From: a bacterium
Lineage (GTDB): Bacteria > Hinthialibacterota > Hinthialibacteria > OLB16
NCBI GenBank assembly: GCA_022072055.1
Contig: JAJVIK010000009.1
Location: 62,001-126,000 of the forward strand
Direction of reading: 5' to 3'
DNA: 64,000 nt
Of the stretch, positions 1-64,000 are shown one piece after another. The translations under genes and the position numbers were made by a program. Below the pieces are notes generated by a model that was not told where the DNA came from, did not search any database, and saw only the letters and a list, made by a program, of their open reading frames with translations. Each line of letters begins with the position of its first letter. Positions within the stretch are counted from its first letter, which is position 1.

Positions 1-2
1 TC

Positions 3-506
3 TTTGTGTATCTCAAGGAGGGGGTGTCCGGGGAGTTCCCGCCCCCCAAGGAGCCGGTGGTTCTGGATCAGGTCGGCTGCCACTATGTCCCGCACGTTTT
101 CGGCATCCAGGTCGGCCAGCCGCTCACCTTGCGGAACAGCGACCCGCTGCTTCATAACGTTCACATCATTCCCAAGGAAAACAAGGAGGCCAACATCGGA
201 ATGCCGCTGGTGGGGGACCTCCCGCATGTGTTCGACAAACCCGAGGTCATGATCACCATTAAGTGCGACATTCACAACTGGATGTACGCCTTCGCGGGGG
301 TTATGCCGCATCCCTTCTTCGCCACCACCGCCCCCGATGGAGCCTTCGAGATCAAGAATGTCCCCGCCGGGGACTACAAGATCGCCTTCTGGCACCGCCG
401 CATGGCCGAGCAGGTCCTCGACATTCAAGTCGCGGAGGGCCCCATGGAACAGAATGTCACCTTCAATGAGTCCATGATCAAGGGAAGAAAGAAGAAGGCC
501 GAATAG
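3..506 (+). CDS. Cupredoxin-like protein with carboxypeptidase-regulatory-like domain (5' end outside window)
   Basis: The reading frame is open to the window edge, so the true start lies upstream. The visible part carries a blue-copper-like core: NSDPLLHNVH supplies a candidate His ligand and KCDIHNWM supplies Cys, His and Met in the order typical of type-1 copper sites. It is followed by a short beta-rich segment (APDGAFEIKNVPAGDYKIAF) of the carboxypeptidase regulatory-like fold. Such proteins are often called methylamine-utilisation or plastocyanin-like. It sits 33 bp upstream of the fused oxidase gene on the same strand, so a role as a periplasmic electron carrier or copper protein for that oxidase is likely, but this is inference. 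The C-terminus is lysine-rich (KGRKKKAE). Confidence 0.75.
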   Translation, partial: FVYLKEGVSGEFPPPKEPVVLDQVGCHYVPHVFGIQVGQPLTLRNSDPLLHNVHIIPKENKEANIGMPLVGDLPHVFDKPEVMITIKCDIHNWMYAFAGVMPHPFFATTAPDGAFEIKNVPAGDYKIAFWHRRMAEQVLDIQVAEGPMEQNVTFNESMIKGRKKKAE

Positions 507-539
507 CGAATCTGGAAAAGTGACAGCAGCGGCGTGGCA

Positions 540-3014
540 ATGCCTCAGAGCGAACCCGTGGAACGGGTGACACAGATCCAGCGCCGGCCGTTAGCCCGGC
601 GCTTCCTCCGCCAATATCTCTTCTCCACCGACCACAAGACCATCGGGATCCAGTATGGCGTGACCGCCATGCTGTTTCTCCTGGTCGGATTCGGTCTGGT
701 TCTTGTCATGCGCTGGGCGCTGGCCTATCCGGGATCGCCGTTGCCGGAGTGGGCCCAATCCTGGGTGGGTGACAAGAATCTCCAATCCGGGGCGCTCAAG
801 CCCGAGTCTTACAACCAGTTCGGCGCGATGCATGGGACCATCATGGTGTTCTTGGGGATTGTCCCGCTGGCGGTCGGGGCGTTCGGGAATTACCTCGTGC
901 CGCTCATGGTCGGCGCCCCCGACATGGCGTTCCCACGGCTGAACATGGCCAGTTACTGGGCCTTCCTCGCGGGTGGGGTGGTGATGCTCGCGAGTTTTTT
1001 CCTCCCGCTCGGGGCGGCCAACTCCGGGTGGACCGCTTACCCGCCGCTGGCCTCCCTCTCGCCCGGCTCGGGACAGACCTACTGGCTCGTTGGAATTGTC
1101 CTTCTTGCGACCTCTTCCCTGCTCGGTTCGATCAATTTCATCACCACGATCGTGCAGCTCCGCGCCAAGGGGCTCGCCTGGATGCGTCTGCCGTTCTTTG
1201 TCTGGGCCCAGCTGGTGACCGCCTTTCTGCTGCTGCTCGCCTTTCCCCCGCTGGTGGCCGCGGGGGTTCTCCAGCTCATGGACCGAGTGGCGGGAACCAG
1301 CTTCTTCTATCCGTCGGGCCTCTTCTTGGGCGCGGAGCAGCTCGCGGTCTCAGGCGGAGGCAGTCCGCTCCTGTGGCAGCATTTGTTCTGGTTCCTGGCG
1401 CACCCCGAGGTGTATGTCCTGATTCTCCCCGCGATGGGCATTGTGGCGGAGATCATCGCCAACAACACGCGCAAGCCGTTGTGGGGCTATCGCTCGATGG
1501 TCTTCGCGGCGCTGTTCCTCGGATTCATGTCCTTTATTGTCTGGGCGCACCACATGTACCTGACCGACATGGGGACCTCGATCAGCGCCTTCTTTCAGGC
1601 CACCACTCTGATCATCTCGATCCCCTCCGTGATCGTGGTCTCCGCCTTGGTGGTGAGCCTGTGGGGCGGTTCGATCCGCTTCAACACCCCGATGCTTTTC
1701 GCGCTGGCGTTTCTCCCGATGTTCGGTCTCGGCGGTCTCACCGGGCTGCCGCTCGCGCTGGCCGCCTCGGACATCCATCTGCACGACACCCTGTATGTCA
1801 TCGGGCACTTTCATTACATCGTGGCGCCGGGAACCCTCTTCGCGCTTTTCGCGGGGGTGTATTACTGGTTTCCGAAGCTTTCCGGGCGGCGAATGAGCGA
1901 ATGGCTGGGCATCCTCCATTTTGTCCCCTCCTTCGTGTTCATGAACGGCATCTTTTTCCCGATGCTGATCCAGGGCATGGGTGGAATCTCGCGCCGTCTC
2001 TATGATGGCGGGGCAAGCTATCAGCATGCCCAGCACCTGCTCGGCTGGAACGAATTCATGTCTCAGTCCGCGTGGTGGCTTGGCCTCGCGCAGATCCCAT
2101 TCCTCCTCAACCTCGCATGGAGCCTGGTCGCGGGGAAGCGCGTCGCGGAGAACCCCTGGGGGGCGACCACCCTGGAATGGAGCGCGCCTTGGCCCCCGAT
2201 TCACGGGAATTTTCCGGCCCCTCCGGTGGTCGAGAGGGGACCCTACGAGTATGGGGTCGGCGGGGATGCGGCGGCCTTCTCGCCGCAGGGTCTCGCGCCT
2301 GCTCCCCCACCTCAACCCTCCGCCGGCCTGACCCCACCCCAACCCTCCCCGCGAGGCGGGGAGGGAGCTATTTCCACTCCCCTCCCCGTGCACGGGGAGG
2401 GGTCTGGGGAGGGGGAGGAGCCGATCCCCCACACAGTCACCATTCGCCCCGACACCGGAACCACCAATCCCAAACTTGGGATCTGGCTCTTCCTTGCCTC
2501 GGAGATCATGCTCTTCGGCGCGCTGTTTTCATCGTATGTGCTCTTGCGGGTCAACGCGGGAGCGGAGTGGGGCGAACATGCCGCGCGTCTCAACCTCCCC
2601 CTGGCCACCTTCAACACCGCGATCCTGATCACCTCCAGCATCACGATGGTCTACGCCTGGCTGCAGCTCCTGCTCAAAGACCTTGGCCGGTATCGGCTCT
2701 ACATGGGGCTGACCATCCTCCTCGGACTTGTCTTTCTGGTGGCGAAAGGCTTTGAGTATGGCGAGAAATTCAGTCACGGCCTGCACCCCTCGGAGAGCAC
2801 CTTTCTGGCCATTTACTTCACGCTGACCGGCCTTCATGGTCTCCATGTGCTCGGGGGGGTGCTGGTCAACGGGTTTCTCCTTGGTCCCGGCTCAAGACTG
2901 TGGACCACCGCCCCCGCGCGGTTCACCAACCGGGTGGAAATCGCCGGGGTTTACTGGCATTTTGTGGACTTGGTTTGGATCTTTCTCTTCCCGACACTGT
3001 ATCTCTTGGGGTGA
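540..3014 (+). CDS. ctaDE: Cytochrome c oxidase subunit I + III fusion (aa3/caa3 type)
   Basis: This is a heme-copper terminal oxidase with subunit I (about residues 20-560) fused to subunit III (about 635-826), as in Thermus-type caa3 enzymes. Numbering here is from the alternative GTG at 534. Heme a and a3/CuB ligands are visible: His100 in FGAMHG, His290 in HPEVY, the His339-His340 pair in WAHHMY, and His425/His427 in GHFHY. The subunit III part begins at PKLGIWLFLASEIMLFG and ends YWHFVDLVWIFLFPTLYLLG. The linker between the halves contains a translated palindromic repeat (2331-2420). ATG 540 is chosen over GTG 534; neither has a clear Shine-Dalgarno. Subunit II is not in the window and is probably just upstream. 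Confidence 0.95.
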   Translation: MPQSEPVERVTQIQRRPLARRFLRQYLFSTDHKTIGIQYGVTAMLFLLVGFGLVLVMRWALAYPGSPLPEWAQSWVGDKNLQSGALKPESYNQFGAMHGTIMVFLGIVPLAVGAFGNYLVPLMVGAPDMAFPRLNMASYWAFLAGGVVMLASFFLPLGAANSGWTAYPPLASLSPGSGQTYWLVGIVLLATSSLLGSINFITTIVQLRAKGLAWMRLPFFVWAQLVTAFLLLLAFPPLVAAGVLQLMDRVAGTSFFYPSGLFLGAEQLAVSGGGSPLLWQHLFWFLAHPEVYVLILPAMGIVAEIIANNTRKPLWGYRSMVFAALFLGFMSFIVWAHHMYLTDMGTSISAFFQATTLIISIPSVIVVSALVVSLWGGSIRFNTPMLFALAFLPMFGLGGLTGLPLALAASDIHLHDTLYVIGHFHYIVAPGTLFALFAGVYYWFPKLSGRRMSEWLGILHFVPSFVFMNGIFFPMLIQGMGGISRRLYDGGASYQHAQHLLGWNEFMSQSAWWLGLAQIPFLLNLAWSLVAGKRVAENPWGATTLEWSAPWPPIHGNFPAPPVVERGPYEYGVGGDAAAFSPQGLAPAPPPQPSAGLTPPQPSPRGGEGAISTPLPVHGEGSGEGEEPIPHTVTIRPDTGTTNPKLGIWLFLASEIMLFGALFSSYVLLRVNAGAEWGEHAARLNLPLATFNTAILITSSITMVYAWLQLLLKDLGRYRLYMGLTILLGLVFLVAKGFEYGEKFSHGLHPSESTFLAIYFTLTGLHGLHVLGGVLVNGFLLGPGSRLWTTAPARFTNRVEIAGVYWHFVDLVWIFLFPTLYLLG
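2306..2420. repeat. GC-rich palindromic repeat (REP-like) inserted in frame in the oxidase linker
   Basis: Two strong inverted repeats lie side by side. At 2343-2365 a 10-bp stem (ccctccccgc/gcggggaggg) closes a gag loop. At 2379-2402 there is a perfect 24-nt palindrome with 12-nt half-site cccctccccgtg. A near-direct repeat (2306-2322 and 2333-2349, two mismatches) precedes them. The element is translated in frame as a linker rich in Pro, Arg, Gly and Glu (motifs PQPSPRGGEG and PLPVHGEGSGEGEE), quite unlike flanking oxidase sequence. This composition matches dispersed palindromic elements seen in many GC-rich genomes, but copy number cannot be judged here. Confidence 0.75.
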
Positions 3015-3343
3015 ACCGACGCATGCAGCCGACCACGACCGTTGAAACTGTCCATCGCCAAGCGCGCCTCTGCGCTGGAGTGTTTGTCGCCCTCCTGTGC
3101 CTGACCGGGATCACCGTGGCGGCGAGTTTCTGGCACATCGGGCACGCCGCAAATGTGATCCTCGCGCTGGCCATCGCCACGGTCAAAGCCGCGCTGGTGG
3201 CGATTTTCTTCATGCACCTGCTGGGTGAACAGCGCTATGTTCGCGCCATGGCGGCCCTTGCCGCCATCCTCCTTTTCGCCTTAATCGCGCTGGTGGTTTG
3301 GACTCACCTCGATCCCATCGGAGGGGCTCGTGGGATCGCTTAA
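3011..3343 (+). CDS. Cytochrome c oxidase subunit IV-type membrane protein
   Basis: This small protein of about 110 residues has three hydrophobic segments (LCAGVFVALLCLTGITVAAS, ANVILALAIATVKAALVAIF and MAALAAILLFALIALVVW). The sequence KAALVAIFFMHL is the hallmark of the prokaryotic cytochrome c oxidase subunit IV / CyoD-like family, an accessory subunit that helps assemble or stabilise the catalytic subunits. GTG at 3011 overlaps the stop codon of the upstream fused oxidase gene (GTGA), which favours translational coupling; ATG at 3023 is an alternative start. It lies in the expected place directly after subunit III. Confidence 0.85.
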   Translation: MNRRMQPTTTVETVHRQARLCAGVFVALLCLTGITVAASFWHIGHAANVILALAIATVKAALVAIFFMHLLGEQRYVRAMAALAAILLFALIALVVWTHLDPIGGARGIA

Positions 3344-3530
3344 GGTCTTTCACCTTGTCTTGATCCTGGCTTCGGCGCTCCTTGCCTTGGGTTGCGGGTT
3401 CGCGGGACTGTGGGCGTATCTATCGTATCGACAGGAGCAGGCGCTCGAGGCCGCAAGCCTGGGATTCGCCGCCTCGGTGGGGCTGGTTATTTACGCGGCC
3501 CATGTTTACAGACTGTTCCGAACGCTCTAA
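3330..3530 (+). CDS. Small two-helix membrane protein of the oxidase operon
   Basis: A 66-residue protein starts at GTG 3330, overlapping the end of the subunit IV gene by 14 bp. Two hydrophobic stretches (LVLILASALLALGCGFAGLW and LGFAASVGLVIYAAHVY) predict two membrane helices. The family is not recognised. Position and overlap indicate it is the last gene of the oxidase operon, so a small accessory or assembly protein is the simplest idea. The sequence shows no heme- or metal-ligand motif. Confidence 0.6.
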   Translation: MGSLKVFHLVLILASALLALGCGFAGLWAYLSYRQEQALEAASLGFAASVGLVIYAAHVYRLFRTL

Positions 3531-3539
3531 ATCTAGCGC

Positions 3540-4277
3540 ATGCAACGACGCGCCTTTCTCGAGACCACGATCCTTGCCGCCCTCGCGGCGGACCTCATTC
3601 CCACGCGCCGCGAGCCATCGAGCGCCCAAGCGCGCCAGGAGGACTTCATGACCCTGAACATCCAGGATGGAGAGACTGTCTTGTTCCAGGGGGACAGCAT
3701 CACGGATGCGGGCCGCGACCGCGAGAACGGCGATTCGCTCGGCGGGGGCTATGCAATGATGATTGCGTCCTGGCTCTCAGCCGCCCATCCGGAGCGGAAG
3801 ACGACCTTCCTCAATCGGGGCATTAGCGGAAACCGAGTGGTGGATCTCAAGGGACGTTGGCGGTCGGACTGTCTGGACCTTAAGCCCGACTGGGTCTCGA
3901 TCCTCATTGGGGTCAATGACACCTGGCGCCGCTATGATTCCAACGATCCGACATCCACCGAGGACTACGAACGCGGGTACAGGGACCTCCTCGATCAGGT
4001 CTCGAAGCAGCTCAAGGCCAAGCTGATCCTCCTTGAACCGTTCCTCCTGCATGTTTCCCCGGAGGTGAAGCGGATGCGCGAGGACCTGGATCCCAAGATC
4101 GAGGTCGTCCGGAAACTCGCCAAGGAATACCAGACCAGGCTCATCCCCACGGATGTTCTCTTCAGCGAGGCCTGCGCGCACCGTCCGGCGGACTTCTGGG
4201 CGGCGGATGGGGTGCATCCCACTCCCGCCGGACATGCCCTCATCGCGCAGGCCTGGATCCGCGCGGTCTCCGGATAG
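3540..4277 (+). CDS. SGNH/GDSL-family hydrolase
   Basis: The four SGNH blocks are present: FQGDSITDAG (nucleophile Ser), NRGISGNRV (Gly), GVNDTW (Asn) and DGVHPTPAGH (Asp-His). The family hydrolyses esters, commonly acyl or acetyl groups on sugars; substrate is not predictable. The first residues (MQRRAFLETTILAALAA) look like a short Tat-type leader with RRxFL, suggesting export. An alternative start is ATG 3648, which has a very good AGGAGG at 3637-3642 and would give a 209-residue cytoplasmic enzyme of usual family length. The annotated start has no clear ribosome site, so the start remains open. It follows the oxidase operon by 9 bp but is functionally unrelated. Confidence 0.88.
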   Translation: MQRRAFLETTILAALAADLIPTRREPSSAQARQEDFMTLNIQDGETVLFQGDSITDAGRDRENGDSLGGGYAMMIASWLSAAHPERKTTFLNRGISGNRVVDLKGRWRSDCLDLKPDWVSILIGVNDTWRRYDSNDPTSTEDYERGYRDLLDQVSKQLKAKLILLEPFLLHVSPEVKRMREDLDPKIEVVRKLAKEYQTRLIPTDVLFSEACAHRPADFWAADGVHPTPAGHALIAQAWIRAVSG

Positions 4278-4368
4278 TGGGTGCGCGCCGGGGAACAATT
4301 CGACGGTGAAGAGGCCTTAACCTAGTCCGAGCGGACCGGTTCTTCAGTGATTCCACTCCTCCTTGGTC

Positions 4369-5268
4369 TCAGCGATTCCCGGCTCGGTGCGGCGCGCGCC
4401 CCAGCGCCTCCAGAAGCAAGAAGTAGATCCCACGCAAGGTGATTCCGAGGAGTGTGGTCAGATCGATCAGCGGGATCTCCAGGCTGTAGTGCTTCTTGAA
4501 GAAGGTGTACATGCTGCGGTGACGCTCCCACAGGGCGCGGAAGCGGTTTCGTCCCGTGGAGCCGCCCACCTCATGCCGGATCACCGCCGAGGGTTCGTAC
4601 ACCACCTTCTTGCCCGCTTGGTGGAGACGGTAGCAGAGGTCCACATCTTCGGCGTACATGAAGAAGGCCTCATCAAACCCGCCAAGTTCCTCAAAATCCC
4701 CGCGCCGCATGAGAATCGCCGCCCCGCTGATCCAGTCCACCTCGCGGCGCGCTTCATGATCCCAATTTGTGTGGAGGTATTCCGTTGAGTAAGGGTTTGT
4801 GGGAAACAGGCGCGTCAACAGCGAGTAGCGGTGCCCGAGCAGGGTCCGATACCCCGGAAAGGTCCGACAACTGAATTGAACCTCCCCCTCCGCGCCGACA
4901 TTCTTAGGGCCGACCGCCCCGACCTCCGGATTCGCCTCCAACAATGCCACCAGCGAGTCGATGGCGCCCGGCGTGACCTCCGTGTCCGGGTTCAGAAAGA
5001 AGAGATACTTCTCGCGCGCTCCTCGGACCGCGCGGTTGTTCGCCGCCGAAAAGCCGATGTTATCCGGCATTTCCAGGAGGGTGACCCCCTTGAAGCGCGA
5101 CACGACCTCGCGGATGGGCTGAATCCGCGCGGAGTTGTCGGCCACCACAATCCGATGGGGAGCGGCCGGCGGATGGGCCTCGAACGAGGCCAAACAACGC
5201 GACAGCAGCGCCGGAGCGGCGTAGTGGACAATACTGATAAGGACTGTGGGTTCCTCGCCCGATGACAT
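4369..5268 (-). CDS. Family 2 glycosyltransferase (rhamnosyltransferase-like)
   Basis: A GT-A fold glycosyltransferase of 299 residues. It has the N-terminal nucleotide-binding start VLISIVHYAAPALLSRCLASF, the DNIGFSAANNRAV motif typical of bacterial rhamnosyl/galactofuranosyl transferases, FFLNPDTEV as the metal-binding acidic motif, and the acceptor-side GGFDEAFFMYAEDVDLCYRL. The C-terminus has a hydrophobic stretch (LLGITLRGIYFLLLEAL) that may anchor it to the membrane. Likely role is cell-surface polysaccharide synthesis. It stands alone, divergent from the VWA gene at 5483 and convergent with the SGNH hydrolase. Confidence 0.88.
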   Translation of the reverse strand: MSSGEEPTVLISIVHYAAPALLSRCLASFEAHPPAAPHRIVVADNSARIQPIREVVSRFKGVTLLEMPDNIGFSAANNRAVRGAREKYLFFLNPDTEVTPGAIDSLVALLEANPEVGAVGPKNVGAEGEVQFSCRTFPGYRTLLGHRYSLLTRLFPTNPYSTEYLHTNWDHEARREVDWISGAAILMRRGDFEELGGFDEAFFMYAEDVDLCYRLHQAGKKVVYEPSAVIRHEVGGSTGRNRFRALWERHRSMYTFFKKHYSLEIPLIDLTTLLGITLRGIYFLLLEALGRAPHRAGNR

Positions 5269-5482
5269 GGTCGGGGATTATGCACACGCCCCCGCCTCTT
5301 GCGCCACCTTCTACCCTTTCGTGCGCCGGTTTGGTAACTTGGAAAAGGACAGAGTGGGAGCGGAGGGCTCTCATCTGAAAACCGGGACCTGATCCAAGCT
5401 CCCTGAGAGACAAGAAGTTAACCATCTTTATCTCAGGTTCTGACTGAAGTTTGGGGGAGAAAAACCGATACTGGAGGATACC

Positions 5483-6607
5483 ATGAAACCAAGGTTCCTT
5501 GGGTTCGGGGTCCTCTGCATGGCGGTTGCCTTCTCTCCCGCGCATGCGGAGCTCCTCTCCAAACTGCTCGGCGTCCTCGCCGGACCCTCATCCCCCTATG
5601 GGGTGGCGGTTCCACGTCCCCTTGGGGCCACCGGGACTGTGGAGCCTTCTCCACCAGCGGCGCTGGAGGAACTCCCCCAGGATTTTTCCCCGAGCGAGGG
5701 GGATGGGGTTCCTGTCCCGACTTGGGATTTCAAGCGACTCGACATTCTCGGAGTGGACCGCACTCAGTTCCCCGAAATCCTGGTCCTGTTCGCGGCCAAG
5801 GATGCGATGGGGTTTCCCGAAACGAAGGTCGACCGAGACCTGCTTCGTCTGACCGAGGACGAGGCCCCACAACCCGTGCTGGGAGTGGAGCCGACCATCC
5901 CGACCCGTCACCCCGGAGACCCGCTTTCAGTCGCGATCCTGATCGACAGCAGCGGGAGCATGCAGCGCTACCTGGACAGTGTTCAAGCGGCGGCCATCCG
6001 TTTCACCCAACGATTGCGCGAGGGCGACCAAGGCGCGGTGGTGGGCTTCTGCAACCAGCCGATCTTGCTCACCCCGCTCACCGAGAAGAAATGGAAGCTG
6101 GAGAAGGGGATCCACAAAATCTCCCCGCGCGGGTTCACCGCCATGTATGACGCGATCCGGATGGGTGCGCAAAACCTCAAGGATTGCGGCGGCACTCGCG
6201 CCATGGTCCTGATCTCGGATGGACGCGATGAGGATGGGACCGGGCGGCAGCTGTCACGGACCTCGCTGGAGACCGCGATCAGCGCCGCCAAGAAGGCCAA
6301 GATGCCGGTCTTCGCCATCGGCATCGGACAAGATGTGGGACGCCCGATCTTGGAGCGCATCGCGGATGAGACCGGCGGCGGGTATTTGCACTCCCCGGAA
6401 GGCCAGGACCTGGACCGTCTCTACACCGAAATCGCGCGCCGTCTGGGGCGCGGGGATGAGGGGTACTTCAAGCTGGTGTATCGAAGCACCCACCCCGAGA
6501 AGGATGGTTCGACCCGCACCATTGTCTTGTGGAATGACAAGACGCGCGCGGTGGCGAATTACCCGGCCCCGCGCGGGCTGCTCTGGCCGCTCACCAAGGG
6601 GTTCTAG
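5483..6607 (+). CDS. Secreted von Willebrand factor type A domain protein
   Basis: The start at 5483 has a clear GGAGG six bases upstream. An N-terminal signal peptide (LGFGVLCMAVAFSPAHAE) is followed by a proline-rich spacer and an N-terminal beta domain, then a VWA domain from about residue 150 with an intact MIDAS motif (LIDSSGSM), the downstream Thr loop (SPRGFTAMYDAI) and the Asp loop (LISDGRDEDG). VWA domains bind metal and mediate protein-protein contact. The layout resembles secreted VWFA-related proteins of Acidobacteria and relatives. Neighbours give no functional hint. Confidence 0.85.
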   Translation: MKPRFLGFGVLCMAVAFSPAHAELLSKLLGVLAGPSSPYGVAVPRPLGATGTVEPSPPAALEELPQDFSPSEGDGVPVPTWDFKRLDILGVDRTQFPEILVLFAAKDAMGFPETKVDRDLLRLTEDEAPQPVLGVEPTIPTRHPGDPLSVAILIDSSGSMQRYLDSVQAAAIRFTQRLREGDQGAVVGFCNQPILLTPLTEKKWKLEKGIHKISPRGFTAMYDAIRMGAQNLKDCGGTRAMVLISDGRDEDGTGRQLSRTSLETAISAAKKAKMPVFAIGIGQDVGRPILERIADETGGGYLHSPEGQDLDRLYTEIARRLGRGDEGYFKLVYRSTHPEKDGSTRTIVLWNDKTRAVANYPAPRGLLWPLTKGF

Positions 6608-6619
6608 CGGCTCCCGCTC

Positions 6620-6904
6620 TCATTGCTCGAGGGGGGTCCTGGCCTCCAGGTTGAAATGGGGGGATTCCTCAGGGGTGACCAGGTTCAGAAAAGCCAGCAT
6701 CTGCTTGTCGTACATCTCGGCGTGCTTCGGATCGAGCAGATTGAGGCGATACTCATTCAGCATGATGAGGGAAGCGTCAAACCAATCCTTCCAGCAGTTC
6801 TGGCACACATTCTCAAGGATCAAGTCGGACAGGGGGCCGGGATAGGGGGTTTTCTCGAACTTTCCCTCCCTCGCCCCACAACGCGTGCATGTGAATTCCG
6901 CCAT
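6620..6904 (-). CDS. YggX-like Fe(2+)-trafficking family protein with two CxxC pairs
   Basis: The 94-residue protein matches the YggX / Iron_traffic family core: PYPGPLSDLILENVCQNCW, then MLNEYRLNLLDPKHAEMY and KQMLAFL. YggX proteins protect iron-sulfur clusters and labile iron from oxidative damage. Here CTRC near the N-terminus and CQNC within the core form two CxxC pairs, whereas classical proteobacterial YggX has a single conserved Cys, so this version could bind zinc or iron in a ribbon-like knuckle (inference). ATG 6904 is chosen because GGAGGG lies just upstream; the frame itself extends to 6931. Confidence 0.8.
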   Translation of the reverse strand: MAEFTCTRCGAREGKFEKTPYPGPLSDLILENVCQNCWKDWFDASLIMLNEYRLNLLDPKHAEMYDKQMLAFLNLVTPEESPHFNLEARTPLEQ

Positions 6905-7039
6905 GGCTCGCTCCCTCCATCCGGGTTTCACCCGGTTTCCTTGATCTTAGCGTCCCCCGGTCTGAAAAGGAGGGGGCGCGACCCGGTCTGAGTTGGTGTA
7001 TCATGGAAGGGTTGGACCGTGGCCTTGGGAGTCCGCTCG

Positions 7040-8212
7040 ATGTTCAGGAAGCGCTTGCGCCAGTCGATACTTCTTGTTCTCACCATCGCCTTCTTCATCA
7101 TGGCGCTCCCCGCCCATTTGTTCCATGGGGCCCCGACCTACAAGATCACCGACCTGGGAATCGAAACCGAGCCCTTGACCTCGCTCTCCAATCCTCCGAT
7201 CTCCGCGCTCAATGACCGCGGGGAGATTGCGGGGACCATTCAGGTTGAGGGGGTCTGGAACGCCTTCTTTTGGAGCGGGTCAGGGGGGCGCCGAGTCCTC
7301 GAACTTCCGGACAGCACGGGCGCGCGCGCCCTTCACCTCAACAACCATTCCGTGGTGACCGGGGTCTACACCGACCTGGAGGGGGAATCGAGGTCCTTCG
7401 CGTGGAAGATTGACCCCTCGGGCCAGGACAGCTTGGCCATCGGTTTTCCGGGGACGGCGGGGATGGCGATTGATGACCAGGGACGAGTCCTCGGAGGGTT
7501 CGAGGAGCGGGGTCGGCGGCACGCCTTCATCTGGAGCGCGAGCGAGGGAATGAGCATGCTCGAGGTTCCGGAAGGACGCCGAGTTGTGGGCGCGGCGATG
7601 ACCCCCTCGGGAGAGGCGCTGATCACGGCGCGCGCGCGCGAACGGATCCAGTACACGCTCTTCTTCCTGGAGCGGGGCGGGGCCTTGCGAGAACTCGGAC
7701 AGGAATTCCCCCTGGCCGGCGGCGCCCTGGACATGAACGCCAAGGGGGAGTGGGTCGGGGCAAGACGCATGGGCGGCGGGCCTTCCCGTGGGCCTTGGGG
7801 GGCGCGCAAGGCGATCCTCGGGAACTCCCAGGGCGAGTTTCAGGATCTCCCCGCGGAGCGCGCTCAGACCAGCGCGGCCAACGGAATCAACGACAAAGGG
7901 CAGATCGTGGGAATGGTTCGAAGCTGGTCCCGGTTCGAGGAAATCGCCGTCCGGATCCTCGGCTTCGTGGATTCCCGTTTCGACACTCGCTTTGTCCCGA
8001 GGTTCCGCCAGCGCGCCTCGACTCTAGCGGTCCTCTGGAAGGATGGGGAACTCATTGACCTGAACGATCTGATTCCGCTTGAATCCGGGTGGATCGTTGA
8101 AGAGGCCCTGGACATCAACAATTCCGGTCAAATCGCGGGGAGCGGGAAGTTCGAGGGAAAGAGCCGCCTGTTTCTCATGTCTCCCATCGAGCGGATCGCC
8201 AAGGCCGAATGA
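7040..8212 (+). CDS. HAF-repeat extracellular protein
   Basis: The N-terminus (FRKRLRQSILLVLTIAFFIM) is a signal peptide or anchor. The rest consists of repeats of the HAF type: alternating phrases such as ALNDRGEIAGT, LNNHSVVTGVY, IDDQGRVLGGF, INDKGQIVGMV and INNSGQIAGSG, separated by HAFIWS- or AFFWS-like segments. These repeats occur in predicted extracellular beta-propeller-like proteins of unknown function. An in-frame GTG at 7019 with GGAAGG upstream is an alternative start, adding seven residues. The gene is convergent with lptG and six bases from it, with no operon partner. Confidence 0.82.
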   Translation: MFRKRLRQSILLVLTIAFFIMALPAHLFHGAPTYKITDLGIETEPLTSLSNPPISALNDRGEIAGTIQVEGVWNAFFWSGSGGRRVLELPDSTGARALHLNNHSVVTGVYTDLEGESRSFAWKIDPSGQDSLAIGFPGTAGMAIDDQGRVLGGFEERGRRHAFIWSASEGMSMLEVPEGRRVVGAAMTPSGEALITARARERIQYTLFFLERGGALRELGQEFPLAGGALDMNAKGEWVGARRMGGGPSRGPWGARKAILGNSQGEFQDLPAERAQTSAANGINDKGQIVGMVRSWSRFEEIAVRILGFVDSRFDTRFVPRFRQRASTLAVLWKDGELIDLNDLIPLESGWIVEEALDINNSGQIAGSGKFEGKSRLFLMSPIERIAKAE

Positions 8213-8218
8213 GCGGCG

Positions 8219-9355
8219 CTACCCGCGCGTGAGCATCCACACGCCAAGCGCGCCGAAAAGCGCGTTGGGAACCCAGGCCGAAACCACCGCCGGGAGAATT
8301 CCCTGGTTCCCCAGCGCGAGGGAAATCCCCGCCACGCTGTAATACAACGCCAAGACCACCAAGCACACCCCAAGCGGATAGGTGAACCGCGCCGCGCCCT
8401 CGCGCCCCAACAGAAAGGAGCTCGCGCCCGAACCCAGCCCAATCAGAATCAGCGCCACCACCGCGAACGGGAAGGCGATTTTGAACTCAAGATCCGAGTA
8501 AAGGGTCAGCGCCGATCCTCCCGACTGCTCAAGGTCCTGGATCTTCTTCTTCAGCTCTCGGTAACCCATTTCAATCGGGTGGCGACGGTCGATGCCGAAG
8601 TCATCCGGGGTTTCCTCAAGGGAAAGGATTTCGCCCTCGGCGATGGGACGCGGATCGGTGCGCCATTCATCCCGGAACTCGAGGACATAGTTCTCGGTGT
8701 CCGCGCGCGTGAACAGCCGCCAGGCCCCAGGTTTTCCGGTTTCCTGGTTGATGGCCTTGGGATCCCAGGAGGCCACGGCCGCCCGGATGAAACGTCGATG
8801 CCCCTTGCCGCCCAAGCGCATCTCGTGGAGCACGAAATCGGTGAGGGTTTCGGATTCGCGGTTGAAATCCCCGTAGCGAATGAAACGGTTCTTGGTTCCT
8901 CGAACAAGGCCGTAGTCCTGGAAGATCCCCTTCTTCTTCTCGATCTCGGTGGTCCAGAACTGCTCGGCCTTGCGCGATAGCGGCGCGGCCACGTATTCAT
9001 TCCAGACAAAGCAGCCGACCGCGAGCAGAAACGAGACCACCAGGGTCGGCCCCACCAGCCAGCGCAGGCTCGCGCCCGCCGCGTACATCGCGGCCAGCTC
9101 GTTCTGGCGCGAGAGCACCAACATCCCAAAGAGGGCCCCAATCAGGCAGACCGCCGGGAACACAATCAAGACCGCTTGCGGGAGCACGCACGCAAAGTAA
9201 GTGAACGCCTGCTTGGTGGAGGCGTTGTTCTCGAGCAGGTCGTCCCCCTTATCCGCCATGATCAGGGAGAACACAACCGTGGTCAGAACCAAGCCGGTGA
9301 AGGCAAAGCTCCGCAGGAAGGCGGCGGCGGTGTATCGTTGGAGGAGTCCGAACAT
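8219..9355 (-). CDS. lptG: LPS export ABC transporter permease LptG
   Basis: A YjgP/YjgQ-family permease of 378 residues. It has N-terminal membrane helices (YTAAAFLRSFAFTGLVLTTV and LPQAVLIVFPAVCLIGALFG), the conserved RQNELAAMYAAGAS cytoplasmic loop, a large periplasmic beta-jellyroll-like domain (about residues 130-270) and three C-terminal helices. LptF and LptG form the inner-membrane core of the LptB2FG complex that extracts LPS and passes it to LptC/LptA. The start at 9355 overlaps the lptF stop codon (TGATG), indicating coupling. The frame is open further upstream but that part is antisense-like and has no family match. LptB is not in the window. Confidence 0.92.
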   Translation of the reverse strand: MFGLLQRYTAAAFLRSFAFTGLVLTTVVFSLIMADKGDDLLENNASTKQAFTYFACVLPQAVLIVFPAVCLIGALFGMLVLSRQNELAAMYAAGASLRWLVGPTLVVSFLLAVGCFVWNEYVAAPLSRKAEQFWTTEIEKKKGIFQDYGLVRGTKNRFIRYGDFNRESETLTDFVLHEMRLGGKGHRRFIRAAVASWDPKAINQETGKPGAWRLFTRADTENYVLEFRDEWRTDPRPIAEGEILSLEETPDDFGIDRRHPIEMGYRELKKKIQDLEQSGGSALTLYSDLEFKIAFPFAVVALILIGLGSGASSFLLGREGAARFTYPLGVCLVVLALYYSVAGISLALGNQGILPAVVSAWVPNALFGALGVWMLTRG

Positions 9356-10764
9356 CAGCGTCTCGCCGCGAGATAAGAGAGCAGGAGCCCAAGCGCCAGG
9401 AGCAGGAAGTTTGGAGTCCAGACCGCGAACCCCGGATCGAAGCCGATCCGCAGGGCGTAACCCTCGGATATCCCCTCGGCGATCTTTTGAACCGAATAGT
9501 AAAACAACAGGACCGCCGCGGTGATCAGAATGCACACCGTTCGATTCCCTCGCCCGGTGAGGATCCCAAGGGCCACCCCGATCATCGTGAACAGGAAAGT
9601 GGCCGAGGGGTACGCCAGTCGAAGCTGCGAGGCGTTGATGTTGTTCTGAGCCGCCTTGATCGCTCGCTTCGGCCCTTGGAGGTCATAGACCCCGCCGGGG
9701 AGCGGGGAAATCGAAGGGTCCTTTTCCACCTTGGGGATCCATTCCTCGGCCTTGGCGATCACCTCCGCGTGCGGGGCATCCTCCGGGAATCCAAGGCCCG
9801 CGCGGTAATACTCGTAGTCCGCGGCATATTTGAGGGCGCGTTGGCGGAGTTCCCACCATCCGTGCTGCTCCTCCGAAAAGCCCCCCATCATTCCCGCCAG
9901 GTTCTTTCCGATGTCGATGGTGATGGTGGCGTTCTCGATCAACACGCGAGTGATCCGTTCGGCGCTCAGATCCTCGGTGATGCAGTCCTTGAGGATGACC
10001 TGAAGGATCCCCTGGCTCGGGATCGGGCGTAGGGTCGCGGTCGGCGCGGAGACCGTGAAGTTGCTCGCGGCGCTGTCGGCCGAATTGTCCGCGAACCAGG
10101 TCACCCCCTTTTCTGCCCTGCCGCTCTTGAAGATGGTGATGTCGTGGATGGTGTTGGCCCCCACCGTGGTTCCCGTGAAATAGCAGGCCAGATCCGAGCG
10201 CAGCGGCGTGAACTGGCCCGGTTTGATCCAACTGACCGAAGTCATCTGCTGGACAATCTCCCAGCGCGAGCGGTCCATCAGCTCCACCGCCCTGGGGGTG
10301 ATGTATGCGGTCCAGTAGAAGTTCACCACGGTAAGCGCCGCCCCCAAAACCAGCCCCGGAACCATGATGGAGAGAGTGCCGACACCCGCCGCGCGCATGG
10401 CGGTGATCTCCCGGTCCTCCCCAAGACGACCGTAAACCAGGAGCGAGGCCACCAAACAGCCGATCGGGAGGGTGACCGTGAGCAACGGGGGGAACAGGCA
10501 CAGCAGGGTCTTGAAGATCGGACCGAAGGGCGCGCCCGAGAGCAGGATGACATCCATGATCGAGCGGATGGTGACCAGCACCATCGCCCCGGAGAACAGG
10601 AACAGGCCCATGCTCAGGGGGGGAAGCAGCTCCGCCAGGAGATACCGGTTCAGAATCCGGATGTGGAGGGACTGGAGTCGGGGGAACGATCTCGCCGCTG
10701 GGCGAGCAACAAGCAGTTCGCCGGAGCTCATCGGTGGGTTTTCCTGGACTTCCATCTCAACCAA
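9355..10764 (-). CDS. lptF: LPS export ABC transporter permease LptF
   Basis: The partner YjgP/YjgQ-family permease, 469 residues and therefore longer than LptG. N-terminal helices (LSMGLFLFSGAMVLVTIRSI), the loop GEDREITAMRAAGVGTLSIM, a periplasmic domain (about residues 160-370) and C-terminal helices (FLFTMIGVALGILTGRGNRT) are all present. The periplasmic domain carries an insertion-like segment near SEEQHGWWELRQRALKYAAD not expected in short homologues. An alternative start is ATG 10731. The gene directly precedes lptG in the same operon, and a parvulin-type PPIase gene lies upstream on the same strand. Confidence 0.92.
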   Translation of the reverse strand: MVEMEVQENPPMSSGELLVARPAARSFPRLQSLHIRILNRYLLAELLPPLSMGLFLFSGAMVLVTIRSIMDVILLSGAPFGPIFKTLLCLFPPLLTVTLPIGCLVASLLVYGRLGEDREITAMRAAGVGTLSIMVPGLVLGAALTVVNFYWTAYITPRAVELMDRSRWEIVQQMTSVSWIKPGQFTPLRSDLACYFTGTTVGANTIHDITIFKSGRAEKGVTWFADNSADSAASNFTVSAPTATLRPIPSQGILQVILKDCITEDLSAERITRVLIENATITIDIGKNLAGMMGGFSEEQHGWWELRQRALKYAADYEYYRAGLGFPEDAPHAEVIAKAEEWIPKVEKDPSISPLPGGVYDLQGPKRAIKAAQNNINASQLRLAYPSATFLFTMIGVALGILTGRGNRTVCILITAAVLLFYYSVQKIAEGISEGYALRIGFDPGFAVWTPNFLLLALGLLLSYLAARR

Positions 10765-10820
10765 CGTTCTTCAGTTTCCGGGGAATGCCCCCCAAGATCA
10801 AGGCGGATGGGGACCGCGAG

Positions 10821-10858
10821 GCGCGCGGGAGGGGTGTTCGATCCCGGCCCGCGCGCCC
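10821..10858 (-). terminator. Perfect 10-bp GC hairpin between PPIase gene and lptF
   Basis: Arms ggcgcgcggg (10821-10830) and cccgcgcgcc (10849-10858) are exactly complementary around an 18-nt loop, in the gap between the PPIase stop (10870) and lptF start (10764). No T-run follows in the transcribed minus direction, so it may be a transcript-stabilising or Rho-assisted element rather than a classical intrinsic terminator. Confidence 0.4.
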
Positions 10859-10869
10859 GTTCGAGGTTC

Positions 10870-11877
10870 TCAGAGATGCTCCACTTTGGCTTCCTTGATC
10901 AGGGTCTTGAACCAAGTCTCCAATCCGTTCTCTCGCATGTCTTGGCGGATCTGGTCCTTGACCGAAACAAAAGCGGGCGTCTCGCCCTTGGAGTGCTCGG
11001 CCACCTTGATAATGTGGTAGCCGAATTGAGTCTCGACCACGTCGCTGATCTGGCCGGGTTGGAGCTCGAAGGCGACCTTTTCAAACTCCGCGACCATCGC
11101 CCCGCGCGGGAAGGGGCCGAGGTCCCCGCCTTGCGCCTTGGAGGGGCAGCTGGAGTGCTGCTTGGCGAGCTCGGCGAAATCCGCCCCGCCATCCAGCTCC
11201 TTCTTGAGGCTCTCCGCCTGCGTCTTCTTGGCCTCTTTCTTCGCGGTGTCGTCGGTCGGCTCGAAGCCGATCAGGATGTGGCTGGCGCGAACCTGTTCGC
11301 CCTGCGCGTACTCGGCCTGGTGCTCGTTGTAGTAAGACTCCAGCTCCGCGGTGGTCGGGTTGGGAATCGAGTTGGCGTAGTGTTGGACCACCTTCGAGAA
11401 GAGCATGTCCGGCTTCATCTGCTCCTTGAGGGATTCCTCGGTGAGACCCTGTTGAGCCAAACGATCCTTGAACTCTTCCTCGCTCGGGAACTGGGCCTTG
11501 ATCTTCGAGATCTCCCCGGCGAGGTCGGAATCCGACACGCTCACCTGGTTCTTCTTGGCGTAGGCCTTGAGCTGGCTCTTGATCACCAGCTGGTCAAAGG
11601 CCTTAGGCGTGGCTTCCGCGCGGTACTGCTCCAGGATCTGTGGCGTGACCCTTCCGCCGCGGCTGAGCAGGCGCATGATCTCGCCATCCAAATCGGCTTG
11701 GGTGACATCCTCGCCGTTGATTCTCGCCACAACCTTGGTCGGTTCCGAAGGCGGAGCGGACTGACCTTGCCCGAGGGCCATTCCCGGCGCGAGCATCGCG
11801 ATGGCGAAAAGCAGCGCCGGAAAAGGATGGGTCATGGGGGCAGACCATGGGGTGAGGCGTGTTGTTTCGACTCTCAT
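10870..11877 (-). CDS. Periplasmic parvulin-type peptidyl-prolyl isomerase (SurA/PpiC-like)
   Basis: The start at 11877 is supported by an AGAGGA ribosome site a few bases upstream. A signal peptide (FPALLFAIAMLAPGMALGQG) is followed by a SurA-like helical chaperone domain (VVARINGEDVTQADLDGEIM) and a parvulin domain at about residues 185-300 with RASHILIGF, GGDLGPFPRGAMVAEFE and TQFGYHIIKV, all diagnostic of the rotamase family. It probably folds outer-membrane proteins, fitting its place upstream of lptF-lptG, a separate envelope-biogenesis pair. A second, more divergent SurA-like lipoprotein is encoded at 19112-20218. Confidence 0.9.
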   Translation of the reverse strand: MRVETTRLTPWSAPMTHPFPALLFAIAMLAPGMALGQGQSAPPSEPTKVVARINGEDVTQADLDGEIMRLLSRGGRVTPQILEQYRAEATPKAFDQLVIKSQLKAYAKKNQVSVSDSDLAGEISKIKAQFPSEEEFKDRLAQQGLTEESLKEQMKPDMLFSKVVQHYANSIPNPTTAELESYYNEHQAEYAQGEQVRASHILIGFEPTDDTAKKEAKKTQAESLKKELDGGADFAELAKQHSSCPSKAQGGDLGPFPRGAMVAEFEKVAFELQPGQISDVVETQFGYHIIKVAEHSKGETPAFVSVKDQIRQDMRENGLETWFKTLIKEAKVEHL

Positions 11878-12091
11878 TGTTTCCTCTTGGGGATCTACAA
11901 GACTTTTCAGTGACCTGGCCCCCGCGGGCGGCGAAGCGCGACCCGGAGAGACCGGATGGTTGCGGAAATTCCGCGAAAAGGTGGGTGGATCGTTGGGGGG
12001 GTGTCCCGGGCGACTTGGCAACCGCCTTTTCAGACAGCCATCGCCGGAAGCCTAGAGAACGAGGCGGGCGCGCGCAAGTCCCCACGAAACG

Positions 12092-13486
12092 TTAGAAGAA
12101 CCCTCGCTCCCGTCTCTCCGGGAGGGTGATGTCGGGGAGCTTGAGAATCACTTCCTCGTGGATCCCCTCCACCACCTCGGCCCACAGCTCGTTGCTGAGG
12201 CCCGTTTTCACGGTCTGTTTCTTTTCCTCATAGCTCTCCTTGGGACCGAAGGAGGTCGAGTAGAAGTCCGCCTCAATCTTCGCGAAGCGCCTGCCTCTTC
12301 CACCGGTCTGGAACGGCGTTGGAGAGGGAGAAAGCTCCGCCCCGGCCTTGGCCGTGAGGAGGGTCACTGTCTTGACGCCGTCCTTTTCCTCGATGGCTTC
12401 CAACGGAATCTTCACCACATCCGTCACTTGTCCGACAAGGATGTCGGCGTTGGCGGTCATCTCGGGCCGGAAGATTCTGGTCTTGTCCTTGAGTTGAATC
12501 TTGACCTCAAAAACCACCACGTTATTGGTGGCGACCCCGCTGGGCGAGATGGTCTCCACGCTGCCCTGAAATTCCTTTCCTTCCGCCGAGTCGAGGGTCA
12601 ATGTGACCGGATCGCCGATCTTGATCTTGCCGATGTCAACCTCGTTGAGCTTCACCACCGCCTGCATGTCGTCGAGGTCGGCGACCTCGGCCAGGGTCGT
12701 GCCCTGGGTCATTCCAGCGGCCCCCTGAACCAGCTCCCCCTCATCCACCGGGAGCTTGGTGACCACTCCCGAGACTGGGGAGCGGATTGTGGTTTCCTGC
12801 AAGTCCTCCACCGCCTGCTCGTAGTCATCAAGCGCCTTGGGAAGCGCCAGGGAGGCTGAGCGAATCTGATCGTGATAGGCCACGAAGGAGCGGTCGAACT
12901 GCTTGCGGGCGTCATCCAGGGTCTTCAGGGAAATCAGGTTCCGCTCGTACATTTCGAGCTTGTTCTCATAATCGACCTTGGCCGCCCCATACTCGATGAG
13001 CGTGCGATCCACGATCAGGTTCTTGCCCGGACCCGTGTCGATCGACTTGGGGTCGATCTTTTCGGGATTGGTGACCACCTCGCCGAACGGCATCAACCCC
13101 TTAAGGGTCTGGCGCGCGAGCTCAAGGTCGCGACTGCGCTGCTCCAGGTTGCGGTGGTACTGCTCGCGATCCAGCTCGGCGATCACGCTCCCGGATTGAA
13201 CGATATCCCCGGCTTCGACATGCAGGGCGAGAATCCGCCCCGCAACCTTGGATTTGATCTCAACCGTCTTGCGAGGCTGCAGGGTGGCGGTCTCTCGCAG
13301 GATGACCTTCAAGTCCCCTTTCTGGGAGGTGGTGAAACGGATCTTGGTCTCTCCAGCTTTGCCCTTCTGGTAATACTTCCAGCCATAGTATCCGCCCCCC
13401 CCGAGGATTCCCCCCAAGATCGCCAGGGTTGCCAGAACCGTGAAAAGCCTTTTCAACGTTCTCACTCTGAGGTCTCTCCCTTTCAC
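12092..13486 (-). CDS. HlyD/MacA-type periplasmic adaptor protein (paralogue B)
   Basis: One N-terminal membrane helix (FTVLATLAILGGILGGGGYY) anchors a membrane-fusion protein. The lipoyl/biotinyl half-motifs are visible (PRKTVEIKSKVAGRILALHV and TIRSPVSGVVTKLPVDEGEL) flanking a coiled-coil hairpin (about residues 105-230), then a beta-barrel domain (EIQL-like, DPVTLTLDSAEG). Such adaptors bridge an inner-membrane ABC or RND pump to an outer-membrane channel. It is 21 bp downstream of a clear paralogue with the same domain order and shared phrases (LRETA, YERNLISLKTLD, LQETTIRSPVSGV). No permease or outer-membrane factor gene adjoins the pair. Confidence 0.9.
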   Translation of the reverse strand: MKGRDLRVRTLKRLFTVLATLAILGGILGGGGYYGWKYYQKGKAGETKIRFTTSQKGDLKVILRETATLQPRKTVEIKSKVAGRILALHVEAGDIVQSGSVIAELDREQYHRNLEQRSRDLELARQTLKGLMPFGEVVTNPEKIDPKSIDTGPGKNLIVDRTLIEYGAAKVDYENKLEMYERNLISLKTLDDARKQFDRSFVAYHDQIRSASLALPKALDDYEQAVEDLQETTIRSPVSGVVTKLPVDEGELVQGAAGMTQGTTLAEVADLDDMQAVVKLNEVDIGKIKIGDPVTLTLDSAEGKEFQGSVETISPSGVATNNVVVFEVKIQLKDKTRIFRPEMTANADILVGQVTDVVKIPLEAIEEKDGVKTVTLLTAKAGAELSPSPTPFQTGGRGRRFAKIEADFYSTSFGPKESYEEKKQTVKTGLSNELWAEVVEGIHEEVILKLPDITLPERRERGFF

Positions 13487-13507
13487 GAACAGTCGCCGGC
13501 GCTCCGG

Positions 13508-14866
13508 TCAGAAGAGGCGTAGCGGCTCCCTGCCAGGCGGAGTGGGGTCGGGAAGCTTCAGAACCGCGTCCTCATCCAGGCCGCCCACAACCTCCGCCCA
13601 GATTTCGTTTGAAAGCCCGATTTGGATTTCCCGCTCCTCGACCACGAATCGATCCTTGGGCGCGATCCCGGTGAGGTAGATGTCCTCCTCCCCCGCACGG
13701 GTCGAATCCGGCTCCCCGGGCAGCTCCGGGAGAGCGACTCCCGGCTTCCCCTTGAGGATCCTGACCCTCTGGCCGCCCCGTCCGGTCTCAATGGCCTCAA
13801 GCGGGATCTTCAGGGCGCTTGAGGATCGCGCCACCAGGATGTCGGCGCTCGCTCTCATTTCGGGCTTAACGGTGGAGCTGGTTTCGAGCAACGCGATTTT
13901 TACATCAAAGGTCACTCCATCAGCCCCCACTGTCCCCGTGGGCGCGATGCTCTCCACACGGCCCCTGAGGGTGACCGGCGGGCGAGCTTCCACGGTCAGC
14001 GTTGCCGGATCCCCGGGGGTCACTCCACCGACATCCACGGCGCTGAGCTTCGCCACCGCCACGATCTGCGACAGGTCCGCCACCTCGGCGATCGGTGTGC
14101 CGATGCTGTTGGTGCTCATTTCCTGCACCAACTCCCCTTCCTGGACCCTCACCTTGGTCAAGACCCCCGAAACCGGGGAGCGGATCGTGGTCTCCTGAAG
14201 GTTCTCCAGCGCCCGCTCATATTGCACCCGGGCGCTGGTCAAAACCGCGGAGGCCGCGTTCACCGACTGGTGATAAGAGACATACGCGGTGTCATAGGCC
14301 TTTTCGGCCTCATCGAGAGTTTTCAAGGAGATCAGGTTTCGCTCGTACATTTCCCTCATGTTGAGATACTTCACCTTGGCCGCGCCGTAATCGATCAGGA
14401 CAATGTCAACCAAGGTCCCGATCTCTCGGACCCGAATCCGCTCCGGCTCGGTCACTATCTCGCCAAAGGGCATCAATGACCGCAGGGCGCGCCGCGCGCG
14501 CGCGAGCTCCTCCGCCCCCACTTCCAGCGCGCGCTCGTAGTCATCCCGGGCAATCTCCGCGATCACGCTGCCCGCGCGGATGACCGACCCCGCCTCGTAC
14601 GGAAGTCCCAGAATCCGGCCCGAAACCTTCGACTTGATCTCCACCACCTTGCGCGGCTTGAGTGAAGCGGTTTCACGGAGCAAAACGTTGAGCTCACCCC
14701 GCTTCGGCTTCGTGAACCGGACCTGCTCCTCCCCCTTCCATCCCTCTTGCATCACACGGTCAGCCCAATAGGAGCCCGCTCCAACCAGCACGAGGATCGA
14801 AAGGAAGCCAAATGCCGCCCCAAGGTTTTTCTTCGAGATACTCACCCTCTTCCCCTTGGATTCCAC
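13508..14866 (-). CDS. HlyD/MacA-type periplasmic adaptor protein (paralogue A)
   Basis: A 452-residue membrane-fusion protein, first of a tandem pair. It has an N-terminal helix (LGAAFGFLSILVLVGAGSYW), lipoyl half-motifs (PRKVVEIKSKVSGRILGLPY and TIRSPVSGVLTKVRVQEGEL), a coiled-coil hairpin and a C-terminal barrel. The hairpin carries the same YERNLISLKTLDEAEK core as its neighbour, consistent with tandem duplication followed by divergence. The start lies only 23 bp from the divergent lipB start. The nearest pump-like component in the window is the MacB/LolD-type ATPase at 35239, which is far away and in a different operon, so the partner transporter is unknown. Confidence 0.9.
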   Translation of the reverse strand: MESKGKRVSISKKNLGAAFGFLSILVLVGAGSYWADRVMQEGWKGEEQVRFTKPKRGELNVLLRETASLKPRKVVEIKSKVSGRILGLPYEAGSVIRAGSVIAEIARDDYERALEVGAEELARARRALRSLMPFGEIVTEPERIRVREIGTLVDIVLIDYGAAKVKYLNMREMYERNLISLKTLDEAEKAYDTAYVSYHQSVNAASAVLTSARVQYERALENLQETTIRSPVSGVLTKVRVQEGELVQEMSTNSIGTPIAEVADLSQIVAVAKLSAVDVGGVTPGDPATLTVEARPPVTLRGRVESIAPTGTVGADGVTFDVKIALLETSSTVKPEMRASADILVARSSSALKIPLEAIETGRGGQRVRILKGKPGVALPELPGEPDSTRAGEEDIYLTGIAPKDRFVVEEREIQIGLSNEIWAEVVGGLDEDAVLKLPDPTPPGREPLRLF

Positions 14867-14889
14867 CCGACTAACATGCCTGAACTCCC

Positions 14890-15555
14890 ATGCATTCCTA
14901 CTTTCCGATCAGGACGCTCGAAGCCCACGCCCTGGGTATCATACCCTACGGGGAGGCTTACGAAAAGCAACTGGAGCTCCACCGCCGGCGGGTGGCTGGG
15001 AGCATCCCGGACCAGCTCCTTTTGCTCCAACATCCCCCGGTTCTCACCGTTTCCCGGCGCGCCAAGCCGGAAAATGTCCTTATGGGCAGGGAAGATCTGA
15101 GCCGCGCCGGGATTGAGGTCCACCCGACCGACCGCGGCGGCGAGGTCACCCTCCACAACCCCGGACAGTTGGTCGGGTACCTGATCTGCGGACTCGAACC
15201 GCGCAAACGCGACCTCCATGCCTTTATCCGCGGGATCGAGACCGCGTTGCAAGAGGTGGCGGGAGCCTTTGGCGTCCGAGCCGAATCCCGCGACGGACTG
15301 ACCGGTGTCTGGATCGGGGAACGGAAGCTGGCCTCAATCGGAATCGCGGTGAAGCGGTGGGTCACCCTGCATGGCTTCGCGTTGAATGTGAACAACGATC
15401 TCAGCCAGTTTGACCTGATTCACCCCTGTGGGCTGCGCGGTGTCCACATGACCTCGCTGGGGGCGGAGACCGGCGCGAGCGTCGATTGGGATGAGCTCCT
15501 CCAGGCGACACGCCGGGCCTTCACGGGGGAAGGAGATCCCAGACCGGGGAGCTAA
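14890..15555 (+). CDS. lipB: Lipoyl(octanoyl) transferase LipB
   Basis: LipB moves octanoyl groups from acyl-carrier protein to lipoyl domains of 2-oxoacid dehydrogenases, the first step of lipoate assembly in the cytoplasm. The family signature RGGEVTLHNPGQLVGY is present at residues 82-97, the catalytic lysine lies in GERKLASIGIAV (about Lys146) and the acyl-accepting cysteine in LIHPCGLRGV (Cys180). Length of 221 residues is normal. No lipA is adjacent. The gene is divergent from the adaptor pair with a 23-bp gap, so the promoters must overlap the coding starts. Confidence 0.96.
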   Translation: MHSYFPIRTLEAHALGIIPYGEAYEKQLELHRRRVAGSIPDQLLLLQHPPVLTVSRRAKPENVLMGREDLSRAGIEVHPTDRGGEVTLHNPGQLVGYLICGLEPRKRDLHAFIRGIETALQEVAGAFGVRAESRDGLTGVWIGERKLASIGIAVKRWVTLHGFALNVNNDLSQFDLIHPCGLRGVHMTSLGAETGASVDWDELLQATRRAFTGEGDPRPGS

Positions 15556-15579
15556 GACTCGCGGACGGCTTGGGGAGCC

Positions 15580-15966
15580 TCAGGGGAAGACCGGGCAGCT
15601 CCCGTTTAATGCGCTGTCCACCGCGCGCATCAGATCCTGGGCCCCGAACGGCTTGAGAAGGAGATGCACCGCTCCCGCGCTTTTCGCGTCACGCTCCACC
15701 AGGGACTCCTGCTCCGGGATGCAGCTCCCCAGGGCGATAAATCGAGGGCCTGTGGGAAGGGAGCGAAAATCGCACAGCTGCTCGGCCCCACCGAGGGATT
15801 CGGAGTTCCAGTCAAACAGGATCAGATCGACCTCGTCGCTCCTCAGAAGGTTGAGGGCCCGCTCGTGGCACTCCGCCTCCAGGACACTGAAGCCATGATA
15901 CTCCAGGACCTCTCGGAGAAGGGTCCGTATGAGATCATCCGGGTCCCAAATCAGCGCCTTTTTCAT
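15580..15966 (-). CDS. Stand-alone response-regulator receiver domain protein
   Basis: A 128-residue single receiver domain with the acidic pocket in IWDPDD (Asp8, Asp10, Asp11), phosphoacceptor Asp52 in LILFDWNSE and the conserved lysine (Lys105) in LLLKPFG. There is no output domain, so it would act by protein contact, as CheY- or Spo0F-like regulators do. ATG 15966 has AAGGGAG just upstream. Its leader contains a strong hairpin at 15994-16019. No histidine kinase adjoins; the only one in the window is at 59289. Confidence 0.8.
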   Translation of the reverse strand: MKKALIWDPDDLIRTLLREVLEYHGFSVLEAECHERALNLLRSDEVDLILFDWNSESLGGAEQLCDFRSLPTGPRFIALGSCIPEQESLVERDAKSAGAVHLLLKPFGAQDLMRAVDSALNGSCPVFP

Positions 15967-15993
15967 ACTGCTCTCCCTTGAGAAGAAGGGGGA

Positions 15994-16019
15994 GCGACAG
16001 TCACCCGAGCGACTGTCGC
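15994..16019 (-). other. Stable inverted repeat in the leader of the receiver gene
   Basis: gcgacagtc (15994-16002) and gactgtcgc (16011-16019) pair perfectly over 9 bp with an 8-nt loop, and flanking G and C runs could extend the stem. It lies 28 bp upstream of the receiver gene start. On the minus strand no T-run follows. It may be a leader structure, a processing site or an operator for a dimeric protein; the sequence does not decide. Confidence 0.45.
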
Positions 16020-16217
16020 CCCCACAGGAGGTGGTACAACTCTCACTCGATTTCCGTGTTCGTCGTCAAGACTCCGCGCTCCGACGGCCATTCGGTCGAT
16101 GCAGTCTCTCAACTAAGAAATACGAGGTCAGCGCCAAACTTATTACAGGAATTTTTCGAGCGCAAACCCATACCTAGCATGTGGGCTTGCGTTGAGGAAG
16201 AGTGGATTGGAGGAATT

Positions 16218-17657
16218 TCAGTTGGTGGTTAGTCCCAGGGAGGCGCGCCACTCACGCTGGATGTCCAGAACCGTGAGGTTGGCCACATCTCGCAGGGCAT
16301 GGTCAAATGGGACACCCTCCGAAAGCGCGCGCATGAGCTGTCGCAGGCCGTTCATGCCGATGGACTTGACCAGGTGTTCCACCAGCGCCTTGCACTCCAG
16401 GTAAGCCAGCGAGAGGAGCTTGCCGTCCTCGATGCGGGGAACCTTCTCCAGTGAGAGATCGGAAATGTCGAACAGCAGAAAGTTTTCTCCGGCGGCCAGC
16501 AGCTCCTCGGACTCCGCCGGGGAGAGCCGCCGGGTTCCGTCCAGGCGATATTGCGCCAGTCCCGCCGCGAACCAGTAGGGTGCGGAAGCCCCTCCCAGGT
16601 TGAGCGCCAAGGCGCCGAGATAATGGAACTCCAGGAGCAGCCGAAACTCCTCGCTCCCGATTTCCACGCCCGAGGCCCCCAGGGGGATGGTGTCCGACTC
16701 GAATCGGTTGCCGGGAGTCGCCATCCATTGCTCGGGCCCCGAGGCGGCCTCGTTCCATTTGATGGAAACGAGAATCGGGGACTTCGGATTGACCGTGAGA
16801 TTGCGCGCCACCGCAAGACGGAGTTCCTTGAGCGCGCGCTTGAGCGGCTGCTCCTGGTGGGGCGAGCCGCCGGTCGCCTCAATCCGGAAATAAGCGTCCT
16901 GCTCCGCGAGGTCCTGTCCCTTCTGCTTGGCCTCCACCTTGATCCGGGAAAGCAAGGCCGTGATCTGAGGGGTCTGCCCGAGGATCTGCGCCGCGAGTTC
17001 CAGGTCGGAGATGGCATCCTGGAAGAAATCCTGCTCGTAAAAGATCCTTGAGCGATCCAGATAGGCCAGCGCCTCATCCGGGTTGATCTGAATGCAACGC
17101 CCATACAGGTCCAGGGCCTGCGAGACCTCATTCCGCTCGAAACGTTCCCGGCCCTCGATCAGATAGCTGCGCGCGAGGCTCTCACGGAGGGTCGGGGCCA
17201 GATTGTCCAAGCGGAATTCAGTCACCACCGAATGAGCGTGCGCGAGCGCCTCGCGCGCCTCCTCGTAACGCCGTTCTCCGATCAGCTTAGTCGCGCGGTT
17301 ATGGAAGAAGATCGCGAGGTTGGAGGCGACGCGGACATCATCCGGGACCAGGGAAAGCGCCTCGGAGCAGGCGCGGATCGCCTCCGCCACCTCGCCCTTG
17401 CCGGCGGCCTCGATGGAGTAATTATTGAGCGCGTGAAACAGGTTATAGCGGAGGACGGTCTGGTCGGGTTCGAGCGCTCGAGCCTGACGGAAACATTCAA
17501 CCGCCTTGGCGTGGTCCCCCCGCGCCGTGGCCTCGGCCCCCTGGCGGTTCAAGGCATTCGGATCAAGCGCGGCCCATGCTCGCGGGCGCTCGCCCCAGAC
17601 AAGCGCCGCCAGCACAATCGCCGCGAGCGCCACTCCCGCGCGGGTCAAACCCCTCAT
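16218..17657 (-). CDS. Secreted TPR protein with decayed gluzincin-like (peptidase MA) C-terminal domain
   Basis: After a signal peptide (LTRAGVALAAIVLAALVWG) come several tetratricopeptide repeats (for example GDHAKAVECFRQARALEPDQ and NEVSQALDLYGRCIQINPDE) through about residue 235. The C-terminal 200 residues follow the layout of the peptidase-MA / gluzincin domain, but where HExxH and the downstream EGLAEY are expected this protein has LLLEFHYLGALAL and FAAGLAQYR, so the zinc ligands and catalytic Glu are absent. It is therefore probably a non-catalytic scaffold. The start overlaps the gatB stop by 4 bp (ATGA), so it is cotranslated with gatB. Confidence 0.75.
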   Translation of the reverse strand: MRGLTRAGVALAAIVLAALVWGERPRAWAALDPNALNRQGAEATARGDHAKAVECFRQARALEPDQTVLRYNLFHALNNYSIEAAGKGEVAEAIRACSEALSLVPDDVRVASNLAIFFHNRATKLIGERRYEEAREALAHAHSVVTEFRLDNLAPTLRESLARSYLIEGRERFERNEVSQALDLYGRCIQINPDEALAYLDRSRIFYEQDFFQDAISDLELAAQILGQTPQITALLSRIKVEAKQKGQDLAEQDAYFRIEATGGSPHQEQPLKRALKELRLAVARNLTVNPKSPILVSIKWNEAASGPEQWMATPGNRFESDTIPLGASGVEIGSEEFRLLLEFHYLGALALNLGGASAPYWFAAGLAQYRLDGTRRLSPAESEELLAAGENFLLFDISDLSLEKVPRIEDGKLLSLAYLECKALVEHLVKSIGMNGLRQLMRALSEGVPFDHALRDVANLTVLDIQREWRASLGLTTN

Positions 17658-19102
17658 CCGCTTCCAAGTTCCCTTTCCAGCAATGCCTTGCAGACTCCCG
17701 GATTCGCCTTTCCTTGAGTCTTGCGCATGACCTGCCCCATCAGGAAGCCGAGCGCCTTCTCCTTACCCTCCCGCACATCCTGCGCGGGGCCCGGATTCGC
17801 GGCAATGACCTCATGGACCACCGCAAGCAGAGCCGCCTCATCCGAGACCTGGGAAAGCCCTTTCGACTCCACAATCCGCGCGGGGGATTCGTTTGTCTCC
17901 ATCACTTCCTTGAGGACATCCTTGGCGATGTTGTTGCTGATCGTCCCCTGCTCGACCATCCTCACCAGCTCCGCCAGACGCGGCGCGGTGAGGGGGCAGT
18001 CCTCAATCTCCATCTCCCGGTTCTGCAGCTCCCGGAGGAGTTCGACCATGATCCAATTGCTGAAGGCCTTGGGGCTGGCGTGCATTCGGCAACAGGTCTC
18101 GAAGTAATCCGCGAGGGCCCGGTCGGTGGCCAGCACTCCGGCGTCGTATTCCGGGATGCCGTACTCCGCGACGAACCTGCGCCGCTTCGCATCCTCCAGC
18201 TCCGGCAGTTCCGCCCGGATGCGCCCCATCCAGTCCGCGGAGATCCGGACCGCCGGCAGGTCCGGGTCGGGGAAGTAGCGGTAGTCCTTGGCCACCTCCT
18301 TGGAGCGCATCGACCGGGTCTCCCCTCGGTCGTCATCCCACAGCCGGGTCTCCTGGATCACCCGTTCTCCCGCCTCGAGGAGCTCGGATTGACGCTTGAT
18401 CTCATAGCGCGCCGCTCTCAGGACCGCCTTGATCGAGCCGACATTCTTGACCTCGGTCTTGGTCCCCAGTTCCTTCGCTCCGACGGGACGCATCGACAGG
18501 TTCAGCTCGAAGCGCAACGAGCCCTCCTGCATCTTGCAGTCGGAAACATCCAAATATCGGAGGATCGAGCGGAGGGTCTGCATGAAGACTTCCAGCTCCT
18601 CCAAGGTGTCGATGTCCGGCTCGGTCACAATCTCAAGCAGCGGCATCCCCGCGCGGTTCAGGTCCACCCAGGAGAGTCCACGAGCCGCGGGTGTGTCCGG
18701 ATGGATCAGCTTCCCGGCGTCCTCCTCCAGGTGAATGTTGTTGATCCGGATGGTCTTCGTGGAGCCGTCCTTAAGGTGGATATCCACAGCTCCCTTGGTT
18801 CCAAGGGGCTCATATTGCTGGCTGATCTGGTAGTTCTTGGGAAGGTCCGGGTAATAGTAGTGCTTCCGGTCGAAGGTGGTTCGCTCGGGGATCTCGCAAC
18901 CCAAGGCGATCGCGGTCTTGAGCGCTTTCTCGAACGCCGCTCGGTTGAGAACCGGGAGCACCCCCGGAAGCCCCAGGCTGATCGGCGAAACTTGGGTGTT
19001 CGGCTCCGCCCCGAAAACCGTGGGATCATCGCAAAACACCTTCGAGGCGGTGTTCAGTTCGGTGTGAACCTCCAGCCCGATGACAGGTTCAAATTCCGGC
19101 AT
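17654..19102 (-). CDS. gatB: Asp-tRNA(Asn)/Glu-tRNA(Gln) amidotransferase subunit B
   Basis: GatB is the kinase/tRNA-binding subunit of GatCAB, which converts mischarged Glu-tRNA(Gln) or Asp-tRNA(Asn) to the correct amidated form. The family start PVIGLEVHTELNTASKVFCD, the sequence FDRKHYYYPDLPKNYQISQQ and the YRYFPDPDLP motif are clear. The C-terminal YqeY-like tail (about residues 330-482) includes NNIAKDVLKEVMETNESP and ends with FLMGQVMRKTQGKANP. Length of 482 residues is typical. gatA and gatC are not nearby. It lies between a SurA-like lipoprotein gene (9-bp gap) and a TPR gene (4-bp overlap). Confidence 0.96.
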   Translation of the reverse strand: MPEFEPVIGLEVHTELNTASKVFCDDPTVFGAEPNTQVSPISLGLPGVLPVLNRAAFEKALKTAIALGCEIPERTTFDRKHYYYPDLPKNYQISQQYEPLGTKGAVDIHLKDGSTKTIRINNIHLEEDAGKLIHPDTPAARGLSWVDLNRAGMPLLEIVTEPDIDTLEELEVFMQTLRSILRYLDVSDCKMQEGSLRFELNLSMRPVGAKELGTKTEVKNVGSIKAVLRAARYEIKRQSELLEAGERVIQETRLWDDDRGETRSMRSKEVAKDYRYFPDPDLPAVRISADWMGRIRAELPELEDAKRRRFVAEYGIPEYDAGVLATDRALADYFETCCRMHASPKAFSNWIMVELLRELQNREMEIEDCPLTAPRLAELVRMVEQGTISNNIAKDVLKEVMETNESPARIVESKGLSQVSDEAALLAVVHEVIAANPGPAQDVREGKEKALGFLMGQVMRKTQGKANPGVCKALLERELGSG

Positions 19103-19111
19103 GGCAGTCCT

Positions 19112-20218
19112 CTAGGGGGCGATTGTCGCTTCCGCCGTGGCCTCGGCGATATCGCCCATGTAATAGTCCTGATCGCAGATCCGGATCCTGGCCTTCTGTT
19201 TGAGGCGCTCGATCCAGTTTTCGAGGTTGCTTCGGCAACGGTCGGAATAAATCGACTGAAGGATCTCCGGATAGGCCGAATCGTAGGACTGGCGCAGGCT
19301 CACGATACGGATGATCGAGAAGCTGTTGGAGGTCCGAATCACCGGGCTGATTTCTCCCGGCACCAGGGACTTGAGCGCCTCCTGGATGGGTTTCTCCAGA
19401 TCCTTCACGTTCTGGTGGCGGTGGCGCCTGCCGGTGGGAGCGCCGACCGGCTCCCACTTCCCGGTCGGGGTGCTGGCGAGGATTTCATCAAAGACCCCGG
19501 GATTGGCGGCGATCTTCTCCGAGAGTTCCCGCATGCCTTGCTCGGCGCGGGCAACGCTCGCTTCGGGAAGGTCGGGCGGCGCGATCCATCGGACCTCCTC
19601 GAATTGCACCCGGTGCGGCCAGGCGAAGGCGTGCGTGGTGACCTCGTAGAACTGGCGCGCCTCGTCGGGGGTTGGGGTCGGAACATCCCGGGAGGCGGCT
19701 TTCTCCATCACCCGTCGCAGGCGGATTTCCTTTTCGAGAATCTTCCCAAATTCCTCTTCGGTCACATTATTGTTGGCCAGGAACTCGTCCCAGGCCTCCT
19801 TGCTGGGGACCTTGGTTTTCCAGGTGAGCATCTCCGCCGCCACTTCCTCCGTGCTCACCTCCACATCGCCCGTGGCGGCCGATTGGAGCAGATAGGCCTG
19901 CACCAGCACATCCACAGCCCCCTTGCGGGCCTTGGTGAGCTTGGAGTCGTACTCCGGGTCGGTCTCATCCACCCCTTCTTCCCTTAAGCTGATGGCCGCG
20001 CGACGGTCCGCTTCATCGCGTGTGATCGGTCGCCCATCCACCGAGGCGACCACTCCGGGCGGACAATCCCCGCTCGACTGGGGCGCGGAAGAGACTGTTT
20101 CGGAGGCCAGCGGCTCCTCCGGGGCGGGGGGTTTGGAACAACCCGAGGCCATCAAAAGGCAGATCCCCAGGGAAATCACATATCTCCAGTTCAACGCACG
20201 CGGCGTCTGCTTGCACAT
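19112..20218 (-). CDS. SurA-like lipoprotein (divergent peptidyl-prolyl isomerase family)
   Basis: Starting at ATG 20218, the leader WRYVISLGICLLMASGC ends in a lipobox (LMASGC), so the mature protein is a lipoprotein. The region GVVASVDGRPITRDEADRRA is the start of a SurA_N / trigger-factor-like chaperone domain, followed by helices and a C-terminal segment (KWEPVGAPTGRRHRHQNVKD, LVPGEISPVIRTSNSFSIIR) that aligns in layout with parvulin domains but lacks the usual HIL motif. It probably acts as a periplasmic chaperone. The frame continues to 20275 but the upstream residues do not fit a leader. It is likely the first gene of an operon with gatB. Confidence 0.75.
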   Translation of the reverse strand: MCKQTPRALNWRYVISLGICLLMASGCSKPPAPEEPLASETVSSAPQSSGDCPPGVVASVDGRPITRDEADRRAAISLREEGVDETDPEYDSKLTKARKGAVDVLVQAYLLQSAATGDVEVSTEEVAAEMLTWKTKVPSKEAWDEFLANNNVTEEEFGKILEKEIRLRRVMEKAASRDVPTPTPDEARQFYEVTTHAFAWPHRVQFEEVRWIAPPDLPEASVARAEQGMRELSEKIAANPGVFDEILASTPTGKWEPVGAPTGRRHRHQNVKDLEKPIQEALKSLVPGEISPVIRTSNSFSIIRIVSLRQSYDSAYPEILQSIYSDRCRSNLENWIERLKQKARIRICDQDYYMGDIAEATAEATIAP

Positions 20219-20311
20219 TTTCACGGCCAACCTCGCTCGGAGAGAAATTCGTGGAACCGGAGCGCACTCTATCACCGAGGAAAAGCCCCCGGCAAGGCGG
20301 GGGAACTTGCT

Positions 20312-21655
20312 TCAGCCCCCCTCCGAAATGCAGTAGAGCGCGTGATGCCCCCGCAGATAGATCTCGTTTCCCACTATTGCCGGAGTGGCCGAGAAGCCAT
20401 CCTCCAATCTGTTGGTGGCCAGGACCTCATAGCGCGGCCCCTTTCTGAGGACCAGCGCGGTTCCATCCCGCGCGACCACATAGACCCTGTCACCCGCGCC
20501 GGTGGGGGAAGCATAAATGTCTCCCAGCCCCTCCAGGCGCTGTTGGGAAAAGAACTCCTCTCCGGTGTCCGCGTGAAGACAGGTGAGCAGGTTTTCGTTC
20601 CCCTTGTGGAAATAAAGGTGGTCCTCATAGAGCAAGGGAGAGGAGACATAGGGGGTGTCCTTGTCTCGCTTCCAGCGGATGGTGTCCGTATCCGTGAGGT
20701 CGCCCCTGGCGCTGGCGAGGTCCACCGCAAACAGGGCGCTGCCCCGAAAACCGCTCATGATGTAGGCGAGCCCGTTACGGTGGGCGGGAGTCGGGATCAC
20801 GTTCTGAGTCATGCCGCCGCACTCCCAAATCAAGCTCCCGTCGGCAAGGTCATAGGCTCGGATGCGGTTGGTCGCGTTCACAACGACCTGCGGTTTGCCG
20901 GCAACCTCCACGATCAGCGGAGTCGCCCACGAGGTTCCCTCATCCCGGGGGACCTTCCACTTCTCGCTCCCGGTGTTCTTGTCCAGGGCGACAATGAATG
21001 AATCCCCCTCATGGTCCCAGTTCACCACCAGGGTGTCCCCGAAAAGGGCGGGAGAGGCTCCCTCCCCGAACCCCCGCTTGATTGTCATGTCCCCAAGGTC
21101 TTTGTCCCACTTCACTCTGCCCTCCATGTCGAAGCAGAACACGCCACGGGAGCCGAAGAAGGCGTACACCTGCTCGCCATCCGTGATCGGCGAGGGGGAT
21201 GCCCAACTTCCGGTGCGATGGATTCCCTCATGGGGGACTTCGCGCTTCGCGGTCCTCTCCCAGATCGTCTGGCCGGTCTTCCGGTCCAAGGCCAACACCC
21301 GGTAATCGAACTCGGTAAGCGCAGCTGGGCCTCCGCGTCCCCCCCGACCGGACCCTTCCGGCTCCTGATCGGCGGGAGGGTTCTCCGCCTCCTCGCTGTC
21401 CACCGCGAGCAGCACAAAGAGACGATCGCCCCACACAACCGGCGAGGCATACCCGCTTCCCGGCAGAGGCTTTTTCCATTTGATGTTCTTGTCTTCACTC
21501 CATTCTGTTGGGGGATTCGCGGTGGGGGCCACTCCGGTTCCCAGCGGCCCACGCCAGGATGGCCACTGGGAAACCGGGTTATCTGATCCGCATGCCGCCG
21601 GGGTCCCAAGGAGACCCGACAGCATAAGGGGGAAACAGAGAATCACTTTTCGCAT
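20312..21655 (-). CDS. Secreted PQQ-like beta-propeller protein (BamB-like)
   Basis: A signal peptide (LCFPLMLSGLLGTPAACG) precedes the sequence WPSWRGPLGTGVAPTANPP, the usual opening of a large planctomycete-type PQQ-propeller family. Blade motifs repeat through the protein: VLALDRKTGQTIWER, VALDKNTGSEKWKVPRDE, AYDLADGSLIWE and CLHADTGEEFFSQQRLEGLG. The fold resembles BamB and quinoprotein dehydrogenases, but cofactor-binding residues cannot be confirmed and the function is unknown. A short glycine/arginine-rich insertion (EGSGRGGRGG) sits in the first blades. It is divergent from the nusA operon across a 340-bp gap. Confidence 0.85.
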   Translation of the reverse strand: MRKVILCFPLMLSGLLGTPAACGSDNPVSQWPSWRGPLGTGVAPTANPPTEWSEDKNIKWKKPLPGSGYASPVVWGDRLFVLLAVDSEEAENPPADQEPEGSGRGGRGGPAALTEFDYRVLALDRKTGQTIWERTAKREVPHEGIHRTGSWASPSPITDGEQVYAFFGSRGVFCFDMEGRVKWDKDLGDMTIKRGFGEGASPALFGDTLVVNWDHEGDSFIVALDKNTGSEKWKVPRDEGTSWATPLIVEVAGKPQVVVNATNRIRAYDLADGSLIWECGGMTQNVIPTPAHRNGLAYIMSGFRGSALFAVDLASARGDLTDTDTIRWKRDKDTPYVSSPLLYEDHLYFHKGNENLLTCLHADTGEEFFSQQRLEGLGDIYASPTGAGDRVYVVARDGTALVLRKGPRYEVLATNRLEDGFSATPAIVGNEIYLRGHHALYCISEGG

Positions 21656-21833
21656 GGAAAACTCCCTCTTTCAAACCAGGATGGGTTCGGGACGTTGATA
21701 ATTAGTCTACCCGATAGGATGGGCTTGCGGGAGGGTGATCTCCCGGGGGCGACGGGTGTTGGGAGTGGCGCGCTCGCTTCACCCCTGCCAACCGGTCCTT
21801 GGAGGGGCCTCCGTTTAGGTCTATCCCCGCCCC

Positions 21834-21862
21834 TTGACCCCCTTCTCCCCTACAGGTAGACT
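21834..21862 (+). promoter_or_regulatory. Predicted sigma-70-type promoter of the nusA operon
   Basis: TTGACC (21834-21839), a 17-bp spacer and TAGACT (21857-21862) give near-consensus -35 and -10 elements with ideal spacing. Transcription would begin near 21869, about 127 bases before the nusA start codon. Confidence 0.55.
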
Positions 21863-21872
21863 GCTTCCCGGA

Positions 21873-21902
21873 AAGTGGGGGGTGACCTCCACTTCTTTTT
21901 TT
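21873..21902 (+). terminator. Intrinsic-terminator-like hairpin in the nusA leader (possible attenuator)
   Basis: AAGTGGGGG (21873-21881) pairs with CCTCCACTT (21886-21894) around the tetraloop GTGA, with one G-T wobble, and is followed by C and a run of seven T (21896-21902). This is the classical form of a Rho-independent terminator directed toward nusA. No plus-strand gene lies upstream for more than 6 kb, so the element can only act on transcripts initiated in this leader. Confidence 0.65.
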
Positions 21903-21995
21903 GTCAACCGACCGTGGTTCCCGAACCCCCTCGGATCGACAGAATTCGAAACGTCACCCCCTCGGAAGCGGATACTCCTCTGTGGATATGGAAAA

Positions 21996-23279
21996 ATGAG
22001 CAAGGAAACCTGGGACCTGATCCGGCGCATCGCCAACGAGCGCAATATCTCCATTGAGATCCTGGAGGAGGCGGTCCAATCGGCGCTGATATCGGCCTCC
22101 AAAAAGATGGTCGATCCGGAAATGGAAGTGGTTCGAGCCGACATCGATCCCAAGACCGGCGACTATCGAGTCTTCGCCCGGAAGATGGTGGTGGACCACG
22201 TGGAGAATTACGCCCTGGAGATTTCGCTTCCGGAAGCCAGGCTCTACGATGTCAAGGCCCGCATCGGCGAACCCATCGAGATCGATGTCACCCCTACGGA
22301 TTTTGGACGCATCGCGGCGCAGAACGCCAAACAGGTCATCACTCAACGTATCCGCGAGGCCGAGCGCGAGATGGTCTTCGAGCGCTACTCGAACCGCATC
22401 GGCGAGCTGGTCTCGGGCACCGTGCAACAGTACGAGCGCGGCAACGTGATCGTGGACATCGGCTACGCCGAGGCGCTGCTCCCCTTCAATGAGCAGTCGC
22501 GCGGTGAGCGGTACCACTACGGCGACCGGATCCGGGCGGTGATCTTGGATGTCAACCAGTCCTCGCGGGACGCGCAGGTGATCCTCTCCCGCAAGACCCC
22601 CGACCTGGTCCGCAAGCTCTTTGAACAGGAAGTGAGCGAGGTTCGCGATGGCACCGTGGTGATTCGCGGGATCGCCCGCGAGCCCGGGAAGCGCTCCAAG
22701 ATCGCGGTGATGTCCACCAACCTCGATGTGGATCCCGTGGGGGCCTGCGTGGGGATGAAAGGCTCGCGCGTTCAGATGGTGGTCCAGGAGCTCAAGGGCG
22801 AGCGCATCGACATCATCCCCTTCAGCCAGGACAAGGCCAAGTTCGTGATGAATTCGCTCAAGCCCGCCGAGGTCGAATCGGTGGAGCTCGACTCCGCCGG
22901 GAAACGCGCCACGCTGGTGGTCAAGGATGACCAACTTTCGCTGGCCATCGGCAAAGGCGGCCTGAACGCCAAGCTCGCCTCGGAATTGACCGGAGTGCAG
23001 GTCGATATCGTGAGCGTCTCCGAACTGGAGGCCAGTGAGCGCGAAACCCGCGCCATGCTTGCCTCCTTGCCCGGAGTGGATCACGAGACCGTGGAGACCC
23101 TCATGTCGGCGGGGGTGTTCTCCTATGATGACATTGTGGAATACGGCCTGGAGGGGTTGACTGAAACCGCCGGACTCCAGCCGGAAATGGCCGCGCATGT
23201 TCTCGATGCCGCGAAGTCGTTTGTGGAAGGCAAGGAGACCCCCGCCTATCTGAAATCCGACGGGGAAGCTGAAAACTGA
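21996..23279 (+). CDS. nusA: Transcription termination/antitermination factor NusA
   Basis: NusA binds RNA polymerase and nascent RNA to modulate pausing, termination and antitermination. From ATG 21996 the protein has 427 residues: the N-terminal polymerase-binding domain (WDLIRRIANERNISIEILEE), an S1 domain (GELVSGTVQQYERGNVIVDI), and two KH domains (VGACVGMKGSRVQMVVQELK and LAIGKGGLNAKLASELTG). A C-terminal helix-hairpin-helix segment follows (TVETLMSAGVFSYDDIVEYG). The reading frame is open upstream to 21834 but that part lies in the leader. It is the first gene of nusA-infB-rbfA-truB. Confidence 0.96.
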   Translation: MSKETWDLIRRIANERNISIEILEEAVQSALISASKKMVDPEMEVVRADIDPKTGDYRVFARKMVVDHVENYALEISLPEARLYDVKARIGEPIEIDVTPTDFGRIAAQNAKQVITQRIREAEREMVFERYSNRIGELVSGTVQQYERGNVIVDIGYAEALLPFNEQSRGERYHYGDRIRAVILDVNQSSRDAQVILSRKTPDLVRKLFEQEVSEVRDGTVVIRGIAREPGKRSKIAVMSTNLDVDPVGACVGMKGSRVQMVVQELKGERIDIIPFSQDKAKFVMNSLKPAEVESVELDSAGKRATLVVKDDQLSLAIGKGGLNAKLASELTGVQVDIVSVSELEASERETRAMLASLPGVDHETVETLMSAGVFSYDDIVEYGLEGLTETAGLQPEMAAHVLDAAKSFVEGKETPAYLKSDGEAEN

Positions 23280-23316
23280 AAGGAACGGGCGCGGGAGTCT
23301 ATTGCGCTGATCGGGA

Positions 23317-26094
23317 ATGCAGGTAAACGAAATCGCGAGGAAACATGGCGTGTCGGTTCAGAAGGTCCTCACCCTCCTCGAGGAGGGGGGAGTGGGGGGC
23401 AAGGACCCGGCCTCGTCGCTAACCGAGGCCGAGATGCGCCAGGTGGAAAAGCGCTTGGCGACCGCCAAGCGAGCCACCCCGCTGGTCGCCTCCGGGGTCA
23501 AGGTCCTGCGCCCCGGAGTGACCGGGCCCGCCGCCCCCATCATCCGTAAGCCAACCACCCCAGCGGCGTCTTCCGTCTCACGGCCCGCCGCCAAGCCGTC
23601 CACCGGAACAGCCGCCAAACCCAAAGCCGCCAAACCCAAGGAAGAGAAGGAAACCCCGGGCGAGGAGCGTGATTTTCGCCGGACAGGCACCGAATCCAAG
23701 GCTCGCGACCTCCTGCGGACCAAACGTCTCCGGGAAAGCGGGATCAAACCCAAGAGCGCCGTGGAACCCCCACCCGCGCCGACCCCCGCGCCCGAGATGG
23801 AGGAGCCCCAGCCGCCCGCGATGGAAGCGGCTCCGACCCCGGAGCCGCCCCGCGCTGTCGAGGAGACTCCAACCCCGCCACCGACGCCCATCTCCCAAGC
23901 GAGATCGGCGCCTGTCCAAACCCCCGATAGCCGTCCCGCGAGACGTCCCTCGCAGGCGAGTGGCGGGCAGCAAGGGCATCAAGGCCAACGTCCGCGGCGG
24001 GGTGACCAAGGCCAGCAGCAGCGCAAGGGCCCCCGGAGCGGCGAGACCAGGAGTCAACAGCGAGCCGCGCTGGAAACCGCTCCACCCCCTGCCGCCACTC
24101 CCGCCACGCCGCCGCCCGCCGCCGCATCGGACGCCAAAGGCAAGAAAGGCAAGGGGAAGAAGGAACGCCCGGTAGAAGAGGTTGAAGTCCGCAAGGACCG
24201 CGATTCCTCCGTCTCCGAGCGCAAAGTCCTCGCGTCCATCATGGGACGCAAAAAAGGGAAGAAGCAGCAGTACAAACGCGCCAAGAAGGAGCGTTTCGCC
24301 GCCGCCGAGGAGGCCGTGCGCGAGCGCGAGGAGAAGGAGCGCACCACCCTTCGCATTCATGAGGCCACCACCGTGGCGGATGTGGCCCACGGCCTTGGAG
24401 TCAACCCCAGCGCCATCCTCAAAATCCTCCTCGATCTCGGCAAGATTCTCACGGTCAACCAACACCTGGACCGGGAGTGCATCGACCTGATCGCCGAGGA
24501 GTTCGGCTTCGATGTCGAGGAAACCAGCCTGATGGAAATCAACCCGTTCGAGGAACTCGAACAGGAAGATCGACCGGAAGACCTGCGTCCCCGTCCGCCG
24601 GTCGTGACCGTAATGGGCCATGTGGACCACGGAAAGACCAAGCTGATGGACGCGATCCGTTCGGCGGATGTGGCCTCGGGCGAGGCGGGGGGAATCACCC
24701 AGCACTTGGGGGCCTATTTTGTTCAACTCGACAGCGGCCCGATCACCTTCATTGACACCCCCGGCCACGAGGCCTTCACCGCGATGCGCGCCCGAGGCGC
24801 GATGGTCACCGACGTGGTCGTCCTGGTTGTGGCCGCGGACGATGGAGTGATGCCGCAGACCCGCGAGGCGATTTCGCACGCCCGCGCGGCGGGTGTCCCA
24901 ATCCTCGTCGCGATCAACAAGATCGATGTCCAGGGAGCCAATGTCGACCGTGTCAAGCAACAACTCGCCGCCGAAGGACTGGTTCCCGAGGACTGGGGCG
25001 GAACCACCCCCGTGGCCGAGATCAGCGCGCTGCGCAAGCAGGGCATCGGGCAGCTCGTGGAACTCATCCACCTTCAGGCCGAACTTCTGGAACTCAAGGC
25101 CAACCCCGACAAATGCGCCAAGGGGACGGTCCTGGAGGCTCGTCTGGAGCAAGGGCGTGGCGTGATTGTCACCGCGCTTGTGCAGGAAGGGACTCTGCGG
25201 GTCGGAGACCCCATCGTGGCGGGTGTCTACGCGGGGAAGGTGCGCGCGCTGCTCAACGAGCACACCCTGCGGGTCGAAGAAGCCGTTCCGGGCGTTCCGG
25301 TCGCGATCCTCGGACTTTCCGGCGCGCCGGTGGCGGGCGACGAGGTGCGCGGGGTGCCGGACGAGAAAACCGCCCGGGAACTTTCCGGGAAGCTCCAACA
25401 GATTCGCCGCGAGCGCGAGATGATTCGTCGCGGACCGGTCTCGCTTGAAAGCCTCTTCAGCCGTATCGAGGAAGGCTCGGTCAAGGACCTCAACGTCATC
25501 ATCAAGGGCGATGTGCAAGGCTCGGTGGAGGCGGTCTGCGAGTCGCTCCAGGGAATCGAAAGCGAAAAGGTCCGCGTGCGCATCCTCCACCGTGGGGTCG
25601 GCGCGGTCTCCGAGTCCGATGTCATGCTGGCCTCCGCCTCGGACGCCCTGATTCTCGGTTTCAATGTCGTGGTCCCCGCCGAGGTGGCCGCGCTCCAGCA
25701 GCGCGAGAAGGTGGACATTCGGATTTACCGGATCATCTATGACGCCATCGAGGACATTAAGAAGGCGATGATGGGTCTGTTGGCCGATGAGGTCCACGAG
25801 ATCGTGGTCGGACATTTCGAGGTGATGCAGATCTTCCGCAGCTCCAAGGCGGGTTTGATCATCGGCGGCCAGGTGTCCGACGGTAAAATCATCCGAGGCC
25901 GAAATGTCCGAGTGCTGCGCGACGGCAAGGTGATTCATGAGGGCAAGCTCTCCACGCTCCGTCGCTTCAAGGATGAGGTGAACGAGGTTCCCAGCGGGCT
26001 TGAGTGCGGAGTGGGAATCGAAGGCCTGCAGGACATCCGTGAACGGGATGTCCTTGAGTGCTACCAGATGGAGACAGTCGCCGCGACCCTCTGA
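23317..26094 (+). CDS. infB: Translation initiation factor IF-2
   Basis: IF-2 is the GTPase that brings initiator tRNA to the 30S subunit and promotes subunit joining. Residues 1-50 form the small IF2-N domain ([20 protein letters not shown]), followed by a long low-complexity linker rich in Pro, Ala, Lys and Gln (about 80-330). A second IF2-N-like domain (about 345-415) precedes the G domain with G1 GHVDHGKT (about 433-440), G3 DTPGH and G4 NKID. Domains II-IV follow with the C-terminal tRNA-binding region ending [15 protein letters not shown]. The length of 925 residues reflects the linker. It lies 37 bp after nusA. Confidence 0.97.
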
Positions 26095-26165
26095 TCCGGG
26101 CGGTCCCTTTCCGGGCGCCCCCGCGTTTCCCTGGGCTAGAGGCATCCTTCGGCGGCTCCGGTCAC

Positions 26166-26534
26166 ATGACCCACAAACGACGGCTTGAACAGGTCAACGA
26201 GCTCCTCCGGGAGGAGATCGCCTCCCTTTTGATTCTGGAAAACACCGATCCCGTGCTCGCCGCGATGACGGTCACCGAGGTTCGCGTGACCCCCGATTTG
26301 AGCTTCGCGCGGGTGTTTGTGATGATCCGACGCGGCGCGGCGGGCGAGGTGTCCGAGGCCGAGTCTCCCGCGGGCCTTCAGCACGCCGCCGAAAAAGTTC
26401 AGAAGCTCCTGGGGGGACGTATTCATATTAAGCGCACTCCGCGCCTGCGCTTCGAGGTGGATGACACCGCCGAACGCGCCGAGCGCATCGAGCAACTGCT
26501 CAACGAGGTCAGGGACGATTGGGATCATGCTTAG
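26166..26534 (+). CDS. rbfA: 30S ribosome-binding factor RbfA
   Basis: RbfA assists late 16S rRNA maturation of the small subunit. The protein from ATG 26166 (122 residues) shows the usual N-terminus RRLEQVNELLREEIASLL and the KH-like core MTVTEVRVTPDLSFARVFVM, LQHAAEKVQKLLGGRIHIKR and PRLRFEVDDTAERAERIEQL. The frame is open to 26058, but upstream residues do not belong to the family. Its end overlaps the truB start by 8 bp, so the two are probably translationally coupled. Confidence 0.95.
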   Translation: MTHKRRLEQVNELLREEIASLLILENTDPVLAAMTVTEVRVTPDLSFARVFVMIRRGAAGEVSEAESPAGLQHAAEKVQKLLGGRIHIKRTPRLRFEVDDTAERAERIEQLLNEVRDDWDHA

Positions 26535-27474
26535 TGGAATCCTCAATGTAGACAAACCCAAGGGGCTCACCTCCCATGACGTGGTCGATCTGATCCGCAA
26601 GGCCGCGCGCCAGCGCAAGGTGGGGCATGCCGGCACGCTTGATCCGATCGCCACCGGGGTCCTGCCGCTCTGTCTCGGAAACGCCACCAAACTGTCCGAG
26701 TTCCTCACCGCCGAGGAGAAAGAGTACTCCCTGGTCTGCCGCTTTGGGCTGGTGACCGACACCCAGGACATCACCGGGGAAATCCTCAAGGAAACCCCCG
26801 TCCGCGACTCGCTCGAACTCGAGCGGATCGAACAAGTCCTCGAGAACTTTCGTGGCCCGATCACTCAGACCCCGCCGATGGTGAGCGCCAAACGCCACCA
26901 GGGCAAGCGTCTCTATGACCTCGCTCGCCAGGGAATCGAGGTGGAGCGCGAGCCGATCGAGGTGACCATTCAGGAGCTTGAGGTCCTCGGTTTCGAACCG
27001 CCTGATCTGCGCCTGCGAGTCCGCTGCTCGAAGGGAACTTATGTTCGGACCCTCTGCCACGACATCGGGGCCGCGCTCGGTTGCGGCGCGGCGATGGCCG
27101 GGCTTGTCCGAACCCGCTGCGGCACGCTGTCCGTCGAGGATTCTGTCGCGGTCACCGACCTCAAGGACCCCGACTCGGTTCGCCTCAACTTGCTTTCCCC
27201 CGATGAGGCTCTCAAGAAATACCCGGCGGTCACCATCCGCGATTCCGAGGTGAACCTCTGGATGACCGGGCGCTCGATTCGCGGGGGAGCCATTCTCGCC
27301 GCCAGCGCGGACTATGAGCGGGATGCCCTGCTGCGAGTGAAGGCCCGCGATGGCCGCCTGGTTGGATTGGCCAAATCCCTTTTCAACTCGGGTCAGGTTG
27401 GTAAACTGGGCGGCGACTTGGAAGTCCTTAAACCGGTCCGAGTCTTTCCGCAACCGTTTTCATCGCAAGTCTGA
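26527..27474 (+). CDS. truB: tRNA pseudouridine(55) synthase TruB
   Basis: TruB converts U55 of the T-psi-C loop to pseudouridine. The N-terminal motif GILNVDKPKGLTSHDVV and the catalytic aspartate (Asp39) in VGHAGTLDPIATGVLP are intact, as are PPMVSAKRHQGKRLYDLAR and the CSKGTYVRTLCHDIG motif. The C-terminal third (about 240-315) is a PUA-like tail. The length of 315 residues is typical. It is the last gene of the nusA operon and is followed by a probable terminator at 27485-27531. Confidence 0.96.
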   Translation: MLSGILNVDKPKGLTSHDVVDLIRKAARQRKVGHAGTLDPIATGVLPLCLGNATKLSEFLTAEEKEYSLVCRFGLVTDTQDITGEILKETPVRDSLELERIEQVLENFRGPITQTPPMVSAKRHQGKRLYDLARQGIEVEREPIEVTIQELEVLGFEPPDLRLRVRCSKGTYVRTLCHDIGAALGCGAAMAGLVRTRCGTLSVEDSVAVTDLKDPDSVRLNLLSPDEALKKYPAVTIRDSEVNLWMTGRSIRGGAILAASADYERDALLRVKARDGRLVGLAKSLFNSGQVGKLGGDLEVLKPVRVFPQPFSSQV

Positions 27475-27484
27475 TCGGCTCCGA

Positions 27485-27531
27485 GCTTCCCCCCGCGCGT
27501 GGCGGGAGGAGCGGTTGTTTGGTCTTTTTTT
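27485..27531 (+). terminator. Probable terminator of the nusA-infB-rbfA-truB operon
   Basis: An imperfect GC-rich stem (27485-27512; gcttcccc pairing with the gggaggagc side, one mismatch and one wobble) is followed at 27525-27531 by seven T. The distance from stem to T-run is about 12 bases, longer than ideal. It lies 11 bp after the truB stop. Confidence 0.5.
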
Positions 27532-27552
27532 CTCTGAGGGGGAGGTTGTTTC

Positions 27553-28182
27553 ATGCGCGCCGCACTGCACCTGTTTGTCGGGTTGGCTCTTTGTGTCCAG
27601 GTTGTCCCATCCCAAGCGGTCACCGTGGAGGAAATGCTGCAATTGGTTCTGGGATGGTATCGGCCCTACGCCCCCCAAGAGCTCTTTGCTCTGCTGAAAG
27701 GTCAGTTCAGCTTCCCGACCGCCACACCGACCGAAACAGTCGCGGGCCTCACCCCGACACCTTCGGAAACACTTGCGCCCACCCCCACCAACACCCAAGG
27801 GCAGCAACAGAACCCCTACCGCGGAACCTGGAACATGCTGGTCCAGGGGACTGCGCTGGGGATCGCCGCGGGCGGCCCCATTGCGGTCTGCCCCACCACG
27901 GGCCAAGCCCTCGCTCCGGCGGTCCTCATGGGGGCGAATGTCACCCTGGCTCAGACCCGCTGGGAGGGAACTGTCGGCCAGGCAGGGATGGTGACCAACG
28001 GCAAGATCTACACGGTCACGGGCGGCGGGGGGCAGATTGGAACCTGGACCGGAACCTTCACCCCCACAACGGAGCCGTTCGGAAACTTCAGTGGGAACTG
28101 GAGTATTTCCGGAACCGGCTCGAGCACTTGCACGGCCACTCGGATCAGCACCGAGGTGACCCTCCAGGGCGTGTGTCCCTGA
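27553..28182 (+). CDS. Secreted hypothetical protein with Thr/Pro-rich linker
   Basis: A strong GGGGGAGG ribosome site precedes ATG 27553. A signal peptide (LHLFVGLALCVQVVPSQA) is followed by a short helical segment (VEEMLQLVLGWYRPYAP), then a linker built of TPT/TPS repeats (residues about 56-90), and a C-terminal beta-rich domain of about 115 residues with many Gly, Thr and Trp (GTWNMLVQGTALG, TGTFTPTTEPFGNFSGNWSI) and two Cys that could form a disulfide. The family is not recognised. The linker suggests a surface-exposed or cell-wall-spanning protein. It stands alone between truB and ddl. Confidence 0.7.
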   Translation: MRAALHLFVGLALCVQVVPSQAVTVEEMLQLVLGWYRPYAPQELFALLKGQFSFPTATPTETVAGLTPTPSETLAPTPTNTQGQQQNPYRGTWNMLVQGTALGIAAGGPIAVCPTTGQALAPAVLMGANVTLAQTRWEGTVGQAGMVTNGKIYTVTGGGGQIGTWTGTFTPTTEPFGNFSGNWSISGTGSSTCTATRISTEVTLQGVCP

Positions 28183-28198
28183 TTCCGCGCATGCCGCC

Positions 28199-28228
28199 TT
28201 GTTCCAGCCGCGCGGTTTCGGCTATCAT
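28199..28228 (+). promoter_or_regulatory. Candidate promoter for ddl
   Basis: TTGTTC (28199-28204), an 18-bp spacer and TATCAT (28223-28228) lie 54 bases before the ddl start codon. The -10 form TATCAT recurs before other genes in the window (6999, 32341, 43371), which supports it modestly. Confidence 0.4.
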
Positions 28229-28281
28229 CCTCCCACGGGACCGGGGAAATCCGCGCCGAGCGGACCAAGGGGAGAGGGGCC

Positions 28282-29364
28282 ATGCTGAAGGAACGCATCC
28301 GGATCGGTATCCTGATGGGGGGGCAATCCGCCGAGCGTGAGGTCTCGCTCGCCTCGGGCTGTAATCTGGTTGAAATCCTCGACCGCACCAAGTATGAGGT
28401 ATTCCCCATCGAGGTGGGCGAGGACTCCAAGTGGTACCTCCACCATATCGACGCCCCGCTGCTCAATTCGCGCAGCGCGATCGGCCGCGAAGTCCCCACC
28501 GGCAAATCCTACACCCCGCCCGCCGCGCAACACTCCGAACTGGTCACCGCGCGGGTCATGCGCTCGCGGATCGATGTCCTGTTTCTCGCGCTGCATGGTC
28601 CGGGGGGAGAGGATGGGACCATTCAGGGGTTTCTTGAGACCCTCGCGATTCCCTATGTGGGAAGCGGGGTTCTGGCCAGCGCGCTGACCATGGACAAGGT
28701 CCGTTGCAAGGTCTTTCTTCGGGCCTCCGGGTTGCCCACCCCGGAGTGGGTTTCCTTTAGCCGCTCCGAGTGGCTGGCTGGATCGGCGGATCTGGTGGAG
28801 GAGGTTTTGGATCGATTCCCCGGGGGGTGCGTGATCAAGCCCAACGACCAAGGCTCGAGCGTGGGCATGAGCGTCCTTGGCCCCGCCGAGGATCCGACCG
28901 CCGCGATTCAGGAAGCGCTCGGGTTTTCCGGGGAGATCCTGGTGGAGCGGCGCATCCACGGGCGCGAATTCACTTGCGGGGTCTATGGCTCCGAAATGCC
29001 CGAGGCGCTGCCGGTGACCGAAATCCGGTCCACCCGGACCTTCTTCGACTATGAGGCCAAATACCAGCCCGGCGGCGCGGAAGAGATTACCCCCGCCGAG
29101 ATCGAAGATTCCCTCGCCGCCGAAATCCAATCCCTGGCGGTTCGCGCGCACGGTGTGTTCGGATGCGCGGGGATTACCCGAACCGATTTTCTCCTCGATG
29201 AGTCCGGCCCCACGATCCTTGAAATCAACACCATCCCCGGGATGACCCGGATGAGCTTGATCCCCCGCGCCTGCGTCGCCGCCGGCATCGAATTCGAGAC
29301 CATTCTCGACAGAGTGATCGGCGAGGCGCTCTTCCGGGATCAACTGGTTCCCGCCGCCGGCTGA
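28282..29364 (+). CDS. ddl: D-alanine--D-alanine ligase
   Basis: Ddl joins two D-Ala molecules with ATP for peptidoglycan precursors. This ATP-grasp protein of 360 residues shows the N-terminal loop GILMGGQSAEREVSLASG, ALHGPGGEDGTIQGFLE, the ATP-binding KPNDQGSSVGMS and the C-terminal metal-binding motif GPTILEINTIPGMTRMSLIP. A GGGGAGAGG ribosome site lies just before ATG 28282. It is not within an mur cluster here; mutM follows 37 bp downstream and may be cotranscribed. Confidence 0.95.
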   Translation: MLKERIRIGILMGGQSAEREVSLASGCNLVEILDRTKYEVFPIEVGEDSKWYLHHIDAPLLNSRSAIGREVPTGKSYTPPAAQHSELVTARVMRSRIDVLFLALHGPGGEDGTIQGFLETLAIPYVGSGVLASALTMDKVRCKVFLRASGLPTPEWVSFSRSEWLAGSADLVEEVLDRFPGGCVIKPNDQGSSVGMSVLGPAEDPTAAIQEALGFSGEILVERRIHGREFTCGVYGSEMPEALPVTEIRSTRTFFDYEAKYQPGGAEEITPAEIEDSLAAEIQSLAVRAHGVFGCAGITRTDFLLDESGPTILEINTIPGMTRMSLIPRACVAAGIEFETILDRVIGEALFRDQLVPAAG

Positions 29365-29401
29365 TCCTGACTCGTTCGCCAGGCATCGCCGCGCCCGCCC
29401 C

Positions 29402-30214
29402 ATGCCCGAGCTCCCCGAGGTCGAGATTGTCACGCGCGCCCTCTCGCGCAAGCTCAAGGGGCGTTCCATCCTAGAACACCGCGTCCACCACCCGGGAGTC
29501 CTGCTACACGACCCGCATGCCGGCTTGGGCGGCCCGCTGAGGCGGTTCGAGCGGGGGGAGCGTCACGGCAAATACATGGTCCTGGAGTTCTCCTCCGAAC
29601 AGCGCCTCGTGGTTCACCTGCGCATGACCGGCGCCTTCTATTTCCGCGACTCCGACACACCCCTCCAGCCCCACACCCACGTGGAGTTCCAGCTCGACAC
29701 CGGCGAATGGCTGGCTTACCGCGACCCGCGCCGATTCGGACGGATCTGGTGGTTGAGTCCCAATTCCTCCACGAACCCGCTTGCCGACTTGGGACCGGAT
29801 GCCCTGCGCCTTTCACAACCCGAATGGGTCGCGCGGATTTCCGAGCGATCCCGCATGATGAAACCGCTGCTCCTCGATCAAGCCGTTATCGCCGGACTGG
29901 GGAACATCTATGTGGATGAGCTCCTCCATCGCTCCCGAATTCATCCCCAAAGGGCCGCGGACTCCATCCCCGCGGCGCGTCTTGGAGAGATGTGGTCCGC
30001 ATGTCGGGAGCTGCTGCGACTGGCGATCCGCAACGGGGGCTCCTCCATCCGGAGTTTTGTGGACACCGATGGGATTCTCGGGAACTACCAGAACTTCCAT
30101 TTGGTGTATGCCCGCGAGGGGGAGCCGTGCACGACCTGCGGAACGCTCATCAAACGGATTGTGGTGGCCCAGCGCGGCACCTGGATCTGCCCGCGCTGCC
30201 AGAGGCGGAGATAG
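29402..30214 (+). CDS. mutM: Formamidopyrimidine-DNA glycosylase (Fpg/MutM)
   Basis: A base-excision repair glycosylase/AP lyase removing oxidised purines such as 8-oxoguanine. The N-terminal catalytic MPELPEVE is intact (Pro2, Glu3), the beta-elimination lysine Lys57 lies in ERHGKYMV, the helix-two-turn-helix has AVIAGLGNIYVDE, and the C-terminal zinc finger has CTTC and CPRC. The length of 270 residues is standard. Initiation at 29402 is fixed because catalysis requires the N-terminal proline. Confidence 0.96.
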   Translation: MPELPEVEIVTRALSRKLKGRSILEHRVHHPGVLLHDPHAGLGGPLRRFERGERHGKYMVLEFSSEQRLVVHLRMTGAFYFRDSDTPLQPHTHVEFQLDTGEWLAYRDPRRFGRIWWLSPNSSTNPLADLGPDALRLSQPEWVARISERSRMMKPLLLDQAVIAGLGNIYVDELLHRSRIHPQRAADSIPAARLGEMWSACRELLRLAIRNGGSSIRSFVDTDGILGNYQNFHLVYAREGEPCTTCGTLIKRIVVAQRGTWICPRCQRRR

Positions 30215-30249
30215 GCAACCTCAGCGCAACACGTTGCTGAAAAACCGCT

Positions 30250-31041
30250 CTATATCGTCATCGCGGTAAAACCCCCATCCACCACCAGGTCCGCCCCGGT
30301 GATGAAGGCCCCGGCCCTGGAGGAGGCCAACAGCAACGCCGCCCCGACCAGCTCCTCCGGGTTTCCGAAACGGTTCATCGGGGTGTGGCGCATGATTGAT
30401 TCCACCCGCTCCGGGGTCAGCACCTTGCGGTTCTGCTCCGCCGGAAAGAACCCGGGGGTCAAGGCGTTGACTCGGATCCCCTTCTCACCCCACTCGCGCG
30501 CCAGGTTCAGGGTCAGGTTCAGGATCGCCGCCTTGCTGGCGGAATAAGTGAACACCCTGGAAAGCGGAATCCGCGCCGAGGCGGAGGAGATGTTGAGGAT
30601 GCTCGCCGGGTGTCCCGCCGAAAGAAAATGCTTGCCGAAAACCTGGCAGCCGATCATCACCGACTGCAGGTTGGTGTTCAGTATCCGGTTGAACTCCTCA
30701 TCGGAAATCTCCAGGAAAGGAGTGGCGGAGTTGACACCGGCTCCGTTCACCAGCACATCCACGCGACCCCATTGCTCAAGGGTTTGCGCGAGTGTCCGCT
30801 CCACATCCTCGCGACTGCCCGCTTGGCCGGGAATGAAGACCGCCTCGGATGCCGGGAAGGCGGATCGGATCTCCTCGATCCGCGCGCGCGCCTTGTCGGG
30901 GTTCCTTCCCCCCAGCGCCACCTTCATCCCTGCGCCGGCGAAACCCTTGGCGATGGCGCTCACCAACTCTCCGGTGCCCCCGAAAAGCACCGCAACCTTC
31001 CCCTCCAGATCGTATAGGTCCCTGAAATAGGATTCGCTCAT
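30250..31041 (-). CDS. SDR-family oxidoreductase (sugar-acid dehydrogenase-like)
   Basis: A short-chain dehydrogenase of 263 residues with active-site Ser152/153 (NISSASA), Tyr166 and Lys170 (YSASK) and NGAG after the fourth strand. The dinucleotide-binding motif is altered: GGTGELVSAIAKG lacks the usual third glycine. The C-terminus AGAFITGADLVVDGGFTAMT is typical. Overall it resembles D-mannonate/gluconate-type oxidoreductases. It lies 24 bp downstream of a SelA-like PLP enzyme on the same strand, so the two may act in one sugar-acid or amino-sugar pathway (inference). Confidence 0.85.
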   Translation of the reverse strand: MSESYFRDLYDLEGKVAVLFGGTGELVSAIAKGFAGAGMKVALGGRNPDKARARIEEIRSAFPASEAVFIPGQAGSREDVERTLAQTLEQWGRVDVLVNGAGVNSATPFLEISDEEFNRILNTNLQSVMIGCQVFGKHFLSAGHPASILNISSASARIPLSRVFTYSASKAAILNLTLNLAREWGEKGIRVNALTPGFFPAEQNRKVLTPERVESIMRHTPMNRFGNPEELVGAALLLASSRAGAFITGADLVVDGGFTAMTI

Positions 31042-31065
31042 CGCTCCTTCACTCTCTTCCTCGAG

Positions 31066-32262
31066 TCATTCGCTCCCCTTCAACACTTCTCTCACCGACT
31101 TCACCAATGCCCGCGCGTCCTCGTCCGATAGGCACATCGGGTGGATGACCAGGAACCGATTCCGGAGCGTTCCCTCCTCGAATACCACCGGGCGTGGAAG
31201 CCGGGCGCAGGCGTACACAAACTCGCTGAGCGTGAGCCTTGATTTCTCCGTAAGCCGCAATACGGCGGCCGGCACGGGATAGGATCCGCCCGGCTGCATC
31301 GCCCGCTCCACTCGACAGGCCTGAAGATCCCGCAGCCCCAGGCATACCTCATCCACGCGCCTCCGCCAAGCCATAAGGTCGGCCTTGTGGTCCCGCGCGA
31401 GATACTCCTCCAGCGCGACCAGCAGCCCGATGACGCCCTCCTTGGACACCTTGAAGCCGCGCCCGATCCCGTTCCTCGGGGGACGCGAGATCCTGCCCTC
31501 CTCGATCCACTTGCGGAGGAACCAGGTTTCAGCGTTGACATCCATGTCCTGGTTCTGGAGGAGGACACTCTCAATCAGATCGCGCCGGCCCACGAGGAAC
31601 CCTGTGTTTTGCGGTCCCTGGATCGCCTTTCCGCCGCTGAAGGCGACCAGGTCCGCGCCCGAACCGGGGATCCTCCGCAAATTCTCGACAGGCGGGAGGC
31701 GCACCGAGGCATCCACCAGCACGGGCAATCCGAAGCGGTGACAGGCCTGAACCCAGACCTCAAGCGGCATGCCTCGGTCTCCGGTCCGGAAGACATAAAC
31801 GGCGCCGCAAGCCCCCTCGCGCGCCGCCTTTCCAACCTCCTCGGCAACCCGCTCCGGCGGCCAATCCTCCTCGCAGTCGATGGGCAGGAGCCGCGCCCCG
31901 GAGGCCCGGATTGCGCAGTCGTAGTCGGAAAGATGGACGCGCTGAAGGATGAACCGGTTGGGCATCCCGGATGTATCCGGCAACTTCTCCATGCGGACCA
32001 CATCCGACCCGGCCAGGATGGCCGCCGCGCCGAGCGTGAGTCCCGCCGCCGCGCCGGTGGTCACATAACCCGCCTCCGCCCCCGTCCACTCGGCGAGCTT
32101 CCTCCCGGCGGCGAGCTGGAGTTCATCCAGGCGCACAAAGCTCCGCGTGGCCTCCGCCATCGCCGCCAGCACGCGCTCCGAGAGGACACTGCCCCCATAT
32201 CGGGTGACCGGACCCGCCGCGTTAAGGACCGGGGTTACACCCAATTCCTCGTACAATTTCAT
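31066..32262 (-). CDS. SelA-like PLP-dependent enzyme
   Basis: A fold-type I PLP enzyme of 398 residues. Asp184 (VLVDAS) and the Schiff-base lysine Lys212 in FSGGKAIQGPQNTG are clear, as is the opening LGVTPVLNAAGPVTRYGGS. It belongs to the superfamily of L-seryl-tRNA(Sec) selenium transferase, but is shorter than true SelA and lacks its N-terminal tRNA-binding domain. No selC, selB or selenoprotein was seen here. Related proteins include D-glucosaminate-6-phosphate ammonia-lyases, so a lyase acting on an amino sugar acid is more likely than selenocysteine synthesis. An SDR gene follows in the operon. Confidence 0.8.
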   Translation of the reverse strand: MKLYEELGVTPVLNAAGPVTRYGGSVLSERVLAAMAEATRSFVRLDELQLAAGRKLAEWTGAEAGYVTTGAAAGLTLGAAAILAGSDVVRMEKLPDTSGMPNRFILQRVHLSDYDCAIRASGARLLPIDCEEDWPPERVAEEVGKAAREGACGAVYVFRTGDRGMPLEVWVQACHRFGLPVLVDASVRLPPVENLRRIPGSGADLVAFSGGKAIQGPQNTGFLVGRRDLIESVLLQNQDMDVNAETWFLRKWIEEGRISRPPRNGIGRGFKVSKEGVIGLLVALEEYLARDHKADLMAWRRRVDEVCLGLRDLQACRVERAMQPGGSYPVPAAVLRLTEKSRLTLSEFVYACARLPRPVVFEEGTLRNRFLVIHPMCLSDEDARALVKSVREVLKGSE

Positions 32263-32355
32263 GGGCGGAAGGATGATGGAGAGGGCCGAGGATGCAAAGG
32301 GCGATCATCGCGCGCGGATTCCCTTTCGTCCCGGAGTCCGTATCATCGGCGTGAA

Positions 32356-33756
32356 ATGACCGACAACAACGGATCCCAAGCCCGGGCACGCGGATCGGAT
32401 GGACTCCCCAAACCTCGACATCGAGGACTTCGCATTGGGTGTTTCTTGGCGCTCGTTCTGATTCTGGCCCTGCTTGGCGTGGCCTTGTGGTTGCTCCGGA
32501 CTCCCCTGTACAAGCGGTTTGTCCTCTATCCGCGTTACGCGCGCGCGCTTGCCGAACTGAAGACGCGCTTGGCGGCTCCCCCCGACGATGGCTGGACGGA
32601 TTTCCGCTCGGTGGTCCATTCACACTCGTATCTGTCGCACGACAGTATCGGGACCCCCGCCGAGATTGTCGCCGCGGCGAAAAAGGTCGGGATCGAAGCC
32701 ATCTTCATGACCGACCACCCGACCGCGGATAACCGTCAGCTCAGCCACGCCCTGAGTGGAGACGCCAGCGGCGTGATTTTCTTTCCCGGATATGAAAGCG
32801 GGGAGAACATGGCGGTCTTTCCGGGCCCGGTGACTGGAGAGCTCAATCGCTTGGTCCAGCTCCTGCCGTTGGAGAAGAAATTCGACAATGTGGCCAAGCG
32901 CGGCGGGTTGGTCATCTACCCGCACCCGGAGGAGGGCAAGCGCCGCTGGGACATTGTCAACTTCCACGGAATGGAGATCTACAACATCCACACGGATTTC
33001 AAGGAAGTCATCGCCGCCAAGCGAGTCGGGGAGTTTCTCCTTGAGGAACTGGTCCTCGGCAGGCGGTTCCCGATGCTTGCCTTCCGCGTAATGCAGCGCG
33101 AGCCGGTTGAATTCCTGGCGCGTTGGGATGATCTCAACGCCAAGCGCCATGTCATCGGCACGGCGGGCAATGACGCCCACCAGAATGTGCGCCTGGCGCT
33201 CCAAAGGACCGAGGAAGGCAAGCTCGCGGTTTATTTCGGAGTGGAGGAAGAACCCGAAGCGGAACTCGGAGGAGTCGTGGGTTGGATCGCGGGATGGGTC
33301 GCGGAGGGAACCGAGGAGATCTGGGCCCGCCAGGTCGATCCGTACGAGCGCAGCTTCGCCTTTGTGAACACCTTTCTGCTCGCTCGGGAACACTCGCCCC
33401 AGGCCCTCTTTGAGGCCCTCGCCCAAGGTCACAACTATGTCGCCTTCGCCGGGTTTCTCGACCCACGCGGATTCCGATTCTCCTACCGGAATGGAGATGT
33501 GACGGCGATCATGGGGGATGAGCTGGCCTTCCAACCCGGCGGGTCCCTGCACATCCGGGTTCCCCTCGAAACCGAGATTCGCTTGATCCGGGATGGAACG
33601 CTCCACTCCAAATACTCAGACCAGGAAGTGACCGCGCCGGTTACCGAACCGGGGTTGTACCGGGTCGAGGCGAGGTTTTCGGTCGGGGGAGAATCCTGGC
33701 CTTGGATTTACTCCAGCCCAATCCACTTGCTGTCCTCGGACAGCCCACCCGGATAG
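32356..33756 (+). CDS. Membrane-anchored PHP-domain phosphoesterase-like protein
   Basis: From ATG 32356 the protein has 466 residues. One helix (IGCFLALVLILALLGVALWL) follows a charged cytoplasmic N-terminus, then a PHP metal-dependent hydrolase domain with VVHSHSYLSHDSIGTP, FMTDHPT, VIYPHPEEGK and GNDAHQN supplying the metal ligands. A C-terminal beta domain (about residues 380-460) follows. PHP domains hydrolyse phosphate esters or act in polymerase proofreading; the membrane-anchored forms are uncharacterised. The reading frame is open far upstream (to 31387) but that part is antisense to the SelA-like gene. Its last 49 bp overlap the convergent glycosyltransferase gene. Confidence 0.85.
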   Translation: MTDNNGSQARARGSDGLPKPRHRGLRIGCFLALVLILALLGVALWLLRTPLYKRFVLYPRYARALAELKTRLAAPPDDGWTDFRSVVHSHSYLSHDSIGTPAEIVAAAKKVGIEAIFMTDHPTADNRQLSHALSGDASGVIFFPGYESGENMAVFPGPVTGELNRLVQLLPLEKKFDNVAKRGGLVIYPHPEEGKRRWDIVNFHGMEIYNIHTDFKEVIAAKRVGEFLLEELVLGRRFPMLAFRVMQREPVEFLARWDDLNAKRHVIGTAGNDAHQNVRLALQRTEEGKLAVYFGVEEEPEAELGGVVGWIAGWVAEGTEEIWARQVDPYERSFAFVNTFLLAREHSPQALFEALAQGHNYVAFAGFLDPRGFRFSYRNGDVTAIMGDELAFQPGGSLHIRVPLETEIRLIRDGTLHSKYSDQEVTAPVTEPGLYRVEARFSVGGESWPWIYSSPIHLLSSDSPPG

Positions 33757-34733
33757 TCGCGCTCCGCCGTCGACCCCTCTCCAATTGCCTGTCCGACCCG
33801 CTCCGCGATGGCGGTCCGAAACCGCTGGGGTGGACTCTTGGACACGATCAGCTCGGCCAGCATCCCAACCAGGATGAAACTCACCCCAATCGGCATCAGT
33901 CCCGAAAGGAAGGCGCCCGCGAATCGCATGAGGCCGCCCGCCTCCAAGCTTCCGCCGAAATAAAACAAGATTCGGGTCACCAGTCCGAGGAAGAACAGGG
34001 CGAACCCGACCCCCGTGAGCAAATGCCCCGGCCGCTCGGCGTAACGGGAAAGGATCAGCATCGAAAGGCAGTCGGCGAAGGCGCGGAAGTATCGCTCGAA
34101 ACCATATCGGGACTTGCCATGCGTGCGCGGGTGGTGGACAACCTCCACCTCGGCGATCCGAAATCCGAGGTCCGAGGCCAGCACGGGGATGAAGCGGTGC
34201 CATTCCCCGTAGAGCGGAACCGCCTTGACCACCTCCGCGCGGTAGGCCTTGAACCCGCAATTGAAGTCGTGAAGCGGGATCCCCGAAATCTTCCGGACCG
34301 CCCAGTTGAAGAGGTGCGACGCTCGAACCCGCGAGGAGGGATCCTGCCGGACCTTCTTCCAGCCTGAAACCAGGTCGAAACCCTCGTCCAGCTTGGCGAG
34401 GAAGCGGGGGATTTCGGCCGGATCATCCTGGTTGTCCCCATCCATCGTGATCACCACCAAGCCGCGGGCGGCCTCGAAGCCGGCGGCGAGGGCATTCGAT
34501 TTCCCCATGTTTTTCCGCAAACGGATACCCGAAACGCGCGGGTCCTCGGCGGCGAGCTTGCGGATCACCGCGAAAGTTCCGTCCGTGCTACCGTCATCCA
34601 CAAAGAGGACCTCGTAGGGTTTCCCGGTTGCCTCCAATGTGGCGGCAAGGCCCGTGTGGAGGCGCTCCAAGTTCCCCTCCTCGTTGAAGGCGGGAACCAC
34701 AACGCTGATGTGCGGGGGGGGTGTGGAGCTCAT
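33708..34733 (-). CDS. Polyprenyl-phosphate glycosyltransferase (DPM1/GtrB-like, family 2)
   Basis: The GT2 domain (residues about 8-230) shows ISVVVPAFNEEGNLERL, VDDGSTDGT, KNMGKSNALAAGFEAARG and the DXD-type TMDGDNQDDP, with FNCGFKAYRAEV and GKSRYGFERYFRA downstream. Two C-terminal helices (LLTGVGFALFFLGLVTRILF and LMPIGVSFILVGMLAELIV) fit the GtrB/ArnC architecture. Such enzymes load a sugar onto undecaprenyl phosphate for transfer on the periplasmic side, for example in lipid A or O-antigen modification. No flippase or acceptor transferase gene adjoins. Confidence 0.9.
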   Translation of the reverse strand: MSSTPPPHISVVVPAFNEEGNLERLHTGLAATLEATGKPYEVLFVDDGSTDGTFAVIRKLAAEDPRVSGIRLRKNMGKSNALAAGFEAARGLVVITMDGDNQDDPAEIPRFLAKLDEGFDLVSGWKKVRQDPSSRVRASHLFNWAVRKISGIPLHDFNCGFKAYRAEVVKAVPLYGEWHRFIPVLASDLGFRIAEVEVVHHPRTHGKSRYGFERYFRAFADCLSMLILSRYAERPGHLLTGVGFALFFLGLVTRILFYFGGSLEAGGLMRFAGAFLSGLMPIGVSFILVGMLAELIVSKSPPQRFRTAIAERVGQAIGEGSTAERDYPGGLSEDSKWIGLE

Positions 34734-34883
34734 GGCCTGTGGAAACGATACCCCTTGCGGACGCTAATCTCTAGCGCCGTGCGTCGCGGGGGCCGCGCCC
34801 TGTCCGTGTTTAGACCCTCCGCTTGCCTACGCGCCCCGCCCGGATCATCATATCCGCACCTGACCTGAGGAGGCCGAGCCGCC

Positions 34884-35234
34884 ATGGTGCGAATGCGCGC
34901 CGACATTCCGGACAAGATTTACTATTCCATCAGCGAGGTGAGCGAATACACCGGGGTGGAGCCGCACGTGCTCCGCTATTGGGAGACCAAATTCTCCCGC
35001 CTTCGACCCAAGCGAGTGGGGGGCAACCAGCGCAAGTATTCCCGCGCGGACCTGGAGGTCTTGTTTCAAATCATCGACCTCCTGTATGAGCAGGGTTACA
35101 CGTTGGAGGGAGCGGAGAAGAAGTTGGCCACCGGAGCCTCGCAAATTGAGGTCGAGGCGACCCCAGAGGGGCTTCAGCGGGAAGTCAGTCTGCTCAAGAG
35201 GGAAATCGAAGGGATTCTGGAAGTCATGAGTTGA
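34884..35234 (+). CDS. MerR-family transcriptional regulator
   Basis: A 116-residue protein with the MerR winged-helix: YYSISEVSEYTGVEPHVLRY, then the wing GGNQRKYSRADLEVLFQIID, and a C-terminal coiled coil (GLQREVSLLKREIEGILEVM) for dimerisation. There is no effector domain and no Cys-rich metal site. It matches a widespread short MerR group, often found near pheT/ihfA, of unknown targets. GAGGAGG lies nine bases before ATG 34884. The gene is convergent with the ABC ATPase gene, ending 4 bp from it. Confidence 0.9.
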   Translation: MVRMRADIPDKIYYSISEVSEYTGVEPHVLRYWETKFSRLRPKRVGGNQRKYSRADLEVLFQIIDLLYEQGYTLEGAEKKLATGASQIEVEATPEGLQREVSLLKREIEGILEVMS

Positions 35235-35238
35235 TGGA

Positions 35239-35979
35239 TTATATTCCATCCGCCTGGGCCATCGCGATGGCCTCTTCGGCGGTGGGCTTGCCGTTGCGCG
35301 AGGGGCGGTCCTCCACGATGACCCCATCAAGGATCTTGATCACCCGGTCGGTTCGTTCGGCCACCCTCGGATCGTGGGTCACAATCAGGATCGTGTTCCC
35401 CTGGGCGTGAAGGTCCTCAAAGATCCGCAGGATCTCCTCCCCGGACTTGCTGTCCAGGTTTCCGGTCGGCTCGTCTGCGAGAATGAGCGAGGGGTTGGTC
35501 ACCAGGGCGCGGGCGATCGCCACACGCTGCTTCTGACCGCCGGAAAGCTGGTTCGAGCGATGGTCCATCCGGTCTCCCAAACCCACCCGCTCCAACGCCT
35601 CCATCGCCTTCCGACGCCGTTCGCGACGCCCCAACCCCGCGTAGATCAGGGGGAGCTCGACATTCTTGAGCGCGCTTGCCCGCGCCAGCAGATGATAGGC
35701 CTGGAATACAAACCCGATCTTGCGGTTGCGGACCTCGGCCAGACGTGGGTCTGAGTGACGTGAAACATCCTCGCCATCCAGGAAGTATTTGCCGCCGGTC
35801 GGACGGGAGAGGCATCCCAGAATGTCCATCAAGGTCGATTTCCCCGACCCCGATGGACCGATGATCGCCGCGAACTCCCCCGCCTTCACCGTCATCGACA
35901 CCCCACGCAGGGCGTGGACCTCCTCGGTGGCCATCGGGAAGACCTTGGTGATGTCGACTGTTTTGATGACTTCGCTCAT
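35239..35979 (-). CDS. ABC transporter ATP-binding protein (MacB/LolD/FtsE type)
   Basis: A 246-residue nucleotide-binding subunit with Walker [10 protein letters not shown] (41-49), Q-loop VFQAYHLL, signature LSGGQKQRV (145-153), Walker [13 protein letters not shown] and H-loop VTHD. The MacB/LolD subfamily (type VII ABC, mechanotransmission) usually works with a four-helix permease and often an adaptor. No such permease lies in this operon. The start overlaps the stop of the TPR gene (TGATG). It is the last gene of a five-gene operon with DUF4175-like, peptidase and sigma-54 regulator genes. The C-terminal tail after residue 225 is longer than usual. Confidence 0.92.
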
Positions 35980-36629
35980 CAGCTCACGCGTTCGAGGGGC
36001 CACCCCAGGCGCGCCCGCGCCAGGGTCGCCCACCAGAGATTACGCCAATAGTTTCTCTTGTCATACCGGGAGAAGGCGTTGATCGCGTTCCGCAGCTCCC
36101 CTCGGCTTCCCTCGCCGTCTCCAGTGGCTTGGAGGGCGAGGGCCAACCGATAGTACGGCTCCCCCAGGGAGCGGTTGCGCCGCGAGGCCGCGCGATACCA
36201 CTCGATGGCCTTTTCCCGGTCTCCAAGGGTATCGTAGCAGCGCCCCAACAAAAGATGAGTCCACCCGTAACCGTGGTCCTCTCGGATCGATAAACCGACT
36301 TCCAGATGCCGCGCGGCTTCCTCGGCGCGCCCCAGATGGAACAACGCCTTGCCGAGCAGACAGCGGCTGTGCGCGTGGTTCTCGTCGATACGGATCGCCT
36401 CCGCGAGTTCCGTTACGGCTTTCCCCCAACGATGGGATTCGACATGGATTTCACCCAGCGCGAGCCGCGCCTCGAAGCCGTTCGGATTGAGCTTCCCCGC
36501 CAGAATCCGTCGGTGCAGCGCTCGCCGCAGTTGCCGGTTCCGGATCAGGTGCAGCGCAGGTCCCGCCAGATACAGCGCCAGAATGAGGATCGCCCCGCTG
36601 GTGATCCATTCGAGGAGCCACTGACCCAC
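35979..36629 (-). CDS. Membrane-anchored TPR protein
   Basis: A 216-residue protein with one N-terminal helix (ITSGAILILALYLAGPALHL) followed by about four tetratricopeptide repeats, for example RWGKAVTELAEAIRIDENHA, GRAEEAARHLEVGLSIREDH and GDREKAIEWYRAASRRNRSL. TPR proteins act as docking platforms. It lies 12 bp downstream of the DUF4175-like gene and overlaps the ABC ATPase gene by one base. It may link the ATPase to the large coiled-coil protein (inference). Confidence 0.85.
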   Translation of the reverse strand: MGQWLLEWITSGAILILALYLAGPALHLIRNRQLRRALHRRILAGKLNPNGFEARLALGEIHVESHRWGKAVTELAEAIRIDENHAHSRCLLGKALFHLGRAEEAARHLEVGLSIREDHGYGWTHLLLGRCYDTLGDREKAIEWYRAASRRNRSLGEPYYRLALALQATGDGEGSRGELRNAINAFSRYDKRNYWRNLWWATLARARLGWPLERVS

Positions 36630-36641
36630 CGCTCTGTCCCC

Positions 36642-39600
36642 TTATGGATTCATCCGCAGGAGTTGATCGTAATAGGAGCGAACCCGATCCCTCCAGTGAG
36701 GAGAGACCTCCTCAAGATTCTCCCTGAGCAGGCGCGCGAGATCGGGCTTGGTCTCGAGCTCCATCGGGGGGGACTCCTCCAAGGCTCCCTCCACCCCCTC
36801 GCCCTCCGCTTGGAGCGCGCGACGTTCGCGGCGGTATCCCTTTTCGTGCAGCGATTTTTCGGCGTCCAGGAGGCGCTGCTCGATCTTCTGCTGAAGGTCG
36901 GTCACTCGCTCATCCACCTTGGCGTGCTCCAGGTCCTTCTCGACCTCCTCCATCATCTCCCCGATGCCCTCCAGGTTTCCCGCCCGGGAGCGCGACTCGC
37001 GATACTGTTGCTCCAGCTGCTGAAGCTGGCGACGGATATTGGCCTGCTCCTCCGCCATCTTCTTAAGCTGCTCGGAGAACCCACGCTCACCCTGACCCTC
37101 GCTCGAATCGCCTTGCCCCGGCAGACGCTGATTCTTGTTCCCCTGCTCCATCATCTCCTTGAGGCTCTGGGTGTCCTGGTTAAGCTGTTTCTGCTGCGCG
37201 AGCATCTTCTTGAGGCTCTTGAAATAACTCTCCAACCCCCCCGCGCCGCTTTGGCATTGAGACTCGGACTGTTCGAGGGATTGCAGCAGGCTTTCAATCG
37301 CCAGATTGACCTGGCCAAGCGCCTGGTGCGAGCGCACGCTCACCCCGTGCGGCGCGGACTCCTCCATCACCCGCGTGTTCTCGCGCCAATTCCGGGCCGC
37401 TTGGTCGAGGCGACGGATCACCGTGAAGTCCGCGAACGGGTTCTTTTCAGCCACCGCCTTGAATTCGCCGGAGAGACGAGAGGCTTCTTGACGGAACAGG
37501 TTCATCTCGCGTCCGAGACGCGCCATCCGCTCCTGGCTCGGCCACGAGGGCATCGGCTTATACCGCGCCGTGGCCTCGTCATTCCGCTCGCTTTCCTCCG
37601 ACAGGATGAAGGCGCGCTCCAGGATTTCACGCATCTTGGCGATCTGCTCCTCCATGTTCTTGTCCCCGCCGCCACAGCAGCCTTGCATCGCACTTGCCAG
37701 ACGGTCCAAATCCTTCTTGGCCTTGGACTGTTTCTTCTTGGCGGAGCCGGTCTGGCCCTGCTTCATGTCCGATAGAGCGGATTCCTGCTGCTCCTGGACG
37801 CTCTTGGCCGCCTCGGACTTCTCGATTTGGTCCAGCTGCTTGGCGAGCTGGTGCTCTTTCTCCTTGGCGCGCTCGCGCAAGCGGCGCAACTCCTCGAGCG
37901 CGCTCTTGGTTTCCTCGTTGAGCTGCTCTTGACGTTCCGCCAGGACCTGCTCCTCCGGAGTGGCCGCTTCGGATTCCTCGGTCCGCCGATTCCGCTCCGG
38001 GCTTGAGGAGGACTCCGGTTGGCTTTGCTCGGCGTACTCGGGCTTTTCACGTTCCTGAGGCTCCTGCTCCGACGCGGAGGGTTGCTCCTCTTGAGCGGGT
38101 TGTTGGCCCTCCTGTTTCTCCCCTTGCTCGTCCGAGGCCCCCTCCTTGTCTTTGGGCTTCTCGTTCTCAGGGGAGGCTTGCTTGTCGGATGGCTCCTTGG
38201 CCTCTTCGGTCTCCGAGGGCAGCGAGGAGTCGGCCACCTGCTCGCCGGTGGGGGACTTCGGGGTCTCGGCGAGCTGATTCGCCTTTTCACGCTCCTCGGC
38301 GGCCTGCTTGAGCTCTTCGGCGAGACGCTCCATCTGCTCTTCGAAGCTCTCGACCGCTTCCGGCGCGAGTTCCTCCAAATCAGGATCGGCTTCCAGTTCC
38401 TCGGTCGGCTCGCCCGGATGCTTGTCGGCATGGATATCCTGAACCGCCTCCTTCAGCTCCTCCTGGCGTTCGGCCAATTCCTCGAACTCCTGTTGGAGCT
38501 GCTCCGCCGCCTGCTCCAGCCACATGGTTTCGAGCAAGGCCAGTTGACGGTCGAGTTGTTTCTCAAATTCAGCCAGATTGGTTTCCGTGTCCTCCATGTC
38601 CTCGGGACGCAGTTGGTTCTCCTCCAGTTTGCGGAGGGTCTCCTGAAGCTCGCGCAGGGTCTGCTTGGATTCCTCCGACAAGAGCTGGTCGAGAAGATCC
38701 TGCACGCGCTCAAACTTCTGAAGGGTGCGCAGGGAGATCGAATTCTCCTCCTCAAGCCTGCGCAAAGACTCCTCGAACTTATCCGCGATTTCCGCGAGCT
38801 TGTTCTGGACATCCTCCTGCTTCCGGACTGTTTCGCTCATGCGTTTGCGGGCTTCCCACTTGTCGGCGGCTGTCGGCCTCGCCTTCTGATTACGGTCGAG
38901 ATCCTGACGAACCTCCTCAAATTGACGCGATATCTCGCGTTGGTCGTTCAACAGGTCCTTGAGTGGGTCGAGCGTCTCCGCGCGCAGGGCCGAGCGATCG
39001 GAAAGAGCCTCTTCGACTGTTGGGAAACGGGCGGTGAAGGTGTCGCTGCGGCCCACCTTGCCTGGACGGTCGGGTCCGCGCCAGTCCGTGGCCTCGAACC
39101 AGTAAAGGACCTGGTCCCCCGGCCAGAGCCCCGCCTCGTTCAGATCCAAGATCGGCGAGAGCACGACTGTGGAGGCGGAGGGGACGGAGTCGGCCATCCG
39201 AACAAGGATCGCGCGCCTGTTTTCCACCTGCCCGGGAAGTCCGTTTTCCACCCGATAAACCATTGTCGCCTCCGCGATGGTCACGTCATCCGTGGCCAGG
39301 ACCTGAGTGGGAACCCGGAGGTCCTTCCCCAGCACAACCTCGCGGCTCGGAGCCAGGATTTCGAGCGCGGGGGCCTGATCCTCAACCGCGAGGCAGGGCA
39401 CCTCCGGGGAGAGCGCGGTTTGATCGAACCGGTCGGTCATGGTCAGGCGAAGTCTGCCATCCCCCACGAGGGGGATGGAGGCCGAGAGGTCCCGCGTGGC
39501 CTGCATGGTCAGGGAGGTGATGGACCTGCGCTCGCCTGTCAGGGATAGGATTTCCAGCGACGCCGCCACAACCGGCGCGCGGGTCTTCCAGCTCCATTCC

Positions 39601-40571
39601 ATTCTGGAACCGGACATCGCCTCAATCCGCGCCGGCGCGCTGAGCACCTTGGCCGGATGCCGGGTGTATTCCGGCGGAGCGACTCGGACCGTGAGCGACT
39701 CCAACGATGGCGGTGGGACCGGCACAACCCGGCACACATTCGAGCGAGAAGCCTTACCCAACAAGGCGATTTCCATCTCCCCTTCCACCCGAACGCGGAT
39801 CGGGGGCTCTCCTTCCGGGCCTGTGTCGGGGCGGATGCTTCCAAGCGGCTTCCACCCCGTTCCCCTCCTTCGAGCGAGAACCTGAACCTCCGCCTCACCG
39901 AAAATTTCTCCCGCGCTCATAACCGAGCCAAGTTGGCCTTCGGGGGAGGGAAGAGTCAGTTCGTGGTGAAGGGGAACCTCCACCATCTCCGGGATCGAGA
40001 GGGATCGGGCCATCGTGAGGGGTTGGCGCTCAGCTCCCCAGATCATCCCAGCAAAGGAGCCCCGAGCCGTTTCCGGCGCGACCGAGAAGAGAACAACCGC
40101 GGCAAGAGCCGCGGCGACGGCGATCCCAAGCTCTCGTTTGCGGGATGCGGAGCAGAGGCCGAGGCGCTCCCAGGAGGGGTCCGGCAGGTTGTCCGCCTCG
40201 GCGCGCAGCGCGCCCAGGAGGTTGGCCGAATACCCGAACTGCTCAACCTCTCGGGGATGCTCCTCGACATAATCCAGGGTGGTGAGCGCCTCCCGATACT
40301 CAGGGTGGACCCGCTCAAGGAGTCTTAGAGTGGCATGTTTGGAAAGGAGCGCCTTGGCGGGAGTGAGCAGGCGGATCGCGAACCAGGCACCGAAAACAAA
40401 CAACCACAGGATCGCAACTGCCCGCGGGCCCGAGGATGGAAGGCCCAACCAGGAGAGAATCACACAAATCCCCGGAAGCGCGGCGGCCGCGAGGATCAGG
40501 ACCGTGAGCAGATCGAGGCCTCCCATGAGGAGGAACCGGACGCGAGTCCGGGAAACAATCGACTGTTTCAT
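36642..40571 (-). CDS. Giant membrane-anchored coiled-coil protein (DUF4175-like)
   Basis: A 1309-residue protein. Two N-terminal helices (about 15-38 and 51-69) and a third (about 148-170) are followed by a beta-rich region (about 175-510) that resembles Ig-like modules, and then very long coiled-coil segments (about 530-760, 860-950, 1000-1290) rich in Glu, Lys, Gln and Arg. A low-complexity acidic linker of Glu, Pro, Ser and Gln (about 770-880) and a double cysteine (MQGCCGGGD, near residue 960) interrupt the coils. The layout matches the DUF4175 family of unknown function. It is cotranscribed with a HELTH peptidase gene, overlapping it by 4 bp. Confidence 0.85.
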   Translation of the reverse strand: MKQSIVSRTRVRFLLMGGLDLLTVLILAAAALPGICVILSWLGLPSSGPRAVAILWLFVFGAWFAIRLLTPAKALLSKHATLRLLERVHPEYREALTTLDYVEEHPREVEQFGYSANLLGALRAEADNLPDPSWERLGLCSASRKRELGIAVAAALAAVVLFSVAPETARGSFAGMIWGAERQPLTMARSLSIPEMVEVPLHHELTLPSPEGQLGSVMSAGEIFGEAEVQVLARRRGTGWKPLGSIRPDTGPEGEPPIRVRVEGEMEIALLGKASRSNVCRVVPVPPPSLESLTVRVAPPEYTRHPAKVLSAPARIEAMSGSRMEWSWKTRAPVVAASLEILSLTGERRSITSLTMQATRDLSASIPLVGDGRLRLTMTDRFDQTALSPEVPCLAVEDQAPALEILAPSREVVLGKDLRVPTQVLATDDVTIAEATMVYRVENGLPGQVENRRAILVRMADSVPSASTVVLSPILDLNEAGLWPGDQVLYWFEATDWRGPDRPGKVGRSDTFTARFPTVEEALSDRSALRAETLDPLKDLLNDQREISRQFEEVRQDLDRNQKARPTAADKWEARKRMSETVRKQEDVQNKLAEIADKFEESLRRLEEENSISLRTLQKFERVQDLLDQLLSEESKQTLRELQETLRKLEENQLRPEDMEDTETNLAEFEKQLDRQLALLETMWLEQAAEQLQQEFEELAERQEELKEAVQDIHADKHPGEPTEELEADPDLEELAPEAVESFEEQMERLAEELKQAAEEREKANQLAETPKSPTGEQVADSSLPSETEEAKEPSDKQASPENEKPKDKEGASDEQGEKQEGQQPAQEEQPSASEQEPQEREKPEYAEQSQPESSSSPERNRRTEESEAATPEEQVLAERQEQLNEETKSALEELRRLRERAKEKEHQLAKQLDQIEKSEAAKSVQEQQESALSDMKQGQTGSAKKKQSKAKKDLDRLASAMQGCCGGGDKNMEEQIAKMREILERAFILSEESERNDEATARYKPMPSWPSQERMARLGREMNLFRQEASRLSGEFKAVAEKNPFADFTVIRRLDQAARNWRENTRVMEESAPHGVSVRSHQALGQVNLAIESLLQSLEQSESQCQSGAGGLESYFKSLKKMLAQQKQLNQDTQSLKEMMEQGNKNQRLPGQGDSSEGQGERGFSEQLKKMAEEQANIRRQLQQLEQQYRESRSRAGNLEGIGEMMEEVEKDLEHAKVDERVTDLQQKIEQRLLDAEKSLHEKGYRRERRALQAEGEGVEGALEESPPMELETKPDLARLLRENLEEVSPHWRDRVRSYYDQLLRMNP

Positions 40572-41833
40572 GGTTTCAGCATCCCTCCCTTGATTCGTTC
40601 GGCGACAGCCTTCTCGGAGACAACCCAGAGCGACACTTCCCGTCCCGTCTCCCCTCCATCGGGGAGGACAAAACTGGGGCCGCCAAACCCATCTCGCGCG
40701 GAAAACTTCTCCACGGCGGCCCGGAACTCGGCGGCGTCCTCCTCAGTATCCCAGATTGTGCGCCAAAAAAGAGCCTGTTCGCCGTTCGGGCCTCGCGCGA
40801 GGGTGTAGCGGTCCCCTCCCCACCCCGCGGCGGCCTCCTCGGACTGATGCGAGGAAATCTCCTCCATCAACAGAGTTTTGATCAGAAACTCCCCGAAGGT
40901 GTTTTCCGAGACGTACTCCCAGCCTGTGTCAAACTCAAACGGTTTCGCGTCCTTAAACGAAAACTCCACCGGCGGATCATTCCCAAGCGCGCACTTCTCC
41001 GGATGGAGGATCTGTTCCGTCGATTCGGGCGGATGAAGGTACAGATGGTTCACCACCTCCCAGTTCACCGTTCCCCCGGGGATGTCCTCCCGCTCCACCA
41101 GCCTCCCCTCCCTCACCGCGTATTTCATGGAGAGGTTGATCAGGAAAACCTCCCCTCCCAGGTATGGGAAAAGGAACATCGCTTGAAGGAGCGGCGGGGA
41201 GACGCTGAGCGACTCCTGATCCATCATCAGCGAGACGAGCGCGGTGACCATCAAGGAGTCGGCCCCCAAGTCCTTGGCGTACTCGACCATCGAGAGCGTG
41301 GCATCCCCCTCAACCACGGCCATCGCGGCCAAAGAGCGGTCATCGTGGTCGGTGCGCTCGATGGGAAGGCGCAGAAGGTCGAAGTGCTGATCCGTCAGCG
41401 CGTGGGTGAGCTCGTGTTCAAGGACTATCTGTGTAAGCGCCACCTTGAGCGACAGATTCCCCACCACGTGCATCTGTTTGGCGTGCGGGTCATACAGTCC
41501 GGCGACCTGTTCACCCAGAAGTCCGCGATAGAGGTCCCGGAGAGAGATTCCTTTGGGCGCCGCGCCGAGGAGAACCAGAGAATCCTCGATCGAGCGCCAT
41601 TCCTCCTCCGAGATGAGCCTATCCATCTCCCGCTCCAACAGGGCGGCCAGCTCCGGCTTCTCCAGGCGACTGAATGAGACCGGCTGCTTGAATTGAAGGC
41701 CGCGAATCTCCTCCGTCCTCCGAACAACCTCCTCGAAGCCCTCCTCGGGTTCGGCGGGAACGCCCACGGTTGTCAGGACTAACAGGACCAGCGCGCGAGC
41801 GAGCGGGGGGAGCGGACGGATGGAATTCCACAT
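40568..41833 (-). CDS. Secreted HELTH-motif zinc metallopeptidase-like protein
   Basis: A signal peptide (LARALVLLVLTTVGVPAEPE) leads a 421-residue protein with VLEHELTHALTDQHFD at residues 138-153: His140 and His144 are zinc ligands and Glu141 the catalytic base. Glu175 in VVEGDATLSM is the probable third ligand (gluzincin arrangement). Such proteins are annotated as hypothetical or peptidase-MA-like. It is preceded by the sigma-54 regulator gene (1-bp gap) and overlaps the DUF4175-like gene by 4 bp (ATGA). A natural idea is that it processes an envelope protein of the same operon, but the substrate is unknown. ATG 41833 is chosen over the longer frame to 41938, which covers the regulator. 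Confidence 0.82.
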   Translation of the reverse strand: MWNSIRPLPPLARALVLLVLTTVGVPAEPEEGFEEVVRRTEEIRGLQFKQPVSFSRLEKPELAALLEREMDRLISEEEWRSIEDSLVLLGAAPKGISLRDLYRGLLGEQVAGLYDPHAKQMHVVGNLSLKVALTQIVLEHELTHALTDQHFDLLRLPIERTDHDDRSLAAMAVVEGDATLSMVEYAKDLGADSLMVTALVSLMMDQESLSVSPPLLQAMFLFPYLGGEVFLINLSMKYAVREGRLVEREDIPGGTVNWEVVNHLYLHPPESTEQILHPEKCALGNDPPVEFSFKDAKPFEFDTGWEYVSENTFGEFLIKTLLMEEISSHQSEEAAAGWGGDRYTLARGPNGEQALFWRTIWDTEEDAAEFRAAVEKFSARDGFGGPSFVLPDGGETGREVSLWVVSEKAVAERIKGGMLKP

Positions 41834-41834
41834 C

Positions 41835-43292
41835 TCAGCCGGGAAGCCCTTCCTGAATCCGTTTGCGCAAGGTGTTTCGCGACATGCCCAGAATCTTGGA
41901 GGCCTGGACTTGGTTTCCGCGCGTGAGGTCCAGCGCAACCCGGACCATGAGCCGTTCGATCTCAGGCAAAACCGAGGCGCAGTCGCCGCCGCTCTGAAGC
42001 TCCTCGTGGGCGCGGCGGAGACGGGCCCCCAAGAGCGATTCCAAACTTGGACTCGGCGCGGTGGGAGCTCCGTCCACTCCGGGCGCCATCGACCTGATCT
42101 CCTCCAGCCCTAGATCCTCCGGCGCGATTGCGTGCCCACGACACTGCACCAGAACCCTACGGATTGTGTTTTCGAGCTCGCGGACATTTCCGGGCCAATC
42201 GTGCTCGGCGAGCGCCTCCAGCGCGGAGGGGAGGATCGCGGGCGGCTCGATTCCGTTGGCGCGGGCGTGCTTGCGCAGGAAATACCGAACCAAATGCGGC
42301 AAGTCTTCTCGGCGCTCCTTGAGCGGCGGGAGCTCGATGGTGACCACGTTCAATCGGTAATACAGGTCCCCTCGGAAGCGCCCCTCGGCGACAAGCTGTT
42401 CCAGTGGGCGATTGGTGGCGGCCACAATCCGCACATCCACCTTGCGACCGCTCGCTCCCCCCACCCGGGTGACCACCTTATCCTCCAAGAAACGCAAGAG
42501 CTTGACCTGGGTGTCGAGCGGCATCTCCCCGATCTCATCGAGGAACACCGTGCCCCCATCGGCCTGCTCAAACTTGCCGATCTTGCGCTCGTGCGCGCCG
42601 GTGAACGAGCCTTTCTCATGGCCGAAAAACTCGCTTTCCAGGAGTTTCTCCGGTATGGCTCCACAGTTGATCGGGAGGAATAGGGCGTCCTTTCGGTTTG
42701 AGAACTGATAAAGAGCCCGCGCGACCAACTCCTTGCCGGTGCCGCTGTCGCCGCGCACCAACACCGGCTCGGAGGTGAGCGCCACTCGCCCGATCTTCTT
42801 GTAAACCTCCTGCATCGGCGCGGAAAGCCCGATGATGCAGTCTCCATCCCCCGGATCCTCGGCGTCTTGCTCCTCGCCGAAGTAAACGGCGGTGGACATG
42901 GCCTCGTGCGCCTGGAACGCGCGACGGATGAGATCAATCATCGCGTCCGACTCGAAAGGCTTGAGGACATAGTCGTAGGCCCCATGACGGGTGGCCTCGA
43001 TGGCGGTGTTCGCGGAGGCGTAAGCGGTCATCAGAATGACCGAGATCTTGGGATCGATGTCCTTGATCCCGCGCAAGGTCTCGGTCCCATCCATATCTCC
43101 TCCGAGGCGGACATCCACCACCACAACCCCGACACCTCCGCGCGCCACTCGCTGCAGGGCGGCGCGCCCGCTGGAAAGGGTCTCCACCTCAATCGGCTCG
43201 CGCGCGAGCATCCGGCGGAACGAATAACGGACCGCCTCTTCGTCATCCACCACCAGCAGAATCGGGGGGGTTTTTGCGGTTACTTTGAACAT
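41835..43292 (-). CDS. Sigma-54-dependent response regulator (NtrC/AtoC family)
   Basis: A receiver domain with Asp60 (VVVVDVRLG), and Lys in YVLKPFE, is followed by an AAA+ domain with Walker A GDSGTGKE (181-188), the sigma-54 contact loop GSFTGA (228-233), Walker B GGTVFLDEIGEM and R-finger region (FRGDLYYRLNVV). The C-terminal Fis-type helix-turn-helix has RGNQVQASKILGMSRNTLRK. The contact loop carries Ser in place of the first Ala of the canonical GAFTGA. The protein activates sigma-54 promoters when phosphorylated. It is the first gene of a five-gene operon, so it may regulate the operon itself. The cognate kinase is not adjacent. Confidence 0.93.
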   Translation of the reverse strand: MFKVTAKTPPILLVVDDEEAVRYSFRRMLAREPIEVETLSSGRAALQRVARGGVGVVVVDVRLGGDMDGTETLRGIKDIDPKISVILMTAYASANTAIEATRHGAYDYVLKPFESDAMIDLIRRAFQAHEAMSTAVYFGEEQDAEDPGDGDCIIGLSAPMQEVYKKIGRVALTSEPVLVRGDSGTGKELVARALYQFSNRKDALFLPINCGAIPEKLLESEFFGHEKGSFTGAHERKIGKFEQADGGTVFLDEIGEMPLDTQVKLLRFLEDKVVTRVGGASGRKVDVRIVAATNRPLEQLVAEGRFRGDLYYRLNVVTIELPPLKERREDLPHLVRYFLRKHARANGIEPPAILPSALEALAEHDWPGNVRELENTIRRVLVQCRGHAIAPEDLGLEEIRSMAPGVDGAPTAPSPSLESLLGARLRRAHEELQSGGDCASVLPEIERLMVRVALDLTRGNQVQASKILGMSRNTLRKRIQEGLPG

Positions 43293-43445
43293 GGTTGCCG
43301 GGGTCCATGACCCCGCTGCCTAGGGGAACGAATTCCCGCCAAGGTCCTTTCCTGGACTGAAAGCTCAGGTTATCATCCTAGTGCTGGGAATGAAAAGGTT
43401 GGACGGCGCGCGAGGGGGGCGCTGTCATCCGAAAGGAAGTTTCTC

Positions 43446-45584
43446 ATGGTCGAGAATTGGATGAGACTGTTGATTGTCGCCGGGTTTCTCGCCTTCCCCT
43501 TCATGGCCCCGGGGCAAAATGAGGATGGTCCCCTCTCTATCAATTTTGTTGATGAACAGCCCAAGGAAGATGAACCGATCCAGGGCGGCTCGGTGATTGA
43601 GGGCCCGGCGGTTGAAGACCAGGGCGAACCGGAACCCCCCGCCGCGCTGGAGCCGATTCCGAATCTTCCCGCGCCCTCGGTGGAGACAATCGCTCCTCCG
43701 ACCCCCACTCCCGCCCCGATCCGATCGGAGCCCATGCCCGCGCGTGAGATCCGCGAGTCCCCCCCCGCGAGGACCACTTCCCCTCCGGTTATCCGAAGCC
43801 AGGAGCCTTCCCCACGTCTCTCGACCGAACCGGACTCGATCTCGGCCCTGTCCTCCAGCGTGGTTGTGGAACTTCAATCCGCCAAGACCGGTCAGTACGA
43901 ACCAAGGGCGGGGAATCAGTTCACGCTCCAGGCGGGGGAGCGCCTCCGTTGGAAACACGGAAAGGACCAGGAGTGGCGGGTTCTTGAAGCCTATGGCCCG
44001 ACCGAGGTGCGCCTCTTGGGAACTCATTACGAGGTGGCCGGGAACTTCTTCCACAGCTTCCGGGATGGATCGAGCCGGGTCCAAGTTCCCTCGTTGCGCG
44101 AGGCGCGTGACCGACGCGACCACCCGCGCTCCATCGATCCGCGCCGAGCCAACCTCAAACTCTTTGTCGAGGTGAGCACCTCCGCGCCCAATGCCCCGCC
44201 GCCCGATGGCAACTGCGTGGTCTGGCAGAAGGGCAACCTTTGGCTGAATGACTTGGTGGCTGGGGAGGTGGACAGCGCCCTTTCGGATGGACAGGTCGAC
44301 CACCTCGAGGTCGCGGCCAACATCCCCGGTCTGATTTTCAAGATCGTTCCCCCGGCGGACCTTCTTTTTTATGCCGTCCGTGTGGATTTCGAGGGGGAGA
44401 TCTTCAAGGAGCTCGGACGTCTCAAAGGGCAGGCGGACGCTGAAATTGAGCGTGTCGGTCGCTTGATGCAGATGGCCGACACCCCGGAGCGCCGTCTCTG
44501 GTGCGAGGCGCGTCTCGCCTACGAGCAGGAGAAATCCACCTTCTGGGGGGACCGGCAGCGCTTCTACGATTTCTTCTTGCGGAATGAGCTGGATGCCTTC
44601 GGATTGGTTCGCTCGGGCCATCCTCTTCCGCACATCGAATTGGCCCGCGCCGTCTACCGCCACAGCAACCTGGAGCTCTCGGTGGGAATCTTCTCGGATC
44701 ACTTGGGCAAGGTGCTCCTCCCGGCGGATGCCTTCCTTTGGATCAATGAAGCGGTTCCGATCACCGGGACCCCGTTCGCATTCACGATCAGCGACAAGAG
44801 CACCCCCTCGTTTATGGGCTTCGACACCCGGTTTCGCGGAGAGCAGGACAAACTCGCCGCCGAGGAGAAGTTCAGCGGCTCGACCGCGTGGGTTCCGCGC
44901 AATGTGGTCGTTGACATCTACCGCTATGCCACCTTCCGTCCGCCCCAGCCGGATGGGCCTCCGGCCTATCTGGTGGATGTCACCCTGGATATCACCGGAG
45001 GTTTGAAGCGATTGAACAAGGATCAGTCCCTTTCGGCCCGGCTGGGAACGATCCAGTTGACCCCTGACCAGTTTAAGGTGGAGATGGCTCCGGACCTGCT
45101 CGCGGCCTCCGGACCGATCGACAAGATCGTGGGGGACATCATCCTCGGTCCGCTTGGACTACGGGACTGGTACGCCGGAAGACGGTCCCATCTGCATGAC
45201 CTGTTCGAGAAGGTTCCGATGCTGCCGGACGAGATCGTGGATGAACTCGAGGAGGCTGCGGATGAACTCGGCATGCGCGTGTATGAGCTCGAGAAGCCGA
45301 AACGCGCGAGCAGCGGCTCCTATGTCTATGAACCGCACAAAGCCTCCCTTACCCTCTCTCGAACCACCGTGCCGGGCGAGCTGCGCCTGGAGGTGGTTTT
45401 GCAGGACGAGGCTGGGGAATCCGTTCGCGTGGACCGCGTTGTCCGCCCCAAGATCGATGTGATCGATTTCGCCGCTCGATCCGTGGCCATAAATCGTGGG
45501 AAGGGGCGCCTGGAAGACTTTCGTCCGATGACCTTGGCCGAGTGGCTGGATTCGCGAAAGCCGCGCTCGCTCCTGACAAACTGA
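43446..45584 (+). CDS. Large secreted hypothetical protein
   Basis: A GAAAGGAAG site precedes ATG 43446. The signal peptide (MRLLIVAGFLAFPFMAPGQ) is followed by a Pro/Glu-rich disordered segment (about residues 25-140) and then about 570 residues of globular sequence with no family I recognise. Visible phrases include GERLRWKHGKDQEWRVLEAY, WCEARLAYEQEKSTFWGDRQ and ELSVGIFSDHLGKVLLPADA. The size and lack of any membrane helix after the leader suggest a periplasmic or surface protein. It is divergent from the sigma-54 regulator (153-bp gap) and followed by another secreted protein gene. Confidence 0.75.
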   Translation: MVENWMRLLIVAGFLAFPFMAPGQNEDGPLSINFVDEQPKEDEPIQGGSVIEGPAVEDQGEPEPPAALEPIPNLPAPSVETIAPPTPTPAPIRSEPMPAREIRESPPARTTSPPVIRSQEPSPRLSTEPDSISALSSSVVVELQSAKTGQYEPRAGNQFTLQAGERLRWKHGKDQEWRVLEAYGPTEVRLLGTHYEVAGNFFHSFRDGSSRVQVPSLREARDRRDHPRSIDPRRANLKLFVEVSTSAPNAPPPDGNCVVWQKGNLWLNDLVAGEVDSALSDGQVDHLEVAANIPGLIFKIVPPADLLFYAVRVDFEGEIFKELGRLKGQADAEIERVGRLMQMADTPERRLWCEARLAYEQEKSTFWGDRQRFYDFFLRNELDAFGLVRSGHPLPHIELARAVYRHSNLELSVGIFSDHLGKVLLPADAFLWINEAVPITGTPFAFTISDKSTPSFMGFDTRFRGEQDKLAAEEKFSGSTAWVPRNVVVDIYRYATFRPPQPDGPPAYLVDVTLDITGGLKRLNKDQSLSARLGTIQLTPDQFKVEMAPDLLAASGPIDKIVGDIILGPLGLRDWYAGRRSHLHDLFEKVPMLPDEIVDELEEAADELGMRVYELEKPKRASSGSYVYEPHKASLTLSRTTVPGELRLEVVLQDEAGESVRVDRVVRPKIDVIDFAARSVAINRGKGRLEDFRPMTLAEWLDSRKPRSLLTN

Positions 45585-45606
45585 ACTCGGGACCCATTCT
45601 GTGATG

Positions 45607-45621
45607 CGGCTCAAGGAGCCG
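45607..45621 (+). other. Small inverted repeat between the two secreted-protein genes
   Basis: CGGCTC (45607-45612) and GAGCCG (45616-45621) pair perfectly around a 3-nt loop, 23 bp before the next start codon. No T-run follows. It could reduce read-through from the gene at 43446 or be incidental. Confidence 0.25.
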
Positions 45622-45644
45622 TCTGTCGAATCAAGGAGAATTCA

Positions 45645-47426
45645 ATGCGTTCTGGACTTACCGTGGTGCTGTGGGCGACTCTTTGCGTCCCCGCGTTCGC
45701 CGATCGGATTGTGCTGATCTATGGCGATGTGCTGGAGGGGAGCGTGATCGCTCAGACGGATCAAACCATCACCATCCGAGGCTCGTTCGGCGATCGGGTC
45801 ATGAACAAGAGCGATATCCGGGAGATTGTGAAAGGCGCGCCGGAAACGGCCCCAAGCGCGAGTCCCGGGACCCTACCGCCGGAATGGGCCTCCGAACCAC
45901 CCAAAGCCGCTCAGCCCGCCGCCGCTTCCCCCGCCGCCGCGAATATCCCCGCCGGCGCCTGGCCCTCCGCGCCAAGCTTCCAGGCCCCATCGACCCCATC
46001 CGCTCCGAGCGCTTCGACCGTGCCGCTGCCCCCGAGGGATGTCCCCAGCGCGCCCGTTCCCGAGACTCAGCCGGCGGCCTCCTCCCCGGATGCCCCCCTG
46101 GAATTGCCCGAGACCGCGGGCGCTCCCCAGGCGCCCCCATCCAATGCCTACGACCTGATCCGTCGCAACGCCGAGATCCAATCGCAATGGAAAGACTTGG
46201 AGATCTCTTATATCCAGCGGACCTTCGCCGGAACCCAGGTCTTCGAGACCCGCTACATCGCGCGGATCATCCCGCCCAATTATCTGAGGGCCAAACTGAT
46301 CTCCCCGGTTCCGGCCAGCCAACAGTTCCCGCAGGGGGGTGAGGTCGAATACGACATGTACCGCGCCAAGGGGACCTTATGGCAGGTGGCCAAGGTTCCC
46401 GGACAGCCCGTCCAGTATCTCCAGATGGACGCTTCCCGCGTGGAGCGCCAAGCCGCCGCGAATCCCATCGAATCCTTCCAAAAGGGATTCGCCGGAACGG
46501 GCACCGATGAGAATCTGCTCCGGCCCCTCGCGAGCGCAAGCTCGATCATCGGGGAGGAAGTCATCGAAGGACATCCGTGCTGGGTGATGGAGACCCGCTA
46601 CACCGAGGAATTGATCGAAGCCCAGGTCCAGCGCTATCCCACCGAAATACGCGGGCTGGTCCGTCAGCAGCTCGGGCAGATCGGACTGATTCGCAATTGG
46701 ATCGGCAAGCAGGACACGGTCCAGTGGAGAATGGAGAGTTTCACACCGGCCGGGCAGCCACTCTTGGCGATGATGGTCCTTTCGATCAAGCCCAACGCGA
46801 ACCTTCAACCGGATGATCTGCGCATGCGCGTTCCCAAGGGGACCGTGTGGGTGGACATCACCGACATGGTGACCGGGGGGGTGAACCAGATGCTTCAGGG
46901 TCAGCCGCTCCAGCAGCAACAACTTCAACAGCAGGCCGCGAAGCTGGGTGTCCAGACTCAGCCCCAGGCCACCTATAGCCAGGTTCCGGCCACTCAACCT
47001 CAACAAACCTATCAGATGCCGGCCCAGCAGCAGCCGTCCGCCTTCCAAAGCTCGCCTCAGCAACAGATGTACGTTCAGCCGCAGCAGCAACAGATGTGGC
47101 AGATGCAGCAGCCGGCGGCGCAACCGAGCTATCAGCCGCAGGTCCGCCAGCCCCAGCAGTTTCAGCAGACCTATGTTCAGCAGGGGAATCCCGGGGCGAG
47201 ACCTCAGCAGCAAATGATGGTCATGCCTCAACAGCAGCAGCAGATGATGATGCAGCAGCAGCCTCAGCAGCAGGGCGGCGGCGGGTTTTTGTCACGCTTG
47301 TTTGGGGGAGGCCGCCAGCAACAAACCCAGCAACAGATGTACAGCGGCTATCCCCCGCAGGGCAACCAGCAGATGATGGTCCCGGTGATCAACGGCCAGC
47401 CGCAGATTCCGTATCAGGGGAGATAG
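45645..47426 (+). CDS. Secreted protein with LolA-like middle region and Gln/Met-rich tail
   Basis: An AAGGAG site precedes ATG 45645. After a signal peptide (LTVVLWATLCVPAFAD) there is a short beta region (RIVLIYGDVLEGSVIAQTDQ), a Pro/Ala-rich linker (about 70-165), and a middle domain (about 170-420; YIARIIPPNYLRAKLI, ASSIIGEEVIEGHPCWVMET, VQWRMESFTPAGQP) laid out like outer-membrane lipoprotein-sorting (LolA-like) domains. Residues about 425-590 are dominated by Gln, Met, Pro and Tyr, with runs of Q and MM. Such composition is prion-like or aggregation-prone. Function is unknown. It follows the secreted protein at 43446 by 60 bp and may form an operon with it. Confidence 0.75.
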   Translation: MRSGLTVVLWATLCVPAFADRIVLIYGDVLEGSVIAQTDQTITIRGSFGDRVMNKSDIREIVKGAPETAPSASPGTLPPEWASEPPKAAQPAAASPAAANIPAGAWPSAPSFQAPSTPSAPSASTVPLPPRDVPSAPVPETQPAASSPDAPLELPETAGAPQAPPSNAYDLIRRNAEIQSQWKDLEISYIQRTFAGTQVFETRYIARIIPPNYLRAKLISPVPASQQFPQGGEVEYDMYRAKGTLWQVAKVPGQPVQYLQMDASRVERQAAANPIESFQKGFAGTGTDENLLRPLASASSIIGEEVIEGHPCWVMETRYTEELIEAQVQRYPTEIRGLVRQQLGQIGLIRNWIGKQDTVQWRMESFTPAGQPLLAMMVLSIKPNANLQPDDLRMRVPKGTVWVDITDMVTGGVNQMLQGQPLQQQQLQQQAAKLGVQTQPQATYSQVPATQPQQTYQMPAQQQPSAFQSSPQQQMYVQPQQQQMWQMQQPAAQPSYQPQVRQPQQFQQTYVQQGNPGARPQQQMMVMPQQQQQMMMQQQPQQQGGGGFLSRLFGGGRQQQTQQQMYSGYPPQGNQQMMVPVINGQPQIPYQGR

Positions 47427-47506
47427 GGGGTCAACTGGGAGTCCCAGGGAGGGAGGACATGAAAGGTTCCTTGCGATAGACTGGTCGCTCGAAATGTCAA
47501 GGTGCC

Positions 47507-48400
47507 ATGCGACGCCCTCCCGATCCCAAACACCCGCTTGCCGAGGTCTTCGGCTTCCCGAGCTCGGATATGGGGCCTCGCGCGAAAAGGCACCGCTCTC
47601 GCCGCTTGTGTCCGTTCAACAACAAGGTCCCAAACTGTACGAAGGACAAGGCCCAAGACCCACTTGGCGTTTGTAGTGTTCACCATGATTACCGGCCCGT
47701 CATCACATGTCCGATTCGTTTCCGGCAGGATTGGATCATCGCGGATGACGCCGGGGATTTCTTTTTTGAGAAAGGCGCGACTTGGACGACATTGACTGAG
47801 GTTCGACTGAAGGATGTCGACGGTGGATCAGCAGGAAATATCGACGTTGTTTTGTGCGCATACGATGGGGGTGGGAGGGTCTATGACTTCGGTGCTTTGG
47901 AAGTCCAGGCTGTCTACATTTCTGGGAATATTCGGAATCCGTTTCAAGCCTACATGGAGGACCCACCAAAGAATTGCTCAATGGACTGGACCCACGAATC
48001 CAATTACCCGCGTCCGGACTACCTTTCGTCGTCCCGTAAACGCCTTGCTCCGCAATTGATCTTCAAGGGAGGAATTCTCAGAGCCTGGGGGAAACGGATG
48101 GTGGTCGCCCTCAACAAGGGCTTTTTCGAGACTCTTCCGCAGCTGCCCCATGTTTCCAAAGAGAATGCCGACATTGCTTGGGTGATCTACGACATGAAGC
48201 CTCCCCGCGCTGGGGGGGAGCAGTTTACCTTATTTCGAGAGAGAGTGGTTTATACTCAATTCGAACCGTCCTTGGCAGAGATAACCAGGCCGCGACCCGG
48301 AAGGATGGAGGAGTTTCTCAAACACCTGCAACTCAAGGTTGACGAGAAGTTGGAAACACCCCCGAACAACCAGACCATTGAGAATCCGTTCGGTGAATGA
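47507..48400 (+). CDS. NotI-like type II restriction endonuclease
   Basis: This 297-residue protein resembles NotI in layout. N-terminal four cysteines (Cys35 in LCPFNNK, Cys44 in NCTKD, Cys56 in GVCSV, Cys68 in ITCPIR) match the metal-binding fold unique to NotI-type enzymes, and the sequence LAEVFGFP precedes them. The PD-(D/E)xK-like core appears as Asp113 (NIDVVLC) followed by Glu132-x-Gln134 in FGALEVQAVYISGN, with Gln in place of the usual Lys. The next gene, 3 bp downstream, is an adenine methyltransferase, completing a restriction-modification pair. GC content is visibly lower than neighbours, suggesting transfer. Confidence 0.75.
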   Translation: MRRPPDPKHPLAEVFGFPSSDMGPRAKRHRSRRLCPFNNKVPNCTKDKAQDPLGVCSVHHDYRPVITCPIRFRQDWIIADDAGDFFFEKGATWTTLTEVRLKDVDGGSAGNIDVVLCAYDGGGRVYDFGALEVQAVYISGNIRNPFQAYMEDPPKNCSMDWTHESNYPRPDYLSSSRKRLAPQLIFKGGILRAWGKRMVVALNKGFFETLPQLPHVSKENADIAWVIYDMKPPRAGGEQFTLFRERVVYTQFEPSLAEITRPRPGRMEEFLKHLQLKVDEKLETPPNNQTIENPFGE

Positions 48401-48403
48401 ATC

Positions 48404-49294
48404 ATGGAACAAGCGCTTTTGTTTCCGAACTGCGTTGACGAGCAAAGAGAAAAGCCTGTTAACGTGGCTTCTGTCCCCCAGCGCAGCCCGTTCCGCTATC
48501 CGGGCGGAAAGACCTGGTTGGTGCCCTTGGTGCGGAGGTGGATGAAGAGTCGGTCCTGTCTACCCGACGTGTTTGTGGAACCTTTCGCGGGTGGTGGGAT
48601 CATCGGACTAACAGTCGCCTTTGAAAGGCTGGCAAACCGAGTTGTGATGGTGGAGCTTGATAGGAATGTTGCCGCAGTGTGGGAGACTATCCTGGGTGGG
48701 GAAGCAGCCTGGCTCGCGGATCGTATCCTAGAGTTCAACCTGACTCTTGAGGGGGTAAGGGCGGAGGTTTCCAAGACCCCCAGATCTCGTCGAGAACTGG
48801 CCTTTCAGACCTTGCTTAGGAACAGAACCTCCCACGGCGGGATTCTTGCTGAGGGTGCAGGAGTTCTAAAGAACGGCGAGAATGGTCGTGGGATCCATTC
48901 GAGGTGGTACCCAAAGACTCTTGCGAATAGGATTCGACACATCGAGCTCGTTTCCAGTCGGATCGAGTTTCGCAGGGGAGATGCGTTCGATGTGATTCCC
49001 GAATACTTGGGAGATGATCTTGCGGTTGTCTTCTTAGATCCACCGTATACTGCGGGAGGAAAACGTGCCGGGTCCCGGCTTTACACCCATTTTGAGATCG
49101 ACCATGAACGCTTGTTTGCCTTGTGTGAACAAGTCAGTGGAGACTTCTTGCTGACCTATGATAACGCGGAAGAAGTCGTGGCGTTGGCGAAGAAACATGG
49201 ATTTGCGACTAAGCCAGTCCGCATGAAGAACACGCACCACTCAGAGATGACCGAACTGCTGGTCGGACGAAACCTTGACTGGATTGAGCGATGA
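48404..49294 (+). CDS. D12-class DNA adenine N6-methyltransferase (modification subunit)
   Basis: A Dam/DpnM-like (class D12, alpha group) methyltransferase of 296 residues. It has the N-terminal PFRYPGGKTWLVPLVRRW, AdoMet-binding motif I DVFVEPFAGGGIIGLT and the catalytic DPPYTAGGK motif (about residue 215) plus NRTSHGGI in the target-recognition region. It presumably methylates adenine in the site of the adjacent NotI-like nuclease to protect host DNA. NotI itself cuts a GC-only site, so an adenine methylase implies a different target here. In 48601-48660 I count 31 G+C of 60, lower than flanking genes. Confidence 0.88.
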   Translation: MEQALLFPNCVDEQREKPVNVASVPQRSPFRYPGGKTWLVPLVRRWMKSRSCLPDVFVEPFAGGGIIGLTVAFERLANRVVMVELDRNVAAVWETILGGEAAWLADRILEFNLTLEGVRAEVSKTPRSRRELAFQTLLRNRTSHGGILAEGAGVLKNGENGRGIHSRWYPKTLANRIRHIELVSSRIEFRRGDAFDVIPEYLGDDLAVVFLDPPYTAGGKRAGSRLYTHFEIDHERLFALCEQVSGDFLLTYDNAEEVVALAKKHGFATKPVRMKNTHHSEMTELLVGRNLDWIER

Positions 49295-49494
49295 ATGCGC
49301 TTAGCTCCACTGGCAATGCGTCTACCGCGATGAAAAGGTGCTCAAGAGGCTGGCGTGAACTGAACACCCCCATCATGGGCCGAAATCGCGGATTCCGAAA
49401 CTTGAAATTCTTGTGGAAGGGGAAGCTACCCCTCCCCTACAGCTTCTGCCAAAAGTCGTCGAGCTGGCGCGACCAGCCCTCCTCCAAGGGTTGA
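49291..49494 (+). CDS. Possible small ORF coupled to the methyltransferase gene
   Basis: A 67-residue frame starts at an ATG overlapping the methyltransferase stop (ATGA at 49291-49294), the form of a coupled gene. The product is basic (many Arg and Lys) with no recognised motif. Its last 58 bases overlap the convergent gene at 49437-49943, which weakens the case. It could be a remnant of a third restriction-modification gene, such as a controller protein, or chance. Confidence 0.25.
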   Translation: MNALSSTGNASTAMKRCSRGWRELNTPIMGRNRGFRNLKFLWKGKLPLPYSFCQKSSSWRDQPSSKG

Positions 49495-49943
49495 GTCGGG
49501 GATACCGGGGCCGAGGTCGGGAGGAGGTCCGCCGCCTCGGTCGCCACTCCACCCAAGAGGTATTCAATCTGCCGCAGCTTCCCGCTGCCAAGCGTGTGGT
49601 TCAGGCGACGGATCGCCCCGAGCAAATACAGCAACTTGTGACGCAGGTGCTCGATCCGCTCCATCTGGTTCAACTCCTCGAGCGTCGAGTGGTCCGAAAT
49701 CACCACATCCGCGTCGTCCAGGTCGAGCTTGACCTCCAGCCACGCCCGCAGCGAGGCCGCCACCTGCTGCGCGGGGGCGTTCCCGATATCCACCGCCAAC
49801 TCCCTCAACACCGGATCATAAGGCAATACGCCGACCATTTCCCAACGCATCTGGTGTTCCTGCCGCCACAAATCAAGACACTCCTCGAACTGTTCCTCGA
49901 GATCGCTCTCGATTGGGCGAGTGAGACCAATGAAGAGAAGCAT
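49437..49943 (-). CDS. Hypothetical protein with DUF4416-like N-terminus, function unknown
   Basis: A 168-residue protein from ATG 49943; the frame is open a little further upstream only through a TTG. It begins MLLFIGLTRPIESD and is rich in acidic and Leu residues, with likely helices (LEELNQMERIEHLRHKLLYL, IRRLNHTLGSGKLRQIEYLL). There is no signal peptide or membrane helix. Any resemblance to DUF4416 is only to the opening residues and I do not rely on it. It stands between the restriction island and the Gfo/Idh gene, in normal-GC sequence. Confidence 0.55.
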   Translation of the reverse strand: MLLFIGLTRPIESDLEEQFEECLDLWRQEHQMRWEMVGVLPYDPVLRELAVDIGNAPAQQVAASLRAWLEVKLDLDDADVVISDHSTLEELNQMERIEHLRHKLLYLLGAIRRLNHTLGSGKLRQIEYLLGGVATEAADLLPTSAPVSPTQPLEEGWSRQLDDFWQKL

Positions 49944-50027
49944 GCAAGTATTCCCCGTCCTCTGCAAATGGTGTGTGAGGGTGGCGCGGCCTGAGGAACA
50001 ACCGGATCAGGACCACCGACTGGAGCC

Positions 50028-51068
50028 TCAATCCCCAAGCGGTAGGGCAATCCTCCGACCGCTGAGCGCGGAGCGCGCCGTGGCCTCGACCACATCCATG
50101 TAGGCGACCCCATCCTCAAATGAGGGTTCGGGCGCCCGCTCACCCCGCACCGCGCGGATGAAATCCAGTTCGACTTCCCACCCTCTGGATTCATCGTCAG
50201 AAAGCGGCAGCTCCTTGAGTGACTCGCCGGGATTTTTCGCCCCCAAGACCCGATCCCCCTCGATCTCGTAGACCAGGGTCCCCTCCGATCCGTAGACCTC
50301 GATCCGATCCGAGGGGGCGGCGTGCGCGATGCCCGAGAGCGAATACTCCACAATAGCTCCCGAAGCCAGCTCGGCGGTCATCGAGACCATGTCTGGAATC
50401 TGAACCTCCTCCACCAAGCCCGATGAGGGTTCGACCCGTTGCTTGACATGGGTCCGAGTCATGGCCTGGACCGCCTTATGGTCCCCGAACCAGCGCCGAA
50501 TCACCTCCGCATATATCCCCAAGGTGAGGACATTGTACCCGGAAAGGGATTTGTCTTGACGCCAGGTCAGCGGGGCATGCGGATCGAGGTAGCGTCCATG
50601 GAGGGATTGAACCCGGATCGAAAGGGGTGTGCCGACAAACCCTTCTGCGAGCAGCCGCCTGATCGCGAGGTCCCATTTCATCCCATGCGGGGGCGGGCAG
50701 AGCATCGCGGGTAACCCCGAGGCCCGTTGAGCATTCCGCATTTGACGAGCCTCGCTGGCGTTCCGGGCCATGCGCGCCTGGCAGAACACCGGTTTCCCAG
50801 CCTGCAGGGCGGCCACTGAGGCGTCCCTGTGCAAGTAGGGCCAAGTCCCGATCAGGACCGTGTTCACCTCCGGATGGGCAATCACCTCCCTCCAGTCTTC
50901 CAGACGGTAACGGATGCCGTATGCATCCGCGATCCGGGCGGTGGATTCGCTGGTCCGGTTGCAGACCGCGATCACCTCGACCGAGTCGATTCTGGAGAGT
51001 CCCGGCAGGTGACGATCTCGGACAATTCCCCCCGCCCCGATGATTCCAATCCGAACCATCTCTGTCAT
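50028..51068 (-). CDS. Gfo/Idh/MocA-family oxidoreductase
   Basis: An NAD(P)-dependent oxidoreductase of 346 residues. The Rossmann start VRIGIIGAGGIVRDRHLPGL and the strand VIAVCNRTSESTARIADAYG are typical. Where most members have an EKP motif this protein has KPVFCQARMARN, a variant seen in one branch of the family. The C-terminal alpha/beta domain ends EPSFEDGVAYMDVVEATARS. Members act on sugars, inositols and their derivatives; the substrate cannot be stated. ATG 51068 is chosen because MVRIGII is the normal start; the longer frame to 51164 lacks similarity and crosses the divergent promoter. Confidence 0.9.
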   Translation of the reverse strand: MTEMVRIGIIGAGGIVRDRHLPGLSRIDSVEVIAVCNRTSESTARIADAYGIRYRLEDWREVIAHPEVNTVLIGTWPYLHRDASVAALQAGKPVFCQARMARNASEARQMRNAQRASGLPAMLCPPPHGMKWDLAIRRLLAEGFVGTPLSIRVQSLHGRYLDPHAPLTWRQDKSLSGYNVLTLGIYAEVIRRWFGDHKAVQAMTRTHVKQRVEPSSGLVEEVQIPDMVSMTAELASGAIVEYSLSGIAHAAPSDRIEVYGSEGTLVYEIEGDRVLGAKNPGESLKELPLSDDESRGWEVELDFIRAVRGERAPEPSFEDGVAYMDVVEATARSALSGRRIALPLGD

Positions 51069-51190
51069 GGCTAGACTAGTCCTCCGCGATGAAGCGCGTT
51101 TCTCGGTATTGTGGACTCCGGATGGATTTCCCGCGAGACCCCGTCGCGATCTCGACCGCTGCATTGACTGTCCGTCATCCGCTCTTTACG

Positions 51191-51649
51191 ATGCAGGAAT
51201 CAACTCAAGGAAACGCCCGGCGGGGTCTTATCCGAGCCGGCGCCGGGAGCCATGCGGTGGTGGGGATCACAAAGGCCGGAACCATTCTTGTCGTGGACGA
51301 CTCCGAGCAGACCCGGGAAATGCTCAGCGGGTACCTGGAGCGTCACAACTTCGAGGTCCTGACCGCGGTAAACGGACGTGAGGGTCTGGACTTGGCCGGC
51401 GAGTGCCATCCGGACCTCATCGTGATGGACCTGATCATGCCCGAAAAAGATGGTCTGGAGGCCCTTGACGCCTTGGCCACGAACCCCGCGACCCAGGAGA
51501 TTCCGGTGATCATCATCTCCGGCCAGGGCACTCGGATGGACCAGATGCTCTCCTATGACAAAGGGGCTTATTTCTATCTGGAGAAGCCCTTTGACCTCAA
51601 ACTGATTGTCGAACGCGCCACGGAGCTCATCGGGCGCGAGTCGGGCTGA
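51191..51649 (+). CDS. Single-domain response regulator (receiver)
   Basis: The receiver domain has the Asp pair in ILVVDDSEQT, phosphoacceptor Asp in LIVMDLIMPEKDG and the conserved Lys in YLEKPFD. The start is uncertain: the frame opens at ATG 51089, with ATG 51191 used here, and GTG 51257 has the best ribosome site (GGGAG at 51245-51249) and gives the usual 130-residue length. There is no output domain. Its stop codon is an in-frame UGA, and the same frame continues directly into a lipase-like protein. Confidence 0.8.
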   Translation: MQESTQGNARRGLIRAGAGSHAVVGITKAGTILVVDDSEQTREMLSGYLERHNFEVLTAVNGREGLDLAGECHPDLIVMDLIMPEKDGLEALDALATNPATQEIPVIIISGQGTRMDQMLSYDKGAYFYLEKPFDLKLIVERATELIGRESG

Positions 51650-51652
51650 ATC

Positions 51653-52393
51653 CTGTCCGCCTGCCGCCATCCCATCCTCCTCCTGCATGGCCTCTTCGGT
51701 TTCGAGCGGAGACAGATCGGCCCCTTTCGCCTGGAGTATTTCCGAAAAGTGGCTCCTTTTCTGGGGGAGAAGGGTTGCCAGGTCTTCACTGTTCCGGTCC
51801 ACCCCAGCCACACCATCGAACACCGCGCGGGGGAGATCGAGAGGTTTGTCGAATCCCATCCCGCGCTCTCCGCCTCGCCGCTCAATCTGATCGCCCATTC
51901 GATGGGGGGCCTGGAGGCTCGGTTGCTTGCGCGCCGCTGGGGACCTGATAAGGTCCGGAGCGTCACGACATTGGCCACCCCCCATCGCGGGTCGTTCCTC
52001 GCCGACCTCCTCGATGCTCCTCCCGGCATTCGTTCGCTGATCCGTTGGGCCGCGCCCGGCATCCGTGACCTCACCCGCCGTGAAATGGAGCGCTTCAATG
52101 AAGCCAACCCGGATGTCCCGGGGATTCACTACCTCTCGATCGTGGCGGAGGCGTCCTTCCGAACTCGGAGTGTCCCGCTGTGGCCGTTCTACCTGATCCT
52201 CCGCGTGCACTCGGGACCCAATGATGGCCAGGTGAGCGCGGACTCGCAGGAGTGGGGGGAGGTTCTGGAGCGGGTGGCCTCGGATCATGTCCAACTGATC
52301 GGAATGCGTGTGGGCGTTCTCCCGAGTGGTCGCTTCGATCACTTGGCGCTGTATGGAAGGATTGTGGAGGAATTGGCCCGGCGGGGGTGTTGA
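51653..52393 (+). CDS. Alpha/beta-hydrolase lipase lacking a canonical start codon
   Basis: The product matches bacterial triacylglycerol-lipase-type enzymes: oxyanion-hole region HPILLLHGLFGF, nucleophile elbow IAHSMGG, the Asp loop NDGQVS and a late His in FDHLALYG. The conserved N-terminal part lies upstream of the first ATG/GTG/TTG (GTG 51749), in a frame that is open back to the UGA of the receiver gene at 51647-51649. The only plausible starts there are CTG 51653 or ATC 51650, or the protein is made by read-through as a receiver-lipase fusion. Starting at 51749 would remove the HGLFGF motif. Coordinates here use CTG 51653. Confidence 0.7.
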   Translation: MSACRHPILLLHGLFGFERRQIGPFRLEYFRKVAPFLGEKGCQVFTVPVHPSHTIEHRAGEIERFVESHPALSASPLNLIAHSMGGLEARLLARRWGPDKVRSVTTLATPHRGSFLADLLDAPPGIRSLIRWAAPGIRDLTRREMERFNEANPDVPGIHYLSIVAEASFRTRSVPLWPFYLILRVHSGPNDGQVSADSQEWGEVLERVASDHVQLIGMRVGVLPSGRFDHLALYGRIVEELARRGC

Positions 52394-52424
52394 AGGGGGA
52401 CCCGCGCTCCCTTCAATCTCTTCG

Positions 52425-52664
52425 CTACCCTCCGAGAATCACGTCAATCCCGGAATGGATCAACTCCACCTTGGTCTGGGAGATCTTGCCGACGCGCTCC
52501 ATGAGGAGCTCCTTATCCAGCGCCACGACCCGTGAAACGTTGGCAACCGAGTCCTTCGGCGGGCCGGTCATCGAAGCGGTGAGCGGCACGTTCCCCGGCG
52601 CATTAGCCCACTTCAAGTTGCTGGTAAGCGGGACACACACGACAGTCGCGAGGCTTGCTGCTGT
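52425..52664 (-). pseudogene. MazF/PemK-family toxin, 5'-truncated remnant
   Basis: The minus-strand frame encodes the second half of a MazF-type mRNA endonuclease: VVCVPLTSNLKWANAPGNV, then TGPPKDSVANVSRVVALDKE and a C-terminus VGKISQTKVELIHSGIDVIL. The first half with the RRGEIWW-type start is missing; the frame meets a stop a few codons upstream (52665-52667), where hicB-like sequence begins on the other strand. An internal GTG (52640) could start a 71-residue fragment, but the toxin active site would be incomplete. Confidence 0.75.
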
Positions 52665-52824
52665 TCACAGCGTCTCCTGTCCTGGGTTGCCCGGCTGTTG
52701 GTCGCAGGGAGAAACGGAGGCAGAGGCCCTTGAGAATATCCAGGATGCGATCCGCGAATACCTTGAGGCGGTCAAGGAGGTGTATTCGGGTTCGAACATT
52801 CGTGAGGTTGAGGTCCCAGTCTGA
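52660..52824 (+). pseudogene. HicB-like antitoxin, 5'-truncated remnant
   Basis: The plus-strand frame encodes the middle and end of a HicB/UPF0150 domain: SVSCPGLPGCWSQGETEAEA, followed by LENIQDAIREYLEAVKEVY. The usual first beta strand and start codon are absent; upstream in the same frame the sequence is antisense to the mazF remnant. HicB antitoxins neutralise HicA mRNA interferases; no hicA is present. The stop lies 3 bp from the end of the convergent ABC permease gene. Confidence 0.7.
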
Positions 52825-52827
52825 CTC

Positions 52828-53880
52828 CTATATCTGGGAAGCTTCCGCGCTTCCGCTCCCCCCCCTCTCCCCCGGCCTGTGAAATCCGAGCAGCAGCGCG
52901 AGAAGGATCACCAGCGCCTGCACCACCGCGACCATGGCGAAGGGGACTCCGAGCTCCCGCTGAAGCGTGCCTGCGCCCTGCTCCAGCGCGCCGAAAAAGA
53001 ACGCGGTGAACAGCACCGCCAGGGGGTTGAGGCGCGCGAGTAGCGCCACCGCGATGGCCGTGTAGCCGTAACCCGATGGGAAATCATCGTACACCCGGAA
53101 AGTGATCGCGCAGACCTCCACCCCCCCGCCAACCCCCGCAAGCCCGCCGGAAAGCAAGAGAGACAGCGCGAGGATTCGCTTGGGATGATACCCGGCATAC
53201 TCGGAAGCCTCCGGGTTAAACCCCACCGCCCGCATCTTGAAACCCAGCGTGGTCCGCGAAAGCAGCGCCCAAATTCCAATAGCCATGAGGCCCCCCAGGA
53301 GCAGCCCGGCGTGCAGACGCATCCCTTCAAACAAGCGCGGCAAGTGCGCGGTCTCCGCGATCTCAGCCGATTCAGGGAGTCCCGAACCGGGATTCTTGAG
53401 CGGCCCCCGAATCAGTGCGGAGAGCCAGAAAAGCGCGATAAAGTTCAGCATGATCGTGCTGATCACCTCGGGCACATCCCGCCAAGCCCTCAGCGCCCCC
53501 GCGATCCCTCCCCACACCCCGCCCGCCACAAATGCCGCCAGCAGAGTCACCGAAAGAGCTGCAACGGGCGGGAGCTGACCCGCGCGCGTTCCCACGACCG
53601 CCGCACCCAATGCGCCGAGCGCGAATTGCCCCTCGGCCCCGATGTTCAACGCCCCTGTCCGGAAAGCCAGAGCCACCGCCAGTCCGGCGAAGAGCAGCGG
53701 GCAGGTCTTCACCAGCGATTCGGTGATCCGGCGCCGGCTTCCCAGCGCCCCTTGGAGCAAAACTTGGATGCCCTCCAAAGGACTGTCCCCGAAAGGGGAG
53801 AGGCATACGGCGATGAGGAAACCCACCCCCACGAGCACGGCGGCTGGAGCCGCCCAGCCTCGAATCCGCTCCCGGTTCAT
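52828..53880 (-). CDS. ABC transporter permease (nucleoside/BmpA-associated, NupP-like)
   Basis: A 350-residue permease of the branched-chain/ribose-type superfamily: AAPAAVLVGVGFLIAVCLSP, the family motif FRTGALNIGAEGQFALGALG, FVAGGVWGGIAGALRAWRDV and VISTIMLNFIALFWLSALI. Later come MRAVGFNPEASEYAGY and SGGLAGVGGGVEV. It is the NupP-like member that works with a NupQ-like second permease, a double ATPase and a BmpA lipoprotein for nucleoside uptake. Its start overlaps the ATPase stop by 4 bp. No second permease follows; the gene ends 3 bp from the truncated hicB remnant. Confidence 0.88.
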   Translation of the reverse strand: MNRERIRGWAAPAAVLVGVGFLIAVCLSPFGDSPLEGIQVLLQGALGSRRRITESLVKTCPLLFAGLAVALAFRTGALNIGAEGQFALGALGAAVVGTRAGQLPPVAALSVTLLAAFVAGGVWGGIAGALRAWRDVPEVISTIMLNFIALFWLSALIRGPLKNPGSGLPESAEIAETAHLPRLFEGMRLHAGLLLGGLMAIGIWALLSRTTLGFKMRAVGFNPEASEYAGYHPKRILALSLLLSGGLAGVGGGVEVCAITFRVYDDFPSGYGYTAIAVALLARLNPLAVLFTAFFFGALEQGAGTLQRELGVPFAMVAVVQALVILLALLLGFHRPGERGGSGSAEASQI

Positions 53881-55388
53881 GCGGCGCTCAACCCCCCGGA
53901 AACGCCCAGCATGGCCAATCCCAAGGACTCCTCATTCCAGCGCTCGCGGGGAATCGCCTCCAGACACCCCATGCAGATCACCTGGAGGCTGTCGGCCAGC
54001 TCCAGCGCCTCCTCCAGCTCGGTGGTGATCAAGAGTATCGCGGCTCCCGCTTCCGCATCCGCTATCAACGCTCGGTGAACCGCCTCGCGCGCCCCCACAT
54101 CCAGCCCGCGTGTCGGATTCGTGGCCACAAGCAGCCGGTGCGGCCTGGAGATCTCTCGCGCCACCACCACCTTCTGCTGGTTCCCCCCCGAAAGCCTGCC
54201 CGCCGCTTGCTCTGCGTCCGGAGGATGCACCTCGAACCGCCGAATCAGCGCGTCGGCGCACTCCCTGGAGTCCTTTCCGCGCAGCAGCCCATGCCTGGAC
54301 CAGGGGGCTTCGGAAACATCCTTGAGCGCGAGGTTCTCCTGGAGAGTGAACTCCAGAATCAGGCCCGTCCGTTGACGGTCCTCCGAGATGAAGCTGATCC
54401 CCCCCTGGACTCTCTCCCTCACACCCTTCGGAAGCGGGATCCCCGAGAGGCGGATTTGCAGCCCTCGGTCGGATCGGAGTCCAAGCAGATTCTCCGCAAG
54501 CTCCCTCTGGCCGTTCCCCTCAATCCCCGCGATGGCCGTGATCTGCCCGAATGGTATCGCCAGGCTCCAAGGTCCGCGCAGTTTCCCGGAACAAGCCTCC
54601 GAACACACGACATGGAATCCATCCGAGATGGACCCCGAATTCCCCCCCCTCGTGGAGGACTTCACCGGCGGACAAAGGTCGCGACCGATCATGAGACGGG
54701 ATAGCTTCGCGCGGCTGGCCTCCGCGACTGGGAAACAACCGACCGATCTCCCACGCCGCAGCACGCTGACTCGGTCCGCAACTTTCTCAATCTCCTCGAG
54801 CTTGTGGCTGATAAACAGCACGGAGTGTCCCTGCTCGCGGATCCTTCGAAGGAGCTCGAACAGCGATTCGCACTCACGTGGAGTGAGCACCGCTGTCGGC
54901 TCGTCCAGCGCCAACAGACGCGCCCCCTTCCAGAGCGCCTTGAAGATCTCAACCCGCTGCATCTCACCCACTGAGAGCGCGTCCGTCCGCGCCTCCAAGG
55001 GGAAATCGAACCCAAGAAAATCCATCCGTTCGCGAATGGCCCTGAAGTCTCGATTGCCTTGATACAACGAAAACGGATTCTCGCCGAGAAGGATGTTCTC
55101 ACCGACCTCAAGGGTCGGCGCCAGCATGAAATGCTGGTGCACCATCCCAACCCCCGCGCGCTTGGCTTCCCGAGGCGACCGAGGTTTGTAGGGTTTGCCA
55201 TCCAGGAGCATCTCGCCTGAATCCGGCTCGAGCAGTCCATAGAGAATGTTCAGCAGGGTGGTCTTCCCAGCCCCATTCTCACCGAGGAGGGCGTGGATTT
55301 CGCCCTCGTTGACCGCAAGGGAGACCTCCTCAAGCGCGAGGGTTCCGCCATAGCTCTTACGGATGGAGGTGGCTTGGAAGCCGGCCAT
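53877..55388 (-). CDS. ABC transporter double ATP-binding protein (NupO/RbsA-like)
   Basis: A 503-residue protein with two nucleotide-binding domains. The first has Walker A GENGAGKTT (36-44), VGMVHQHFMLAPTLEVGENI, an LSVGEMQRVEI signature and LLALDEPTAVLTP. The second keeps the signature LSGGNQQKV but has IAGIEGNGQREL in place of Walker A and ATNPTRGLD in place of Walker B, as is usual in this family. It energises the adjacent permease for nucleoside (or sugar) uptake. The gene is the first of the pair visible on the minus strand; a BmpA-type binding protein is not seen upstream. Confidence 0.9.
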   Translation of the reverse strand: MAGFQATSIRKSYGGTLALEEVSLAVNEGEIHALLGENGAGKTTLLNILYGLLEPDSGEMLLDGKPYKPRSPREAKRAGVGMVHQHFMLAPTLEVGENILLGENPFSLYQGNRDFRAIRERMDFLGFDFPLEARTDALSVGEMQRVEIFKALWKGARLLALDEPTAVLTPRECESLFELLRRIREQGHSVLFISHKLEEIEKVADRVSVLRRGRSVGCFPVAEASRAKLSRLMIGRDLCPPVKSSTRGGNSGSISDGFHVVCSEACSGKLRGPWSLAIPFGQITAIAGIEGNGQRELAENLLGLRSDRGLQIRLSGIPLPKGVRERVQGGISFISEDRQRTGLILEFTLQENLALKDVSEAPWSRHGLLRGKDSRECADALIRRFEVHPPDAEQAAGRLSGGNQQKVVVAREISRPHRLLVATNPTRGLDVGAREAVHRALIADAEAGAAILLITTELEEALELADSLQVICMGCLEAIPRERWNEESLGLAMLGVSGGLSAA

Positions 55389-55390
55389 GT

Positions 55391-56272
55391 TCAGCGGTCC
55401 TCCGCGAGCTTCCGGAATGCGGAGGGGAAGGGAAGGGCGGAGACTCGCTCCTTCGCCCAGCGGTAGCGGTTGGGGTGACGGCGGAGTTTTTGACGGAAAC
55501 GCCTCAGTAGACCCCCCAGAAACGCTTGATCGATCTCGCCATCCAGGTATTCCCGGAGGAACGCAACGCGGTCGGATTGAGAAAGAGGAACCTTGAGGGA
55601 GGAAAGAAAAATCTCAGCCAAAGCGCGCTCGCGGTTGCCTCGCGACACAGCCCTGCCAATGCGCGCGGTGTGGACATCAATCACCGCCACGGGAATGGCT
55701 TCCGGTGGAAGGTCCCCGGTGTTTCTGGGGACAAAAAAGTGGCGCAGATAAGGGTGAGTGTGGTCGAAACCGGAGCGGTGGAGATTTGCGAGGGTCCTTG
55801 CCGCCGCAAGGAGCAGCGAGCGTTTGAGGACCCGCTTCGAGTGATCCGGCGTCTCGTCGAGCAGCCATTCATCGAGCGCCTGCATGCCGACCAGTTCGGA
55901 GGTGAGCAGAAACGAGTCCACCTCGGACCAGCCCTTCATCCGCGCCCCCCAAGCAACCACGCGTGGGCAAAGAAAGCCCGCCGCCTCAAGCCACTCCAGC
56001 CTCCGTGTCTCGTGCTCCGCGAGGGAATGCGGCTGTTCTCCGCGCAAGAGCTGGAGCCAGGGTCGATTCGCGCCGCGTTTACGGAACACCTTGAGGTAGA
56101 GGCCCCCTTCGGACCCCTCCCGCGCGGGAAGATACAGGACCACTCGATCACGGACCTCCGCGACCTTGACCGCCCCAGTTGGAGCGAGGAAGTCTTCATA
56201 CTTCTGAAGGCCGCGCCACGCGGCCAGGTCGGAAAATGCTTCGCCGAGGCGGAGAAACTCCCGGATTGCCAT
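55391..56272 (-). CDS. LPS core kinase-like protein (WaaP/KdkA/InaA superfamily)
   Basis: A 293-residue protein kinase-fold enzyme. Lys in LYLKVFRKRG is the ATP-binding lysine; LANLHRSGFDHTHPYLRHFF is the catalytic loop in the form used by lipopolysaccharide kinases, and VAVIDVHTARIG corresponds to the metal-binding IDF/DFG-like motif. These kinases phosphorylate heptose or Kdo in the inner LPS core at the cytoplasmic face. This agrees with the lptF-lptG genes elsewhere in the window. It lies 2 bp upstream of the ABC ATPase gene on the same strand, although function is unrelated. Confidence 0.82.
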   Translation of the reverse strand: MAIREFLRLGEAFSDLAAWRGLQKYEDFLAPTGAVKVAEVRDRVVLYLPAREGSEGGLYLKVFRKRGANRPWLQLLRGEQPHSLAEHETRRLEWLEAAGFLCPRVVAWGARMKGWSEVDSFLLTSELVGMQALDEWLLDETPDHSKRVLKRSLLLAAARTLANLHRSGFDHTHPYLRHFFVPRNTGDLPPEAIPVAVIDVHTARIGRAVSRGNRERALAEIFLSSLKVPLSQSDRVAFLREYLDGEIDQAFLGGLLRRFRQKLRRHPNRYRWAKERVSALPFPSAFRKLAEDR

Positions 56273-56450
56273 GCGGCGAGTTTAGGTCAGAGACGTGGAT
56301 TTTGGCACTCGGTGGACTGGGGAAGGGGAAGAGACGGCCTCATTTAGAATCCTCCTCAGTTAGCCCCTTCTTGTCCCAGCTCCCCCTTTCCGGTAAGTTT
56401 CGACCCTGGACAATGGTCCTTCCGGTCCCCCTAGGGAAAAGCGAATCTCC

Positions 56451-57416
56451 ATGAGGCAAACCCCAACCTGCCATTCCTGCGTGGAACGCCAGATGTGGCG
56501 TGTTCTCGAGGTCGCCCTGTCGCGCCCCGATGCGCCCAAGTGGAGCGAACGGGAGCTCGCCGAGGCCAAGGAAGACCTCCTTGCGAGAGCCCGCGAATGG
56601 CTCGCCGAGCAGCCCCTCGACCTCTCTCCGGCGGAGCTCTCCTGGGGACCGATCAAGATGGTCTACGAGAAGACCGGAGTCCACGATCCCTACGCCGAAC
56701 TCAAGGACCGCTCCAACCGCGAGGCCCTCGCGCTCCTTGAGGAAATGCGCGAGTGGATTCACACGGGAGAAGATCCCCTCGAAACCGCCGCGCGCCTCGC
56801 GGTCGCCGGAAACATCATCGACCTCGGCATCCACAAGGACTACGACATCCACGAAAGCATCCGCCGCATCCTGGAGGAGGGCTTTGTGATCGATGACATG
56901 GAGCGCTTCCGCGAGGACCTGGCGGGTGGTGAGACTCGGGGGGAAAACCCGGAAGTCCTCTATATCTGCGACAACGCCGGTGAAATCGCCTTTGACCGTC
57001 TGTTTATCGAAACCCTGATCGAACATTTTCCCCGGACACGCTTCACCGCGACAGTGAACGGCGGACCGGTGCTCAATGATGCTCTTCAGGAGGATGCCGA
57101 GTTTGTCGGCCTCACCGACATCGTTCCGGTCATCGATAACGGCTACGACCTTCTCGGGACAGTCCTCCCGGCCTGCTCTCCCGAGTTCGTGGAGGCCTTC
57201 GAGCGCGCGGACTGGGTCATCAGCAAGGGGCAGGCGAACTACGAAACCCTGGATGGGGTGTCCGACAAGGTGGTCTTTCTGCTCAAGGCCAAGTGCGAAC
57301 CGATCGCCGCGCATGTCGGCGTGGCCATCTATCAAGGGGTCTTTAAGCGCGGCGAGAGCCTGGACCGCGAATCCTCGGAAGCCCTGGCGGGTGCGGCATG
57401 TCCTCCCGCGCGCTGA
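56451..57416 (+). CDS. DUF89-family protein (damage-control phosphatase-like)
   Basis: The 321-residue protein shows the N-terminal CHSCVERQMWRVLEVA and the DUF89 metal-binding core: ICDNAGEIAFDRLF (Cys173 onward), VNGGPVLNDALQEDA, WVISKGQANYETL and VFLLKAKCEPIAAHVGV. Characterised members hydrolyse harmful phosphorylated metabolites using divalent metal, or occur next to pantothenate kinase domains. The physiological substrate is unknown. No obvious ribosome site precedes ATG 56451. The 3' end overlaps the epimerase gene by 19 bp. Confidence 0.88.
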   Translation: MRQTPTCHSCVERQMWRVLEVALSRPDAPKWSERELAEAKEDLLARAREWLAEQPLDLSPAELSWGPIKMVYEKTGVHDPYAELKDRSNREALALLEEMREWIHTGEDPLETAARLAVAGNIIDLGIHKDYDIHESIRRILEEGFVIDDMERFREDLAGGETRGENPEVLYICDNAGEIAFDRLFIETLIEHFPRTRFTATVNGGPVLNDALQEDAEFVGLTDIVPVIDNGYDLLGTVLPACSPEFVEAFERADWVISKGQANYETLDGVSDKVVFLLKAKCEPIAAHVGVAIYQGVFKRGESLDRESSEALAGAACPPAR

Positions 57417-58342
57417 TCACCGGCGGCGCCGGGTTCATCGGCTCGCACCTCGCGCGACGCTTGGTCCGCGACGGAGTTTCCGTCCGAATTCTCGACAACT
57501 TCTCCAGCGGCAAACGGGAGAACCTCGGCAAGCTCGCCTCCGAGGCGGAATGGATCGAGAGCGACATCCGCAACCTTGAGGCCGTGGTCCGCGCCGCGCG
57601 CGGAGTGGATTGCATCTACCACCAAGCCGCGCTCGCCTCGGTTCCGCGCTCGATTGAAGACCCGCTCACCACCCATGAGGTGAATGTCACCGGGACCCTT
57701 CATGTGCTCTTGGGGGCGCGCGAGGCCTCGGTCCCGCGCGTGATCCTGGCCTCCTCCTCCTCGGTTTATGGGGAGACCCCCACTCTCCCCAAGCGCGAGG
57801 ACATGATCCCCTCGCCGGTAAGCCCCTACGCCGCGCAGAAGCTCGCCCTGGAACTCTATGCCCGTCAGTTCTTCCTTCACTACCGGATCGCCACGGTCTG
57901 CCTTCGGTATTTCAACATCTTCGGACCGAACCAGGAGCCCAACAGCCCCTACGCCGCGGTCCTCCCCTGCTTTGTCGCCAGGATTCGTTCGGGGAAGTCC
58001 CCGCTGATTCATGGAGATGGGGCTCAGACACGCGACTTCACTTATGTGGACAACGCCGTGGAGGCCAATGTGCTGGCCGCCCGCGTGGATGGCATCGGCG
58101 GCGAAGTCTTCAATGTCGCCTCCGGTCGTCAAACCACCGTGCGCGCGCTGGCGGAGGGAGTCGCCCAGCGGATGGGGTGCCCGAACGGCATTGAGTGTGG
58201 TCCCGCAAGGCCCGGGGATGTCCTGCATTCTTACGCCGACATCACCAAGGCCAGAGCCACCCTCGGGTATGACCCGCCGGTTTCGTTTGAGACGGGGCTG
58301 GAACGGACCCTCGCGTGGTTTGCGGGCGCGGAGGTCCCCTGA
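57398..58342 (+). CDS. NAD-dependent nucleotide-sugar epimerase/dehydratase
   Basis: An extended SDR enzyme of 314 residues. The Rossmann motif ITGGAGFIGSHLARRL is at residues 7-22; Ser121/122 in ASSSSVYGE, Tyr144 and Lys148 in SPYAAQK complete the catalytic triad; FNIFGPNQEPNSPYAAVLPC and DFTYVDNAVEAN are typical of UDP-N-acetylglucosamine 4-epimerases of the WbpP group. It likely supplies an activated sugar for surface glycans (exact sugar unknown). The start overlaps the DUF89 gene by 19 bp, so they are probably in one operon. Confidence 0.9.
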   Translation: MSSRALITGGAGFIGSHLARRLVRDGVSVRILDNFSSGKRENLGKLASEAEWIESDIRNLEAVVRAARGVDCIYHQAALASVPRSIEDPLTTHEVNVTGTLHVLLGAREASVPRVILASSSSVYGETPTLPKREDMIPSPVSPYAAQKLALELYARQFFLHYRIATVCLRYFNIFGPNQEPNSPYAAVLPCFVARIRSGKSPLIHGDGAQTRDFTYVDNAVEANVLAARVDGIGGEVFNVASGRQTTVRALAEGVAQRMGCPNGIECGPARPGDVLHSYADITKARATLGYDPPVSFETGLERTLAWFAGAEVP

Positions 58343-58367
58343 CCGGCGCGCGGGCGAGACTCCCGTG

Positions 58368-59285
58368 TTATGTCAGCACTCGCTTGGCGAGAACCAGGTT
58401 GCGAGTCCGTTCCGGGTTGTAGTCCCTTTCCCTTGGATCCAAAGAAAAAGTGGTCACGCGCAGCTCCTCGGCGTGGGCCGCCTTCCATCCCCCCAGGGAA
58501 ACTCCAACGTGCCCGATCCTGCCATCGGCGCGGGTGAAGAACAGGAGGTCCCCCGGTAAGAGGGGACCATGCTGTTGGTGTGTGCCCACAATTTCCCCCA
58601 CAAGCATCTGCTCGCTTGAGTCCCTTGGCAGGGTGATCCCTCGGGCGCGGTAGAGTCTCTGAACCAGTCCACTACAGTCGATCCCTTCCAGCCCGGTTCC
58701 GCCCCAGAGATACGGAGACCTATGGAACGGTTCAAGGCCGGTTTCCCACACGGTCAAATCCGCGGTTGTAAAATGGGAATCTCCCCCCGGGAGCGCCTTG
58801 ATCTGCAGGTCCGAATCACGGACCCAGGCCAGGTAACCGCACACAGTCTGACAGAGGAAGTGGCCCGCGTGCCGGTGAATCGGGCGGATGGGGTCCCCCT
58901 CTTCCCAGATTGTCGCCACGGGGGCTTCCTTGGCGGGCGCGCACGCCCCCACCACACGCCTGCGACAGACGGCAAAGAGAGCGGAATTCTTATAGGGCGT
59001 CTCAAGCTGAACCGTGGGCAGAACCTTCACTTGAACATCCAGGGGGGGAAGCCCCGTCCGCGCAAGCAGTCCCTCCAGAGCGCTCTTCATCGCCGGATAA
59101 CAAACCCACCCCGTGACTCGAAGCTCCCCCTCCTCCTCGCTGGTTGCGAGCTCGACCGACTCGATGGTCGGTTGTCTCACCACATCCGCCGCGAAGGCGC
59201 GGAGGAAGCGGTCCAGGTCCTCCCGGGAATTGACTTGGTCCGGATGGAGGCGAACCACCTGATTCTCGACAATCGGGTTTTCCAT
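58368..59285 (-). CDS. NlpC/P60-family peptidoglycan endopeptidase with SH3-like domain
   Basis: The C-terminal half is an NlpC/P60 (C40) domain: catalytic Cys204 in GIDCSGLVQRLYRARG, PRDSSEQMLVGE, LLPGDLLFF and His259 in RIGHVGVSLGG. Before it (about residues 88-165) lies a bacterial SH3-like segment. An N-terminal domain (about 1-85) shows no known similarity. Related proteins cleave D-Glu-Dpm bonds in muropeptides. No signal peptide is visible, so it may act on cytoplasmic muropeptides during recycling. It is 3 bp downstream of the histidine kinase gene on the same strand. Confidence 0.88.
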   Translation of the reverse strand: MENPIVENQVVRLHPDQVNSREDLDRFLRAFAADVVRQPTIESVELATSEEEGELRVTGWVCYPAMKSALEGLLARTGLPPLDVQVKVLPTVQLETPYKNSALFAVCRRRVVGACAPAKEAPVATIWEEGDPIRPIHRHAGHFLCQTVCGYLAWVRDSDLQIKALPGGDSHFTTADLTVWETGLEPFHRSPYLWGGTGLEGIDCSGLVQRLYRARGITLPRDSSEQMLVGEIVGTHQQHGPLLPGDLLFFTRADGRIGHVGVSLGGWKAAHAEELRVTTFSLDPRERDYNPERTRNLVLAKRVLT

Positions 59286-59288
59286 GAT

Positions 59289-60482
59289 TCATTCCTCAAG
59301 CGTGTTGGTGGATGTCGGACGCTCCCGAGGGGCGCCCATGGAGAGCAGACGCTGTCCTTGTGAAAGAATGGGCAGATTCACCGTGATACGTGTCCCCGCC
59401 CCTTCATGACTGGTGATTTCCACTGTTCCCGAGTGCTCCCGGATGCAGCGGTCCACTTGAGCCAGCCCCAACCCCGACCCGGTGTCCTTGGTGGTGAAGC
59501 CGAGCTCGAACACTCGTTCGCGGATCGATCTCGGGATTCCCGGTCCGCTGTCCTCAAACACGATCGAAACGGTCGAGGAATCCACGACTGTCCGGATCAC
59601 AAGTCGTCCGCCGCTCCGCATCGCCTCGATGGCATTCTTGAGGATGTTCAAAAACGCCTTCCGCAAATCAACCTGGTCCGCGAAAACCGTGATATGAATC
59701 TCGGGGGGATAATACTCGGGGACAATCCCGGATTGTTCCAGTTCGGGTCGGAGGAGCTCCAAGGTTTCCTCGATCAGCAGATGAACGGAAACCGGCTCGA
59801 ACTGGGGTCTCCTCGGTCGGGCGGCGTCGAGGAACCGCGTTAACCTCTCGTTCAAATCCTGGATTTCATCCCGGATGATCCGAGTGCTCTTGGTGAGATC
59901 GTCAAGCCCCTGCTTCTTGAGTTGACGCTCGAGCAGTTGGGCGTGAATGTTCATCGAGTTGAGCGGGTTGCGGATGTCGTGCGCGAGGCTTGCGGAGAGG
60001 GTGGCGAGCGCGGCGAGGCGACGGCTCTCGGCCTGTTCCGCCTCGCGCCGCTTTTCATCGGTGACATCCAGTAGAAGGACCAAGGCCCCCCCGAAACGAC
60101 CCTTCTGATCGGATAGCGGCGCGATCTCCAGTCGAAGCGCGCGCGGCTCCGGGTGAAAGATCACCGCCCGCGCGCCGCGAATCGGTTCCCCCGTCCGCAA
60201 ACACTCCCGCACCCGGCTGGCGATATCCTCATCCTGGACAAACCCGCTCATGGGTCTGCCGAAGCAGGAAGCCGGATCGAACGAGAGCAGCTCCCCGGCC
60301 CTGCGGTTGGCGAAGCGCATGGTCTCGGTTTCATCGAACACCAGCACCCCCTCGGTCATGCCATCAAAGATCAACATGAGCAGATCGCGCTCATCCGCCA
60401 TGTCCAGGAGGCAGTCGAGCAAGAACTCTCGGTCGAGCTTGCTTTGCTTCCCAAGAACACGGCTGAGGAATCCGCTACGCAT
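59289..60482 (-). CDS. PAS-domain sensor histidine kinase (NtrB/AtoS-like)
   Basis: A soluble 397-residue kinase. A PAS domain (about 35-145; GMTEGVLVFDETETMRFANR) precedes the HisKA helix with His168 in LSASLAHDIRNPLNSM and the catalytic HATPase domain with N-box ILKNAIEAM, G1 EDSGPGIP and TKDTGSGLGLAQV. There is no membrane helix, so the signal is cytoplasmic. The architecture is that of NtrB/AtoS-type partners of sigma-54 regulators; the regulator at 41835 is the only such protein in the window, but the genes are 16 kb apart and pairing is only a guess. The lone receivers at 15580 and 51191 are other candidates. Confidence 0.92.
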   Translation of the reverse strand: MRSGFLSRVLGKQSKLDREFLLDCLLDMADERDLLMLIFDGMTEGVLVFDETETMRFANRRAGELLSFDPASCFGRPMSGFVQDEDIASRVRECLRTGEPIRGARAVIFHPEPRALRLEIAPLSDQKGRFGGALVLLLDVTDEKRREAEQAESRRLAALATLSASLAHDIRNPLNSMNIHAQLLERQLKKQGLDDLTKSTRIIRDEIQDLNERLTRFLDAARPRRPQFEPVSVHLLIEETLELLRPELEQSGIVPEYYPPEIHITVFADQVDLRKAFLNILKNAIEAMRSGGRLVIRTVVDSSTVSIVFEDSGPGIPRSIRERVFELGFTTKDTGSGLGLAQVDRCIREHSGTVEITSHEGAGTRITVNLPILSQGQRLLSMGAPRERPTSTNTLEE

Positions 60483-60513
60483 CGGGATTGTTGGAAGTTT
60501 TTGTCAGGGGAAG

Positions 60514-60542
60514 TTGATTGCGCTCACATCTGGGGGCAATCT
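60514..60542 (+). promoter_or_regulatory. Candidate promoter for the TPR gene at 60581
   Basis: TTGATT (60514-60519), a 17-bp spacer and CAATCT (60537-60542) lie in the 98-bp divergent gap, 38 bases before the start codon. The -10 hexamer is weak. Confidence 0.3.
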
Positions 60543-60580
60543 AACCCGATGCTCCGCAAAACGGAAGGAATCCCCGGCAA

Positions 60581-61501
60581 ATGACCCTACCTTGCCGATC
60601 CGAGAACTTGGCGCTGCCTCGAGGGCTTCCCGCGGCTTGTTTCGCGACCAGCCTCTGGGCGGCGTGGATCTTGGGGACAGTCGGACTGATGGAGGCGCTC
60701 CGGGCTTACGCGCCGGCGCTCCTCTGGCGCGATCAGTCTCAAACCGCCTGGCACCTCACGGACCAGGCCTGGAAAACCTTGGGGGAAACCCCCTATGGGG
60801 CCGAGGAACGAAAGGCGGCCCTCGAAAAGGCGCTGCCCCTCTTCAAGCGCGCGGCGGAGCTTTCCCCGCGCGTCGGGCAATACCAACTGAATGTCGCCCG
60901 CACCCTCCACGAGCTCCGCCGCTTCGAGGAGGCCTATCGAGAAACTCTCGCCGCGCTACCCAAGTGCGATCCGAGCGATCCCGCCCCCTGGAGTCTCGCC
61001 GGGGACCTCGCGGTTCGACTGGGCCTTTGGCGGGAAGCCGAGCCGCATCTACGCAAGGCCCTGGAACTCGATTCCTCCCGGTCCCAGGACCGGGAGCGCT
61101 TGGCGCGCGCCCTGCTCGGACAGGCAAGAGTCGGAGAGGGAATCGATCTGTGGCAGGAGCGACTCGACCGCTATCCGGCGAGCTCCGAGGACCGTCAACG
61201 CGCTGCCCAGGCCGCCGCCGCCCACGGGCGCTTCGACAAGACGGTCGAGTGGTATCGGGAACCCCTCACGCACGGCGCCTTGACCCCAGTGGACCTGGAC
61301 ATTCTCGCCGTGGCTCGCGCGGCGCTGGGAGATCTCGAAGGATCCGCGGAGGCCCTGAATCAGTCCGCGGCGCTCCGCGGGACACCCTGGGCGATCCTGC
61401 CCGAATACAAGCGATACGGGCTCCCCGATCTGGATCCCGAAACCCTCGGCCGGCTGAAGAAGGCCTTGGAAATGGCGCGCGAAAAGCAGACGAAGAAATA
61501 A
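60581..61501 (+). CDS. Membrane-anchored TPR protein
   Basis: A 306-residue protein with one N-terminal hydrophobic segment (LPAACFATSLWAAWILGTVG) and about five tetratricopeptide-like repeats (for example PLFKRAAELSPRVGQYQLNV, RRFEEAYRETLAALPKCDPS and GLWREAEPHLRKALELDSSR). The C-terminal tail is lysine-rich (EMAREKQTKK). A protein-protein scaffold role is likely; the partner is unknown. It is divergent from the histidine kinase and convergent with the symporter. Confidence 0.8.
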   Translation: MTLPCRSENLALPRGLPAACFATSLWAAWILGTVGLMEALRAYAPALLWRDQSQTAWHLTDQAWKTLGETPYGAEERKAALEKALPLFKRAAELSPRVGQYQLNVARTLHELRRFEEAYRETLAALPKCDPSDPAPWSLAGDLAVRLGLWREAEPHLRKALELDSSRSQDRERLARALLGQARVGEGIDLWQERLDRYPASSEDRQRAAQAAAAHGRFDKTVEWYREPLTHGALTPVDLDILAVARAALGDLEGSAEALNQSAALRGTPWAILPEYKRYGLPDLDPETLGRLKKALEMAREKQTKK

Positions 61502-61524
61502 GTCCGGACGATTCCCGACAGGCG

Positions 61525-61625
61525 GACAGGCGGGAATGCCTGTCCTACGCGGCAACGACATGTTCTTCCCGCTCGCCCAGGGGTTGCACCCCTGGGCGGA
61601 ACCTTAACGCGGAGTTGGACTCCGC
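61525..61625. repeat. Three consecutive hairpins in the convergent gap (repeat element / bidirectional terminator)
   Basis: The 148-bp gap between convergent genes holds three perfect inverted repeats. The first is gacaggc/gcctgtc (61525-61544), preceded by an 8-bp tandem gacaggcg (61517-61532). The second is a 10-bp stem enclosing ttgca, cgcccagggg/cccctgggcg (61574-61598). The third is gcggagt/actccgc around tgg (61609-61625). Such clustering suggests a dispersed palindromic element and would end transcription from either side, although no T-run is present. Confidence 0.5.
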
Positions 61626-61649
61626 TTCAGTCCCCTCCAAACACCGGCA

Positions 61650-63521
61650 TCACATCAGTTTCTCCACCCGGATCGGCCTCTCGCGCACAAGTCCCCCATC
61701 CACCACCAACCCCTCCGGAACCAGCAGCGGACCACTCTCTCCCCGTATCTCCCCCACCCGAGCGTGAGCGGATTTCAGCCCGCCCAGCCATGCCCGGCAA
61801 TCGCAGAGGTATAGCAGGTCTCCGGGACGGGCGTGGATTTGGCTTGCTAGTGATTCTGGGACGATCACCTCATCCGATGCGTCGCCCGGCAGTATTTCAA
61901 ACTGGGTGATTGCCTCCTTCCCGCCATCCGGGTCCGGCTCACCGTTCTTGAACGAGCGCATAAGGTCCAAGAGTGATCCGACCGAGAGCGAACCGGTGGC
62001 GGGGTATGCCGGCTCGTTAAACCGCCAACCCCCAATCCAAGATCCCACAATCCCCACGGTCAGACAGACCAGGATGCCATAGCAGGCCCGCATGTATGGG
62101 AACATCTTGTAAGCCGGGTCGCCCGGCTTGATCTCGGAAATCACCCCATGCGCGAACGGGCGGATCACTTCGGGGTGGAATAAGGAGATCGTAACAAGGA
62201 AAGTTCCGAGCAGTAGCACCGCGAGCGCGCCCGCACGGTTGAAGCCGCGCCACACAATCGCGAGGAACAGCGCGACCACGAGCGGGGGAGTAATCGCGGC
62301 GGTGAAGGCCCCATGGGCGTCATAGATGGTCGCAAACCCGGCAAACACCGGCACCAGCGCAAGTCCGAAGGCCATGATCCCGACGCAGTGAACGCGCGCC
62401 AAATTCAGATAGAAGCGGTCGGTCCTGCCGGGGAGCAGATAGGGGCGCCAGATATCATTGATCGCGATGGACGAAATCCCGTTCACCAAGGTGTCGGCGG
62501 TGGACATCAGCGCCGCGATCAGCGCCGCCATGATCAGGCCGAACAGGCCCGGGAAGGTGGCCATGTGAGAGACTGTCACAAAGATCCGGGAGGCGTCCGA
62601 ATTCTCGGGGAGGATTCCCACCGCGACCATCGCCCGCCCCACCAGGCCCGCGTTACAGACCGCGAAGGCCGCCACCGGCATCAGGAACAGGGAATTGAAC
62701 AACACCGCCTTCTGGGCCTCGCGCGCGCTCTTCGCGGCCAGGAATCGCAAGACCATCCCCTGATTCACAAACCAGAATGCGAACGAGTTGGCGATCCCAT
62801 CCTGCCAGAAAATTTTGATGAAGCTGATGCTGGACTTTCCAGCGAATTCTCCAAGGGAGTGGCGCGAATCCGGCGGTAGCGCGCCCCAGAACTCCCCGAT
62901 CCCGCCAAGGTGATAAATCCCCGCGAAAAAGATGATGATCCCGCCGATCAGCATCAGAATCGCCTGGACAAGGTCAGTCATGATGACCGAGGCCTGCCCT
63001 CCGGCGGTGACATAAATCCCTGTGAAGACTGCCACCGCGATCGCGGCCGGGAGAATCTCCACCGACGGCATCAACGCGTTGACCGCCACCCCCAGCGTGT
63101 AGAGGTTGATTCCCACATACCCGAGGAGATAGAGCATGAGCAGAGCGGTGTAGAGGCTCCGCACCGTGGTCCCATAGCGCCGGTCGAAATACTCCGGGAT
63201 CGAGCGGATCTGGTTGTAGTAAATGATCGGGATCCAACCCAGCGCAAGCAGCGGCATCCACATCCAATCGTTCGTGTAAGTCTGGGTGGCCGCGAGACCG
63301 TACTTGAAAGCCGCCTCGGAGTACTTGATGAAACTGTACGAGCCGACCGTGGTGGCGACACCGGAGACCGCCACAAGCCACCAGGCGAATCGTCTCCCGG
63401 CGAAGAAGAAATCCGTGGTCGATTTCGTGTAACGCGCGAAATAGCTTCCAAACGCGAGGATCCCGATGAAGTAGACCACGATCACGGTGAGGTCCACCGT
63501 TGTCCCCAGGAAGCCGTGCAT
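61650..63521 (-). CDS. Sodium:solute symporter (SSS family)
   Basis: A 623-residue transporter with about 13 helices. Family features include VDLTVIVVYFIGILAFGSYF, FFFAGRRFAWWLVAVSGVAT, IRSIPEYFDRRYG, VYVTAGGQASVIMTDLVQAI-like sequence around residue 170, and FGLIMAALIAALMSTADTL with NDIWRPYLLP. A C-terminal soluble tail (about 500-623) is longer than usual and unassigned. The solute (sugar, amino acid or similar) is not predictable. ATG 63521 overlaps the stop of a small membrane-protein gene (TGATG). Confidence 0.92.
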   Translation of the reverse strand: MHGFLGTTVDLTVIVVYFIGILAFGSYFARYTKSTTDFFFAGRRFAWWLVAVSGVATTVGSYSFIKYSEAAFKYGLAATQTYTNDWMWMPLLALGWIPIIYYNQIRSIPEYFDRRYGTTVRSLYTALLMLYLLGYVGINLYTLGVAVNALMPSVEILPAAIAVAVFTGIYVTAGGQASVIMTDLVQAILMLIGGIIIFFAGIYHLGGIGEFWGALPPDSRHSLGEFAGKSSISFIKIFWQDGIANSFAFWFVNQGMVLRFLAAKSAREAQKAVLFNSLFLMPVAAFAVCNAGLVGRAMVAVGILPENSDASRIFVTVSHMATFPGLFGLIMAALIAALMSTADTLVNGISSIAINDIWRPYLLPGRTDRFYLNLARVHCVGIMAFGLALVPVFAGFATIYDAHGAFTAAITPPLVVALFLAIVWRGFNRAGALAVLLLGTFLVTISLFHPEVIRPFAHGVISEIKPGDPAYKMFPYMRACYGILVCLTVGIVGSWIGGWRFNEPAYPATGSLSVGSLLDLMRSFKNGEPDPDGGKEAITQFEILPGDASDEVIVPESLASQIHARPGDLLYLCDCRAWLGGLKSAHARVGEIRGESGPLLVPEGLVVDGGLVRERPIRVEKLM

Positions 63522-63733
63522 CAAGGGCCTCCCCAAGCGGGAAGAACGAACTGGGTGAGGGCGTGGAAGGCGATGTAGGCGGCGTACCCCAGAATCAGGT
63601 ACCGCAGAACCTTGCGTCCGTCGCGGGTTTCAAGATCGAGCGCGCCCCGTTTTCGGGCAAGGATCAGGGAGCCGACGAAGACAAACCCGCCGACACCGTA
63701 GAGATAGAAAAAGGAAGTCCATTCGGTTCCCAT
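63521..63733 (-). CDS. Small membrane protein partnered with the symporter
   Basis: A 70-residue protein from ATG 63733 with two hydrophobic segments (FFYLYGVGGFVFVGSLILAR and VLRYLILGYAAYIAFHALTQ). It overlaps the symporter gene by one base. Small two-helix proteins in this position often accompany SSS transporters, though no family name is assigned. The open frame continues upstream to 63811, but that part overlaps the MaoC-like gene. Confidence 0.6.
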   Translation of the reverse strand: MGTEWTSFFYLYGVGGFVFVGSLILARKRGALDLETRDGRKVLRYLILGYAAYIAFHALTQFVLPAWGGP

Positions 63734-63746
63734 GGGGATGGTCGCT

Positions 63747-64000
63747 TCAGCGATAATACCGGAAAACCACCTCGACGACACAGGCGGGTTTTTCTTTTCC
63801 CTCGATCTCAACGACCACGCTGAGGGTGACCTGCACCCCTCCCTCGAAATCCTCCACCGCCTTGACCGTGGAGCGGGCGCGGATCCTCGTCCCCGCGAGG
63901 ACCGGCGCGGGGAACCGCGCCCGATTGAGGCCGTAGTTCACCGTGAGACGAGAGGGTTCCCGGATGGCGACCGATTCCCACAGGAGATGCGGAATCAGCG
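63747..64000 (-). CDS. MaoC/hot-dog-fold hydratase-like protein (5' end outside window)
   Basis: The frame is open to the window edge on the minus strand, so the gene is incomplete. The visible C-terminal part (VNYGLNRARFPAPVLAGTRI, then RARSTVKAVEDFEGG and VTLSVVVEIEGKEKPACVV) is the second half of a MaoC-like dehydratase fold, as in (R)-specific enoyl-CoA hydratases of the NodN type. The catalytic Asp/His half-motif would lie beyond the window. It is 13 bp upstream of the symporter operon. Confidence 0.75.
   Translation of the reverse strand, partial: LIPHLLWESVAIREPSRLTVNYGLNRARFPAPVLAGTRIRARSTVKAVEDFEGGVQVTLSVVVEIEGKEKPACVVEVVFRYYR

Follow-up and report, generated by a model that had tools for sequence, protein, structure and literature searches.

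A NotI-family nuclease gene paired with a D12 adenine methyltransferase gene: a probable restriction-modification system in a bacterium of the Hinthialibacterota

Two adjoining genes in the 64,000 nucleotides of bacterial DNA that we analysed (the window) encode a NotI-family restriction endonuclease and a methyltransferase of the D12 adenine class, and we put the probability at roughly 0.9 that they form a Type II restriction-modification system, acquired horizontally and aimed at a target that contains adenine. The nuclease would recognise a specific sequence and cut it in foreign DNA that lacks the modification, the methyltransferase would methylate an adenine in that same sequence on the host's own DNA and so block the cutting, and the two enzymes would share one common site. 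This reading is built on what the pair itself displays, namely its family, its fold, its intact and conserved active-site residues, the coupling of its genes and its foreign composition; we infer both the identity of the metal in the nuclease and a role for the pair in phage defence.

The nuclease and its partner

The nuclease gene (47,507 to 48,400, forward strand; 297 aa) was recognised by its open reading frame, its Pfam match and its match to the NotI fold. Against the Pfam NotI profile (PF12183) its product scores 212.8 bits (E 6.1e-63), where the curated cut-off is 22. An AlphaFold model, built on an alignment of 43 sequences and having a mean pLDDT of 87, was compared with the PDB by Foldseek and found NotI both in its apo form (3bvq_A; E 2.1e-9, TM 0.67/0.59) and bound to DNA (3c25_B; E 5.3e-9). 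Below an E value of 1e-3 the fold matches were to NotI only, the best of any other kind standing at 0.13. The structural match to NotI, on which the sequence-only reading had staked its identification, is thus there to be seen. Fold comparison alone reached it: searches of the PDB by sequence, with single sequences and with a profile, did not find NotI, and because they missed it we regard the relation to NotI itself as remote (aligned identity, 11-13%).

Where would such an enzyme hold its metal and do its cutting? Conservation among relatives marks out two places on the forward strand: the codons of Cys35, Cys44, Cys56 and Cys68 (47,609 to 47,710), predicted by likeness to NotI to form a Cys4 metal site, and those of E98, D113 and E132-x-Q134 (47,798 to 47,908), a predicted active site of the PD-(D/E)xK kind in which Q stands for K. 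In NotI, the Cys4 motif is reported to hold Fe, and Q likewise to replace the catalytic K (PMC4081073). All of these residues are invariant in the window's closer relatives (43/43), and in the wider NotI family (n = 42) Cys35, Cys56 and Cys68 are present in every member and Cys44 in 41, the acidic residues are present in all 42 and the Q in 40, both exceptions being His in fusion proteins from Chlorobia. With the profile, the fold, the four cysteines and the Q-for-K active site all in place, the nuclease is a member of the NotI family, and the four-Cys, ExQ form that had been noticed in the bare sequence holds up.

Chlorobia carry NotI-family genes of a second kind as well; their products are about 445 aa long, have ExH where the others have ExQ, and begin with a helical stretch that weakly matches DUF2383. 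These genes lie in convergent pairs (L256-L259; in L258, at 928-2265 on the plus strand and 2892-3650 on the minus strand), they were found in genomes G267, G286, G288, G291, G301, G308, G309 and G314, and no methyltransferase was seen within their 3.6-kb loci. The ExH gene may be a repurposed descendant.

The second gene of the pair (48,404 to 49,294, forward strand; 296 aa) begins 3 bases past the nuclease stop codon, and a promoter search ahead of the nuclease gave nothing beyond chance. Open reading frame, profile matches and motifs identify it: its product matches Pfam MethyltransfD12 (PF02086) with 42.3 bits and an E value of 9.7e-11 (cut-off, 22), and PADLOC models of Type II methyltransferases match it as well. 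Among 27 relatives, the columns of the AdoMet-binding stretch from motif X (YPGGK) to motif I (EPFAGGG; 48,497 to 48,598, forward strand) are invariant or nearly so, and the catalytic motif IV, DPPY (D212, P213, P214 and Y215; 49,037 to 49,048, forward strand), is invariant. Judged by its profile and by the conservation of motifs X, I and IV, the enzyme is intact, and it is of the D12-class N6-adenine type that the sequence-only reading had named for the nuclease's neighbour.

A mobile, conserved unit

We gathered 80 loci from data holding one genome per species, with nucleases 59-75% identical to the window's, from carriers in Verrucomicrobia, Nitrospirae, Planctomycetota, Chlorobi, Chloroflexi, Cyanobacteria, Deltaproteobacteria, Thermus, the archaeal Methanothrix and others. 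At each of the 78 loci where the contig runs past the nuclease gene, the gene of the same D12 methyltransferase lies directly downstream on the same strand (78/78), usually within about 15 bases. The two proteins have also diverged in step: over 68 complete pairs, their distance matrices correlate with r = 0.93, where the maximum of 2000 permutations was 0.27. The nuclease and the D12 methyltransferase are, in other words, a stable conserved unit, and their arrangement as separate, linked genes kept as a pair is that of a Type II restriction-modification system. It has been carried onto a Thermus plasmid, where it adjoins an integrase gene, and onto a viral contig, and it needs no other defence gene beside it.

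Could the genes nonetheless be mere neighbours, the methyltransferase an epigenetic orphan and the nuclease decaying or otherwise employed? In some relatives the reading frame of the nuclease is indeed interrupted (L059, L061, L064 and L075), and there are D12 relatives, 43-53% identical to the query enzymes, beside which no NotI-family gene is recognisable, one on a prophage-like contig (L289:3938-5179, plus strand) and others on Bdellovibrio and Deinococcus plasmids (L302:2474-3358 and L303:2480-3421, both plus strand). Against such a view, the linkage and the co-divergence persist over many phyla, and in the window both frames are intact and the active-site residues are the invariant ones; we consider it very improbable.

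The restriction-modification pair, moreover, looks foreign where it sits. Both genes have a GC content of 0.54 and a GC3 of 0.59-0.62, as against 0.60-0.64 and 0.72-0.81 in their neighbours. A 200-bp GC profile, together with tblastn of the flanks against relatives, places a low-GC segment at 47,500 to 49,400 (about 0.51-0.58 from 47,700 on), which does not extend past the two genes with their short flanks and lies between two blocks of host genes. A search of the phylum (14 genomes) found a NotI-family gene in 3 and no NotI-family nuclease in either of the two same-family relatives, both of which keep, by tblastn, the gene blocks that stand on either side of the pair. In these relatives the blocks are separate and lie on separate contigs, so comparison with the empty site leaves the exact insertion point undefined. 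The nearest kin of the nuclease are in Verrucomicrobia and Nitrospira (73-75% identity), with 64% and 62% for the two carriers of the same phylum. No direct repeats of at least 12 bp were found framing the low-GC segment and no tRNA was found near the pair; the segment has a weak 16-bp inverted pair, one arm of which is within the nuclease gene. The low GC, the absence from both family relatives and the closest kin in other phyla support horizontal acquisition of the pair, and with it the recent transfer first proposed from GC content.

The gene just upstream (45,645 to 47,426, forward strand) has a product of 593 aa whose long C-terminal part is rich in Gln, Met and Pro, and it adjoins the gene at 43,446 to 45,584 in both family relatives too.

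What the pair might recognise

NotI's site is made of G and C only, without adenine. A partner that modifies adenine would call for a target containing A, which could then not be NotI's GCGGCCGC; an A-containing target follows naturally from the conserved D12 partner, and the constancy of the nuclease-D12 unit lends support to the earlier suggestion that the pair is aimed at an A-containing site unlike NotI's. One might still imagine the nuclease as a NotI isoschizomer, sharing as it does the fold and active-site form, with the true protecting methyltransferase elsewhere in the genome. This we find scarcely credible, since the partner linked to it throughout is an adenine methyltransferase and would be no protection for a site without adenine, and since NotI is missed by the PDB profile search and is so distant in aligned identity.

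Can the target of our pair be read from what genomes avoid? We compared the 6-bp palindromes of the pair's own genome and of carrier samples (1.9 Mb) with those of non-carriers, and no palindrome tested was both consistently and specifically depleted in carriers. One candidate was CGATCG (the PvuI/XorII specificity), in which the D12 enzyme would make m6A inside GATC and sister cytosine-5 partners would protect at C. Of all 6-bp palindromes, CGATCG is the one most strongly depleted in 464 kb sampled from the host, with 112 observed and 332 expected (O/E 0.34, where four relatives that are not carriers give 0.61-0.81); sites resembling GATC are often those on which D12 enzymes act; and a sister NotI-family nuclease that adjoins a Vsr gene has a cytosine-5 partner. 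In three other carriers, however, there is no depletion (O/E 0.84, 0.81 and 1.13), the O/E pooled over the 80 carrier loci is 0.63, the same as for many other palindromes, and in Chlorobia 13 carriers overlap 68 others (one-sided p 0.05, uncorrected for GC or kinship). We therefore hold CGATCG to be an unlikely target for the pair. The strong depletion in the host sample (G000) stands as an observation in its own right.

A further comparison bears on the same candidate. Cytosine-5 enzymes specific for CGATCG are a known group, widespread in cyanobacteria (PMC4390886), and the cytosine-5 enzymes of NotI-family systems were considered as members of it. They are 31-44% identical to almost all of their cyanobacterial matches, and the sole match at 50% adjoins another NotI-family gene; the link to that group was not upheld. 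Two other palindromes were set aside: GTCGAC looked low throughout the carriers but is just as scarce in cyanobacteria that are not carriers, and AGGCCT looked low in cyanobacterial carriers, with several non-carriers as low (one-sided p 0.03, uncorrected for many motifs). Since a mobile system may leave no trace of avoidance in a host that it entered recently, the failed depletion tests exclude no site.

More may be learned from the partners that NotI-family nucleases keep. D12 partners occur on pEST4011 and on Variovorax and Aeromonas plasmids; cytosine-5 partners on plasmids of Xanthomonas, Pseudomonas, Sedimenticola, Cronobacter, Sphingobium and Roseivivax and in a Pseudomonas phage, as well as on Paraburkholderia pBN5, where a Vsr gene accompanies them; and two cyanobacterial members adjoin methyltransferases of the N6_N4 type. 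On a tree of the family (42 rows, with deep forks that are unsure owing to long branches), the partner label changes at least 5 times. The most telling case is a plasmid branch with mixed partners (L085 versus L087 and L088; NZ_CP022995.1, NZ_CP121823.1 and NC_005793.2): the pBN5 nuclease, which has a cytosine-5 partner, is 83.1% identical to that of the Aeromonas plasmid and 82.3% to that of pEST4011, both of which have D12 partners, and a search of pBN5 for a D12 relative found none. If both kinds of partner protect against a near-identical nuclease, then the site of this plasmid branch probably holds both A and C.

Might that hold for the family as a whole? Conservation is higher among the methyltransferases (46-90% identity within each lineage) than among the nucleases (often below 35%): the D12 enzymes of the window and of Aeromonas are 55% identical, where the nucleases share about 30%, and for the cytosine-5 enzymes identity is 46-90% between branches whose nucleases often share less than 35%. 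Such sequence comparisons suggest a target that has been kept even as the nucleases drifted apart and partners of one chemistry gave way to those of another. That NotI-family nucleases share one A- and C-containing target, protected interchangeably by D12 and cytosine-5 lineages, is an idea we offer tentatively and would not bet on.

Relation to known systems

The window's pair has known counterparts at several distances. Its methyltransferase matches the PADLOC model PD-Lambda-5_B (6e-43), a component of the anti-phage system PD-lambda-5 of an E. coli prophage (PMC9519451). We rejected the pair as a PD-lambda-5 system: the component B model alone was matched, with no PD-Lambda-5_A, and the partner is a NotI-family nuclease.

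A close likeness is on a plasmid of Thermus brockianus, pTbrSNM4-1c (NZ_AP025595.1), where NCBI annotates a "NotI family restriction endonuclease" and a "DNA adenine methylase"; subfamily and gene order are those of the window and the nuclease is 61% identical, although the host is another and the pair is borne on a plasmid. On the IncP plasmid pEST4011 and on Aeromonas plasmids, too, a NotI-family nuclease adjoins a methyltransferase, with D12 enzymes 53-55% identical to the window's, whereas the nucleases of pEST4011, Aeromonas and pBN5 are only about 30% identical to it and pBN5's partner is a cytosine-5 enzyme. Pairs of a NotI-family nuclease with an adenine methylase have therefore already been named by NCBI on plasmids, and the window adds one more; literature searches on its NotI subfamily found nothing. 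To our knowledge, the wider NotI family has been little described.

Mapped targets of the window's branch could yield a cutter whose site contains A and is blocked by m6A. What most deserves pursuit, in our view, is that near-identical nucleases have come to be paired with different methylation chemistries; such natural pairs would put directly to the test how a restriction-modification system can take a new partner and leave its host alive.

As for NotI itself (Nocardia otitidis-caviarum; 3BVQ, 3C25), it is a standard rare cutter whose own partner methyltransferase is an N4-cytosine enzyme. It shares with the window's nuclease the fold, the Pfam family, the Cys4 motif and ExQ, and the window's nuclease differs from it in sequence (about 13% aligned identity), in being shorter and in having a D12 adenine methyltransferase for a partner.
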